Positions 1 to 64,000 of a stretch of 64,000 bases of DNA are shown in pieces. Under the pieces are notes generated by a model. That model saw only the letters and a list, made by a program, of their open reading frames with translations. It searched no databases and was not told where the DNA came from. The position numbers were made by a program, and so were the translations under genes. Source of the DNA: Lineus longissimus (taxonomy: Eukaryota > Nemertea > Pilidiophora > Heteronemertea > Lineidae); assembly GCF_910592395.1 (NCBI RefSeq), contig NC_088312.1, forward strand, positions 12,030,001 to 12,094,000. The letters are read 5' to 3'. Every line of letters starts with the position of its first letter. Within the stretch, counting starts at the first letter, position 1.

Positions 1-442
1 GCAGGTCATTGCAAGTGTCTGAAACATGGACCAAAGATAAATATCTAACCTAGCGGTGACCGGTTTTACCGATAGACAAGCAAATTTCTCACTCATAGTG
101 TATTTGATTGTTGCCTGTCGCGTTGATTAAAATCTCTTGTTTGTGTGGTACTTTAGAATTCATCAGGGCATTCACATCAGTTGTAGATTGGGTCATTTTT
201 CTTTCATAAACCACGCATGTCATTTGTGTATATTTTTGTAGTTCATGACCCATGATTGATCATGTTGGAATAAAATGTCGAGATGAGTACGATATGTTGT
301 CTTATTCTGCTTTAGGCTGATTGCCAAAACACCCTGTCGGACACTATCACAAGCAGACCGCCCATCTTTGGGGTACTGATGATTGGGACACCCTGTACGA
401 CACCATCACAAACACAGGGATTCCATGTGCGACACGGTCCCG
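1..442. other. unassigned sequence, no feature seen
   Basis: No convincing coding, RNA or repeat structure was recognised here. The short open frames overlap one another on both strands and show no protein signature. Two short stretches near 331-400 share the phrase ACACCCTGT, but nothing more can be made of it. Confidence 0.4.
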
Positions 443-631
443 AGTAGTCTGCATGACTGCAACACTCAATAAAGCATTTCTTGACCCACAGTATAGTAGA
501 GACAGTATAGTAGAGACCACCAGCCCAGACGGGGTTAATATCGCCATGAAGGTTTAATACTCTACTAACGATGAAAATTCCCTTAAAAAAATATTCCCAC
601 GGTCTGAGCCAAATGTGCTGCAAGGGTTAAT
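443..631. repeat. direct repeat, copy 1 of 2 (partner 1328-1513)
   Basis: About 188 bases starting AGTAGTCTGCATGACTGCAA recur almost unchanged at 1328-1513; the second copy lacks one short internal repetition near 495. Both copies end in GCAAGGGTTAAT. The two copies bracket the LINE fragment at 759-1316. They could be ends of one element or a local duplication; no protein signature was recognised in either copy. Confidence 0.7.
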
Positions 632-758
632 TATTATTATAGTTCTTTTTTCGTACTAACAAGTACAATCAAGAGGTGCAAGTGCAGATACAAAGTGATG
701 TGCTACAACAAAAGAGAACAGAACAAGACAAAATTGTCTTTACACCTTGATATTTACC

Positions 759-1448
759 CTACCCCACACACAGATCAGCCAAGATAAACTCAATCTCTTC
801 CTTCTCCAGAATTTCAAAGTTCCTTTCTTCCTTCATAATGACCAAGTCTCTTATAACACCCGCATTGTCCTTGACTGACTGATCTACATTTTCAAGTCGT
901 CTTACATCTACATTACATACGTCATCTCTACAACAGTTCGCTTTCTCACATAGTATTGCAATGTTTTTTGATACCGTAGATCTACTACCCTCGAGTGCCA
1001 ACTGGCCACATCTCCTAACAAGCTCGTTTCCGCTATTTAGAACCGAGTACATGAATTTAACGAAGCGTGCGTACAGCTGTATGTCAAATGGTGTATCAAC
1101 ACAGATCAGAGGAAGCAGGTTCCTGTGGGTCATATATGGCAAATTAAAAATTTTTCGGACACATTTCCGCCACGCTACACACACTTTTTCTAGTTTCCTA
1201 GGAGTGAAGTCCCATAAGACACAGCCATACAGGGCCATTGCAAATGACTTGAAGAGCTTGTATTTGATATGAGAGAAACAATGACCAAACACAGATATTA
1301 AATTGTTACTACGAGAGTAAGTCTGAGAGTAGTCTGCATGACTGCAACACTCAATAAAGCATTTCTTGACCCACAGTATAGAGACAGTATAGTAGAGACC
1401 ATCAGCCCAGACGGGGTTAATATCGCCATGAAGGTTTAATACTCCCAA
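759..1448 (-). pseudogene. LINE reverse transcriptase, C-terminal fragment
   Basis: The minus-strand frame reads 229 residues. The middle part (KLFKSFAMALYGCVLWDF, then a VAWRKCVRKIFNLPYMTHR stretch and a KFMYSVLNS block) matches the typical region downstream of the reverse transcriptase core in LINE elements that ends with a conserved 'LYG..LWD...AWRK..R.....HR..L' pattern. The catalytic RT motifs and the endonuclease are missing, so this is a 5'-truncated remnant. Its first ~45 residues come from the direct repeat at 1328-1513 and probably do not belong to the LINE. The clade cannot be decided from this fragment. Confidence 0.6.
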
Positions 1449-1513
1449 ACGATGAAAATTCCCTTAAAAACATATTCCCACGGTCTGAGCCAAACGGGCT
1501 GCAAGGGTTAATA
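1328..1513. repeat. direct repeat, copy 2 of 2 (partner 443-631)
   Basis: Near-identical to 443-631. The outer edge reads GGGTTAAT in both copies, which recalls TTAA-targeting elements, but no inverted partner was found, so the origin is open. Confidence 0.7.
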
Positions 1514-1740
1514 CACAACCTTATACCCAGGATCAAAAAATGAAAATTGCAGGTGTAATGTATTGAGAAATTTGTAACTTTTTCCTAGGAACAAGGTTTC
1601 CATTTACCCTCTCATCCCATTTGGCTCTCACCCTTATTGGCTTCTTCTACCTTATGAAAATGATACACCTTATTTCTCTCAAAATTAACCCCCTCCGTGC
1701 GATATCGTTGCCTATCAATTTTACATTAAAAGTATGTTCC

Positions 1741-1880
1741 TTTTTAGCTCACCTCTTGGGAGCTTATACGATACCGTGGCCTCCGTCGTCCGTCGGCCTC
1801 CGTCGTTGTCCGTGTTTGCAAACAGTAGCTAAGGGTTCATTTTCACCTTGTTTGGACTCCTGTGTGGTCATTTTCCCTTA
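1741..1880 (+). repeat. head fragment of the AGCTCACC / GTCCGTCGTC repeat family
   Basis: TTTTTAGCTCACCTCTTGGG followed by repeated CGTCGTCCGTCGG phrases is the same 5' head as in the repeats at 41526 and 37534 in this window. Only the head and a short tail are kept here; the 300 bp tandem body is absent. Confidence 0.65.
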
Positions 1881-2047
1881 GGTGGTTAACCATTTGAGGA
1901 AAGCTATTGCAATGTGCCGAGCTTGCCCTAAAGTGTTTATTTCAGACAGTTGTTCTCAGGTGGTTAAACATGGACTTGTCTATTTTCTGCTTTTTACCTA
2001 GTATTGGAAACAAGGAATTACCTCTTAAGCAAGAGTTCATAAGTGGT

Positions 2048-4075
2048 AGACCACTTTAAAAATACCTTATACCCAGGTCTTACAGGCTTTTCAGTCCTAT
2101 ATATTCATGCTCATGGATGGTCATGCTCTGGATCCAAGGCCCCTTTTTGAGTTTGATGGCAGAATTTTGGAAAAATTTACCAAATGTTTGAAAAACCATG
2201 AAGTGGTTGGAATTTTGAGCTGATCTTTGCTTGCGGCATCTGTACGACATCAACAACTACATTGGCAGTGTTTTATTGGTTCTGACATGTCTAGATATCA
2301 GTTATAACAATTTATCATTTTGAGTCATTGGATGGATTTTCAGGGCAAACACGAGCGACGCTAAGATGCTGAAAAATTTGGAACCTAATGATAGATACAA
2401 AATCTGATTGATGCTGAAGCGAAATATCGATATCAATGCTAATTAACCATTTATTCTTCTAAATATCACGAAAAGACAACTTGGAGATGTCCTCAAAATA
2501 TCAACATTTTTTGAAAGTTTTCCTGATGACACGGAAGACAATGTCAGTCTGAGTACTGAACCAAGATTTGGGGTGAAAACATCAAAGTCTAGTTGATTGA
2601 GAGGGAATATCGTTTTCGTGATATTTTGAAGAATCACTGCCAAACCAGCAATGATATACAAATACGCTTTAACAACTATCAGATTATGTATTTATCATCA
2701 ATATCCTGCATTTTCAGCGTTATATCACGCAGTTTTCGGATGCAGACCACTTTAAAAATACCTTGTACCCAGGTCTTACAGGCTTTTCAGTCCTATGTAT
2801 TCATGCTCATTGATGGTCCTATGGGCCCTGGATCCAAGGCCCCTTTTTGAGTTAGATGGCAGAATTTTGCAAAAATTTACCAAATGTTTGAAAAACCATG
2901 AAGCGATTGGAATTTTGTGCTGATTTTTGCATGCAGCATCTGTACGACATCAACAACTACATTGGCAGTGTTTTATTGGTTCTGACATGTCTAGATATCA
3001 ATTATAACAATATATCATTTTGGGTCATTTTTGGATGGATTTTCAGGGAAACACGAGCCACGCTAAGATGCTGAAAATTTCGAACGTAATGATAGATACA
3101 TAACCTGATTGATGCTGAAGCGAAATATCGATATCAATGCTAATTAAACATTTATTCTTCTAAATATCACGAAAAGACAACTTGGACATGTTCTCAAAAT
3201 ATCAGCATTTAAAAAAATTTTAATAATGACACGGAAGACATTGTCAGTCTGAGTACTGAACCAAGATTTGGGGTGAAAACATCAAAGTCTAGTTGATTGA
3301 GAGGGAATATCGTTTTCGTGATATTTTGAAAAATTACTGCCAAACCAGCAATGATACACAAGTTTCGCTTTAACATCTATCAGATATCATCAATATCCCA
3401 AATTTTCAGCGTTATATCACGCACAGGTTGCGGATGCAGACCACTTTAAAAATACCTTATACCCAGGTCTTACAGGCTTTTCAGTCCTATATATTCATGC
3501 TCATGGGTGGTCCTATGGGCCTTGGATCCAAGGCCCCTTTTTGAGTTTGATGGCAGAATTTTGCAAGAATTTGCTGACCAAATGTTTGAAAAACCATGAA
3601 GCGGTTGGAATTTTGAGCTGATTTCGGCATGCTGCGTCTGTACGACATCAACAACTACATTGGCAGTGTTTTATTGGTTCTGACATGTCTGGATATCAAT
3701 TATAACAATATATCATTTTGAGTCATTTTTGGATGGATTTTCAGGGAAAACACGAGCAACGCTAAGATGCTGAAAATTTTGAAACGTAATGATAGATACA
3801 TAATCTGATTGATGCTGAAGTGAAATATCGATATCAATGCTAATTAACCATTTATTCTTCTAAATATCACGAAATGATAACATAGACATGTTCTCAAAAT
3901 ATCAACATTTAAAAAAAAAATTCTTAATGACACGGAAGATATTGTCAGTCTGAGTACTGAACCAAGATTTGGGGTGAAAACATCAAGGTCTAGTTGATTG
4001 AGAGGGAATATCGTTTTCGTAATATTTTGAAGAATTACTGCCAAACCAGCATTGATATAAAAATTTCGCTTTTTA
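2048..4075. repeat. tandem repeat, ~695 bp unit, about three copies
   Basis: The phrase AGACCACTTTAAAAATACCT starts units at about 2048, 2743 and 3438, giving a period of ~695 bases. Each unit also contains ACATCAACAACTACATTGGC and a stretch reading CCAAGATTTGGGGTGAAAAC. Copies differ by scattered substitutions and small indels. Open frames within are short and not shared in frame between units, so this looks non-coding. The third copy ends in the palindrome at 4048-4099. Confidence 0.85.
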
Positions 4076-4099
4076 AAGCGAAATTTTTATATCAATGCT
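4048..4099. repeat. perfect 52 bp palindrome at the end of the 695 bp array
   Basis: Two 25-base arms (left arm begins AGCATTGATATAAAAATTTC, right arm is its exact reverse complement) are separated by only two bases. The left arm is array sequence, whose other copies read on into non-palindromic DNA. The palindrome therefore marks a fold-back inversion junction where the array meets unrelated sequence. Confidence 0.9.
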
Positions 4100-4265
4100 G
4101 TATACCCCACCAATTGGATTGCCGTTCTTTATAGTGACAGCCTTATAGTGATAGCCTTTAAAATCCACATGGTGGGGTAGGCTGTCACTATAAAGAACGG
4201 CAATCCACTTGGTGGGGTAAAAGGCTGTCAGTATAAAGAACGGCAATCCACTTGGTGGGGTATAC
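4100..4265. repeat. fold-back repeat with AAAGAACGGCAATCCACTTG copies
   Basis: TACCCCACCAATTGGATTGC near the left end is the inverted counterpart of GCAATCCACTTGGTGGGGTA, which occurs twice on the right (about 4200-4219 and 4243-4262). The segment can form a hairpin and looks like a small miniature inverted-repeat element (MITE) with a partial tandem duplication of its right end. Target-site duplication was not resolved. Confidence 0.65.
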
Positions 4266-4390
4266 TGCTTAGGAGACACCTGAAGCATTCCAGCGGCGGG
4301 GAAGTCCCTCTGGCGTCCTTGTGTAATGATCATTCGACTTTGTCATTATAACATTTACCAATAACATGAATAACATAGGGCCTACTGTAG

Positions 4391-5487
4391 GGTATCTGCC
4401 CATTCCGCCTTAACCTTATTCGCCTTATCCAATTTTGCCTTCTCCCATTTAGCCTTCTCCTAACTTGCCTTTTCTCAATTCGCCTTCTACGATTTCGCCA
4501 TCGTCTTATCTCGCCTTTGTTCCAATTGGCCTTCTTCCTAACTCGCCTTCCTCTCATCTTGCCTCATCCTAGTTTGCCTTTTCTTATTTCGCCTTTGTCC
4601 TATTCTGCCTTGGTTCCATCCTGCCTTATCTCATCTTGCCTTTTCTTGATTGACCTTTATGTCAATTCGCCTTCTTCCCGTTTTGCCTTCTCCCGTTTCG
4701 CCATATCTCACCTCGCCTTTTATCAATCCAAAAGTTGGTTTTGGAGATACATGTAAGCTTACATGTAGATGGTTCAGAAGTTATGAAGATTTGAAAATAT
4801 TGGTAATTAAGCAACAGCCTTGGGTAGGGTACCAAAACATAATTCGTGGAAACACTCTTATATGAAAGATTGGCCCCACAAACATGGGTAAAACATGGGT
4901 AAAAGAGACAAAAGTCTTTTGTAATATGGTATGTAATGTAATATGACTATAATGGCTGAGAAGTTATCTACACTTGTAATTTTGGCAATGTCCACCGGGT
5001 TTTGGTTGCGGGTACCCCCGAATGGACCCTAGAAGCCCTTCAACACTGTTGAAGACACTTTCATATGAAAGATTGACTCAACAAACATGGGTAAAGACAC
5101 CAAGTTTGTTGCAAAGTAGGAAGAAGGCGAAATGGGAAGAAGGCGAAATAATACAAAGGCGGGGCGGGTAAAGGCGAGATAGGATGAAGGCGAATTAGGA
5201 CAAAGGTAAATTAGGACAAGGTGAAATAGGAGAAGGCAGATTAAGACAATGGCAAACTGAGACGAAGGCAAAAATGGATAAGGCAACTTGTGATAAGGCA
5301 AGATAAAACAGAGGCAAAATAGCATAAGGCGAAAAATGAAAAGGCGAAAAAAGACAAAGGCGAGATAGAATAAGGCGGATTGGGAAGAGGCAAAATTGGA
5401 AAAGGCGAAATAGGAGAAGGCGAAATGTATATTTCTTAAAGGCAAAATGGGAAAAGGCGAAAAAAGACAAGGCGAAATGGGCATGAA
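4391..5487. mobile_element. non-autonomous DNA transposon with subrepeat inverted ends (MULE-like)
   Basis: The left ~340 bp (to ~4730) is a run of ~15 bp units of the kind GCCTTCTCCCATTTC, and the right ~360 bp (5124-5482) is the same run in reverse complement (GAAATGGGAGAAGGC-like). The ends are GGTATCTGCCCATT on the left and ATGGGCATGAACC on the right, which are inverted relatives of each other. CCTACTGTAG stands on both outer sides (4381-4390 and 5488-5497), an 8-10 bp target-site duplication. The ~390 bp core encodes nothing recognisable. Long TIRs with a ~9 bp duplication are typical of Mutator-like elements, so that assignment is an inference. Confidence 0.8.
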
Positions 5488-5497
5488 CCTACTGTAG

Positions 5498-6179
5498 TTT
5501 CATGAAAATAACACCACTTCATTAAAAGCCGGTGTCGCTGCCCCTGACTCATAGGGTGGCGAACAGAGCTGTTGAGAAGGCCGATCATTGGCTGGGATTC
5601 CAGAGAGGGTTGTCCAGGCCTCATATCCAATATTCTTCAGTTTCGAGTCCAATCCTTATTGTTTGGGTTGTTGAAACCGATTCGTAGGTCTCCTATGAAT
5701 GGGATAATGGGATCGGGCCTTCGGCCATTGTACTGAGTGTCCCAGAACATTTTCAACTAATCGTCATTGGTAGTGTAAAGGGTGTCCCAGTGCTAATGGC
5801 TGATAGTGTACAGGGTGTCCATGAAAAAAGTCCAACTGACATATTGGCTTCTGCTGGTTTTAGGGACTGACCTGCCCTTTCAAAGTGAGGCACTGCTCAG
5901 GGAGGTAATGGAGCATGTCTTCGGGTCTTATCATCCCTTACCAGCTTCGGGCTTTCAAAAATACTTTGCAGTGCGAAATTGGTAAGAATGAGAAGTTGTC
6001 CGTCACATATCTGGAGACAAAACCGAACATCCCTCTGAATGTACAGTCTTGTCCGAAGTGATCAGTGGCCAAAGAACGCTGCAAATCCCGATTCAATTTT
6101 TTTTCAAAGCTAAAGATACACATTAGATTGTCCAGCTTTCAGAATCGTACCAATCATTCACAACACCCACAGTCAGTTC
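5498..6179. other. unassigned spacer
   Basis: No gene was recognised. The phrase GGTGTCC(C) occurs three times between 5735 and 5825, and CAGGGTGTCCATGAAAAAAG at 5810-5829 resembles the start of mariner-type TIRs, but no partner end was found. Confidence 0.35.
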
Positions 6180-6896
6180 AAGTCCATCATAATGTTCTCC
6201 TCGACTACATTCACGAACTCTGGTCCATCCACGGCAGTCTCCTCTTCTTCCTCCAAGATAGCATGTGGTCCAGCTTTGATTGGCCTTGATCGAAACGATG
6301 CTTCAAATCAGTTGACGATAACGTCCTCATCAACACCATCCCAGGCATCTCTGATGATGTTGGTCACGTCTCTCAGGCCGATGTGAGGGCAGTCTCCTCG
6401 TTCGTCCGTATGGTCCTTCTTCCACGATTTCCATTGTCGCCGTACGTGACATTTGAAGGACTTCATGACTGCAACGTCTAACGTTGTACCAGGGATGTGC
6501 AACCAGCAGGTACGTAATCCAGGCTGCCTCTCATGTCGCGGACTCTCGTCCGGAAGTTCTTTGTCCGTCGGACCTGATAATGATCGACGATTAACAGGAA
6601 CTGGTCGGTCTCGTTGTCGGTGACGTAGGGTTATAGGACTTCATCTAACCAGTGGTGCGCCGTTTCCTCCCTCATCCAACCAGTTTCCGATTGGGTAATC
6701 TTTACATCTGATGGTGGGTTGTCTTGGTGGGCTGCAAACACCCGGACGAAACCTCTTCTGGGGAAGGTGATGTGCGCCGGCAACTTTGCTCCAGAGGCTG
6801 CGATGCAGAGGGCGACGGTGTATCCCAGCTTGGTATTGGACCTGGATGATCGGACGTCTATGGCCTTCTCCCCCGTGGTGTTGGCCGTGTACATGG

Positions 6897-7050
6897 TGTA
6901 TTGTACGCGCCGGTCACCGATCCAAAGGTTGACCGCGCTCAACGTTGCTTAACTTCCACTCTGGGGCCAACGCGCCAACCACTGGGCCATAAAGGAATTC
7001 CCTCATGGCCGGCGGGTTAAGCCGTGCCATATGCCTGGGGGTACTATACA
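6897..7050 (-). repeat. 3' LTR of the TRIM element
   Basis: Same 154 bp sequence as 7167-7320 with two substitutions; the 5S-like part lies at 6911-6955. Adjacent on the internal side (7051-7064) is the polypurine tract, read on the minus strand. Confidence 0.88.
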
Positions 7051-7166
7051 TCATTCCCCTTTCGGACAGAGATGGATCGTCCTCGATCCTACTTAGCACT
7101 TCATGCGTCTCAGTACCGAACTACAAATCCAGAGCTCGCATCGCGTGGGAAGGTCTCAGTGCCAGA

Positions 7167-7320
7167 TGTATTGTACGCGCCGGTCACCGATCCAAAGGTT
7201 GACCGCGCTCAACGTTGCTTAACTTCCACTCTGGGGCCAACGCGCCAACCACTGGGCCATAAAGGAATTCCCTCATGGCCGGCGGGTGAAGCCGTGCCAT
7301 ATACCTGGGGGTACTATACA
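7167..7320 (-). repeat. 5' LTR of the TRIM element, with Pol III-like internal region
   Basis: On the minus strand this LTR contains ATGGCCCAGTGGTTGGCGCG (about 7241-7260), a tRNA-like A-box stretch. It then has AAGTTAAGCAACGTTGAGCG and TTTGGATCGGTGACCGG (7180-7226), which match the internal control region (A box, intermediate element, C box) of 5S rRNA genes in order and spacing. These are the TFIIIA/TFIIIC-type promoter elements, so the LTR may be transcribed by RNA polymerase III. That function is inferred from sequence only. Confidence 0.8.
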
Positions 7321-7623
7321 CATGGTTCTCATATCAAACAGGACAAAGGTTTGGTCCATGTTAAAGAAGAACCGCATCTGTATATAAAGACGATCAATGC
7401 TCCCAGTAACCGCATCTCGGAAGGTCTGGATCCTTGCAGCAGCATCAGCGGGGACGGTCGTTGTATTCTTGGTCACCTTCCGTAGGGACACGTGGCGTCT
7501 CTTCATCAAGCACTCCACCCAGCCTATGGATGCGTTGAAATCCCATAACTGAGGGCGACAATGCTGAATCCCTTCTCTGACATCTTGGGCTAACTCATTC
7601 CACCAGCTTTGCCACACTACCAA

Positions 7624-10197
7624 GCGTTGGGTTAGTCCAGATCGTGAACAGTCCTACCCACAAAAAGGGTCACATTCTGGACCCGGTAGCTGTCCCAAAG
7701 ACTGCTGCACCTTTATTGGAGTCGCAGATGGTCGGTCATGGATACGCAGTCACGCCTCAATCAGCATTCAACTTACAAGTGTCAAACATGTGTCTCTCCG
7801 ATCACTACCTTGTTTCATTTGAATTGCCCGATAAATGTCAAAAGGACAAAGCACGTAAACCTTCAAAAGTTGTCACCAGGGACATCAAACGCGTTGATAG
7901 GGATGAGTTCTCGCATGATGTTGTTAGTTCCTTTCAAAAGCATGTTCCCATGCGCGCGAGCGATGTGGCAGAAAGCCTGAACGAGGCTCTCAGCTCTGCA
8001 TTGGATAAACATGCACCGAAACGGATGAGCAAACCGAGAGTACGCAAACCAGACCCTTGGATGACCAAGGAAATCCTGGCAGCCCGTGCGTTACGTAGAC
8101 GTCTGGAATCTCGCTGGAGAACGACGAAACTAACGGTTCACAAGGAAATGTTTATGGACCAAGTGAAGGCCACAAGCGCCTCCATTAAGAATGCAAAACA
8201 AGATTTCTATGCGACTAAACTTTCCGACAAACGGGGCTCCCAGCGTGAGCTCTTTAGTGCTTTCGTGAACTTGACTCGTTCCTCTTCTGGACCTCAGAAC
8301 CAGGCCGCTACTGGCACTGTCGATATTGACTGTGCGAATAAATTTGCGAACTATTTTGATAAGAAGATCATGACAATACGGCAACATCTTGATAAGTGTG
8401 AAGAAACATATAAACCTTCTTCAAGAATACCACGGACATCCAACATGGTTTTGTCCGACTTCCAACCTACTACGACAGCAGAATTGGAAAAGATTATAAG
8501 GTCCACCCCAGTTAAAACATCTACACTGGCCCCCATTCCTTCCACACTTTTGAAGGATGTATTGCCGAATATAATACCATCCTTGGTCCAGCTTATCAAC
8601 TACTCTTTGTCAACCGGGGAATTTCCTGACAATATAAAACTTGCAATCATAACTCCTATTTTGAAAAAGAAGGGAGCGGATGAGTCCGAGCTTAAGAACT
8701 ATCGACCCGTCTCCAATTTGTCGTACTTTTCAAAGCTCCTCGAACGTGTGGTAGCAGCCAGGCTCCACAGCCATCTGGCGGCAAGCAATATGTACAACCC
8801 AAATCAATCTGCTTACCGCCCAGGCCATAGTGTGGAGACTGCGCTGCTATCCATTACCAACAGCGTTCTTGAGAGCTTCGACAGAAGAGACGGTGTCGCA
8901 ATGGTTCTCTTGGACTTATCCGCTGCCTTCGACACAATCGATCACAAGATCATGATATCACGTCTACAAACTGTTTTTGGTATCCAGGGCAGTGCGCTCT
9001 CATGGTTTGAATCATACCTGTCTGATCGTCAATTTAGGGTCAAGGTCGGCTCTAGTTTGTCCGACACCTACAAGTTGCAGTCTGGTGTACCCCAAGGAAG
9101 TGTTCTGGGGCCATTACTTTTTTCATGCTACACCTACCCATTGGATGAGATCATTGCCAATCACGATATTAGCGGCCATTTTTACGCTGAGGACACACAG
9201 AGCTGGCACGCGTTCAGCTTTTATGACTCTACCTCACTAGCCCAAGTGATCACTAAAATTGAACACTGTCTAAGCGATGTGCGCCTTTGGATGATGGAGA
9301 ATAAGCTCAAACTAAACGACTTAAAAACAGAGTTTTTACTGCTTCGTTCTCCTTATCAAAATGACAAGTTACTGTTCAGTGATGTCTGTCTTAAAATCGG
9401 TGATGCAGAAATTCGTTCAAGCGAGTCGGCGCGCAATCTCGGGGTGCTTTTTGACAATAACCTTACTTTTCACAAACAAATATCACAGGTTGTTTCGTCC
9501 GGGTTCTTTTACCTGCGCAAGATTGCGTCAGTCAAGAAATATCTACCTGAAGACCTTTTAGGTAATCTTGTACATGCTTTTATTACATCTAGACTCGATT
9601 TTGGTAACTCATTGTACTATGGTCTCCCTCTCTGTGAAATTAACCGCCTCCAGAAACTTCAAAACCAAGCAGCCAGACTCTTGACGGGTACTAGAAAATA
9701 TGATCACATCACGCCTGTTTTATATGACCTTCATTGGCTCCCCGTTCAACAACGTATTAAGTTCAAAATTTTAACCTTCGCTTTCAAAGCCGTGCAGGGC
9801 ACCGGCCCCAACTATCTTCAGCTTCCACTCCAGCGTCTTAGGCAGGGAACCAGAGCTCACTCGGCTCCTGCCCTGGAGTGGAAACGTTCCAAAAAAGTCA
9901 CTGCTGGTGATAGAGCTTTTGGGGTCTGTGCTCCGCGGCTTTGGAATGCATTGCCCACACATCTTAGGCAGATTGTATGTTTTAAAAGTTTTAAACAATG
10001 CATCAAGACATATTTGTTTAAGGAAGCCTTTTATCACTGATTGTTTTAACTATGTTTTAAACTGTCCTGTAATTGTTTTAATCATGTTTTAAATGTCTTT
10101 CCTATTATTACTGTATGAATGTACTTTTGTAAAGCGCTACTGGCAATTAATTTTTAAGTGGCGCTATAAAAATAATAAATTATTATTATTATTATTA
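7624..10197 (+). mobile_element. 5'-truncated LINE (L2/CR1-like, Jockey superfamily)
   Basis: The element starts inside the endonuclease domain and ends with an (ATT)n tail after AAGCGCTACTGGCAA and GGCGCTATAAAAATAAT, a 3' end typical of this LINE group. TACCAA flanks it on both sides (7618-7623 and 10198-10203), a short target-site duplication. Removing it rejoins the two halves of the minus-strand pogo transposase (NIQDKALV on one side, VWQSWWNEL on the other). It is therefore a secondary insertion, produced by target-primed reverse transcription with 5' truncation. Confidence 0.88.
7644..10040 (+). CDS. LINE ORF2 remnant: endonuclease end plus reverse transcriptase
   Basis: An uninterrupted 798-residue frame. 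Residues ~1-60 hold the end of the apurinic-type endonuclease (PTHKKGHILDPV, then SDHYLVSFELP). Reverse transcriptase motifs follow in order: NYRPVSNLSYFSKLLERV, NQSAYRPGHSVETALL, MVLLDLSAAFDTIDH (~420), LQSGVPQGSVLGPLLF, then the catalytic box at ~513. That box reads FYAEDTQ where the family has YADDTQ, so one of the paired aspartates is Glu. The C-terminal part (LHWLPVQQRIKFKILTF; LWNALPTHLR) is typical of L2/CR1-like LINEs. The family copies its own RNA into DNA at a nicked target. The open frame suggests a young copy, but 5' truncation and the altered active site make it unlikely to be autonomous. Confidence 0.88.
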   Translation: MNSPTHKKGHILDPVAVPKTAAPLLESQMVGHGYAVTPQSAFNLQVSNMCLSDHYLVSFELPDKCQKDKARKPSKVVTRDIKRVDRDEFSHDVVSSFQKHVPMRASDVAESLNEALSSALDKHAPKRMSKPRVRKPDPWMTKEILAARALRRRLESRWRTTKLTVHKEMFMDQVKATSASIKNAKQDFYATKLSDKRGSQRELFSAFVNLTRSSSGPQNQAATGTVDIDCANKFANYFDKKIMTIRQHLDKCEETYKPSSRIPRTSNMVLSDFQPTTTAELEKIIRSTPVKTSTLAPIPSTLLKDVLPNIIPSLVQLINYSLSTGEFPDNIKLAIITPILKKKGADESELKNYRPVSNLSYFSKLLERVVAARLHSHLAASNMYNPNQSAYRPGHSVETALLSITNSVLESFDRRDGVAMVLLDLSAAFDTIDHKIMISRLQTVFGIQGSALSWFESYLSDRQFRVKVGSSLSDTYKLQSGVPQGSVLGPLLFSCYTYPLDEIIANHDISGHFYAEDTQSWHAFSFYDSTSLAQVITKIEHCLSDVRLWMMENKLKLNDLKTEFLLLRSPYQNDKLLFSDVCLKIGDAEIRSSESARNLGVLFDNNLTFHKQISQVVSSGFFYLRKIASVKKYLPEDLLGNLVHAFITSRLDFGNSLYYGLPLCEINRLQKLQNQAARLLTGTRKYDHITPVLYDLHWLPVQQRIKFKILTFAFKAVQGTGPNYLQLPLQRLRQGTRAHSAPALEWKRSKKVTAGDRAFGVCAPRLWNALPTHLRQIVCFKSFKQCIKTYLFKEAFYH

Positions 10198-10527
10198 TAC
10201 CAACGCCTTATCTTGAATGTTGAGAACGGAGACTGCGAGGCGACGCTCTCTCATCTGCTGCAGCCATTGATAAAGCTGGTCCTCAACCTGTGGCCATAAC
10301 GGATCACGGGGCTCCATCACCGTCTTCTTCCGGCCATGCCCTTGTTCTTGCTTCTGCTCGAGTTCCTCGAGATTCCACCTTCTAAACGTCTCCCAGGGGA
10401 TGTTTTAGTGGGCGGCGAACTCTCTCATACTGCGCACCAGTGCCTCCTTCTGGTCTCTCAGGTAGGCAAGTTTTTCTGTCACGGTGTAGCGCCGGCGTCG
10501 TTTTCTCAGCAGCTCTACAGCATCCAT

Positions 10528-11224
10528 TGTCGTACAGGTTGTCTGCAATGTGGGTACCCTCAGTGGGGCTTCATTTATAGGCCTAAGAGGCCCTAGAATT
10601 ACTCAAGAAAACCACAAATCCTAGAAACTTCGATTCTGTTTTCTCCCACGTAGGCCTAGGGAGTCTAAATCAAAAAAAGAGGGTTTCAGAAAAACATAGG
10701 ATGAGCTCCTCGTTTTTCTTCGGAATTTCGTGACTACTATCATTGCCTGAATCGCACTTTGCTTGACTAATGCAAGCACTCGTAGATTTTTTTCAGAGCT
10801 TCAATAAGGACTTTTTTTGTTTTGGGGGGTTTGGATCAGAGAACTTTCTAAGGAACATTTCCAGATATCATGGGTCTGACGATTGGAGTTTGAAGGATTA
10901 ACGTGAAGCAATTCGGAAGGAAATAACGGCCATGCGTGCAGGCAAGCGTGGGGATATGTGAGATTCTAGACAGGATTATGATCGTGAGTACAGTGTTCCA
11001 ACTGCATCCGCCCAAGCACTATTTATCAACTGTAGCGATTTTCCGACCTCGGGACTCTGTCACTTATAGGTCTTTCTGGGGGGGGGGGGGGGTTATACGG
11101 GTCCTAATAGAGGCGTTCCCCAGCATGGTACCGGGCTGAACACTCTACCGTGAGATGACCGTTAGATAGACATCGTTGTATAGAGACGGGTGACACGTAG
11201 AATCCCGTCATTACGTTTTGAAGT
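10528..11224. other. unassigned spacer with poly-G tract
   Basis: No gene was recognised. There is a G run at about 11079-11092. Part of this region may be the outer end of the pogo element, but no TIR could be identified. Confidence 0.4.
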
Positions 11225-11590
11225 CGTCCTTTCTTCTCGGTTGATTAGTGGTTGAAACATGGCATGGACAGAGTCGTGCGAGAACACGGCTATGTCGCGC
11301 CAGTACCACTTGGTATCGTCCTTCCCTTCTTGGTGGATGGCAGGTAAAACTCGCATGGACATAGTCGACCAGTTCAACTTGGGGTCGTCATTCCTTCATG
11401 GTGGGTGGCAGGGTGAAACTTGGCATGGACAGAGTCGCGCCAGTTCAACTTGGGGTCGTCCTTCCTTCATGGTGGGTAGCAGGGTGAAACTCGCATGGAC
11501 AGAGTCGCGCCAGTTCAACTTGGGGGTCGTCCTTCCTTCTTGATGAGTGGCAGGGTGAAACTTGGCATGGACAGGGTCGCGCCAAAGAGA
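11225..11590. repeat. minisatellite, ~75-80 bp unit, about four copies
   Basis: Phrases GCATGGACAGAGTCG, CCAGTTCAACTTGGGGTCGT, CCTTCCTTCATGGTGGGT and GGCAGGGTGAAACT recur in the same order from about 11258 to 11580. Units are well conserved towards the middle and diverge at the left edge. Confidence 0.85.
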
Positions 11591-12472
11591 TCGCCAAATA
11601 AGGAAATGCAAGCTCAGTACCATAAGGATGTTCACCAACTATCCCCTTCGTAACGACAAGTGACTAAATCCGTGACTAGTGACCTTACGTTAGTCCGTCA
11701 GGGCACGCCACAAAGCTTGTAGGTAATAATATCAACGAAGTCAAATGTATAAAATATCCCGAGATTTGTTTAATAGGTGCTTATGCACAATCGATATCAT
11801 TCATGGAAATGAAGTATGATATATACATGTATATACGCATATATATATATAATTTTGATGACGACGACAGCAGAACGGATGAGTTTCCAGTTAAACTATA
11901 AGATAGTGATATTATGATAAACTCCTAATGAGTATCTTAAATCTTAAAAACAGGACGGTTCTTTAATAAATCAACGTATCAGCCAACCAAGCTAAGCGAA
12001 GCGAGGAGTGGTCTGATTACGAAGCACTTGTAGAAATTTAGATGTAAATGAATTATGAACGAATTTAAATATTTGACCGTGGTCTAAAGTGCATTAGGAT
12101 CTGCCCGCGCTGACATAATGGGGCAGACAAGCGAACAGTAACACATAGGAATAGAAAAAGGAATTCCGAAATTGAGTGCCAATTCCGTAATTCAGACTAA
12201 AATTCTATGTATTATGTACTTTCCTAATACAAAAGCATGGACCTACTCGCAGGCAAGCCAACGAGGGTCTCGCTTTAATTTTTTGGATTTGAACCTTACA
12301 AGGAGTCCAAAATTGAAACTGCTCAACTGTTCAGAAATGACGCCTTTTAAACATTTTAGTCGTCAAAAACATGACGTCACAACAGCGATTGACCAATAGG
12401 AAACGTCGAAATTTGGATTCTGATGACGTAGAATTCCGTCTAAAAATGTCTAACATTTACATTTCAAACTCA
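11591..12472. other. unassigned AT-rich spacer
   Basis: No gene, RNA or clear repeat was recognised. A short AT dinucleotide run lies near 11836-11850. Confidence 0.4.
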
Positions 12473-13202
12473 CAAATAATTCTTTTACGAGTTGTCGCAA
12501 AGGTATAGGGCAAAGGTTATATCTATCCTGACGAGGAAGTTTATAGAAATCCGCTCACAAAGAATTATTTGTCAGACGAATGAAAAAGCCGAATTTTCCC
12601 GACAAAATAATTTTAATCAATGTTAATTCCCTTTAAAAAGGACGGAAGACCGAGACCAAATTTGGGATTTTGATCGACAAATCATTCTTTTACAAGACAA
12701 GACTTAACAATTGCACATACGGTATAGAATAGGAACTTATCTACCGGGGAAGGAAGTTTACGGAAATTCCTCCACAAACAATTATTTGAGAACCAATTTC
12801 TCACAGAAATCTTGCGCCTTAATTCATGCAAAACGGGACCACCGTCACGTAAAGTATTTCTAACTAGAAATAATTCTTTTATCGACTTTGTGCTCAAAAT
12901 GACGTAGACGACCAAAATAGATGATTCAACTACAAGTTGTGAAAGATTCAGCCAAAATCCTACATAAAGAATTATTTACAAACATAATTTGTACTGATGA
13001 TTGACTCGTAAACAATACGACAAAAACGGGTTACGCGGTTTCGCTAAACTCAGACGACGTTAACATCAAGTTTACAATTTGTTGCAGAAAATAATTCTCT
13101 TACCGATTCACTACTCGAATTTACATACCTAAGATAGAATAAGGTTTCATCTTTAAAAAGATGAAGTTTCAAGAAGAAATGTTGGTTCAGAATTATTCTA
13201 GA
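12473..13202. repeat. four diverged ~205 bp repeats, each bounded by inverted AAATAATTCTTT
   Basis: Segments at about 12473-12571, 12678-12789, 12868-12978 and 13088-13202 each open with an AAATAATTCTTTTAC-like phrase and close with its inverted form (AAAGAATTATTTG-like). Each ~100-115 bp segment can therefore fold into a stem-loop. Inside, units 1 and 2 share AAGTTTA..GAAAT phrases. The interior is much more diverged than the boundaries. No coding potential is seen. Confidence 0.65.
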
Positions 13203-14193
13203 GGGAAATGAGTTTCGAAATTCGGCCCAAAAAGTTGGTATAATTTTGCGCATAAAGACAGGGTGCGGAATGGCCGAACTCCGAAATCAAAGTCGGAATA
13301 AAACGCTTCCAGAACCAACACGGGGTCGTTTCCTTCCGAATTTTAACTCAAACGTGAGAAACGTGGATAAAAATACATGAATATATATAGGTTTTAGAGA
13401 GTTTAAACGGTTATATATTCGTCACACGACGATTCGGGGCCGGTGTTAAAGTAGAAAAATGTGGTCGTAAACCACGTGATGACGGACCGAAAATAGCAGA
13501 CGACGGAAATCGCAATACGAATTCAAAGGTTTCGCAAATAATTATGACATGAGTATCAAGAATGAGATTGCTAGATTAAATATATATCTAATTTTGAGAT
13601 TCTAAAGTTTTAAAACAATTCACAAACTTAAAAGTACCATGTGAACTCGGAATCTGGGTGCGAAACCCGGTGTCGTCACCCAAACTAAAAGGGCATACGC
13701 CATGTACGAACACGAGATGAAAATCGCTCCGTATGAAAGTTCACAAACAGGTCAAAATGTGTCGATTTTTACGGATAAAAATGTCACAAAAGAGGTACGA
13801 TTTGCGAAAGGTGTCACCCAAGATCACTTTTACCAAGCTACATGAAAGTTGACAGAGGTGGGAGTCAGTTCTGAGTGATTTTCTAGAATAGGAAAAATAA
13901 CTGGGAGAGGTCAGCTGGCTCTTCGACGGAACCTGTGAAGAAGTCATCCCAAATGAAACTTGAATAAAATGCGGCAATTGTGGTCTAACACCACGACTTA
14001 ATCGTGAAACGATATAAAAATGCCGAGAGATTATGAATTTTGAGGGATGAGATAAATGGAACTTGATAGATTGATGAAAATACACTCGAAGTCGACTCTG
14101 ACATCTGTCAAAACGCATGCAGAATAACATGTAGGCCTAGATGTATAAACACAGTACATGCAGTACACCAAGTACACCGTAAACTACAGGTAT
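13203..14193. other. unassigned spacer
   Basis: No gene or repeat was recognised. Open frames are short and without protein signatures. Confidence 0.4.
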
Positions 14194-14320
14194 CCAGTCA
14201 GAACAGCCCCTGGTCAAAACGGCCCCGCTTTAAATAGAGTCAAAACGGCCCCGAGTCAAAACGGCCCCAGGTCAAAACGGCCCTGGGTCAAAACGGCCCT
14301 TGGTAGTTTAGTGGTAGCAA

Positions 14321-14350
14321 AGTCTTTCTATACATTTGTATAGAAAGACT
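14321..14350. repeat. short hairpin inside the MULE left end
   Basis: AGTCTTTCTATA and TATAGAAAGACT form a 12 bp stem around CATTTG, just inside the left TIR. It is next to the promoter-proximal repeats and could be a transposase-binding or transcription feature; nothing shows which. Confidence 0.7.
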
Positions 14351-14568
14351 CTGGTGGTAGTAACCTATCTGAACTAGATAACTTTTTTTACTGCGTGCGT
14401 GTAACCAGTGGTAACGAGATAAGAAAGCAGACGTTATGCACTTTTAAAACTTAGAAGTTGCGTTATCTGGTTTTTGGCCTGTTCGCCCATATTATTGTTA
14501 TTATTATTAATCTTCTCTACATTATTCTCTTTATGTAGGGCTAATGTAGGTCTACACCATCGAACTGT

Positions 14569-14836
14569 ATTCAGGTCCGTGATCACACAGAAAAATATAA
14601 GATCATTAATTAAGCAAGGGGAATTAATCAAGGCTACTTTTCGTGATATTTGCTGAGGTTCCTTTTACCTTTAACTTCTAGACATCTATTTTGTTCAATA
14701 TTATTCAGGTCCGTGATCACACAGAAAAATATAAGATCATTAATTAAGCAAGGGGAATTAATCAAGGCTACTTTTCGTGATATTTGCTGAGGTTCCTTTT
14801 ACCTTTAACTTCTAGACATCTATTTTGTTCAATAAT
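14569..14836. repeat. perfect tandem duplication, 134 bp unit x2
   Basis: The unit starting ATTCAGGTCCGTGATCACAC at 14569 is repeated at 14703 without visible change. It lies upstream of the transposon promoter. Confidence 0.92.
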
Positions 14837-14884
14837 TTTACATCTGACCAAATACATATAGAGTGGAGAGGGATCGCACTGTCT

Positions 14885-15115
14885 CTTTAATCTTGTGACT
14901 GAGCTCATTGTGAACAGTGATCACATGCCAAAGGTGATGCGAATTCACTGTCTCTTTGATATTGCGGCTAATTAGAGCTAATTGCGAACGCTAATCACAT
15001 GCCAAAGGTGATGCGAATTCACTGTCTTTTTGATATTGCGGCTAATTAGAGCTAATTGCGAACACTAATCACATGCCAAAGGTGATGCGAATTCACTGTC
15101 TCTTTGATATTTCGA
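14885..15115. repeat. 74 bp tandem repeat x3 upstream of the MULE promoter
   Basis: TCACATGCCAAAGGTGATGC recurs at 14921, 14995 and 15069, each followed by GAATTCACTGTCT and, between copies, GCTAATTAGAGCTAATTGCG. Near-identical copies directly upstream of a TATA box suggest binding sites for a regulator or for the transposase. Confidence 0.9.
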
Positions 15116-15201
15116 TTAACAATAAAGGAACGATTACTAATTACAGACGGGACCTAATTCAAGAATGAGTACTGTTCATTTTATCATCTCGTCACGATGA
15201 C

Positions 15202-15209
15202 TATATAAA
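15202..15209 (+). promoter_or_regulatory. TATA box of the MULE gene
   Basis: TATATAAA stands 87 bases upstream of the ATG at 15296. It follows the 74 bp repeats and precedes a CATCAGTTTATTCCAAGAC stretch where transcription could begin. Confidence 0.6.
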
Positions 15210-15295
15210 CCCCCAGAATTCTCAAGATCTTCATCAGTTTATTCCAAGACTTCATTGCTGCTACAACGCGACGCTACTTTCATCAACACCTTACT

Positions 15296-16231
15296 ATGAC
15301 AGAAGAGGATCCCTGCATCTCCTGCCGCAAGCAAGTGAAGAGACGACAACATGGCCTCCAGTGCGAAGGATGTGACCAGTGGCAACACCGAATCTGCAAC
15401 ACGGGTATCGGCCAGAAAGAGTACCGTGCCGCTGTCAAGCTGGGGAATGCGATCAGCTGGAGGTGCCAACGGTGTCAGGCAAGAAGTTACAGCCGCCTTA
15501 GTGTTGGGGAGCCCCAGGGCGAGAGCACACGATTGTCACTGCAAAACACTTCCACGTTACAGGTCATCATGAACGAATGGGCTGAAGATCATCAAGAAGT
15601 ACTGGAAGACGACGAGCCACCACCAGACGTAGACCTAGACCACGGCATGCCAAGTGAAGCAGAGCTACAGATGGCGGTCGACGAGTATATTGCCGAGCAG
15701 CACCAGGACGAGCCACCACCAGACGTAGACGTAGACCACGGCATGCCAAGTGAAGCAGAGCTGCAGATGGTGGTCGACGAGTATATTGACCCCACCCTCG
15801 GCGAATTTGATATCCCATCCGTCCTTCAAGAGTCTTCAATGCGAGAACCAGACCCATTGCCGTACGACAGAGCTGCAGCACCTGCACCGTACGAAATAAT
15901 CCGCAATGGCTCACAGAAAGGAAAAGAAAAGCTTGCTGACAGTCATGGTTACCTATACACAGTGAACGCCACGAAGAGACAGAACGGGAACCGGACCTGG
16001 AGATGTAGCGTGCGTAACAAGAATGTCTGGTGCAAGGCCACGGTGCTCCAGAAAGGTTCCAACTTTATACGAGGCAGTCTACCCCACGTCCATCCCGGCA
16101 AGCTAGGGGCTGCCATTGCAACGAATGTGGCAATAGAGATCAAGAAGTCAGCAGCCAAAGAGATCTTCACGCCTGCTTGCAAAACGTGCAACAACAGAAA
16201 CCCTGGCGACGCTCGTGGACTACATTCGTAG
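15296..16231 (+). CDS. PHD-finger plus FLYWCH-finger protein of a MULE element
   Basis: A 311-residue frame. Residues 7-60 form a C4HC3 PHD finger: C7-C10, C23-C26, H31-C34, then W55 before C57-C60. Residues ~100-165 hold an acidic segment in which a 27-residue block beginning DEPPPDVD is duplicated almost exactly. Residues ~205-270 form a FLYWCH zinc finger (KLADSHGYLYTVNATK, TWRCSVRNKNVWCKA, then HVHPGK), the DNA-binding type typical of MULE transposases. The frame then runs into KEIFTPACKTCNNRN and leaves the transposase frame. The DDE catalytic core expected after FLYWCH is absent, so this copy cannot cut DNA but could still bind chromatin or element ends. The start is the first ATG after the TATA box. 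Confidence 0.8.
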   Translation: MTEEDPCISCRKQVKRRQHGLQCEGCDQWQHRICNTGIGQKEYRAAVKLGNAISWRCQRCQARSYSRLSVGEPQGESTRLSLQNTSTLQVIMNEWAEDHQEVLEDDEPPPDVDLDHGMPSEAELQMAVDEYIAEQHQDEPPPDVDVDHGMPSEAELQMVVDEYIDPTLGEFDIPSVLQESSMREPDPLPYDRAAAPAPYEIIRNGSQKGKEKLADSHGYLYTVNATKRQNGNRTWRCSVRNKNVWCKATVLQKGSNFIRGSLPHVHPGKLGAAIATNVAIEIKKSAAKEIFTPACKTCNNRNPGDARGLHS

Positions 16232-16580
16232 AAACTGGATTGAGACGACACAATGGACCCCTAAAACGTGGAGTGTCTTCAACCAACCCGTTCGCACTAA
16301 CAACGACTGCGAGGGTTGGCACGGTGCCCTGAATCGACACGCACGTCGGGGAAATATCACGTTCTACGTCTTGGTGAAGCTTCTCCACGAACAAGCAAGT
16401 CTCGTCGGGATCCAAGTCCGTCTTGTGCGTGCCGCCAAACTGAAACGTAGGCAGCGAGCCCAATACCGCCAAATCGAGGGAAAACTCTTCGCAGTTTGGG
16501 AGGATTACATCAAAGGAAAGAAGAACGCCCGACAGCTGCTCCGTACGTGTTCACATCTTGTTGCCCCAAGTACGTAAAAC
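16200..16580 (+). pseudogene. MULE transposase C-terminal fragment
   Basis: In the frame shifted relative to the PHD-FLYWCH protein, LVDYIRRNWIETTQW is followed by VFNQPVRTNNDCEGWHGALN, the conserved block near the end of Mutator-like transposases that carries the last acidic residue and the GWH motif. The fragment ends with a stop at 16577. Between the FLYWCH finger and this block about 250 residues of the usual transposase are missing, so an internal deletion is inferred. Confidence 0.7.
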
Positions 16581-17338
16581 GGTCAAATGGAATGTGCTTT
16601 GAACTTTTTCATGCGCTTGCTCTAGACTCTGTCGTCTAAGTCATGGAATGACGGTTACATTTTGGTAATAAAAACATATTGTTTTAAGATAACAAGTGCA
16701 TATGAACAAGTGTGATATGGTTTTATTCTCTGGCTGTATTTTATATGTTTTGATTTGATTTGATGAACTGTAACAGTGACGACTGTATGTAAATGTTATC
16801 ATAACCGGTATAATTGAAAATAAACTACTAAGTATGAGTTAAAACGAAACAGGTATTCCGTATTGATTTGTCTTCAATTTGACTATGAATGATGATGCAA
16901 TTAATGACTGCATGCCGACTAACCGGCGGTTCATATAGATCCTAAAGTCTTCTCATTTCTTTCTCATTTAGAAGTATGGATATACGACGGTTGATCGGCA
17001 TGCATGACTGTGGCCCAGACAAAAAGCCCCTCGATCTACTAAGTACTTCTGAATAAACATTGCCAAGCATGCAAACAGTACTAAGAATGAATAAAGACTA
17101 CAAATTCTTGAGGTCTAGATCACAGGATCGAAGCTCCCACCCCTAAAAATACTTATCCCTAAACCGCCTCAACTATACACTCAACTATACCCGCCCACTT
17201 CACACGATACCCTACACTCTCCGCCGCTATAGGTGCCCATTTGACCCAGGGCCGTTTTGACCCGGGGCCGTTTTGACTCGGGGCCGTTTTGACTCTATTA
17301 AAGCGGGGGCCGTTTTGACCAGGGGCCGTTCTGACTGG

Positions 17339-17749
17339 TAAGCCTAGTAAAAACTACAAACGGGGTGTAGGCCTACACGAAACTTTGAAAGTGCAAAGCA
17401 CTAAATGCATAGGGAATTGAAATAGGGGAGGGGCTGTGATTTTGACTTTAATTGCGGTAAATACGAATCTGACATACAAAGTTCCAGTCAGATTGAATTA
17501 CAAGACACATAGCTAGAAGTATTCCACAAAATTTACTCAAATAAGTGATCAGTGATCTACTATTCTACTGAGTCGAAAATCAGAGGGGGCCATAAAATAT
17601 GATAAAGTAACAGGTAGATAGCTAAGTTTCTCTACACAGGTTTCAAGGAAAGATGGAAGAGGGCCAGGGTGTTTAATGGAGGGTCCACTATAGATTATAG
17701 CCAGGTAAAAAAAAGATGGGGAAATATGGAAATTTACCTGACAGGAATT
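17339..17749. other. unassigned spacer
   Basis: No gene was recognised between the MULE right end and the BEL/Pao fragment. Confidence 0.4.
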
Positions 17750-18375
17750 CCACACCACGTAGGCAATTCTAATTTCAAGTCTCATTATCAGCCTCATTTT
17801 CTATCCGAATCTCATTCCAAGTCTCATTCTCAATCTCATCCCCAGTCTCAGTCTCATCAGTCTTGTAGGTCTTGCTTATTTTGTAATGATTCGCATCGCG
17901 CGCTAGATAGCCAAAGGATAAAGGATCTAAACAAACATTTGGATATCGTTAAAATGGCACGCGTTTGTTGAGTCGAATTTCAAATGCCAACAATGTAATT
18001 GCCATCACCATATTTCGCTGCACAATGCTACCCAATTTAACTCATCGACTCTATCAACATCCGCTTCCGCGCCTGCTGAAAGGCCCACCGCTCAAGCGCA
18101 GACGATGAACATATAATCACGGTAGCAACTCCCGAAGACGCCCAACTGACTAGTTCGATTCTTTTGAAAACCGCAAACGCTGTTGTGATAAGGGATCAAT
18201 CACACACCCAAGCCAACATTCTCTTTGATGAAGGTTCGACCAAATCCTTCATTGCGTCAGACTACCCAAGGCCCTTTACTGTCACACTCGACCCTGCATC
18301 GAGAGAGGGTAATGCCTCAGAAAATAAATTATCACCGGCCCTATTGAAGCCCGTTAGTCGCCGTTATGTTTAGTT
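17750..18375 (+). pseudogene. BEL/Pao-type retrotransposon fragment: gag zinc knuckle and protease
   Basis: A frame broken near 17971 and 18108 shows SCRSCLFCNDSHRALD, then RVC and, after a frameshift, a second Cys/His cluster (FKCQQCNCHHHISLHNA). This is the Cys-rich gag end of BEL/Pao elements. Downstream, LLKTANAVVIRDQSHTQA and ILFDEGSTKSFIASDY match the protease segment, where the family has LLDxGS.RSFI; here the active-site motif reads DEGS, so it is probably dead. A Ser/His/Gln-rich stretch precedes the knuckle. The fragment ends where the satellite starts. Confidence 0.65.
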
Positions 18376-18487
18376 TATCTGCCAGTGTAAAGACGGCACT
18401 GCATCTGATCATTTAATACCAGGAAACCAAAATGAAAATTTCCCGCAACTTGCACCTTTTCAGAACAGGTCAGGCAAGGGGTATGGC

Positions 18488-21400
18488 GATGTAAGAGACG
18501 TCATCATGCCTCATGTCACAATCAAGTAAGAGACCGCATTGTAGCCTGATTGATATGAGAGAAGCGGGTGATGTAAGAGATGTCATCATGCCTCATGTCA
18601 CAATCAAGTAAGAGACCGCATTGTCGCCTGAATGATATGAGAGAAGCGGGTGATGTAAGAGACGTCATCATGCCTCATGTCACAATCAAGTAAGAGACCG
18701 CATTGTCGCCTGAATGATATGAGAGAAGCGGGTGATGTAAGAGATGTCATCATGCCTCATGTCACAATCAAGTAAGAGACCGCATTGTCGCCTGAATGAT
18801 ATGAGAGAAGCGGGTGATGTAAGAGACGTCATCATGCCTCATGTCACAATCAAGTAAGAGACCGCATTGTCGCCTGAATGATATGAGAGAAGCGGGTGAT
18901 GTAAGAGACGTCATCATGCCTCATGTCACAATCAAGTAAGAGACCGCATTGTAGCCCGATTGATATGAGAGAAGCGGGTGATGTAAGAGACGTCATCATG
19001 CATCATGTCACAATCAAGTAAGAGACGGTATTACAGCCTGATTGATATGAGAGAAGTTGGTGATGTAAGAGACGGCATCATGTCTCATGTCACAAACAAG
19101 TGAAGAGACGGTATTGTAGCCTGATTGATATGAGAGAAGTGGGTGATGTAAGAGACGTCGTCATGCCTCATGTCAGAATCAAGTAAGAGACCGCATTGTA
19201 GCCTGATTGATATGAGAGAAGTGGGTGATGCAAGAGACGTCATCATGCCTCATGTCACAATCAAGTAAGAGACCGCATTGTAGCCCGATTGATATGAGAG
19301 AAGCGGTGATGTAAGAGACGTCATCATGCCTCATGTCAGAATCAAGTAAGAGACCGCATTGTAGCCTGATTGATATGAGAGAAAAGGGTGATGCAAGAGA
19401 CGGCATCATGCCTCATGTCACAATCAAGTAAGAGACCGCATTGTAGCCTGATTGATATGAGAGAAGCGGGTGATGCAAGAGACAGCATCATGTCTCGTGT
19501 CACAAACAAGTAAGAGACGGTATTGTAGCCTGATTGATATGAGAGAAGTGGGTGATGTAAGAGACGTCATCGTGCCTCATGTCACAAACAAGTAAAAGAC
19601 GGTATTGTAGTCTGATTGATATGAGAGAAGTGGGTGACGTAAGAGACGGCATCATGCCTCATGTCACAAACAAGTGAAGAGACGGTATTGTAGCCTGATT
19701 GATATGAGAGAAGTGGGTGATGTAAGAGACAGCATCATGCATCATGTCACAATCAAGTAAGAGACGGTATTGTAGCCTGATTGATATGAGAGAAGTGGGT
19801 GATGTAAGAGACAGCATCATGCCTCATGTCACAAACAAGTAAGAGACGGTATTGTAGCCTGATTGATATGAGAGAAGTGGGTGATGTAAGGACGGCATCA
19901 TGCCTCATGTCACAATCAAGTAAAAGACGGTATTGTAGCCTGATTGATATGAGAGAAGTTGGTGATGTAAGAGACGGCATCATGCCTCGTGTCACAAATA
20001 AGTAAAAGACGGTATTGTAGCCTGATTGATATGAGAGAAGTGGGTGATGTAAGGACGGCATCATGCTTATGTCACAAACAAGTAAAAGACGGTATTGTAG
20101 TCTGATTGATATGAGAGAAGTGGGTGATGTAAGAGATGGCATCATGTGTCGTGTCACAGACAAATAAGAGACGGTATTGTAGCCTGATTGATATGAGAGA
20201 AGTGGGTGATGTAAGGACGGCATCATGCCTTGTGTCACAAACAAGTAAAAGACGGTATTGTAGCCTGATTGATATGAGAGAAGTGGGTGATGTAAGAGAC
20301 ACCATCATGCCTCATGTCACAAACAAGTAAGAGACCGCATTGTAGCCTGATTGATATGAGAGAAGAGGCTGATGTAAGGACGGCATCATGCCTTATGTCG
20401 CAAACAAGTAAGAGACCGCATTGTAGTCTGATTGATATGAGAGAAGAGGGTGATGTAAGAGACTGCATCATGCCTAATGTCACAAACAAGTAAGAGACCG
20501 CATTGTAGCCTGATTGATATGAGAGAAGAGGGTGATGTAAGGACGGCATCATGCCTTATGTCACAAACAAGTAAGAGACCGCATTGTAGCCTGAATGATA
20601 TGAGACCGCATTGTAGCCTGAATGATATGAGAGAAGTGGGTGATGTAAGAGACGGCATCATGCCTCGTGTCACAAAAGAGTAAGAGACGGTATTGTAGCC
20701 TGATTGATATGAGAGAAGTGGGTGATGTAAGAGACGTCATCATGCCTCGTGTCACAAACAAGTAAGAGACCGCATTGTCGCCTGAATGATATGAGAGAAG
20801 TGGGTGATGTAAGAGACGTCATCATGCCTCGTGTCACAAACAAGTAAGAGACCGCATTGTCGCCTGAATGATATGAGAGAAGTGGGTGATGTAAGAGACG
20901 GCATCATGCCTCGTGTCACAAACAAGTAAGAGACGGTATTGTCGCCTGAATGATATGAGAGAAGTGGGTGATGTAAGAGACGGCATCATGCCTCGTGTCA
21001 CAACCAAGTAAGAGACGGTATTGTCGCGTGAATGATATGAGAGAAGTTGGTGATGTAAGAGACGGCATCATGCCTCGTGTCACAAACAAGTAAAAGACGG
21101 TATTGTAGCCTGATTGATATGAGAGAAGTTGGTGATGCAAGAGACGGCATCATGTCTCGTGTTACAAACAAGTAAGAGACGGTATTGTAGCCTGATTGAT
21201 ATGAGAGAAGTGGATGATGTAAGAGATGGCATCATGCCTCGTGTCACAAATAAGTAAAAGACGGTATTGTTGCCTGATTGATATGAGAGAAGTGGGTGAT
21301 GTAAGGACGGCATCATGCCTCATGTCACAAACAAGTAAAAGACGGTATTGTAGCCTGATTGATATGAGAGAAGTTGGTGATGTAAGAGACGGCATCATGC

Positions 21401-24400
21401 CTCGTGTCACAAATAAGTAAAAGACGGTATTGTAGCCTGATTGATATGAGAGAAGTGGGTGATGTAAGGACGGCATCATGCTTATGTCACAAACAAGTAA
21501 AATACGGTATTGTAGTCTGATTGATATGAGAGAAGTGGGTGATGTAAGAGATGGCATCATGTGTCGTGTCACAGACAAATAAGAGACGGTATTGTAGCCT
21601 GATTGATATGAGAGAAGTGGGTGATGTAAGGACGGCATCATGCCTTGTGTCACAAACAAGTAAAAGACGGTATTGTAGCCTGATTGATATGAGAGAAGTG
21701 GGTGATGTAAGAGACGGCATCATGCCTCGTGTCACAAATAAGTAAAAGACGGTATTGTAGCCTGATTGATATGAGAGAAGTGGGTGATGTAAGGACGGCA
21801 TCATGCTTATGTCACAAACAAGTAAAAGACGGTATTGTAGTCTGATTGATATGAGAGAAGTGGGTGATGTAAGAGATGGCATCATGTGTCGTGTCACAGA
21901 CAAATAAGAGACGGTATTGTAGCCTGATTGATATGAGAGAAGTGGGTGATGTAAGGACGGCATCATGCCTTGTGTCACAAACAAGTAAAAGACGGTATTG
22001 TAGCCTGATTGATATGAGAGAAGTGGGTGATGTAAGAGACACCATCATGCCTCATGTCACAAACAAGTAAGAGACCGCATTGTAGCCTGATTGATATGAG
22101 AGAAGAGGCTGATGTAAGGACGGCATCATGCCTTATGTCACAAACAAGTAAGAGACCGCATTGTAGTCTGATTGATATGAGAGAAGAGGGTGATGTAAGA
22201 GACTGCATCATGCCTAATGTCACAAACAAGTAAGAGACCGCATTGTAGCCTGATTGATATGAGAGAAGAGGGTGATGTAAGGACGGCATCATGCCTTATG
22301 TCACAAACAAGTAAGAGACCGCATTGTAGCCTGAATGATATGAGAGAAGTGGGTGATGTAAGAGACGGCATCATGCCTCGTGTCACAAACAAGTAAGAGA
22401 CGGTATTGTAGCCTGATTGATATGAGAGAAGTGGGTGATGTAAGAGACGTCATCATGCCTCGTGTCACAAACAAGTAAGAGACCGCATTGTCGCCTGAAT
22501 GATATGAGAGAAGTGGGTGATGTAAGAGACGTCATCATGCCTCGTGTCACAAACAAGTAAGAGACCGCATTGTCGCCTGAATGATATGAGAGAAGTGGGT
22601 GATGTAAGAGACGGCATCATGCCTCGTGTCACAAACAAGTAAGAGACGGTATTGTCGCCTGAATGATATGAGAGAAGTGGGTGATGTAAGAGACGGCATC
22701 ATGTCTCGTGTCACAGACAAGTAAGAGACCGCATTGTTGCCTGAATGATATGAGAGAAGTGGGTGATGTAAGAGACGTCATCATGCCTCGTGTCACAAAC
22801 AAGAAAGAGACCACATTGTCGCCTGAATGATATGAGAGAAGTGGGTGATGTAAGAGACGGCATCATGCCTCGTGTCACAAACAAGCAAGAGACGGTATTG
22901 TCGCCTGATTGATATGAGAGAAGTGGGTGATGTAACAGACGTCATCATGCCTCATGTCACAATCAAGTAAGAGACGGTATTGTAGCCTGATTGATATGAG
23001 AAAAGTGGGTGATGTAAGAGACAGCATCATGCCTCATGTCACAAACAAGTAAGAGACGGTATTGTAGCCTGATTGATATGAGAGAAGTGGGTGATGTAAG
23101 AGACAGCATCATGCCTCATGTCACAAACAAGTAAGAGACCGCATTGTCGCCTGAATGATATGAGAGAAGTTGGTGATGTAAGAGACGGCATCATGTCTCG
23201 TGTCACAGACAAGTAAGAGACGGTATTGTAGCCTGATTGATATGAGAGAAGTGGGTGATGTAAGAGACAGTATCATGCCTCATGTCACAAACAAGTAAGA
23301 GACGGTATTGTAGCCTGATTGATATGAGAGAAGTGGGTGATGTAAGGACGGCATCATGCCTTATGTCACAAATAAGTAAAAGACGGTATTGTAGTCTGAT
23401 TGATATGAGAGAAGAGGGTGATGTAAGAGACTGCATTATGCCTAATGTCACAAACAAGTAAGAGATCGCATTGTAGCCTGATTGATATGAGAGAAGAGGG
23501 TGATGTAAGGACGGCATCATGCCTTATGTCACAAACAAGTAAAAGACGGTATTGTAGTCTGATTGATATGAGAGAAGAGGGTGATGTAAGAGACTGCATC
23601 ATGCCTAATGTCACAAACAAGTAAGAGATCGCATTGTAGCCTGATTAATATGAGAGAAGTGGGTGATGTAAGGACGGCATCATGCCTTGTGTCACAAACA
23701 AGTAAAAGACGGTATTGTAGCCTGATTGATATGAGAGAAGTGGGTGATGTTAAAGACAGCATCATGCCTCATGTCACAAACAAGTAAGAGACGGTATTGT
23801 AGTCTGATTGATATGAGAGAAGAGGGTGATGTAAGAGACTGCATCATGCCTAATGTCACAAACAAGTAAGAGATCGCATTGTAGCCTGATTGATATGAGA
23901 GAAGTGGGTGATGTAAGGACGGTATCATGCCTCATGTCACAAACAAGTAAAAGACGGTATTGTAGTCTGATTGATATGAGAGAAGAGGGTGATGTAAGAG
24001 ACTGCATCATGCCTAATGTCACAAACAAGTAATAGATCGCATTGTAGCCTGATTGATATGAGAGAAGAGGCTGATGTAAGGATGGCATCATGCCTTATGT
24101 CACAAACAAGTAAGAGACCGCATTGTAGTCTGATTGATATGAGAGAAGAGGGTGATGTAAGAGACTGCATCATGCCTAATGTCACAAACAAGTAAGAGAC
24201 CGCATTGTAGCCTGATTGTTATGAGAGAAGAGGGTGATGTAAGGACGGCATCATGCCTTATGTCACAAACAAGTAAGAGACCGCATTGTAGCCTGAATGA
24301 TATGAGAGAAGTGGGTGATGTAAGAGACGGCATCATGCCTCGTGTCACAAACAAGTAAGAGACGGTATTGTAGCCTGATTGATATGAGAGAAGTGGGTGA

Positions 24401-27232
24401 TGTAAGAGACGTCATCATGCCTCGTGTCACAAACAAGTAAGAGACCGCATTGTCGCCTGAATGATATGAGAGAAGTGGGTGATGTAAGAGACGTCATCAT
24501 GCCTCGTGTCACAAACAAGTAAGAGACCGCATTGTCGCCTGAATGATATGAGAGAAGTGGGTGATGTAAGAGACGGCATCATGCCTCGTGTCACAAACAA
24601 GTAAGAGACGGTATTGTCGCCTGAATGATATGAGAGAAGTGGGTGATGTAAGAGACGGCATCATGTCTCGTGTCACAGACAAGTAAGAGACCGCATTGTC
24701 GCCTGAATGATATGAGAGAAGTGGGTGATGTAAGAGACGTCATCATGCCTCGTGTCACAAACAAGAAAGAGACCACATTGTCGCCTGAATGATATGAGAG
24801 AAGTGGGTGATGTAAGAGACGGCATCATGCCTCGTGTCACAAACAAGCAAGAGACGGTATTGTCGCCTGATTGATATGAGAGAAGTGGGTGATGTAACAG
24901 ACGTCATCATGCCTCATGTCACAATCAAGTAAGAGACGGTATTGTAGCCTGATTGATATGAGAAAAGTGGGTGATGTAAGAGACAGCATCATGCCTCATG
25001 TCACAAACAAGTAAGAGACGGTATTGTAGCCTGATTGATATGAGAGAAGTGGGTGATGTAAGAGACAGCATCATGCCTCATGTCACAAACAAGTAAGAGA
25101 CCGCATTGTCGCCTGAATGATATGAGAGAAGTTGGTGATGTAAGAGACGGCATCATGTCTCGTGTCACAGACAAGTAAGAGACGGTATTGTAGCCTGATT
25201 GATATGAGAGAAGTGGGTGATGTAAGAGACAGTATCTTGCCTCATGTCACAAACAAGTAAGAGACGGTATTGTAGCCTGATTGATATGAGAGAAAAGGGT
25301 GATGTAAGAGACTGCATCATGCCTAATGTCACAAACAAGTAAGAGATCGCATTGTAGCCTGATTGATATGAGAGAAGTGGGTGATGTAAGGACGGCATCA
25401 TGCCTTATGTCACAAATAAGTAAAAGACGGTATTGTAGTCTGATTGATATGAGAGAAGAGGGTGATGTAAGAGACTGCATCATGCCTAATGTCACAAACA
25501 AGTAAGAGATCGCATTGTAGCCTGATTGATATGAGAGAAGTGGGTGATGTAAGGACGGTATCATGCCTTATGTCACAAACAAGTAAAAGACGGTATTGTA
25601 GTCTGATTGATATGAGAGAAGAGGGTGATGTAAGAGACTGCATCATGCCTAATGTCACAAACAAGTAATAGATCGCATTGTAGCCTGATTGATATGAGAG
25701 AAGTGGGTGATGTAAGGACGGTATCATGACTTGTGTCACAAACAAGTAAATGACGGTATTGTAGCCTGATTGATATGAGAGAAGTGGGTGATGTAAGAGA
25801 CAGCATCATGCCTCATGTCACAAACAAGTAAGAGACGGTATTGTAGCCTGATTGATATGAGAGAAGTGGGTGATGTAAGGACGGCATCATGCCTCATGTC
25901 ACAAACAAGTAAGAGACGGTATTGTAGCCTGATTGATATGAGAGAAGTGGGTGATGTAAGGACGGCATCATGACTTGTGTCACAAACAAGTAAATGACGG
26001 TATTGTAGCCTGATTGATATGAGAGAAGTGGGTGATGTAAGAGACAGCATCATGCCTCATGTCACAAACAAGTAAGAGACGGTATTGTAGCCTGATTGAT
26101 ATGAGAGAAGTGGGTGATGTAAGAGACAGCATCATGCCTCATGTCACAAACAAGTAAGAGACGGTATTGTAGCCTGATTGATATGAGAGAAGTGGGTGAT
26201 GTAAGGACGGCATCATGACTTGTGTCACAAACAAGTAAATGACGGTATTGTAGCCTGATTGATATGAGAGAAGTGGGTGATGTAAGAGACAGCATCATGC
26301 CTCATGTCACAAACAAGTAAGAGACGGTATTGTAGCCTGATTGATATGAGAGAAGTGGGTGATGTAAGGACGGCATCATGCCTTATGTCACAAACAAGTA
26401 AAAGACGGTATTGTAGTCTGATTGATATGAGAGAAGAGGGTGATGTAAGAGACTGCATCATGCCTAATGTCACAAACAAGTAAGAGATCGCATTGTAGCC
26501 TGATTGATATGAGAGAAGAGGGTGATGTAAGGACGGCATCATGCCTAATGTCACAAACAAGTAAGAGATCGCATTGTAGCCTGATTGATATGAGAGAAGT
26601 GGGTGATGTAAGGACGGCATCATGCCTTATGTCACAAACAAGTAAAAGACGGTATTGTAGTCTGATTGATATGAGAGAAGAGGGTGATGTAAGAGACTGC
26701 ATCATGCCTAATGTCACAAACAAGTAAGAGATCGCATTGTAGCCTGATTGATATGAGAGAAGTGGGTGATGTAAGAGACGGCATCATGCCTCATGTCACA
26801 AATAAGTAAAAGACGGTATTGTAGCCTGATTGATATGAGAGAAGTGGGTGATGCAAGAGACGGCATCATTTCTCGTGTTACAATCGAAGTAAAAGACGGT
26901 ATTGTAGCCTGATTGATATGAGAGAAGTGGGTGATGCAAGAGACGGCATCATGTCTCGTGTCACAAACAAGTAAGAGACCGCATTGTAGCCTGATTGATC
27001 ATGAGAGAAGTGGGTGATGTAAGAGACGGCATCATGCCTCATGTCACAAACAAGTAAAGAGACGGTATTGAAGCCTGATTGATATGAGAGAAGTGGGTGA
27101 TGTAAGAGACAGCATCATGCCTAATGTCACAATCAAGTAAGAGACCGCATTGTAGCCTGATTGATATGAGAGTAGAGGGTGATGTAAGAGACATCATCAT
27201 GCCTCATGTCACAATCTAGAGATTGCATTGTA
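18488..27232. repeat. satellite array, ~82 bp unit, about 107 copies
   Basis: Tandem units of 82 bp (81 in the GTAAGGACGG variant) read GTAAGAGACGTCATCATGCC, then TCATGTCACAATCAAGTAAG, AGACCGCATTGTAGCCTGAT and TGATATGAGAGAAG. Variants are shared in runs: GTCATC versus GGCATC, CCGCATT versus GGTATT, TCGCC versus TAGCC. Higher-order structure is present: 20051-20600 matches 21791-22340 (offset 1740), 22084-23255 matches 24046-25217 (offset 1962), and a 27 bp internal duplication occurs near 20596. Because three units make 246 bases, long but meaningless open frames appear on both strands. No gene is encoded. Confidence 0.97.
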
Positions 27233-27550
27233 GCCTTATGGGAGGGAATAGGGCAGTGTCACAAGAACTAATCTAAACTCAAGGTCACCAACTGATTTAC
27301 TTGGAGACGGTTAAAGCGAAAGGTGTCATCCGTGTTTGATATCTAAACAACTTGAACACCGTTAGAGGAAGGCAGTCGCGTTAATGGTATCAAACTAAAG
27401 GTATTGAAAGAGCAGTTTTGTGCTGGCCTGCTTAAACGCAGTTGGAGCAAAGGCACTGAAGGTATTGAAGAGCGGATGTGACAAAAGAACCCCTGAACTA
27501 CTTCATTCACTGCAATTCAAATAAAACCTTCACAACTGTCATCCACCCTA
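27233..27550. other. unassigned sequence right of the satellite
   Basis: Nothing was recognised. AAAGGTATTGAA and similar phrases repeat weakly around 27400-27465. Confidence 0.35.
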
Positions 27551-27721
27551 GGGGCCAAATTCATAAAGGGCGTGTAAGGGTTAGACGTGTGTAACTTCTC
27601 TCCGACTAGTTATCTATAGGGCCTATTCATATTCTGTGAAGATTAACATGAAGGACCTGAATCTGTCTATTCAGTAGTTAAACGCTGTTTTAAGCTGAAC
27701 GCCCTTCATGAATTTGGCTCC
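27551..27721. mobile_element. small MITE, 171 bp, with ~22 bp TIRs
   Basis: GGGGCCAAATTCATAAAGGG on the left and its inverted form CCCTTCATGAATTTGGCTCC on the right bound a 171 bp segment. It is non-coding. The target-site duplication was not resolved; the GGGCC start recalls Harbinger-type miniature elements. Confidence 0.7.
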
Positions 27722-28018
27722 ATTTTTGTCTAAGCTTGATTCCATCTAGTCTGTCCACATCTCCCTATCTACCATAAACCTGCATTCTGGTACTCGCATA
27801 TACTTCTTGCAGCAATTTCTTGTCATTTATCTCAGTCCTTGCTATTCAATTCCGCCAGCATAGCTCTTCAGACCACCAGGCCTCTAGTTTACAGGACAGG
27901 TAGGCGTACGTACTTGTCTATCACTGCGCCATCTACACGGTCCTACTGGTCAATGTTATATCCAATATGCGATAGCAGGTCATGCTATCTTTGAGAGGCA
28001 CCAGGTGATTTTTGTGGG
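27722..28018. other. unassigned spacer
   Basis: No feature was recognised. Confidence 0.35.
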
Positions 28019-28340
28019 GATTTTTAGCTCAGCTGACAAAGTCAGCGAAGCTGGTCATATTACTAAGGGAATGGTGTCCGTCCTTCCTGCCATCCTTCCA
28101 TGTCAATTTTGGGCATTTTGTAACCGTAAGACCTAGGCACTTTGTTGACACTGCTAAATTAGGAGTAGCCCAAGGGGAACTCAGAAACCAAAAATCAGCG
28201 CGATCCGACCTACATTCGGCGAATGAGGTCATCGGGAAGTTTAAACTTCTTTCCTTTATACCTCGGTCCACTGAGGAAATATTGTTTTCAAATCTGGCCG
28301 AATATTTTTTAATAATTTTTCATTTTGACTTGTAATGGAA
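28019..28340 (+). repeat. diverged relative of the AGCTCACC / GTCCGTC repeat family
   Basis: TTTTTAGCTCAGCTGACAAA, a short inverted CAGCGAAGCTGG, then GGTGTCCGTCCTTCCTGCCA show the same head design as the repeats at 37534 and 41526 but with different bases. Downstream text does not match their 300 bp body. Confidence 0.4.
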
Positions 28341-28696
28341 TTAGTTTAGTTTTCACTGCCAGTTGGCGCTACAGGCACTTTTGACAGATTTTTTTACGAT
28401 TCAAAAGCCCGGGTTATGACGTATAGTTGCGCAGTTGTATTCTGCGCATTGAATTAGCGAAGGAACCAGGCTATATTTCAGCATACCCACTGTGACCAGT
28501 CTAGAGATGGAAGACTGATTTTGCAACAAGTAACCAATTTTCTGCTAAAAAGTAGTCAAGTAGGCGATATTATCACTAGTTCCTTTCAGTGGGCAGTCAT
28601 AAGGTCTTGAAAATTTGGCCACAATTCTGTGAAAACGATATCTGAAGTGCACGCTTTGTTCGCGATGTATTTTGAAGTTGAGAATTCCCACAGTAT

Positions 28697-28805
28697 GCGC
28701 CAGGCCCTTGGGCCTCTTGTTCTGGCATCCCCATCCGGATCCATTTTTGACGGCCCGAATGACAAACACGCATGACTGTATGCAAGAGGCCCAAGGGCCT
28801 GGCGC
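28697..28805. repeat. hairpin with perfect 23 bp arms enclosing a dispersed repeat
   Basis: The left arm at 28697-28719 begins GCGCCAGGCCCTTGGGCCTC; its exact reverse complement lies at 28783-28805. The 63 bp loop (TGTTCTGGCATCCCCATC and on) recurs at about 30453-30520, without the arms. Confidence 0.8.
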
Positions 28806-30452
28806 TCAGCTGGATGACCTAATAACATAGGACTGAGGGTGTCAAGTAGTAAATATCGGCTTTATACTACTGTTTGAAGGTCAAGAGAACACGTTATACC
28901 ACTAAAATTTCCAATGCAGAGCTGCCAGCTGGATGAAATATGATTGAACTAATCAACCATGGTATGTAAATATTACAGGAGGCAACGGAAGATATCCCTA
29001 GTTCAGTATGTTGTATCGGTAGCTTTACAGAAAAAACGTGTCAGAGAGGATGAGACTTCTCCATGGACAACTGTGGTATGTCCAGGCTGGGTTGTACAGC
29101 ACAAGGATACAAAATGCTGTCTGTAATTGAGAGGTATCCTGATTAACAGAGGTCAAAATAAATAGAAATAACCAGTTTGGGACTAACACCACTGTCTTTT
29201 TTTTAATAAGGTAGAGATTACAGGAGTCAACAAAATTAATTTTATTGAGAGAAATTGACCTGTCCTGCAGGTGATTGGAATTTACAATACAAAGGGTCGT
29301 TTTTCATGACATTGTGCTCTACTGCGTATCCCTAGTGAGTCGATCGGGAACCAATTTATCCTTGGCGCAGACAGGTTCGAATTGGCTATATCTTGAATAG
29401 ATTGAATTGCGATGAAAATCTAATGCGATAAAGGAGCAATATCGAAGAGACAAATTAATCAAACCAATTGTCCACAGACTCGGACCCTGCAATGGCGTGA
29501 TGCATGCGTGCATATAAAAGTATATCAATTGGTCCCATAGAGATGATGAGGCAATGTCAATATGCCTCGTTCCTTAGTCAGCAATATGCCCCTTTTTATA
29601 CGGAGAAGAAGGAGAACCCAGATAGGCCTTCACATGTCGGCTTCCAAATGGCTCGAACCAACTGTACTATCACTACTATAACTTTAAAATGCGTGCTCCT
29701 CCTACATGTAGCAATGTCTCGGCCAAAAAGGCACTTAGTCGACAGGCAAGCTAGAAGTTCAGCACCGTGAGCAGCTCCTTGGTAAGGCCATGTCAGGTTC
29801 CGCGCACCTCTTCAGATACATCAAGTATTGAAAGCTGTGGTGAGCACATAAAAAGACCATGGTCACCTTAATTTGAAAATCCCTTCATAATCAAGGGCTA
29901 GCTCTGACTAAAATAGCACCCATAAACAATAGACCACCAATTTGACCCCAGCTCCTAACTGCGGGAAAACCCAAGTCCAGCAACCAAAAGTACCAAAAAT
30001 ACATTTTTGTTTACATTTGAACTGCACACATGCGTTTGTTTACAATTTCATTTCCCGCGAAATCTCGAAAATCAGGTGACCTGCGATCGTGGATTGAAAA
30101 TAACATCAACCTGGGTTCAGCAGGTCAGCAGGTATACCGGCTGTTCCAATCATCCCCCTACAGCCAGCTGTTTAAAAGGTAATGTTATTCAGCGCACAGG
30201 GAGTGCAGGTAATTGATTAAGCCCCTCCATAACTTAACAGCAATGGCTTGGCTTCTGTGAGTGGTAAGGAGAATTGACAGTGTCCGATTAAAAATCCCTC
30301 ATTACTGCTCCGCTGAAGTAAATTTTTGAATAAAACCAAGACGTTGCATCAGGGTAAGGTGTCACCACCATTCATGCAAAATTTCAAGGCGATCAAACGC
30401 CTCTAAGTGTGACTTTATTCGTCCCCCTTCTAATATTCTAATATATCCCCCT
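28806..30452. other. long unassigned stretch
   Basis: No gene was recognised on either strand. Open frames are short and lack protein signatures. CAGACAGGTTCGAATTGGC at about 29369 resembles a tRNA B box, but no cloverleaf can be drawn around it. Confidence 0.4.
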
Positions 30453-30520
30453 TGTTCTGGCATCCCCATCAGGATCCATTTTTGACGGCCCGAATGACAA
30501 ACACGCATGACTGTATGTAA
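30453..30520. repeat. second copy of the 28720-28782 repeat
   Basis: TTCTGGCATCCCCATC.GGATCCATTTTTGACGG and GACAAACACGCATGACTGTA are shared with the hairpin loop at 28720-28782, one or two substitutions apart. Confidence 0.8.
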
Positions 30521-30662
30521 GTGTATGAAGTGCAGACACAATGTACACCGCATCGTATAGACGGCGTGACGATATTTAGAACTTAGATAGAGTATTGGCT
30601 CTTGGCTCTTTGCTCTTGGCTATTGTAACATATGAATATGTATTAGGTTCACTGGTAGCAGC

Positions 30663-30793
30663 TATGAAATAGTACGAAGTGAACTAGATGGCTCCCGTAT
30701 ATGAATTGACTTTATTGACTAAGATGATATGTGAGCATGCGCATTACATCAAATACATATATATGGATTATGTATGAACAAGATACTATGACA
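30663..30793 (-). repeat. 3' LTR of the gypsy element
   Basis: Matches the 5' LTR over its full 131 bp. Its inner side touches a polypurine tract and its outer side touches GCAGC, the target duplication also found at 49111. Confidence 0.85.
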
Positions 30794-30805
30794 TCTCCCT
30801 TTCTC
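30794..30805 (-). other. polypurine tract of the gypsy element
   Basis: GAGAAAGGGAGA on the minus strand directly precedes the TG of the 3' LTR, the position where plus-strand DNA synthesis is primed. Confidence 0.8.
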
Positions 30806-31950
30806 AGCCTCAACTAACAGCGTTGCGTTAGTATCAAAATAAATCAATTAATGAAGTTCAGTTAACTATGATAAGATCAAACAGGGGTTAAACACTAAAC
30901 ACGAACTAGCACATCAGAATGCTAAGATGTAAATAAGTAAAGTTACCAATTAATGGTTACAAGTTATACGTAATCACTCATTATAAATTCTACTACCTAT
31001 GCTATCTAATAAGTCTCAGCTAATCAGAATCCTGAGATGAGTTGCCCTGAATGAGTATAGTAATAAATGCACGAATATGAATTAGTGCAGGTAACCAGCT
31101 GATCAATGTTGTGTCTGGCGCTCCTGTGACCCGTTCATGATGCAAAATTAGATGAGTAATGGTTTACATTGGTATACATTGCTATGCTGCTATTGAGTAA
31201 AATCCTGGATATGTAGCCAGGTCAGTTTTGAGATTGTCCTTATATGTTTTGAGACTGTCCTTATAGGTTTTGAGACGGTCCCTTTAATTTTTTTACCGGA
31301 CCAGGAGGTGCTGCCACCTTTACCCAAGTTTTGGGCCTGTTCCATGCTGCCATCTATTGATCTTTTGGGAACCATTATTGACAATGTGATTGGGTTGGTG
31401 TACATTCTCCTAAAAAAATAGTCCCTTTGTTAAAGTACATTTACGGTTATCTCTTTGAATAGTATGTTAAATGTAGTTACAAACAGTTTTATAAAGTTAC
31501 TTCTATATTTAGGAAGCGTCTTGAGTATTGGGTTTAATTATAGTGGTCACTTTTGATTCATCTCTACATTTTTGAGGGCGTAGTAACCTGAATCTGGAAG
31601 GGTGAGGGGCTGAAGAATCTGATTTCTTGAGGTCTCGTTAGGGAGTTTTTCCCAAATGTACGCGATGATGACGTACCCCATTAACAGGATGTAACATCTA
31701 TTTTAAAATGTGTTTACAAAGTGAATGCATGAGGACAACCCATTTGTGTGACGTATATCACTGGAAACGCTTGATTCCCCTGGTTCTGCAGGATGTTAAA
31801 TCGGACATTTTATTTCTTTAAATAAATCATAAGCGTCACATTTGCTCCTAGCTCTGTTCACCATCCCAAATGGCAATATTGCCATGAGGAAACCAGCCCT
31901 GTAAAAATTATCTCCTAACAATCCCCCACCAACTAATGGAAAATGCCTTA
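30806..31950. other. gypsy 3' internal region, no gene recognised
   Basis: This lies between the polypurine tract and the first nested miniature element. It contains GTTTTGAGAC-type short repeats (31225-31275) but no coding signature. Confidence 0.4.
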
Positions 31951-32545
31951 AGCCCGTTACACACGAGGGACTTCTCACCAACTTAGTTGGAATTTTAATT
32001 CATTACAGGAATCCAGACCAGGTAACTGATACTTTTCCCGATTGGTTGGAGTTGCTGGCTGCACTAACCGACTTGTTCTATTTCTCGACGACATCTTTTG
32101 TTTATATAAGTTTTTTTTCGTTTATATAAGGAGTGTGGGGGGAGAAATTTCCCCGTGTGATTCAGTCAACAACATATTTGGGCCATATTTTGACTCTTTA
32201 TCTTTATAGGCACCATAGGCGCCAAGGCTGTACCTTCTATAATCCACGATTTTGCCCAAAACCTCCTATTATCCCATTGATTTCTCCTTTTCCTCTTTTC
32301 ACTGATACTTTTTACAATAATAATAGATAAAATCTTCTTTTTCTTTCTCTCATTGTACACAACAAAATCATTGGCAGCCATGTTTCTAAGGTTTTGGCCT
32401 AAATATAGTGCAGGACCTAAATATTGCTGGGATTATGTCTTTTGTGTGAGTGGGTGAACGACTCTCAACTTACAGTCACCTGTGCACCTGTTCTTAATTT
32501 TAAAACCAACTAAGTTGGTGAGAAATCCCTCGTGTGTAGCGGGCT
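31951..32545. mobile_element. Harbinger-like MITE, 595 bp, TTA duplication
   Basis: The TIRs are about 38 bp: left begins AGCCCGTTACACACGAGGGA, right ends CCCTCGTGTGTAGCGGGCT, and the inner parts share CTCACCAACTTAGTTGG. TTA flanks both sides (31948-31950, 32546-32548), the target preference of PIF/Harbinger elements. No transposase is encoded. A 27-base G run follows at about 32555-32581. Confidence 0.82.
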
Positions 32546-32548
32546 TTA

Positions 32549-33395
32549 GATGCGGGGGGGGGGGGGGGGGGGGGGGGGGGGGATGGATATTTGATGAGGG
32601 GAGAGTTTCTGAGGAATAGTTTATTGACTTTAGCTCTCAGCTTATCTGAGCCAGGTAACCTCCTGCTGAGTTGCCGGACCAAAGGCTGAGGTCAACATAT
32701 GTTGTTACATAAACCGATCTTGCTATCACATCCTGGTTGCCTTGTAGTCTAATTTTGCCTCATCACAGTAAGGGCCAGGTTCATCATCATGAGATCATGA
32801 CTGAGTGTTATCACTGGTTACGCTGGCCATTAGGTAGATAAGGTAAATATGCCGATCATGACTGTGTGTAGTATCAGCGGGTTGCTTGAAGTTGGAGGGC
32901 GACTAAATATTTTACAGGGCTGGTTTTTTCATGGCAAATTGGGCCAGACAATCACGAAAAACCCCAAATATTATACATTTCTTCCTGAATAATTATTACA
33001 GTGACCATACTCCCATGAAAGACAGTTGGTTACGCTACACAAAAATTTTTAAAAAACGAGGGTCAACCATTGAACTTATGAGATATGTTGAATTTTGCAC
33101 AAATCAGCGAAAAACGCACCAACTGGCACTGGACAGCATTTCAACACAGGGCCGAAGCACATCCCAAGTTCAGTGTACACATACGTCGGCAACAACAGTA
33201 AATGCGTAGTTTCTTGTTAACTGCCTATTGAGTAGCGCTTTAGGTTTAAGAAACTTCAAAAAACATGTCTTTGCTAAAACAACTGCTGAATCAACACTGA
33301 CATACTGTGAGGACCGAGAAATCAATGATTTTAGGAACTACGGTTAGCCGGGTTGGCCGCGCATGACTACAAAAAAACCCTCCCTAATGAGATCT
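32549..33395. other. unassigned stretch with a ~27 bp poly-G tract
   Basis: A run of G at about 32555-32581 is the longest homopolymer in the window. The rest shows no gene; an open frame at 32931-33209 has no recognisable protein signature. Confidence 0.4.
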
Positions 33396-33401
33396 GAGAA
33401 G

Positions 33402-33976
33402 TACGGCAGCAGATTAGTGCCATAAAAAATAAAATATTATCTCGTTATTACGAGATCATTTCTCGTTATTACGCGATCTTTTCTCGTTATTACGCGATCT
33501 TTTCTCGTTATTACGCGATCTTTTCTCGTTATTACGAGATGTTATCTCGTTATTACGCGATGTTTTTCGTTATTTTCACCATTGTTCAGTCCAAGATTGA
33601 AATAGAACCATACAAGAAGTTCCCTCATATTAGGCATGTTAGGACACGACGATGGTATATGGGTCTATAAAGTACGGACCTTTCCCGCGCTTGATTTTGA
33701 CCTTTAATCCTCGATGTTGCGTGCACTTTCGCATCTCGTAATAACGAGAAAAGATCTCGTAATAACGAGATAACATCTCGTAATAACGAGAAAAGATCGC
33801 GTAATAACGAGAAAAGATCTCGTAATAACGAGATAACATCGCGTAATAACGAGAAACGATCTCATAGTAACGAGAAAAGATCTCGTAATAACGAGAAAAG
33901 ATCTCGTAATAACGAGAAAAGATCTCGTAATAACGAGATAATATTTTATTTTTTATGGCACTAATCTGCTGCCGTA
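33402..33976. mobile_element. inverted-repeat element built from CTCGTTATTACG subrepeats
   Basis: The ends are inverted: TACGGCAGCAGATTAGTGCC on the left, GGCACTAATCTGCTGCCGTA on the right, then a shared AT-rich ATAAAAAATAAAATATTA. Inside each arm is a tandem of ~21 bp units containing CTCGTTATTACGCGATCTTT (left, 33432-33570) or the inverted form (right, 33733-33945). GAGAAG flanks both sides (33396-33401, 33977-33982). The ~160 bp core is unique and non-coding. The superfamily is unclear; a 6 bp duplication is unusual. Confidence 0.85.
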
Positions 33977-33982
33977 GAGAAG

Positions 33983-35464
33983 GACATGGTTTAAAGCAAG
34001 AATCGAGATAAAAAATGGTGTGACAAACTGCACATTTAAGAGAGTGATCTTTATAGACACTTCATGTCCTATTAAGTTAGGCTAAATGCCAAGTTTTGAG
34101 TGTGATATCGAGTCTTAACCGAGGCGGCGAATCGCCCGAGTGCCCCGAGCTGACCTTGAAACGACCTTGAGTCGCTGTTTAGATCTTTATGAAGGATTCG
34201 CCATGATTTTGTGCATCCATCTGCACTGAAAACTGTCCAAGGTTGTGCAGTGAGACTGTTGATGGCACGTAGGCCCTAGAAGTGTGTGAATATAGTGCCA
34301 GTCCGTGGTTTGAGCAAGGTCAAGGACAATACAATGTTGTGTATTGATTAGTCGGAACTGTTGCCGATACTGACGTGCTGTTGGTGGGAGCGTTGATTGA
34401 GGGTGTCTCTGCCGTGCTGTAGCCGTCTTCACTGACACCGTTCGGCCGTTTAGAAGAGCGGAGGGTTTCCGTGAGAGGACTGCCTAGCTGCAAGATACGT
34501 CAGTTGTTTTCCCAGTGTAGTTGGAGATGAGAGGCGTTGAGATTTGACACTGATGTGATGATACGTTAGTCGTTAGTTTGTTTTCCCAGTGTAGTCGGGA
34601 ATGAGAGGCGTTGAGATCGACTAGTGCTTGAACACTGTTTTGTTAGATCGTCCCTGGAACTGTTCATATTGATAGGACTCGCGTTACGTTATGACTGTGA
34701 CCTTGTGAACATTGTACTGTCAATAATTGTATTTAATTGCTTTGTCTGTTTATACCAGATCCCTTGTGTCCGGTGTTATAATTGTATTACAAACTCGTTG
34801 TTGAAGCTTCGCGCTATATTTATGGCGCCCCCTGCCCTTATTTGGATTGAACTCGATTTGAGTTACCACTTGTGGCACCGGGATTTGTATGGATAGTCCA
34901 TGTTGTCTATTGGTTAACATGTTGTAATACGGTAGGCTTAGGTGTGTTAGGTTGACCAATGTTGGGATACTGGTAGGAGAGGTTTATGATAGTTGATCTC
35001 CTCATTTGGGAGCAGGTTTAACGGTTTCAGTAGTGGGAGACCCCACAATTTGAATCATCATTACCATATTATCTGGGCATTTGGGCGGTCTAGATGAATC
35101 GATGGTGGCTATCTAAAGTTAGTTTGTCGTGTTAACCCAGGTTATTGTGACCTTTTGGTTAACCCCATCATTTCCGTGTTTCTGACACCTGGCTGTTTTG
35201 TCTCACCTACGTGAGGTCTGTTTATAGTTACATGTATGTCCCATTTCCTGTTGCGACTGTGAGCATCGAGATTGGTCTAGTGCCGAGGTTTTTGTTACAA
35301 TATATGATATTTTGTTATACTAGCGTGGCAGTTGTTATTTGAATTCCCTTCAGTCCAGAAGATTAGAACCCCCCCTCCTACGGTGGAATTAGGTCAAGTG
35401 TGGGGGGGGGGTGGCAACACAAGTTTCACGGTGTTGAGAAAGGAGGTGTTACAGATACAAATGG
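33983..35464. other. gypsy 3' internal region or unrecognised insert
   Basis: No gene was recognised. GTTTTCCCAGTGTAGT, with GATGAGAGGCGTTGAGAT-like text after it, is duplicated at about 34508 and 34580. A G run lies at 35402-35411. Confidence 0.4.
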
Positions 35465-36335
35465 TTATGTATTAGTTCTGTTAGTGTGAATGATTATACT
35501 AGATTCCTTGACCTCAATAATATCAATCTTATGAGTAAAATTGTCAAGCACTCTATTTAAAAACTGCACAAAGTCATTGTACTTTGGGTTTGGTCTAGAG
35601 ATCCGACCAGACCTGGAAGTCACTACAGTCAGTCTTTTAACTGCGGTTTGAGTCATGTTATCGTTATCCTTCGATTGTTCAGCGAGTTGTTCAGGAGAGT
35701 CCTCTAGGTTGTGATTAGGCATGGTCGCCTCTCTTTCACTATCCTAAGGAACTTTCATCAGCTGCAATCGGTTCCTCCTCAATGTTGTTCCATTTGGTGT
35801 ACGAACATTGTACGAACGTGGATATTGAGTTGTGAAGACTACTTCTCCGGGTAACCAGTCCTTCCCTTGATGGTTTTGAATATGGATATAATCCCCAGGT
35901 GTTAGCGTGGTGAATTCGGATTTGTTGGTGTGCACGTCATGATCGCGTTTTGCCGTGTCCTTGCGTTCAGTGAGTTTCTTGCGAGTTTCATGAGCGTTCA
36001 GGATGTTGGGAGTTAAAGCTCCTGCAGTGATGGGCAGCTGTGTCCTGAGTTTTCTCCTGAACAGCAATTGAGCTGGTGATGCCAAACCATCACGTGGCGA
36101 GTCGCGGTATGCAAGAAGAGCCATGTAGGGGTCTTTACCGTTTGCCTTCGCTTTCTTCAGCAAGTTTTTTACTGTTTGAACAGTACGTTCGGCTAATCCG
36201 TTTGACCTTGGATACCTCGGACTGGATGTTTTGTGCGTGAAGTTCCACTTGTCAGAGAATTCTTTAAATTGTCTGTTGCTCTACTGCGGGCCATTGTCAG
36301 ATAGGAGTGTTTCTGGAATGCCATGTCTCGCAAAT
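35465..36335 (-). pseudogene. gypsy integrase, C-terminal half
   Basis: The minus-strand text near 36330 has the second catalytic Asp (HGIPETLLSDNGPQ). It continues with FKEFSDKWNFTH and, in another frame, an intact run from 36163 (PYMALLAYRDSPRDGLASP, LLFRRKLRTQLP), the usual integrase end with its G-[DS]-Y-I-H-I binding segment. A third frame (35722) gives TSRSGRISRPNPKYND, a typical gypsy pol tail. At least two frameshifts and one stop are present. Function in the living element was integration into host DNA. Confidence 0.78.
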
Positions 36336-37050
36336 ATTTTCTTGATGTGTGCTGTGGACCATGCTGTCCACATGTGAGTGAGGCCATACTTACTATCTGA
36401 AAACGAAAACTATCCGACGATAGATCAAAGAAAAACGACCACATAATATCATGCAGCTTATTAATACGCACTCCTCAAATTCTAAACGTGATGTCATACG
36501 ATACAAATGATGATGTTGAAGTGATTGTGAAACCAAGTTTCTGAGTTTGTGTATGTGATATGATGATGTGATGTGGTTCAATCTGCAATTGAAACAAAAG
36601 ATCCAAGATACATGTTATGATAATAATAATACCTAAAATTACTGAATTAATCGAAAAAACCGAGAAATGGGGAATCGTTACAGTACTTACAAAGCTGGGT
36701 TTACTACGCGAATTTAAGATAGAAAACTGGACCTTCCGTCCAGGCAAACAAAAGTCTTGCCGCTTTGATGAACCTAGCCTCACTCACTCACTGATTACTC
36801 ATTACAAATTTCTAACTAAAGTTCATAAATTTTTCTTGTTTCTAAGGAATGTTTCTTGCCGGGAGAAGCACTATCTGTCCAGCAACCTACCTAAAACCAT
36901 ATGCTAACCTTGGTGACAAGTGAACTCTTAACCTACGCAGCAACTAGGATGGCCATCGAGTCAGAATTCTAAGTAAAGGCCAAAAGGTTAAACAGAAATG
37001 CAATAAAATATATGTAGCTTCCGACAGATAGAAAGTCTAGTTATTAACAA
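36336..37050. mobile_element. insertion splitting the gypsy integrase core
   Basis: The first catalytic Asp region ends at about 37050 (VIAHVTDQFKS) and the second Asp region starts at about 36335. In the family these are adjacent, so ~700 bp of unrelated DNA has entered. It carries no recognisable protein. Ends and target duplication were not resolved. Confidence 0.5.
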
Positions 37051-37529
37051 GGATACGATTTGAATTGGTCTGTAACATGTGCGATTACTGTGTTTTCAGA
37101 AGTGTTTTCAAGCATTTCCACCTCAAAATATCCTGAGAATGCATCAGCGACAAGCAAGTAATCTTTGCAATGAAAGAAGAATAGATCAGATGAAACATTT
37201 TGCCATGGACGTGTTGGCGTTTCATGTGGCATCAGCGGCTCCTTGCGGTTTTTTTTTCGCGTATTGCTGACATACAGCACATTTTGCTACTTTGTCCTCG
37301 ATTTGTGCGATCATTCCAGGCCAGAAGAGAACTTCTTTAGCCCTGCGGCTACATAGTTCACGCCCTAGATGGCTGTCATGGACCAGTTCAGTCATTTCAC
37401 TTTGCATAGATTTAGGCACTGTTATACGCGAACCTTTCAGTACAATGTCATCTAGAATGTGAAATTCCTCTCTGTCATACCAATACAGACGTAGATTGGG
37501 ATCCAGATCACGACGATACTTGGGCCAGC
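37051..37529 (-). pseudogene. gypsy integrase, N-terminal half
   Basis: Reading from about 37530 on the minus strand, GWPKYRRDLDPNLRLYW and ILDDIVLKGSR lead into the HHCC zinc domain (LVHDSHLGRELCSRRAKEVL, then CAVCQQYAK) and the first catalytic Asp (VSSDLFFFHCKDYLLVADAF). Frames change near 37230 and 37420. The N-terminal edge touches the 8.1 kb insert; its natural upstream neighbour is the RNase H end at 45675. Confidence 0.8.
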
Positions 37530-37607
37530 CATTTTTGGCTCACCGTATGGGAGTCTATACAACATCGCAGTGGCCGTCGTCCGTCGTCGTATCCTATTTC
37601 TATAAAA

Positions 37608-38658
37608 CAGTGGCACGTTTCTTAACTGCTAGGGCTATGGACTCAAAACTTTGTATGCATGACCCCCAGGTCAGATGACCTTTGACACTGAATTCCGGTC
37701 CGGTCTGATTCTTGACTTGGCCACTAGGGGGCCAAAACTGAAAATATAAATAGTGTGATATCTCACTTATTAGTGATTTGTCTTTGATGAAATTTCTATG
37801 GTAGGTTCTCCTAGCAAGGATATATCACATATACGTGTTTTTGATTTGACGTACTTTTCAAGGTCACAGAGGTCAAAATGGTGTAAATTTGCCGTTTGAG
37901 TGAAACTGTGGCACGTTTCTTAACCAAAAAAACTATGAACTTGAAATTTGGTACACATGACTCCCTTCATCATTTAACCTCTGACAACGAATTTCGGTCT
38001 GATCTAATTCTCGACTTGGCCACCAGGGGGCCAAAACTAAAAAAGGTAAAAAGTGCAATATCTCGCTTAATAGTGACTTGTTTTCAATTTTATTTCTATG
38101 GTAGGTACTCAGAGCAAGGATACATCACATATCGTACGGGTTTTTGATTTGACCTTATTTTCAAGGTCACAGAGGTCAAATGGTGTGAATTGGCCGTTTG
38201 TGTGTAACTAGGGCACGTTTCTTAACCACTAAAGCTATGAACTTTTAACTTGGTACACATTACTCCTAGGTCAGATGACCTGTGACACTGACTTTCGGTC
38301 CGGTCTGATTCTTAACTTGGCCACCAGGGGGCCAAAACCAAAAATTTGAATAGTGCCATATCTCGCTTATTACCGATTAGTTTTTGGTAAAAGTTTTATG
38401 GTAGATACTCTTAGCAAAGATACATCACATATGATAAGGGTTTTTGATTTGACGTACTTGTCAAGGTCACAGAGGTCAAATGGCATAAATTGGACATTTG
38501 AGCGTAACTGTGGCACGTTTGTTTACCCCTAAGGCTATGAACTGGAGACTTTGTACAAAGGACTCCCTAGGTCAGCTGACCACTGACCCTGATATTCAGT
38601 CCGGTCTGATTCTCGACTTGGCCACTAGTGGGTCAAAGGTGAAAACCTAGAAAGTGTG
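37608..38658 (+). repeat. ~300 bp tandem repeat of the composite insert, left part
   Basis: GGCACGTTTCTTAAC starts units at about 37611, 37913 and 38213, with a diverged start at about 38514. Each unit continues with GGTCTGATTCTTGACTTGGC, CCACTAGGGGGCCAAAACT and CAAGGTCACAGAGGTCAAA. The period is ~301 bases. The repeats are non-coding. Confidence 0.9.
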
Positions 38659-38689
38659 ATATTGGGTCGTCACTAACGCAGTGCAGACC

Positions 38690-40966
38690 TTATTGTCAGT
38701 TTTTCCGTGGATATGTCTGTGGCAGCATATGCCTAGCAACCATGCTTAGCAACGGCCATTTTTACTTAGAAAAAACATTTTTAATCATTTTTTTGAAATT
38801 CGCTTCCTACGAATTGTCCGGAATACATCAAGCCTCTTTGTCCCCAATTTTCAGCAAAATTGGAGTAAAAGTGTAGGCGGTGAATCGATTTGTTTCAGCT
38901 CAACGGCTTCGGCCGATCGGGAATGCTATGCAAAACACCATTCCGTATACATGCCCCAATAAAATCGCTTATTGCACCCAACAAAACCACAGACAATCAA
39001 ATATCTCACGCGTATCACGTAACTAAGACTCTTATTAGATACATACTTCTGTATCTCTCCGTGTCGTTGTGTTATTATTTCATAATCACCGATGGAAGTT
39101 GGGAATTTTCGCTAAATGTCAGCATGCGATCGCCATTTCCTGACGTGTTTACAACTCGTCAGAGGCGGAGCGTAACTCAAAAATGAGCATCCGGAGTATG
39201 TATATTCAAGCTGATGGCGCCGCCTTATTCTTTCTACAATTGATGTTAATGATTGTAAATCAGCAGGTGTGACCTATACATGTTCCAGACTCCATGTCAC
39301 GTGGTTAGCCCGTCTGCTGTGTCCAATTTGCACGCCAAAGAAATCACAACAAATTCAAATCTCAGGCTGCTTGTTGATTGGCTGCAGACTGAGTGAACAG
39401 GCAATATTTAAATCGCCTCCCGCGAAGTGTGTAGCCCTCCGTAAAATAGTGCAGACAAACATTATCAAAAAAGGGTATTAATTGACCGAATATGACGGAT
39501 CTTTTTAATGGAATCTCAATTTCTAAACATTTTGAAACTTTCTATCGAGAGAAAATGCGATATTTTTGCTGGATAAAGTATTACAATTTTCTTGTTATAG
39601 TGATTAAACATTTGGGCAGACTCTGTCTTTAAAAAATCCCAGGTGTGCTGGTAAAAGCTCACCTTGAGAATCCTAGGCGTGCTTTTTTTCACCAGGTTTT
39701 CTGAGATGATTCTCTCAGGTGTCACGTCCGCTACGTCTGAACTACTTCCAGTTGAGTTGCATTAGTCTATCATTCAAAATGCATGATGTATTGCTAATCC
39801 AGTCCTGTCTTAGCTTACATTGTACATGTTGTAGATGTAACCCACCATTCCTTTCTTTTAGCATGCACTTTGTAGATACACCTTCACTCCTTTCCTATCT
39901 TAACCATCTCAACATTTGATTTTTTTCATCAACTAAACATTTGATGTTGTCCATTTTATTTTATTTAGCTTGGTGTTGGTGTTCTGTTCTGTACATGCTT
40001 TAGATAGGAATGCCAGTCCCAAGTCTGGAACAGCATTCTCCAACTTCACCACAATACTTGTCTGTTTAATGATCAATGATGATAAATCACTGGAGAATCC
40101 TGGAAGAGGGAGGGCATCTAGAATAAATTAATCACAAATTTTGAAACCTAACTGAAAAATAATTCTAAAGTTGGGATGCAAGATGTTTGTGATTAATTAA
40201 TTCTTATTCAGAACATCAATGGAAGTCCGTCTTCCATTGATGTTCCATTGATGTTGGTGGTCCCAGGGACCAGACCACCATCTTGACCATCCATTCCAAC
40301 AATGAATCCATCATGTTATTGTTTCAGGACAGGAGACATTTTGACACCTGCTCCTGATCCTCTTGGTAAAGCAGAATGAAGGAAAGATTAAGATTTGTAT
40401 ACTTGAAATCATTTATTGAAGACAACATCACAATCATGAAATTGTATTGTATTTGTAATCATCACAATAAAATGACTGTTACATTTGAATTAAATGATTG
40501 ACATGAATGTATGTATGACTTCACTTGTCAATTTGTTCATGAACTGTGTGTGGACTGGAACCCCAAGACAATGAGATCAAGATTAAATTGAACAGGAACC
40601 GGAACTAATAACAGTAAACAACACAACTGAAATTGCACTTAAGTTTTGTCTAATTCACCTCTTTGTTGTGAAAATCAAATAACTAGATACAATCATGAGA
40701 CTCTCTCTCTCCATCATCCATCTCAACAGAACCAGCATTAAATGCTATTTGCTTACCCTACTTGAACAGCTGATTTAGACTTACATGTATACAAAAGTCA
40801 ATGGATGAATAATTGCACTGATTGTGTATGACTATTGATTTGCTAAATGAAATACTCCTAATAGAAACATTTGTACATACATGTACATGTAGACAGTCTC
40901 TGGTTGGTAGCTCAAGCAGATTTAATAAGGGATGAGTTGGTTGGAATGGACTAGTCTAATGGACCA
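38690..40966. other. unassigned DNA inside the 6.5 kb insert
   Basis: No gene was recognised. ATTGATGTTCCATTGATGTT with the inverted ACATCAATGGAAG lies near 40215-40255. ACATGTACATGT-type short repeats occur near 40870-40890. Confidence 0.4.
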
Positions 40967-43933
40967 TTAGTCCAGCTGATCCATGGCCATGGCACCTTGG
41001 TCAATAATGCCATGATCATGATCTGCAGCATCCAGTAGAACTGGCTCCTCTCCATCCAACTCGTAATTATCAAGGATAAGTTCAGCTTCTTCCTCATCAA
41101 ACTCAGGATCCTCATCGACATCATCTTCTTCTATTTCACTATTCTCATCCTCATCATCAGACTGATCATCACTCATATTATCACTCTGATAATCAACCTC
41201 ATCATCAGAGTCGTCTGGCGCATGTGCCCGTTTGCGCCTTTGCCTATCAATCACACCAATCATATTGAATGGGGTTGAGTCCATTTGAAGCTTTCGTCTT
41301 TTAGCCATGTGTTTCTCAAGGGCAGACTCTATTATCTCGTCCCTCTCAGTGGCATTCCAAGATATATGATTTGTCTGAATCATTAGCAAATCTTCCATTG
41401 TACCTGCACCTAAATTCGTTCTTCGATCAGACAACATAGCTGTGAGAAACATTTCTCCACAATGCTGTTGCTTGGTCCGATTGCATAAACAATCTCGACC
41501 AAGAGACAGATATTTCTGAAGTCCTTTTTAGCTCACCTCTTAGCAGAGGTGAGCTTATCCCATACCGTGTCGTCCGTCGTCGTCGTCGTCGTCGTCGTCG
41601 TCCGTCGTCCGTTAGTAGGGCACGTTTCGTAACTGTTAGAGCTATTGAGTTGAAACTTGGTACACATGTACCCTTATGTAATGACACCTTGGAGACCAAG
41701 TTTCAGTCTGATTCGTTTCATGGTTTGGCCACCAGGGGGCCAAACGTTAAAAGTGAAAATATGCAATATCTCCCTTAATAGTAGTCGGGAAATTTTGAAA
41801 AAAATATGGTAGGTACTTCTAGCTAAGGTGCATCATATATCCTCCGGGTTTTTGATTTGACCTCCTTTTCAAGGTCACAGAGGTCAAATGGTGTAAATTG
41901 GCCGTTAGGATGTAACGATGGCACGTTTCTAAACTGCAATGACTATTGATACCAAATTTGGTACAAATTTACCCCTTAGTCAGGTGATCTCAGGGACCGA
42001 AGTTTGGTCCAATATGATTCACCACTTGACCACCAGGGGGCAAAATCCAAAAACCTTAAAAATGTGATTATTCCTTAACTTCTTGCCCGATTGCCACCAA
42101 TTTGATCATGGGTACATCTAACCACCATACAGTATATGTCACACAGGTTTTTAATTTGACCTTCTTGTCAAGGTCACAAAGGTCAAATGGCGTAAATTCG
42201 CCGTCAGGCCGTAACTATGGCACGTTTCTTAACTGCAATGACTATTGATCACAAATTAAGTACACATGTACCCCTTGGTCAGGTGATCTCAGGTACCGAA
42301 GTTTGGTGCAATCTGATCCTCAATAGTGCCCCAGTAGGCAGGATCTATAAATCTCATGCTCATGTACAGTACATTGTCTGATACATCTAATCTTTGTTCA
42401 AGACATTGGTGAACAGTCCCTAGGACCCTCTTCAAAATGCCAAGGTGATGTTCTCCTTCATTTACATTTGTCATGTTATCTAGAGACACAACAACAAATT
42501 CCCTGTTTCCAGGAAGTCGTCTCATATGTCCCGCCTTAGCCATTTTCCACTTTACCACCTTGGTGCCATTCTCATCCGAGACCTCAACTGAACTAGCTTT
42601 CAGGAAACTGTCAAGAGTTTCCTCACCTAACTCATCATTTGATTCTAAGGTACCTTGTAAAAGCTGGGGTAACTCAAACATGAAGAGGACTTGTCTCTCA
42701 AGACAGAGTGAAAGCTTGGTAATGTTGCTTAGAACCTGTTTAAAGAAGAGGCAGTTCAAGAGGAAGTGAAAGCTCTTCAACTTCTTTAGTATTCCCCGAA
42801 GTTTAGCTTTCATTGCTGTTGTGTACTTCGGGTCTGCTACACAGTGCTCAAAGCATTGCACAAGTACTCCCCAGTTGTGCACCAAATGTTCAATGCCCTT
42901 TAACTGGTGAGACACAAACCTAGTACCGTGAACTTTGGGGGTTACTAAAACATCTACCCCCAGTACACCACCCATGGAAGTCAACTTCCTCTTCAACTTT
43001 CCACTTCTCTTAAATAGGTAATACAAACCAATCAAAAGATCGTTTACCTCCTTATATTCTTTGGTTTTTAGCAATGAATCTTTCATAGAAAGCTCCAACT
43101 TTAACAAGCCATGCCCTACCATCATTCTGTAGCCTAACCATGAGGCCATTGTATGCCCCTGTGTTCACACTTGCGCCATCTGATGTGGCAGACACAAAAC
43201 ATTTCTGGTATTTCTCCTCAGAGAGGTTCAATTTCAACTTGAAAGTGTCGTCTATAGCAGTTTTGATATTTTCTGTGGTAGCATCACCATATTCATCTAT
43301 GTTTGCCAGTGCTACACAATAGTGAAGTGGAATGCCCCCCCTTACAATTCTTATTAACACTAACTCCTTTTCTGCATTGGTTTTTTTGGCCTGACTACCA
43401 TCTGAGAGCACACTGAAGGCATTACAAGATGCGATGATAAGGGCAAGTTTTTCACTGATTGACTCAGCAATCTCATCGATGATTTCCTTTGTCACCTTGC
43501 TAGAATCACATCCAGAAATCAACCTTACCCCATTTGCTTTCTGTACCTTAACAAGTGTCTTAAACTTAGATAAGGGTAAACCGTCTGTTGCAGTTATATA
43601 AGCAGTTCTTAGTAACTTCTTATATGCCTCTCGTGCATTGTCATGCAATGTATCATCGATCCTGGGTTGTTTACTCTGGGATGCAGTAGGTGGGGGTCCA
43701 GTCCCTGCTGTTGAGGAAGTATTATCCTGAGGCAAGTCAGGAGTCAAGTTCAACGCTTGCAATTCGCATCCAATCTTGTGCGCAAGGCCATTCAGGTGAC
43801 GTTTCACAGTCCAACTGCTAACAGTTTTGGAACCAGTAACATACTTTTCAACTTCATTGGCTGCTTGGCCCTTTATGCGGTAGTCAGCAATGATGCCCCT
43901 GTGGTGTCTGGCGCATATGGAGCAGTACACCTG
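40967..43933 (-). pseudogene. hAT-type transposase (ZNF862-like), broken and interrupted
   Basis: The gene opens after a TTTATTTCAG splice acceptor near 43934 with a zinc finger (YCSICARHHRG, then VKRHLNGLAHKIG). The transposase core follows: LIIASCNAFSVLSDGSQAKK and VSATSDGASVNTGAYNGLM. At ~43095 the frame shifts and the HCxxH segment expected after WLVKV is missing; LELSMKDSLLKTKEYKE continues in the new frame to ~42321. A repeat (41526-42316) sits between this and the C-terminal dimerisation block (ICLLVEIVYAIGPSNS, VEKCFSQL). After another frameshift come SDRRTNLGAGTMEDLLMIQ and a long acidic tail (SDDEVDYQSDN and on) ending at 40967. Animal ZNF862/KIAA-type genes derive from this family; this copy is dead. 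Confidence 0.75.
41526..42316 (+). mobile_element. AGCTCACC-family repeat inserted in the hAT gene
   Basis: It starts TTTTAGCTCACCTCTTAGCA with an inverted AGCAGAGGTGAGCT, then CGTCGTCGTC repeats, then 300 bp tandem units starting GGCACGTTTC at about 41620, 41919 and 42219. TCCT flanks both sides (41522-41525, 42317-42320), a 4 bp duplication. Together with 37534 it shows that the family inserts precisely. Confidence 0.8.
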
Positions 43934-43959
43934 AAATAAAATGACATTTTAAGTGGACC

Positions 43960-45160
43960 TAGCCTACTTTAAATAAATGCAAATGTTGAAAAATCTCTTT
44001 GGCAGTAACTAGCCAGAGACCCGGCGAGCCACATTCATTCCTGAGTGAAAGAAAGCTAGCTCTGATTATCAAATCAAGGCGTTGATACAGCCATATTGCA
44101 TGTATTGTCCATATATTTGCGCCACAAAATATTGTACCAGTGCACTTTCCCTTTAAATTCTCGTTCCACGTGGTTGTTATTTGCGTCGCCGTCCATGACC
44201 AAATTTGGCAAGCACTTGCTACGTCATCGCATATCAATCATTTCATGAATAATTAACGAAAATCAATTCAATCTCACCCCCATACACTCTATCAACTTCA
44301 AAATGTACATCACGGCATGCAGGAGGAAGACGCGGAAAACCCGGGAAACGAGACTAGATTTAGCGCCTGCGCACCGGGTTCGGCGAGCAGATGAGATTTC
44401 TATTCTACTACTACGCAGATCGTCTAAATTTATCATTCAGATTACGGTTTGTTATTGACCTACCTCTGCCACCATTCGTTTATTCCCTTCTACTTATATC
44501 TTGGAAACAATGACGCCTTCGGGCAGCCAATCCCAATTTAAGAACGTCTCTTCTTTGACGGATCTGCCCGGTTCCGCCATTGTTCTAAATCACGCTGCCG
44601 CAGTCAGAATGAAAAATTGTATTCCATTGGTCGTTTCCAGTGACGTGTGCACATTTGAACCAATGACAGACCAGGTACCTCAATGCATTGGGGGATGCTT
44701 ACATCTGTTTACTGTACACATATCCACGTGCGAGCGTGTGGATGACGAAATAACAAGGCGCGCTTTTTCCTTATGTATTTCTATTGGCAGGTGCGCTATT
44801 GTTTGCGCGCCTCCGATTGATTTTAGGTGCGCTATGGTGTGCGCGCGCTATAGCGCGCCTTAAAAGGCAGTGTCTGTTTGGGGCCAGGGTAATCATTGGA
44901 GCATAGTAAAATGTGGAATGATTAGCCTGGCACGGCGAGGGTGTGCTGTGTCCAGGAAATGGCGGTAAATGGTTTTGTTCTCGGGCCGGGTTTCTCTAGC
45001 GGACTGATATCCGAGTTTGTCACAATAAGCAATGATATAGGTCTGTGTGTTCGCTAGAAAAAGATGCGTGTCAAAGTGTCGAAATATGTGATGAATCGAG
45101 ATGATGATCCGACATATTCCTTCCCATGTTGTGGTATCTTAGAGTCCTAGCCAAGACGAC
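43960..45160. other. GC-rich unassigned block upstream of the hAT gene
   Basis: This may contain the first exon and promoter of the hAT gene, but none can be drawn with confidence. GCGCGCTATAGCGCGC is a perfect 16 bp palindrome at about 44846-44861. Confidence 0.35.
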
Positions 45161-45179
45161 GACCCATATTCGCCTAATG

Positions 45180-45610
45180 GCTTGTCTCGCTTATTAGTGA
45201 TTCGTTTTGAATAACATATTTATGGTAGGTTCTCCTAGCAAGGATACATCACATATATTATGAGTTTTTGATTTGACGTGCTTTTCAAGGTCACAGAGGT
45301 CAAATGGCGTAAATTGGTCGTTCAAGTGTAACTATGGCACATTTCTTAACCACTAAAGCTATGAACTTGAAATTTGGTACACATGACTTCCTACGTCATG
45401 AAACCTCTGACACTGAATTTCGACCTGATCTGGTACTCAACTTGGCCACCAGGAGGCCAAAACTAAAATAGGTAAAAAGTGCAATATCTCGTTTAATAGT
45501 GACTTGTTTTTGATGATATTCTTATGGTACTTACTCCAAGCAACGATACATCACATGTCATACCGACTTTGGTTTGACCTATATACTATACGTGTACAAT
45601 GTTTCTTAAC
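45180..45610 (+). repeat. ~300 bp tandem repeat of the composite insert, right part
   Basis: CTCGCTTATTAGTGATTCG, CAAGGTCACAGAGGTCAAAT and GGCACATTTCTTAACCACTA continue the repeat interrupted at 38658, in the same orientation. Confidence 0.85.
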
Positions 45611-45670
45611 CTGGATGAATTCCAAAGCACCAAATATCTATACGGTGAGCACAATGGACCCTGGCCGTTT

Positions 45671-46920
45671 CATTGATATAGTCCATCAGTTTGACCAACA
45701 CAGCGTCATTTAGGGTGGCTGCCTGAAATTGCTTGCACTTTTCCGGAGAGATTGCCAGATTGTCACCGACAAGATGAACCTGCAGTTCAACCTCCTTTTC
45801 CATGTCACTGTTCGTTTGCCCCGGTAGGTTGGCACGAGAGAATGCATCTGACACATACATTTCTTTGCCTGGAACGTGTACTAGCTTGAAGCGGTATTTC
45901 TGAAGTCTCAGTAGGAATCTCTTTATTCTTGGTGGCGCTTTGTGTATTGGCTTGTTTACAATTACCTCGAGTGGTTTATGATCAGATTGAATTAAGAATT
46001 CAGGCTGTGCGTAGAGATATTGATGAAAACGTTCACACGCGTACGTTATTGCAAGTGTCTCTTTCTCTATCTGCGCATAGTTCTGTTCAGCTGTAGTTAA
46101 AGCCCGTGATGCGAATGCTATTGGATGCTCTGATTGTAAGATGGCTGCACCGAGCCCGTCCTTACTGGCATCGGCGGTGACCACAAGCGGTTTCGCTGGA
46201 TCAAAGTAGGCCAAGGCGCTCTGTCAGTTTTGATTTCAGCTTCTCAACAGCGCTATCGTGTTCATATCCCAGTACCACTCGGGAGTCCTTTTGCAAAAAT
46301 TTGCGTAATGGAGCAGTGATTGCGCTCATATCCGGTATGAAATTTGCAAAGAAAGTCACCATACCGAGGAATCGCATCAGAGCTGGCTTGTCATATGGAT
46401 TGGGCATTGCTGTGATAGCCTCGACCTTGAGCGGGTCAGTCTTTATCCCATCACCAGTGAATATGACACCGACATACTTTACTTCTGTTATGCATATTTT
46501 ACATTTGCTGCGATTCAGCCTGATACCATATGCGCGTAGTTTGTCAAGAACTTTGCGCAATCTACGATCGTGTTCCTCCTTTGTATCCGCGTACACCAGA
46601 ATGTCATCTATAGAGTTTGTCACCACATTCAGACCATCAAGAACTTGCGCTAGAACTTTCCGAAACACCTCGCTTGCTGAGGCGACCCCAAACAGTAATC
46701 TCTTAAATCGATATCTGCCAAAGCATGTGTTGAATGTTACAAGTCTCGAACTTGCTTCATCTAGCTTAATTAGCCTGCCAACTTAGCGCTTATGCCATCC
46801 ACTGTGGGTAGTGGATGGTGTTCACGTTTAATGGCTGCATTTAACTCCATAGGATCAAGACAAATCTTGAGAGAGGCATCTGATTTTTCAACCTGCACTA
46901 AATTGCCACAATATGCCACA
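45671..46920 (-). pseudogene. gypsy reverse transcriptase and RNase H
   Basis: From about 46915 on the minus strand: NLVQVEKSDASLKICLDP, HHPLPTVDGISAKLAG, then a deletion and frameshift that remove the segment with the first RT Asp. Next come FGRYRFKRLLFGVASAS and NSIDDILVYADT, which supplies the DD pair. After another frameshift near 46210 comes RNase H: VVTADASKDGLGAAILQSE, QNYAQIEKETLAITYACERF and IQSDHKPLEVIV. Then HVPGKEMYVSDAFSR follows, and the frame ends at the insert boundary after LMDYINE. The enzyme would copy element RNA into DNA; this copy cannot. Confidence 0.85.
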
Positions 46921-47535
46921 TTATCATACCTCATTAGTATGTGAGCCAATCACGTCACGTCATTCGCGTCACGTGGCCGTTGAATATAATCCCATATTCC
47001 ACGGCCAATGGTCAATATTCAACGCTCCCGCGCGATGACGTCACCCTCCACCACCCCTCAAAACAACATGGCCGACACTTGCGGCGCGGTGGTGAGGATT
47101 GAAGCATCAAAATCACCATTTTATGTGGAATTTTGGAGACGACAACCATTAAGAATGCATTTCTTTGGAAGATACACGAACAAAGATAAGGTAAGTCTTA
47201 GTTAATCTGTTTTTTACGTTGTAACGGAGGGACATTCTGGCATCTTATCGGTCGTTTTTTTTTAGCGCTGGGTCACAGGGTGAGGTAGGCATACTGACTT
47301 AATGTTGACGTGGTTTGTTTTGGTTTGAGCAAAGCACGTGCTGCAAAAGTGCGTCTGCTGTCAATTTTATTTCCATGAAATTTTGGCGCCTCGTCAAGGA
47401 TGCAACAATGATAGCAGGGCCTAATAATGGTTGAGGTATGATAAAGTCAATATTGGATTCCTAGCGCCTCGTGAAATAATGGTTTTAACCGTTGAATACT
47501 TTTCCATATTCAACGGCCAGGAATCCAGTATTCAC
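46921..47535 (+). mobile_element. insert in gypsy pol with promoter-like DNA and an exon-like frame
   Basis: TTATCATACCTCA at 46921-46933 recurs inverted at 47432-47444. CCGTTGAATA / TATTCAACGG-type hairpins occur near 46978-47010 and at 47488-47515, so the true right end may lie near 47535. Gypsy pol text stops at ~47550 (TLLKLETNDIK) and resumes at ~46915, so this is inserted. Inside are CGTCACGTGGCC and TGACGTCAC sites, and an ATG frame ending in a consensus splice donor. Confidence 0.6.
47068..47190 (+). CDS. exon-like 41-codon frame ending in GTAAGT
   Basis: ATG at 47068 in an ACAAC context opens MADTCGAVVRIEASK and runs to GRYTNKDK, then AAG|GTAAGTC, a perfect donor in phase 0. Upstream is CpG-rich DNA with TGACGTCA and CACGTG motifs, as in animal promoters. 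No downstream acceptor or second exon was found inside the insert. The protein family is not recognised. It may be a captured first exon or the first exon of a lost transposase gene. Confidence 0.35.
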
Positions 47536-48475
47536 TTAATATCGTTGGTTTCCAATTTTAACAGTGTCTGCTTGAGCCTAGGTTTGATTGCTTCAGGTGT
47601 GCGTCTGGGTGGATGTATCACCGGCCTAGCTTCCTCGTTCAGAACAATGCCATGCATTATTCCTTTAATTCATCCTACTCCGGTGAATAGATCTGCATAC
47701 TCGTCAAGAACATTTGCAGAATAAGCAGGTTTTGGTTTCGTATATCCATACGTTAAAGATCCGTTGTAGTAATCCAAGGTCCATGCTTTGTTTTGCTCCC
47801 AGAATAGGTTCTGACCGTACGTTTGCTATGACGAATTCCACTGGGTAGGATGTTCCTTGTACCGAACATTCATCACGCATTTGCCCCGAATGGCTATGTG
47901 TGAACCATCGTATGCCGTCAGCTTCACTGCGGCCTCCAAGAGTAATGGGGGCTTCTTAATCTTACGAAAAATATGATACGGAATGACATTAGCTTGCGCG
48001 CCCGTGTCGATTTTGAAGCTGACCTTCAATTTAGAGTCATTGAGGGGCAGGATTATTTGCCATTGAGACGTTTCAGTAGCACCGGTGTTGGTTACCGCAT
48101 TGATAAAAAACTCTTCAAATTCATCTGCTACGTCATACTCGTGCTCATCATCAACATCCAGCATGTGGATCGGCTGTCTAGTTTTCTCACGTTTGGACTT
48201 CATACAAAACTCCGCAAAGTGATTCATAACACCACATGCCCTGCAACGCTTGCCGTATGCTCTACATTGGCGTGGTGGGTGGGACCGACCACAGTTCCTG
48301 CACGGGGCACTGCATATTCCGGGCCTTCTGAACTGTATCATACGATATGCGTCTGTATGGCCTGGCACCGTTTTTGGCGCGAAGAGAATTGATGCCCACT
48401 TATGGCGTGTTCTTTGTCTCGCCAAGCTCTGCTATCTGCGCTTTAGAAAGTTCAGCAGCTTTACATGTCTCGAAC
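47536..48475 (-). pseudogene. gypsy gag end, CCHC knuckles and protease
   Basis: In the frame that continues gag after a shift near 48475, ETCKAAELSKAQIAELGE leads to two zinc knuckles, CRNCGRSHPPRQC (CX2CX3HX4C) and CRACGVMNHFAEFC (CX2CX4HX4C). The protease follows (KVSFKIDTGAQANVIPYHIF, active site DTG). A frameshift at ~47826 breaks the link to the RT part, where EEARPVIHPPRRTPEAIK and LLKLETNDIK can still be read. The knuckles bind element RNA; the protease cuts the polyprotein. Confidence 0.85.
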
Positions 48476-48949
48476 GCATTTCTCCAAAGTCAGATTTGCC
48501 ATTCGTAGGAGACGCTCCCTGAGACCATTGTCTCTCACACCAAACACAACTCTGTCCGTGATTAAAGAATCCGTGAGGTTGCCGTACTCACATGTTTTCG
48601 CTTTAGTGCGTAGCTCTGTCAAGAAAGCGTCAAAAAATTCTCCGTCCTGTTGAATTTTAGAGTTGAACTTGTGTCGTTCGACAGTCAGGTTTATCTTAGG
48701 TGTGAAGTAATCCTCGAACTTCTTGACGAGGGGAGCATTCTTGTCTTCCTCATCGTTGGTAAATACGAAAGTCCCGAAGATCTCCGCAGCTTCCTCACCA
48801 ATGGCGTGTAGCAGCGTGGCGCATTGGAGGTTTTCGCCCTTTTCTCCGAGTCCTGAGGCAGTGGAATACCAGTCGAACTGCTTCCATCTACTCCACGTCT
48901 CTGATAGATTCGGCGAGTCTGGCGGTTTTGGGGGTTTAAGGCCGTCCAT
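48461..48949 (-). pseudogene. gypsy gag N-terminal part
   Basis: The frame opens with ATG at 48949, 18 bases inside the primer-binding site, and reads PPDSPNLSETWSRWKQ and QCATLLHAIGEEAAEIFGTF, then FNSKIQQDGEFFDAFLTELR and LITDRVVFGVRDNGLRERLL. This is the capsid type seen in gypsy elements of marine invertebrates. A frameshift near 48475 separates it from its zinc-knuckle end. Confidence 0.85.
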
Positions 48950-48966
48950 GATTGTTAAAAACGTTT

Positions 48967-48979
48967 ACTTCTGACACCA
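48967..48979 (-). other. primer-binding site of the gypsy element
   Basis: TGGTGTCAGAAGT on the minus strand immediately follows the 5' LTR. This is the tRNA-complementary start common in animal gypsy elements. Confidence 0.8.
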
Positions 48980-49110
48980 TATCAAAGAGTATAAAGTGAA
49001 CTAGATGGCTCCCATATATGAAGTGACTTTATCGACTAAGATGATATGTGAGCATGCGCATTACATCAAATACATATATATGGATAATGTATGAACAAGA
49101 CACTATGACA
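48980..49110 (-). repeat. 5' LTR of the gypsy element
   Basis: Read on the minus strand it starts TGTCATAGTGTCTTGTTC and ends CTCTTTGATA. It aligns end to end with 30663-30793 at 122 of 131 positions. It ends directly at the primer-binding site. Confidence 0.85.
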
Positions 49111-49115
49111 GCAGC

Positions 49116-50893
49116 CAATAGGAACATCCTGTGCCATCTCATACCAGGCTCTGTTATGTAATGCTACCAGGTGAACCAAGGGGTACTTGCTGTAGAGAGG
49201 AAGATTAGCCTTGGCCCTGGTCAAGTAAAGACCGAGCAAAGGAAGCAAGAGGAAATAAGGAATATAAAGGATATATCGCGTTGGCATTGAGTCGGAACCT
49301 GGAGGGCGAAAGCACATACACTACACTATTGGCTCTTGGCTCTTGGCTCTTAGTTTAGGGTGTCCCGGATATTAACCACTATGCTAAATCAGGATGACGC
49401 TATTTGCCACAGAACATCTGTAGTTTGTTCTGTCTCATTTATCATGACAATTCTTCAATGGTGCGAAACCGCTGTGCAAATTATGTGTAGTAAAATTTCC
49501 TGTGCTGGATCATCGGGCCTAATTCTAGAGAAGTTGTGGTCAAAATGAACTTTTGAATGTATTGAGGTTGGCCGACGCTGTGATGAGACTCCATGACTCC
49601 AACCAGATATTGATATTGGGGATGATGAATGGGTGCACTGTTGAAAATCTCTTTTTGTAAATTCAACAGATTTTCTCCAGAATCTTGGTCACTTCCCTCT
49701 GGCATGCATCTGTAGTCATCCAACTAAACATCCAGACCATGTGCCGTGAAGGTGAAATTATTTTTACTCGAATATTCATTGAAACTCAAGTATGCCCGAG
49801 TTTTAAAGGAAAATAAAGGACGCAGCGAGGCAGGCAAGATAAAGTTACACCAAGTTGCCAATAGGGGTCTCTCGCATCTCACAGTACGTCGAAATGATTC
49901 ATGCTTGTACGAGGAATATATCAAGTACTGAATCTGACATGACACAAGGCCCTTACTGTGTATATTTGTCACCTGAAGATGGCCAAATTAGCTGCTCTGC
50001 TCCTGCCTATAGCCCCCTTTAAATCACTCAGTCCGAAAAGAAAGTGACAGCTCATCTTGTATTACTGTATAAATTTCTTTTTATTATGAAATCTAATTTA
50101 ACACCATGTTACATATCATCAAATTCAAATAATGATCAAAATTTGCTTTGATTGATCAAATATTGCAATAGATAAAAGTTGTCACATAAAAATGTATAAC
50201 TGTCATCTCCAACCACTATTCCGACATCAATGACCCAAATCTTCCACTATACGCTTTATATGTTATTGAACATTACATGATCCATCAAGTTAATCTGACT
50301 GTTTTTCTGGACTAATTACCGAACTGCCCCAGTGGCCTTGTTCAAAATATGTCTGGATTAAATGTTTGTGGACGGCACGAATTCACCCTGACACATATTC
50401 TTTATTCTGGGTAATTTAATGGTTGAGAAGACTTCCGACAAATCAGTTGTACCATCAAAGATCTTTCAAAGTTAATTTAAGATTTGAAATACAGTAAAAC
50501 CTGCATATAATATTGGACTTGCCTGGACCAGCATCCATTATACACATTACCACCTGTCTTGGAACCTGGACGTGTAAGACCAGTCTATTATGCGGTTATC
50601 CAGTTTATGGCAGTCTGAAATACCCAAGTCTTACTCTATTGATTAAGATTGAAATATTCTGAAAGTTGACTTATATTTTGCTGTTTTTTAAAACTAAATC
50701 CAATACTGGTTCCCATTATGAGTAACTGTATCTGTTGACATTTCAGGTGTAGGCATATATTACAGCAAAATTATGTAACTGGGATACTACATGGACAAGA
50801 GTTGTTTATATGACAATATAGAACTCATAGTCTTATAGATTTGATACCTTAATTTGAACTGGGAAGTATCAATCACCAACTGCAGAAAAGTAT
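49116..50893. other. long unassigned stretch between gypsy and the RING-TerD gene
   Basis: TATTGGCTCTTGGCTCTTGG at about 49327 has a near copy at 30594, so both flanks of the gypsy element carry the same phrase. GGTGTCCCGGATATTAAC at 49370 is mariner-like but lacks a partner. No gene was recognised. Confidence 0.4.
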
Positions 50894-53281
50894 TCAAAGC
50901 TTTGCAATCATATCTTCGACTGCTTTTTTCATAGGTTCATAGGCATCAACATTACCGTCACATGGTATCTTGACCTCGTCAATGAACCAGCAGTTCTCAC
51001 CACGATTGGCATAGCAGACGATCACTGCTTTCATGTGCAGTTTTTCTTGTTGTAAAACTGTGTTGCAGAGGGGGGTGAATATGTCACTTATTTCAAAGAA
51101 ATTCAGTGACAGAGCATCGAAATTATCTTTCATGTTGGAGGCATTCCATGTGCTTAGCAAGAAATATAAGTGAGTTACATCTTTTGGGAGCTGTTTCAGT
51201 TTCACTTCAATACAGTGGCGACCAATATGATTTATACGATCCATGTCATCACCAGAATGCTTAACACTTCCACCACAAATTTTACCTTCTTCATTCTCAA
51301 AATCAACAACTTCGAACAACTCGGAGCCTTTGTACACAAAGCAAGAGGCATCAATGAATAAGTTCTTCGATGTTTTGGGATAATGCCAGTGGAGCTCAAA
51401 GACAGCATGGTCAATGTTGTCTGGGACACTGAGAAGTCTGATGATCAGATGTATTGTGCTGCCTCCTGGTACACTAAAATCTTCAAATGTTCTGTATCGT
51501 CCATGATCATACGCCTGCAATAGGAGAAATAGAAAGCATGCAATTGTATATTCATTTCCGATTCAACACAACAGTTAGCAGAAGTCGGAACAAAGTTTCC
51601 ATGCATCTGGTTACACATGCCCATTGATGCGAAACAAGATACCGAGCTGTAACCAAATTAAAAGTTATTCATGCACATGCGTAACTGAGTGCAAAATCTG
51701 GCAACTGCAGTGCTCATTCAGTCTTCAAATGAGTATTGCAATTTGCTTCTGATACAGGCAGAGTAACAATAGAACTGATTAAGGGGCTGAGTTTTTATGG
51801 TTTTCCTGTGGTGTAAAATCTTGATAAAGGGCTTAGAGGAGGGAGCAGATAAACTATTTTACATCCTACATCTATACATCATAAAAACTGATATTAGGAC
51901 AGTAAAACTATTAACTTTTGTATGCAACAACAGAGGGGAGGTGTGAGACTCTACAAGGTCTCTGTCTTCTTATGCCTCACTCCACCCAGGTGTATAAATG
52001 GGTACCGGTCAGCTGTTGATATTAGACTAACCCAAAACTCTAACTTTAAGTTTTATACCTCTAATTCCCTCTTGTTGTACTTGAGGCACTGCTTCCCTGT
52101 TGAATATTTCCAGTAGGCTTTGATTTTTTCTTTCAGTTCTTTGATGGTCATCTCAGGTTTGAATGAGAATGTCTTCTCTTCACCGTCCAGGCGTCTAACA
52201 TGAATGAAATGCTCGCCAGTAGCAACAGGTCTGGCTCTCTCATAGGGCTTGAACAAACGCTTTAGGTGGGCTTCATAAAGCTTTATCTTCTCCTCAGAAT
52301 CGTGGACAACTGCACAGCATTTTGGGCACTTTTGTGTCCTCTTCAACTCTTTAATGACACACTGCAAGAAGAAAGGGGTGATTCATGACATTTTAAGTGC
52401 TGTTTCATCAATAACGTGACTTTTCCTGTAATATGAAAGTACATGTATAGCCAAAGTCTGTCCTGTCCACTGCACCCAACCATACTTCATGCAATAGACT
52501 ATTAAAACAAGCTTGTCAACTAAAGTTTTGAAGCATCAAACATGTCAAACAAAGAGTGCCAACTTTAGCCTTGATGTCCGCTTTGTTTTGGGCTGTGGAC
52601 CTCGAACTACTGGTCAGATTTCTTTGAAGTTTTGTTTTTATTGATCTAGGTTTTGAAACCAAATAGTATTTATTGATTTTGGTAACCATGGCGACAACAA
52701 AAAAACGTTTTGTGTATATATGTGTTTCATTGAATTTGGAATTTTCTTCTCTGTACAGTTTATCACTCGACCATCCGGGTGAAATCTTCAGGTTATCAAT
52801 TATTCATTTCCATCTACTCATGTGCCAATTATAAATGTAGGAAAAAACCTCGAAACAAATTATGGCCTAAACAGTTTACCCCCAAACTGATCAGTGTGTT
52901 TCCCTGGATATTTTTTAAAAAATTTCTTCATTGACAATCCTCTATCCTGAAAAATCTTGTTTGGTTTTGAAGCTCAGATCAATAAAAACGAAATAGACTA
53001 AATGGACTATAGTGTCAACAAGATTGTCAATAGACAACTCGATATTTGATTGGTTCAAGATCCTGACAGTCCTCTGTGGTCTTAGCATTACAAAGATGCT
53101 GACTCTTATATTTTGGTTGTACCATGTATTGCGACAACTTCAGCTATGATAATAGTACCTATTATCATCATGGATACCATACCTCAAAGCAATGATGGTA
53201 AGGGTGCTTGCAGTTTTTTGTAAGTTTTTCCCTTGGATATTCATTCAGGAGCTTTTCTTCGCCACACTCTTTGCACTGCAT
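50894..53281 (-). CDS. RING-like finger, ubiquitin-like and TerD-like domain protein (3 exons)
   Basis: Coding exons: 53281-53183 (33 codons), 52361-52059 (101 codons) and 51514-50894 (206 codons plus TGA), all phase 0 with GT-AG introns, giving 340 residues. Residues 3-48 form a compact RING-like finger: C3-C6, C24-H26, C31-C34, C45-C48 (HPYHHCFE, KCPKC). Residues ~84-164 form a ubiquitin-like fold split by intron 2 (FIHVRRLDGEEKTFSFKPE; TIHLIIRLL). Residues ~168-330 resemble TerD: NLFIDASCFVY, VKHSGDD and VKLKQLPKDVTHLYFLLST. TerD domains come from bacterial tellurite-resistance and stress operons and can bind calcium. RING fingers recruit E2 enzymes, so an E3 ligase is inferred. A TTTACAG acceptor at 53317 before the ATG implies an upstream non-coding exon. 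No defect was seen. Confidence 0.8.
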
Positions 53282-53316
53282 TATTGCTGGCTTCCTTGGC
53301 TATTCTGGATCAATAT
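53282..53316 (-). other. 5' untranslated part of the first coding exon
   Basis: TTTGTTTACAG just upstream (ending at 53317) is a good splice acceptor, so the exon probably starts at 53316 and the transcript begins in a further upstream exon. Confidence 0.5.
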
Positions 53317-53710
53317 CTGTAAACAAAATTTAAGTCTAGACTAGTTAGTATTTCGACATTAGTGTAACATTTTCAGTGGACATAGGCATACAAATGTCGG
53401 CTTTTCCAAATTAGGTCCACTTGATAATAGACTAAAAAGGAGAACTTCTTGAGATAATGCCTGTATAAAGGGTGAAGATATACAACGGAAGATGTGCACA
53501 AACAGTCTGTAAATGTTTGTGTCCATTTTTAAATGCTGCCAGTTATTGCCCTATAGAGGAACTCCGTAAACTACTTGCCATGCCGACATTGTCGAGAGAC
53601 ACTCCTTATTTAAAGTGAGTACACCAACCACATTAGTGACTGCTGACAGTATAACTACCCAGATCCCAGTATAGTTGTCAGTCATATGATATCAGTGCAG
53701 TGCCCTAGTA

Positions 53711-54378
53711 AGCGCGCAGCGCCTTTAGGTGGGGGGAACCCCCCAAACCAAACGTAACCAATACACAACACTTTATTAAAGGGATAGTATTATGGCCGGG
53801 TGTATTTAGTGCCTTGGTACATGCAAGGTTTTTGAGGATCTCAAATACCGGTAGAATCATGAAAGTGTACGCATAAATACGCCATAAATGCATACACACG
53901 CCGTGGAGGCAATTCCGAGGGTATTCCTAGTGAAACGATGTCATCTGGAGATTCCCCTCCATGCTTATTACCAATCCAAGATGGCGGATTTTTTAGATGT
54001 GAAAATAATTTGCAACGCCTGCCCGTCTTTTGCTTCATTAATTTGGGATTATATCCATTTTAAGCATCTTTTGGATATTATTACTAAAGTATCAAAAATC
54101 AAAACACATATGTCGGGGGGAAACCCCCAAACCCCCCTGAAATTGAAATTTGATTAAAAAACAGTGTGAATATTCATGTGGTTCTCTCGGAGCTCAGAAT
54201 AGTCGAGTTGCTTCATTCGCGCGTTTATCTCTTTTGGCGGCCATTTTAAGTCAAATTTAAGCCATTTGAATTGAATCCATGGACTTGAGAAACATTGTTT
54301 ACATTGGATACGTATGCACGTTAACCATAGTAGCGCTTCGCGGGAAAGCCTTCGGCTTCGGCTTTTCTGCTGCGCGCT
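53711..54378. mobile_element. short inverted-end element, TA duplication
   Basis: AGCGCGCAGC on the left and GCTGCGCGCT on the right bound 668 bp, with TA outside both (53709-53710, 54379-54380). GGGGGGAACCCCCC and GGGGGGAAACCCCC lie near each end. Non-coding. The TIR is only 10 bp, so the assignment is moderate. Confidence 0.5.
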
Positions 54379-55006
54379 TATAATTTCAGTGTGATTAGCG
54401 AGATGAGGTTGGTGTTTTGTGCATGGTTCAGGATTCAATTATATGAAATGTTTTCAAAAGTGATGAAGTGCATGGTACTTGGGTTATAGGTTTGACCCTT
54501 TTGAGTGAAGTTGCACTTGGCCGGGTAATGTGCTGCTTGTTAGTCATGGGTTCATTTATTTTGTATAATCATGGAGCAATCAAATATTCCCTACACAACC
54601 TACGAAAAATTCAACAGAATCCAACCCGTATGCACACAGCACTACATCACAACTTAAAGAAGGTAATTTATTTGGCACACCATCACAACAAAAGACATAT
54701 GTGACGATCTATTGTCAGCAAGTTGTGTTCTGATAAAAAGAACTTATCAACTGCAGTATAACTTGCCAATCCGTTACGTCAATTTTATGAGACCTCAATA
54801 ACCTGCCTTTTTTTCTGCTAGTAAACTTAGCTGATAGTTGATATTTGATAAGGAAAACTCTCGTAAGTTTTGTGAAATTGCTGCTTTGATCTCAACACTT
54901 AATTTTAGGATTACCCAACTCTAATGAATGGGTTCTGTCAATGATATATAGCATTTGGAGACTCTACTACTACCAAGGAAAATAGAACCCCCATGCTGCT
55001 TCTTAC
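54379..55006. other. unassigned stretch
   Basis: No gene was recognised. ACACTAACAC-type and AT-rich text only. Confidence 0.35.
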
Positions 55007-55067
55007 CGAGCTGTAATTGCGATTTCGTTTAGCACTAGATGATCTTGTTGAGGCTCTCCGTCTTCTT
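55007..55067 (-). other. candidate 61 bp exon of unknown gene
   Basis: On the minus strand TGCATTCTTTCAG is followed by 61 bases and then GTAAGAAG, giving good acceptor and donor sites. One frame is Arg/Ser-rich (RRRRASTRSSSAKRNRN). It lies upstream of the RING-TerD gene on the same strand and could be a 5' exon of it, but nothing proves use. Confidence 0.25.
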
Positions 55068-55116
55068 CTGAAAGAATGCACCAGAATACAATAACATATC
55101 AATTGAATCTCTCTCA

Positions 55117-56985
55117 CAATGGCTGACTCAGCAATGAAATTTGGGATTCCCCATATCGTTTTGTCATGGTCTCTTCTGAGATAGTGAAAGTTTTTCGAAA
55201 ACCATGAAAGTGTCTCTAATTGCCACTTCTGTTTTGAGCTTTCTATGCAAAATGTCCTCTTTTTTAACGACATATTATTCAATTATTTCATTGACATAAT
55301 TTTTGGGCCATTCAGGATACATTAGTACCCACTTGCCAAGTAGTGATAGGCTACTGATTGGTTAGTCTGGCCTGCTGGTCTCATATAAAATCATGTGATA
55401 GGCATGATGCAATGAGTTTTAGCGAAGATACAGAGACGACCGGGTGACATTTCAAAGTCATGTACAGAAAGACTGAAGAAAGTGAAACTACCAGAAATGA
55501 CGACTGAAACACCTTAAGTGAATAAGTCATGATGCTGTTATTTTGCAAAATGTTCTTTTCTTGCTTTGCATTGAAGAAAAGTGGTTTACTTGATTGTTAA
55601 CCTTACACATCCAAATTTTCTAGAGTTATACTTAGCGAAAATTCAAATTAATTCTGAAAATTTCATTAATTATTAAGAGTACTTCTTGCCCCGGTAATGA
55701 TTGAGCCTATAAGTTTAACCAGTCGCGAGTGATTGAAAAGTTTTAAGGATATATCCCCAGGAATATGGAAATGTGTTATTTTAATGAAATGGTCAAGGTA
55801 TATTTGGGTAAAAAAAACCAAAATAAACAGAAAATATATAATTTCTGCCAAATTCGCACATATATCCTGTAATAATTGTAAACACCTACTTATACAAGTT
55901 TGTTCGCTGCTATTGCTAGTTTACATGTCGGGCAGTATGAATCCAGGGAAATCAACTATAATTTTGAATTTGAAGTTGGTGTGTTGGCCAGCGTCCACTT
56001 TATCATCACCGGCAGACATGTCTGAAGAATGTGACTGACCATCTTTTATTGTATAAATTGTCCCAAAAAAGCAAAGTAAAAGAATAGTGAAGTACATGTA
56101 CTTCACCTCAAATTATCAGTCACTGATCACATGTCCATATCTAGTTCCAGGGCACTCCCCTCACCGAAAAGCAGTGTGATATCAGTCAGGATTCAGTCAG
56201 GTTGCAGTGTTACCTCACATTTTTATGGCAGTGTTGAAATCAGTGGAAAGCAGTCAAAGGGAGTGTTTTTCAGTCACGCAATACCAAAGCATACAGTTAT
56301 ACAGCAATCAAAAATAGAGGTTAGGGAGTCATAAGCAGTGGTAAGACAGTCAAAATCAGTGGTAAGGCAGTCAAAAGCAGTGCTCATTTAAATATTTAGG
56401 CTGACTGATTTCCACTGCTTTTGACACTGAAAATGACTCCCCACTATGCATCATGCACAGGGCTGGCAGTGGGGTTCAGTGTTAATTTAAATATTTCGCA
56501 GCACACTGAATCCACACTGAAACACCACTGATTTTGACTGCCATTTCCAAAACCTCTTGGAGGGAGGGAGCAGTCATTTTCAGTGTTAATATGAATAATT
56601 TATTTAATGGCATGCATGCAGGCACGGATGCCGAGAGAGGTTTGGGGGACGTGACCCCCCTGTGCTGATGACAACCAAAGAAATTGTTCGAAAAAGCAAA
56701 AACTTCTAGCGAACTGTTACTTTTGCTGTCCTATTTTAGACGGTGTGTTTGCGTCCAATATGGCAGTGATGACGTCATCTGCACAAATAGAGGACATCGC
56801 CATTGCATCCGGACGTGACGACAAAGAACCCGGATAAGTTATTTTGGTTTGATTGTCATATCATCAAAAGGTTTCTGGTGTATCTCTTACCAGGTATTTC
56901 AAATGCACAGTAGAAAATCCCAATATCTTGGCCATATCTGAGGTGACACTAATTTCTGAAAGAATGTCAAACTACAATGGCCCGT
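55117..56985. repeat. segmental duplication, copy A
   Basis: Shares CAATGGCTGACTCAGCAATG, TTGGTTAGTCTGGCCTG, CTGTAATAATTG.AAACACC, ATTATCAGTCACTGATCACA and AAATGCACAGTAGAAAATCC in the same order with copy B (57076-59134). A ~650 bp block (about 56155-56815, rich in CAGTG and AAAATCAGTGG phrases) is present only here. Copy A preserves the empty sites of two insertions found in copy B. Confidence 0.85.
56155..56815. repeat. block private to copy A, rich in CAGTG phrases
   Basis: CAGTCAAAATCAGTGGTAAG and AGCAGTGGTAAGACAGTC-like phrases repeat on both strands (inverted ACCACTGATTTTGACTGC near 56525). Copy B lacks the block, so either copy A gained it or copy B lost it. Confidence 0.6.
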
Positions 56986-57349
56986 TGTTCAACTACATAC
57001 AGCTTGTCATATCATCAAAAGGTTTCTGGACCACCCTGTTAAGCCTATCATTTTCATGCCTATTCTCTTGATATACAATGGCTGACTCAGCAATGAAATT
57101 TGGGATTCCCCATCATAACGTTTTGTCATGGTCTCTTCTCTGGGATGGTGAAACTGACTTGAAAATCATAGAAATTAAATTAGTTGCCATGCACTTCTGT
57201 TTTGAGATTTTTTGGCAAAATGTCCTTGTTTAACAACAAACCAATTCAATTATTTCACTGGTATAATTTTGGGCCCTTCAGGATACATCGTAATCAACTT
57301 GCTAAGTGATTGGCTACTACAAATTGGTTAGTCTGGCCTGGTCTCATAT

Positions 57350-57435
57350 GTAAAGCGCATGTGAGCAGATCATTACGACCTGGAACATGCGCTTTATAAA
57401 TGCATATTAATATTACATTACATTACATTACATTA
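57350..57435 (+). mobile_element. 86 bp LINE-tail-like insertion with (ACATT)n
   Basis: Copy A lacks this segment. It holds AAGCGCATGT and the inverted ACATGCGCTTTATAAATGC, the hairpin 3' end typical of L2/CR1-type LINEs and their SINEs, then an (ACATT)n run. CATAT flanks both sides (57345-57349, 57436-57440). Confidence 0.75.
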
Positions 57436-57504
57436 CATATAAATTCATGTGATAGGCTTGACACAATTAGTTTTTGACATGGAGATCGTGGTGGTATTTC
57501 CAAG

Positions 57505-58572
57505 GGTAGTTGATAAAGCTTGGAATCAGTGAAACCTTGGAACCAGTGATAAACCTTGGAATCAGTCCTAAAAATGCATAAAAACATGTAATAATGCCAT
57601 TGGAACCTAAGGTGGTTACGAATCAATATTTGGAGATTATTTTTACATGATCAGATTTGAATTTGACGGTAGTTTAGAAATCAGTCGCATATCTGATTCA
57701 ACAATCTATATTTTAGAACAACCCAGTCATACCTCGCCTCCAGTGTACATTACTGATCTCCCAAATGTAGGCATTCACGTCACGACACGCCCACCACACA
57801 CCCATAATATGGACCAATCAGCGCTCCGCTTACTACGCCACCACACGGGGCCTAGTGTGGTCATTTAGGGTGATCATTTAGGGTGATACAGAGAAGATTG
57901 ACTACATCATGTTATACCGGCTGGCACTTATCCGTACATCATCTTAAACATGACAAGAAACGTAGATGAAGGTTTATTACCGAAGGTTTTAGCCGGGTTT
58001 GGAGATGAAAAATGTGAACAAATTCCTTCGCTGTGAGCGATTTCGTACATCTTCATGTACACATCGAGGGATGTAGATATATTTTCGTGATGTCACCAGT
58101 TCTAAGCGGACACATGTTTTAGTGATTCCCGTGTGCATGTTTGTCCTATCTACCAAGCTTAATCAGAGCATTATATATACAAAATGAGTCTTCTAATAAA
58201 AACGTTTTATTTTAGTATATGGAATACAAACCAATCACAAAACCTTTCTTTTGCTTTCATTGAAAAGAAATAAGATATTTGCAATTGCGCCCGTCATGAA
58301 TATAAGTTTATTTTTTAACGACAACAACGCATTTCAAATGCATTCCATGATGACGTCATCCTCCACAAAAATTTGGTTTCTGGAACTACTGGCAAATTGC
58401 TATCAATAAAGTCAGCTGGGACGAGATTGGCAGTTGGAAGGGTATTAATCGCGGAAGGAACGCACCCGATTTCACGCGGTACTTGCACAGTGATTCCACG
58501 GTTTAGTACTGACTATTCCAAGGTTTATCACTGGTTCCAAGGTTTCACTGAGTCCAAGCTTTATCAACTACC
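57505..58572. mobile_element. 1.07 kb MULE-like element with subrepeat TIRs, empty site known
   Basis: TIRs of ~70 bp: left GGTAGTTGATAAAGCTTGGA, right CCAAGCTTTATCAACTACC, both carrying the phrases ACCTTGGAACCAGTGATAAA and ACCTTGGAATCAGT in tandem. ATTTCCAAG (57496-57504) and ATTTCGAAG (58573-58581) flank it, a 9 bp duplication with one change. Copy A at about 55448 reads GACATTTCAAAGTC, a single-copy empty site. Interior non-coding. Confidence 0.85.
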
Positions 58573-59243
58573 ATTTCGAAGTTGTCTGGAGAAGGACTGG
58601 AGAAAGTGAAACTACAAGAAATGAAGGCTGAAACACCTTCAATGAGTAAGTCTTGATGCTGTTATCTTGCGACATGTAATGTTCTTCCTTTGCATTGAAC
58701 AAAATAGGTTTACTTGATAATGTGACATTCAACTGATTTTGTCGTGGTGGGTCACAAATGGCGAAAGCATAAAACATATTATGCCTGCCAAATTTGAATA
58801 AACGTCCTGTAATAATTGAAAACACCTACTTTTACAATTTTGTTCGCTGTTCTCGTTAGTTCACATGTCGGCGCAGTATGAATCCAGGGAATTCAACTTT
58901 AAACCTTTTTACCTCAAATTATCAGTCACTGATCACATGTCCATATCAATGATCTAGTTCCAAGGCATTCTATTGACAAAGAACCCAGATCAGTTATTTT
59001 GGTTTGATTGTCATCTCATCAAAAGCATTCTGGTGTATCTCTTACCAGGTATTTCAAATGCACAGTAGAAAATCCCAATATCTTGGCCATATCTGAGGTG
59101 ACACTAATTTCTGAAAGAATGTCAAACTACAATGGGTGAGGTCAGAACTCCGTGTATGTTATGTGTTACGTGTTAGTGTTACAGATCTGTTAACATCCCT
59201 GTTAACCTGAACCACCAAACATGCAGTTCTGGCTAACAGCCTG

Positions 59244-60801
59244 TTAACGGCGAATACGAGCATGCTTATCAACTAAATACTGCAAATTCAAGGAATCGCA
59301 GCTTTTTCCATTTCTACCACAGAAGTACGCATTTCCAGCGTGATCTGGCCTCTGAATCCTAATAATCACACCATCGATGTATAGCAGAACTCGGCGAATA
59401 TCCCCATTGATATCAATTAAATCACGACAGAGTTCATCGAATTCAGCAGGCTGGGGAAAAAACACATGCTGAGGCGCTATGTCCATGAAAAATCTGGCTA
59501 CAAGATGAAGATTTGCGATAACTGTTGGCTTTGCCTTGCCCACAGCATACCCAACCTGTCTGTAATATCCACCAGATGCGATATACAGTGGAACCCCGGT
59601 AACACGACCTCCCAAGGGACTAAGCCGAAGTGGTCGTGTTACCGGGGTGGTCGCGTTAGTGAATTTAAGAATCATAAGTAGGTTTTCCCGCCAAAACATC
59701 GTCCTAGCAGATATGCTGTGTGTACATTGACATGCATTAATGACTACGCCACCGGGTGATTCGATAATTTGTGTGTATATCACGAATAAAAAATCATTTT
59801 CTTGAGTGTTTTGCGTTTAATTTACAACTTATGTAAATGAGTAAATAAACTGACGAGAGCTAATTAGACCAAACATTACATTAAAACTTGAGCATGCTAA
59901 TTAGAGCAAGCATGTCATTCACACCATCGGCAGCTGCCCTTCTTGATGTCAAGCTAATATTCCCGCTAACATTGAGAGAGGTGATGTGAGAAGATGTTGA
60001 GAATTATTCCTGATGTCTTCCTGCTTTAACTTCAGCCAATTTGAACTGGTACTGATTAAATCATCTGTTTAAAAACGTATTTTATCAATATTACGACGTA
60101 GTAAGCATTCTTTACTTTGAGTATCGGTACTCTTACTAATCAACATAATTTATTTGTCCTAAAAACTACGTGTGCATGCCTCTTGACATCATTTAATACT
60201 AAATGATGAAAAACAAACCGTGAGTCGAAAAAAAGAAAGTTTATTCTTCATTTTATTTGCGCTTACATTTGATCAAACTCACTTACACATCATTTATTTT
60301 CATATGGATTCCCATGGTCATTGTGTTCGAGGTGCTAACTATCAACACGGATTTGCGAGAAGGTGCCAATTGATACGATGTGGTCATGGTTGATTACGGC
60401 AATTAGGCCTCATGGTCGCGTTAGCGGGGTTAATTTGCAGTTTGGGACCGACCAAGCTGGTGGTCGCGGTCTGGGTACCGGGGTGGTCGTGTTAGCGAGG
60501 GCCAGTTAATGAGAATTAGAGAGAAAACCATTCGGGACCGGAGAATTTTGGTCGTGTTCGCGGGGTGGTCGCCGACCGGGGTTCCACTGTACATGAGAAA
60601 AGTTTCCATCATTTCCTTTGAGGTGGTAAGAAGGGCTCTGCCTTGATTTCTCCAGGCATGGAATTCGTCCACTAACCCATTAAGCTGCTCTTCTGAGAGT
60701 CGTATGTGCTTCTCTGTAGGTTCTGTGCTACTAGCAGGTGTGCGAACAAAGTTTTCAGCTCTCTGAACAGCAACAACTTGCAAATCTGGCTCGAAAATCA
60801 T
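59244..60801 (-). pseudogene. Harbinger-type transposase fragment, interrupted
   Basis: The ATG at 60801 opens a frame with LSEEQLNGLVDEFHAWRNQG and TSKEMMETFLMY, which is cut at 60591 and resumes at 59585 with IASGGYYRQVGYAVGKAKPT. It continues with ARFFMDIAPQHVFFPQPAEF and RRVLLYIDGVIIRIQRPDHA, where IDG holds the first DDE Asp, and ends at 59244 after LQYLVDKHARIRR. The remaining catalytic residues are absent, so the gene is truncated at its C-terminal side. The family cuts and pastes DNA at TWA sites together with a Myb-like partner, which is not seen here. Confidence 0.75.
59586..60589. mobile_element. pogo-type MITE, 1.0 kb, TA duplication, inside Harbinger
   Basis: CAGTGGAACCCCGGTAACAC on the left and CGACCGGGGTTCCACTG on the right are inverted; the CAGTGGAACC start is typical of pogo/Tigger elements. 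TA flanks both sides (59584-59585, 60590-60591). GGTCGTGTTACCGGGG and GGTCGCGTTAGCGGGG phrases recur near both ends (subterminal repeats). Non-coding. The Harbinger frame closes in sense across the empty site. Confidence 0.88.
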
Positions 60802-60870
60802 CTTTCAGGATTCAACAAACCAATCAAAGATGGCTGCTAACACTAACACTAACAGGCAGTATTCTGACCT

Positions 60871-61239
60871 CCAGAACGTTTAACAGATCCTTAACCACCT
60901 AGTGGTTAAAGTTTCTAAAATCTACCACAATTAGAATACATTACTGACAAGATGTTTGACAGTAAGAATAGTTATTTCGAACAAATTTAGTGAAAACCCC
61001 CAGCTGATTCGTCTGGAAACAAAAAAGTTATTCAAAAAACAAGCTTAACAGATTTCAGTTTGCTATGATTAAGTTAACATGTCCTGTTACAGATCTGTTA
61101 GGTGTAACACCGCATGTTACAGGAGCTGTTAGAATGTATGATTTTTAACAGATCTGTAACACTAACAGCAGTGTCACACCGGTGTTTATCTCGAGGTCAG
61201 AATTGGTGGTTAGTGTTACAGATCTGTGACAGATCTGTA
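60871..61239. repeat. ACAGATCTGT-rich repeat region
   Basis: GTTACAGATCTGT and TTAACAGATCTGTAACACTA recur in both orientations (61085-61225), as in the Harbinger left end at 59178. GAGGTCAGAATTGG near 61194 is a third copy of the putative Harbinger end. It may be a second, degenerate Harbinger miniature element. Confidence 0.55.
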
Positions 61240-62773
61240 ACAAGGCCCAGACCGGCACCGCCAGAGGAACCGAGACTTGTTGGCATAGTTGTGAAGGAAA
61301 CAGTGGAGGAAAACGACCTTCAATGGATGATTGCCCAGAGTTTCTAAGGAAGCCAAAGCATTTGATACCGAAGATCGAAGACTTGACTGCCAGCCATATA
61401 CCTAATCAAAGGGATCTCAATCGTGTTCTCAAGATAATCACGAAGAAAGTTATCAGGGACTGCGATTTGCCGTTTGAAGCCCAGGAGTTTAAAGCAACCC
61501 AACAGTCTTCTCCCCATTTCAAACCCATTTATGATTATCTCTCTCACCAGATTCGGCCAAATGACAAGAAAGCTGCCAGAGTGATCACAATCAGAGTAGA
61601 ACAGTATCTTTTGTGTAATGATATTCTTTTCAGGATATTCTTTCCCTCCAATACTGATCAGTTCACTCTTCAACTTGTCATTCCAGATCAATTCATTGAC
61701 CCATTAATTCTAGGTACCATGACTCGCTACTCAGCAATCATCAAGGTTGTGTAAGGACCTTCCTCACAATGAGAAAGTTGTTCTATTTCCATGGAATGTA
61801 TCAGAGAATAGTAGCTTACATAAAGTCTTGTGCTAGATGTCAAGAGTTCAAAGTTGGAGGAGAAACTCCAAGACCATTTCATGAGAGAATCCCAGCTGAT
61901 TATTCTCCATTTCAGACAGTCTCACTAGATTTCAAGAAGATGGTGACATCCAAGTCAGGTTTTTCATGGATGATGGTCACCACCTGTGCGATCACAAGAT
62001 ACACCTTGTGCATACCTATGAAGACTCTGGATGCCCCAGCCATAAGTGAAGCTCTAATCCAGCGTGTGTTTGGTTCTCTTGGTATTCCAGAAGTATTGGT
62101 TACAGATGCACAGTCTTCATTGGTAGGAAAAGTGATGGAAGTTGTGTGTCAGACACTAGGTATTAGTCAGAAAGTGATCTCAGTCATGAACCATGGCTCA
62201 CTACATGTTGAAAGACACATTAGGTCAGTTGCAGATCTGATAAAGATCAATTTGGACCAATACGGAGAGGATTGGGTTAGATATCACTCTGTTGCACAAT
62301 ACTCGTACAATACGTTCTCTTCACCCCAGTTAGGGAACTATTCACCGTACTATTTGTTGTTTAACAGAGAGCTGAAAGATGTCAGTGGACTGAACTTCAG
62401 ACCAGTCCAAGGATTGACCAGAACTCAAGCAGAGTACATTGATCAGCTCAAGCAGAGATTTGACAATGTTTCTAAGTTCACTCTTGATTTACAGGAAAGC
62501 CAGCAGAAGGTGCAAAATGAGGAGATTTCTCAGAGATTGTCAAAAAGCCCAACTTATGCAAAGGATGAGCTAGTATAATATTTGCACAAGCCCAGTAGTT
62601 CAAGTCTAACTTCGAATGCTAAGAAATTCTGTGCAAAGTATGTTGGCCCATTTGTGGTCAACCAAGTGTTAGATCCCAGTCATTTGTTGCTTGCAGATCT
62701 GAAAGGAAGAATTTCGAGGGATGGGTTCCACAAAAATCGCATCAAGCCAGCTTTTATGAGGACTACTGAATGA
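61240..62773 (+). pseudogene. gypsy-type integrase region, 5'-truncated and frameshifted
   Basis: PKIEDLTASHIPNQRDLNRV and IRVEQYLLCNDILFRIFFPS precede the HHCC zinc domain, which is broken by a frameshift near 61714. In the new frame YHDSLLSNHQGCVRTFL, then YIKSCARCQEFKVG, complete it. The integrase core starts VSLDFKKMVTSKSGFSWMMV (first Asp) and IPEVLVTDAQSSLVGKV (second Asp), then HGSLHVERHIRSV (Glu). Residues near YSPYYLLFNRELK end the core. After a stop at 62576 a last frame gives KKFCAKYVGPFVVNQVLDPS, the GPY/F module that binds DNA or chromatin. RT and gag are absent. Confidence 0.8.
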
Positions 62774-62788
62774 AAGAATATTTCTTAT

Positions 62789-63283
62789 TTGCAGAAATTG
62801 AGAGAAGCCTTGGCCCAGAGTGATGCTGAAAAGGGAGGATGCAATCTCTTCAGTGAGGACAACCCGACATATCAATTCATTGATGAAAGAGGGAACGAGA
62901 TTCGTATTGATGATTCTGATTGTGTATTTTCAGCGCAGACTACTCCAGTTGATCTGACTGCATACAGAAATAATCTACAGGCAAATAATGGATTGGCAGC
63001 ACCAGTTGTGATGCCCAGAAGAGAGCAAGGACGATTGCTGCAGCGCCTACAGATGTCACCCCCAGGTGATGCTGTCTACTCAATTGTGAAAGCAAAGTTG
63101 CAAGCAGGACAGTTGCGTGTGTTGTTGTCTATTCCTTTTCAGTCAGGAAAGTACAGATTTTGGTGGGATCCACAGAATGACAAGAACTGTGTAGATGTTG
63201 TCTCCAGGATTCTAGGACAAGACAGCAAAGTGAAGTGTTTAGGTTCTATTCAAAAGTTTGTGAGACATGTTTATGGGTATTGA
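62789..63283 (+). CDS. open frame of unknown function after the integrase region
   Basis: 164 residues, intact, starting just after TTTCTTATTTGCAG at 62782-62797, which also looks like a splice acceptor. The protein is hydrophilic, with an acidic N-terminal part (FIDERGNEIRIDDSDC) and a more basic C-terminal part (QGRLLQRLQMSPPGDAVYS, KYRFWWDPQNDKNC). No domain was recognised and no membrane segment is seen, so it is not env-like. It could be an accessory frame of the gypsy element or an exon of an adjacent host gene. It lies on the same strand, 16 bases after the GPY/F frame. Confidence 0.5.
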   Translation: MQKLREALAQSDAEKGGCNLFSEDNPTYQFIDERGNEIRIDDSDCVFSAQTTPVDLTAYRNNLQANNGLAAPVVMPRREQGRLLQRLQMSPPGDAVYSIVKAKLQAGQLRVLLSIPFQSGKYRFWWDPQNDKNCVDVVSRILGQDSKVKCLGSIQKFVRHVYGY

Positions 63284-64000
63284 GGTCATAGCTTCTGCCC
63301 ACATTGCATGTACCATAGAGGAAAGATAGCAAGAGAGCGACAATAATCTCTTGTATGGCATCCTGATTTGATTTCATGATATTGTTTAGTTGGAAGCACC
63401 AGACAAATGTGCTCCATTCATTGTGTGTTATAATTCATTGTGCTCCATTTATGAGGTTTGCATTTTGCATTGTGTACTAACCTTGTTATATTTTTGCAGG
63501 AATCTTTTTGCCATGTATATTTTTTGTGTACTTGTATTGCATAATGTTCTTAGTTTTAGCAAATCATGAGAAATGTTGGATATTGTCTTCCAACATGGGA
63601 GATAGAGATGCACTATTCCTGGACACCTACCCTGTTTGAGGCAAGCTCTTTGGTACATTGTGAACCCCATGTGTGTCGTACCTGTGAAGTACATTTTTGT
63701 CTCATTCTATAGTCCGGGTTATCTTGTCCTAAATCATGGGATTTGAAGCCATTTTCATGAGGTGAATCCTTGTTTTCTGCACACAAGATTGTTTATATTG
63801 GTCCTAAACATTCTTTGTGGCTAATGGCACATAGTGGTGTCTCAGGGTTGCCTGTACTTTCCGGAAAGTTGGAAAGTTGGAAACCTGGAAACCTGGAAAC
63901 CTGGAATATAACTAGATCTTCCTGCTATGTGGCGCTTGTCATCCACTTGTGTCAGTTAAAGGGATCTTTGGCTGGATGGATGATGTAACAAGGTACTCGC
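63284..64000. other. unassigned right edge
   Basis: A short tandem (GGAAAGTT x2, then GGAAACCT x3) lies at about 63859-63904. No LTR or polypurine tract for the upstream gypsy fragment could be identified. Confidence 0.4.

Follow-up and report, generated by a model that had tools for sequence, protein, structure and literature searches.

Several described retrotransposons, TRIMs among them, carry a promoter region of the kind found in small RNA genes. The closest to the locus reported here is Ajax, a name given by Kojima in 2024 to TRIMs whose LTRs hold the 5S rRNA box A, IE and box C (PMC10886601). According to the available part of that paper, Ajax occurs in the nemerteans Notospermus geniculatus, where it measures 434 bp, and Lineus longissimus, where it measures 421 bp, is flanked by 5-bp duplications, and is represented in L. 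longissimus by 1114 LTRs and 151 cores; its origin was proposed to lie in the capture of a SINE3 element (PMC10886601). SINE3 elements share the 5S-type promoter, but they lack LTRs and are copied by a non-LTR retrotransposon, as the same source describes them (PMC10886601). Cassandra, from plants, is likewise a TRIM with a 5S-type Pol III promoter in its LTRs and, in the consulted description, boxes A and C 18 nt apart. Helenus, described from animals, fungi and plants, is a TRIM whose promoter region also derives from a small RNA. Among the matches listed in the open literature, no relevant paper on Ajax or TRIMp3 later than Kojima 2024 was found.

Here we describe an element at positions 6897–7320 of a 64,000-nucleotide stretch of L. 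longissimus DNA (the window). It is almost certainly one of the copies of Ajax-1_LiLo, the Ajax element of L. longissimus and a miniature, non-autonomous LTR retrotransposon, the match having been made by species, length and design rather than by consensus letters. The Ajax element is therefore already known and not new, having been published in 2024 from the same species. The original prediction, made from the sequence, had referred to reports of animal TRIMs with small-RNA-derived promoters; the report in question is Kojima 2024 (PMC10886601), whose available text describes the family in L. longissimus.

Architecture and orientation of the element

The locus is a 424 bp LTR element composed of two 154-bp TG..CA direct repeats and a 116-bp core. 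The two LTRs, 6897–7050 and 7167–7320, differ by two mismatches, at 7018 (T/G) and 7033 (G/A), and the element is bordered by the target-site duplication CATGG at 6892–6896 and 7321–7325. Repeats, core and duplication were all found where the original prediction had placed them; the strand had been absent from it. The 5S-type boxes are in sense on the minus strand, which makes the repeat at 7167–7320 the 5' LTR; from right to left, the element consists of 5' LTR (7320–7167), core (7166–7051) and 3' LTR (7050–6897). Its length is below 1000 bp and it codes for no protein of mobilisation, as is characteristic of Ajax. No additional Ajax copies were found elsewhere in the 64-kb window. The features of the locus are as follows.

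6311–7653, minus strand: insertion target, a transposase remnant of DDE_1 type that continues to either side of the element (flank domain search)
6892–6896, no strand: target-site duplication CATGG (flank comparison)
6897–7320, minus strand: Ajax TRIM copy, Ajax-1_LiLo type, 424 bp (repeat structure, genome copies)
6897–7050, minus strand: 3' LTR, 154 bp, two mismatches against the 5' LTR (direct repeat)
6912–6955, minus strand: 5S-type internal control region of the 3' LTR (motif and alignment)
7051–7166, minus strand: non-coding core, 116 bp, between the LTRs
7051–7063, minus strand: polypurine tract GAAAGGGGAATGA, adjoining the 3' LTR (sequence)
7152–7166, minus strand: primer-binding-site region TCTGGCA(CTGA)GACC, with four extra nucleotides (comparison with 16 other cores)
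7167–7320, minus strand: 5' LTR, 154 bp, sense TGTATAGTAC...GTACAATACA (direct repeat)
7182–7225, minus strand: 5S-type internal control region of the 5' LTR, box A to box C (LTR positions 96–139 in sense)
7321–7325, no strand: target-site duplication CATGG (flank comparison)

Copies in the Lineus longissimus genome

The LTR was used as a query against the L. longissimus genome (391,118,348 bases in 30 contigs), which gave 42 matches, with 40 scored out of 507 first-look candidates; the resulting counts are lower bounds. Thirty loci were read, and one (L028) was dropped because it occupies the same place as L014, leaving 29 loci including the window copy (L006). Perfect 5-bp duplications were observed at 25 of the 29 loci, compared with perfect 5-bp agreement in 2 of 812 mismatched flank pairings used as a control. 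ATTGT, found at L017 and L018, is the sole duplication occurring twice among the loci, and the common flanks of these two loci indicate that they are probably a single insertion that was itself duplicated.

Four loci are without a perfect duplication. L007 consists of one LTR adjoining the core, the other LTR not having been found there, L010 has a duplication that matches at 4 of 5 positions, and L032 is a three-LTR locus in which the last LTR is broken. In the case of L021 (G000:C15:13256173), GCAAT is present on both sides, and an extra TGA separates the duplication from the 5' LTR; this TGA is the end of the purine-tract segment, as expected from second-strand priming at that point.

Solo LTRs were identified at 13 of the 29 loci, all 13 with perfect duplications. 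The two-LTR loci, also 13, measure 421 bp (five copies), 420 bp (two), 424 bp (two, one of them the window copy), 422, 416, 403 and 292 bp. Of the 16 other cores read, 15 have a length of 112–115 bp, and the remaining one, in the truncated L025, measures 89 bp. A tandem arrangement was observed at L014 (G000:C10:5973506-5973924), where three LTRs and two cores lie within a single GCGCC duplication. The LTRs of one element differ from each other at 1–5 sites in 15 pairs, five of which also show gaps. This low divergence indicates fairly recent activity, in line with what had been proposed from the window copy. The genome search suggested in the original prediction thus recovered other copies, solo LTRs and 5-bp duplications, and these agree with its reading of the locus as an animal TRIM whose LTRs hold an internal promoter region of 5S type.

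Additionally, a systematic 200-kb sample of contigs C1–C3 (20 stretches, 4 Mb apart) contained no Ajax match at E<=1e-4, with about 0.6 expected from the 1114 LTRs given in the available part of the published description. The same sample contained one TGGCAGACC, which no LTR end precedes. Exact 5S and LTR patterns gave no match in viral contigs. A 17-nt LTR pattern matched four bacterial stretches (L001–L004) among the wider genome contigs, and these were taken as chance matches.

Insertion target and other features of the window

Judged by the domain content of its flanks, the Ajax copy sits in a minus-strand transposase remnant. The segment 6634–6894 (minus strand) matches DDE_1 with an E-value of 6.8e-5, above the curated cut-off, and the segment 6311–6640 (minus strand), in a different frame, matches DDE_1 with an E-value of 0.0042, below the curated cut-off. 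No Pfam family was detected when 7321–7653 was searched alone on the minus strand, and no domain was detected on the plus strand of the flanks in three frames each. When the flanks were joined with one duplication omitted, 197 codons with no stop were obtained, so the frame is open on either side of the insertion point.

Other features were observed further along the window. An open frame of 819 aa with a reverse transcriptase domain lies at 7581–10040 on the plus strand. Its reverse transcriptase has 2328 relatives at E<=0.001, and among the matches listed (the best 120 of 2328) the top two are P0003, 58% identical and carrying endonuclease domains, and P0004, 61% identical and with the reverse transcriptase only; based on these best relatives, the frame is probably a non-LTR retrotransposon. 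A long tandem array of an 82-bp unit (about 106 copies) extends over 18488–27214, with a 163-bp period across 20602–27214, and inverted repeats composed of 21-nt units, with 94% complementarity over 165 nt, are located at 33402–33976. The region 50897–51562 (minus strand) encodes a TerD-domain protein (E 7.5e-11), a family best known from the bacterial stress response and present here in an animal genome. Of 88 candidate relatives, two proteins lie at E<=0.001; one of these is 87% identical and is located on a 997-base contig.

Primer site and purine tract

The primer-site region of the window copy reads TCTGGCACTGAGACC. Among 16 other cores (with L028 dropped and L007 not included), the primer site is TCTGGCAGACC in 14 and TCTGGCGACC in two, and the four extra nucleotides of the window copy are present in none. 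The TGG-type primer site of the original prediction consequently holds for the family, but in the window copy it is split by these nucleotides. The sequence ACTGAGAC occurs again deeper in the core of the window copy, making local copying a possible source of the insertion. The predicted polypurine tract was confirmed directly beside the 3' LTR.

The primer site of Ajax is given as tRNA-Leu in the consulted part of its description (PMC10886601). That of Cassandra, according to the portion of its description available, is TGGTATCAGAGC, unlike the TCTGGCAGACC type of the window family. No tRNA gene was detected in the 200-kb sample of contigs C1–C3, and no match to the primer site was detected within the 64-kb window.

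The 5S-type region of the LTR

On the minus strand, AAGTTAAGCAACGTTGAGCG was located at 6955–6936 and TTTGGATCGGTGACC at 6926–6912, and the other LTR carries both again at a distance of 270 bp. The motif was scored by the published Cassandra definition, in which box A and box C are separated by 18 nt (PMC7215508, as far as the accessible text gives it). By this definition the LTR matches 21 of 25 positions of the Cassandra-type boxes with a spacing of exactly 18 nt. When the LTR was dinucleotide-shuffled 3000 times, one shuffle reached this score. On both strands of the 64-kb window, the top two box A/box C sites are those of the two LTRs, the next site scoring 20. Alignment of the LTR to a hand-entered human 5S rRNA sequence gave 47 ungapped nucleotides with a score of 19, which none of 2000 shuffles equalled; against the Rfam RF00001 consensus the score was 14, equalled by 19 of 2000 shuffles.

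The 40 nt upstream of box A match this human 5S sequence at 14 of 40 positions, and on this sequence comparison the 5S likeness is confined to the promoter region of about 44 nt. The Rfam 5S covariance model gave no match, even at E<=10, in 6400–7800 or in four of the 30 family loci, which is expected if about 44 of the 120 nt of 5S are present. The original prediction had named a fall to background in a covariance or profile search as evidence against itself: the covariance search did return nothing, but the box motif and the alignments stand above background.

Conservation was compared across 44 LTRs, which showed 0.0088 changes per site in the 5S region versus about 0.0092 (computed by hand) in the rest of the LTR, with site 18 excluded, at which 42 of the 44 LTRs differ from the query. 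Since these LTRs were selected by similarity and are near-identical, the test is weak, and so slight a difference speaks neither for nor against a functional promoter. Separately, a solo LTR at L005 (G000:C5:18720117-18720270) was found to be identical to the 3' LTR of the window copy, including its variant at position 18.

Transcription, termination and mobilisation

In the mechanism that we consider, the 5S-type boxes of the 5' LTR would probably recruit TFIIIA/TFIIIC and Pol III. Box A of 5S genes begins at about +49, which by analogy would place the start of transcription close to LTR position 48. The RNA would span the core and continue into the 3' LTR. Reverse transcription would be primed by a tRNA beside the 5' LTR, and second-strand synthesis by the purine tract. 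A putative autonomous LTR retrotransposon would supply the proteins for copying and for insertion with the 5-bp duplications that are observed. Recombination between LTRs could then yield the solo LTRs and the tandem, both of which were found among the loci.

The end of the RNA is less straightforward, since TTTT is absent from 28 of the 29 loci, the window element included, which would leave Pol III without a canonical terminator. As 2234 of 5000 shuffles also lack TTTT, the absence is a mechanistic question and not a statistical anomaly. The 5S sequence of Cassandra, in contrast, has terminators according to the part of its description consulted. In the case of the window copy, the nearest downstream TTTT lies 875 nt away. 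We tentatively suggest, as a possibility more doubtful than the promoter step itself, that Ajax combines a 5S-type promoter with no Pol III terminator of its own, and that its RNA may run on to an end in the flanking DNA or stop at a non-canonical site such as TTTAT. This motif is present at LTR positions 58–62, about 10 nt past the predicted start, and an RNA ending there would have a terminal repeat about as short as the 18 nt given for Cassandra in the available text.

The same observations can be read in another way, which competes with the promoter step and not with the identity of the family. The family may be a real TRIM transcribed by Pol II, with 5S-type boxes that are a relic of the captured SINE3 and no longer drive transcription. 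A relic of this kind would fit the missing TTTT and the conservation pattern of the 44 LTRs, in which the 5S region does not clearly stand out; it accounts less readily for the fact that boxes A and C still lie exactly 18 nt apart and match at 21 of 25 positions, and we regard it as rather unlikely. Recruitment of Pol III by the 5S-type boxes is preferred for the promoter step.

A far less likely proposal is the tRNA-5S hybrid head of the original prediction. It was based on the A-box-like TGGCCCAGTGG at LTR position 62, upstream of the 5S box A, which fits an 11-nt A-box pattern at 9 of 9 positions, as 1 of 1000 shuffles does; however, this pattern was picked post hoc, once the sequence was known. 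With the usual 12-nt A-box pattern the LTR reaches 7 of 8, as do 267 of 1000 shuffles. The search for a B box in the LTR gave nothing above background, the best value of 6/10 being the most frequent among shuffles, and ARAGORN found no tRNA gene in the window. The hybrid head was consequently not retained. This also separates the family from Helenus, which has tRNA-type A and B boxes and, in animals, duplications of 4 bp rather than the 5 bp observed here, as far as the consulted part of the source describes it (PMC10886601).

Identity with Ajax

As far as the published description was available, the family resembles Ajax-1_LiLo in several respects: the host is the same nemertean, L. longissimus; the published 421 bp is the commonest length here (5 of 13 two-LTR loci); the LTR contains the 5S promoter region only, rather than a whole 5S, with boxes A and C scored here; 5-bp duplications flank the copies (25 of 29 loci); and LTRs greatly exceed cores. 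The window copy differs from the published element in its length of 424 bp and in its four extra primer-site nucleotides. A separate, unpublished 5S-type TRIM family of L. longissimus, related to but distinct from Ajax-1_LiLo, is extremely improbable, given that the 3-bp length difference which might suggest it consists of four more nucleotides in the primer site and one fewer in the purine tract, and that the LTRs of the five 421-bp copies are 96.8–99.4% identical to the window 3' LTR. Three observations on the Ajax copy go beyond the consulted part of the Ajax description, namely the 4-nt primer-site insertion, the location in a DDE_1 remnant and the absence of TTTT.

Significance

The polymerase used, the end of the RNA and the autonomous mover are questions that concern this class of element. 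If the tentative account of termination is true, Ajax would be an LTR element that multiplies via read-through or oddly terminated Pol III transcripts. The L. longissimus loci give independent support to the published description of an animal TRIM in which the promoter region is of 5S type, and the 29 loci add evidence for integrase-type insertion.
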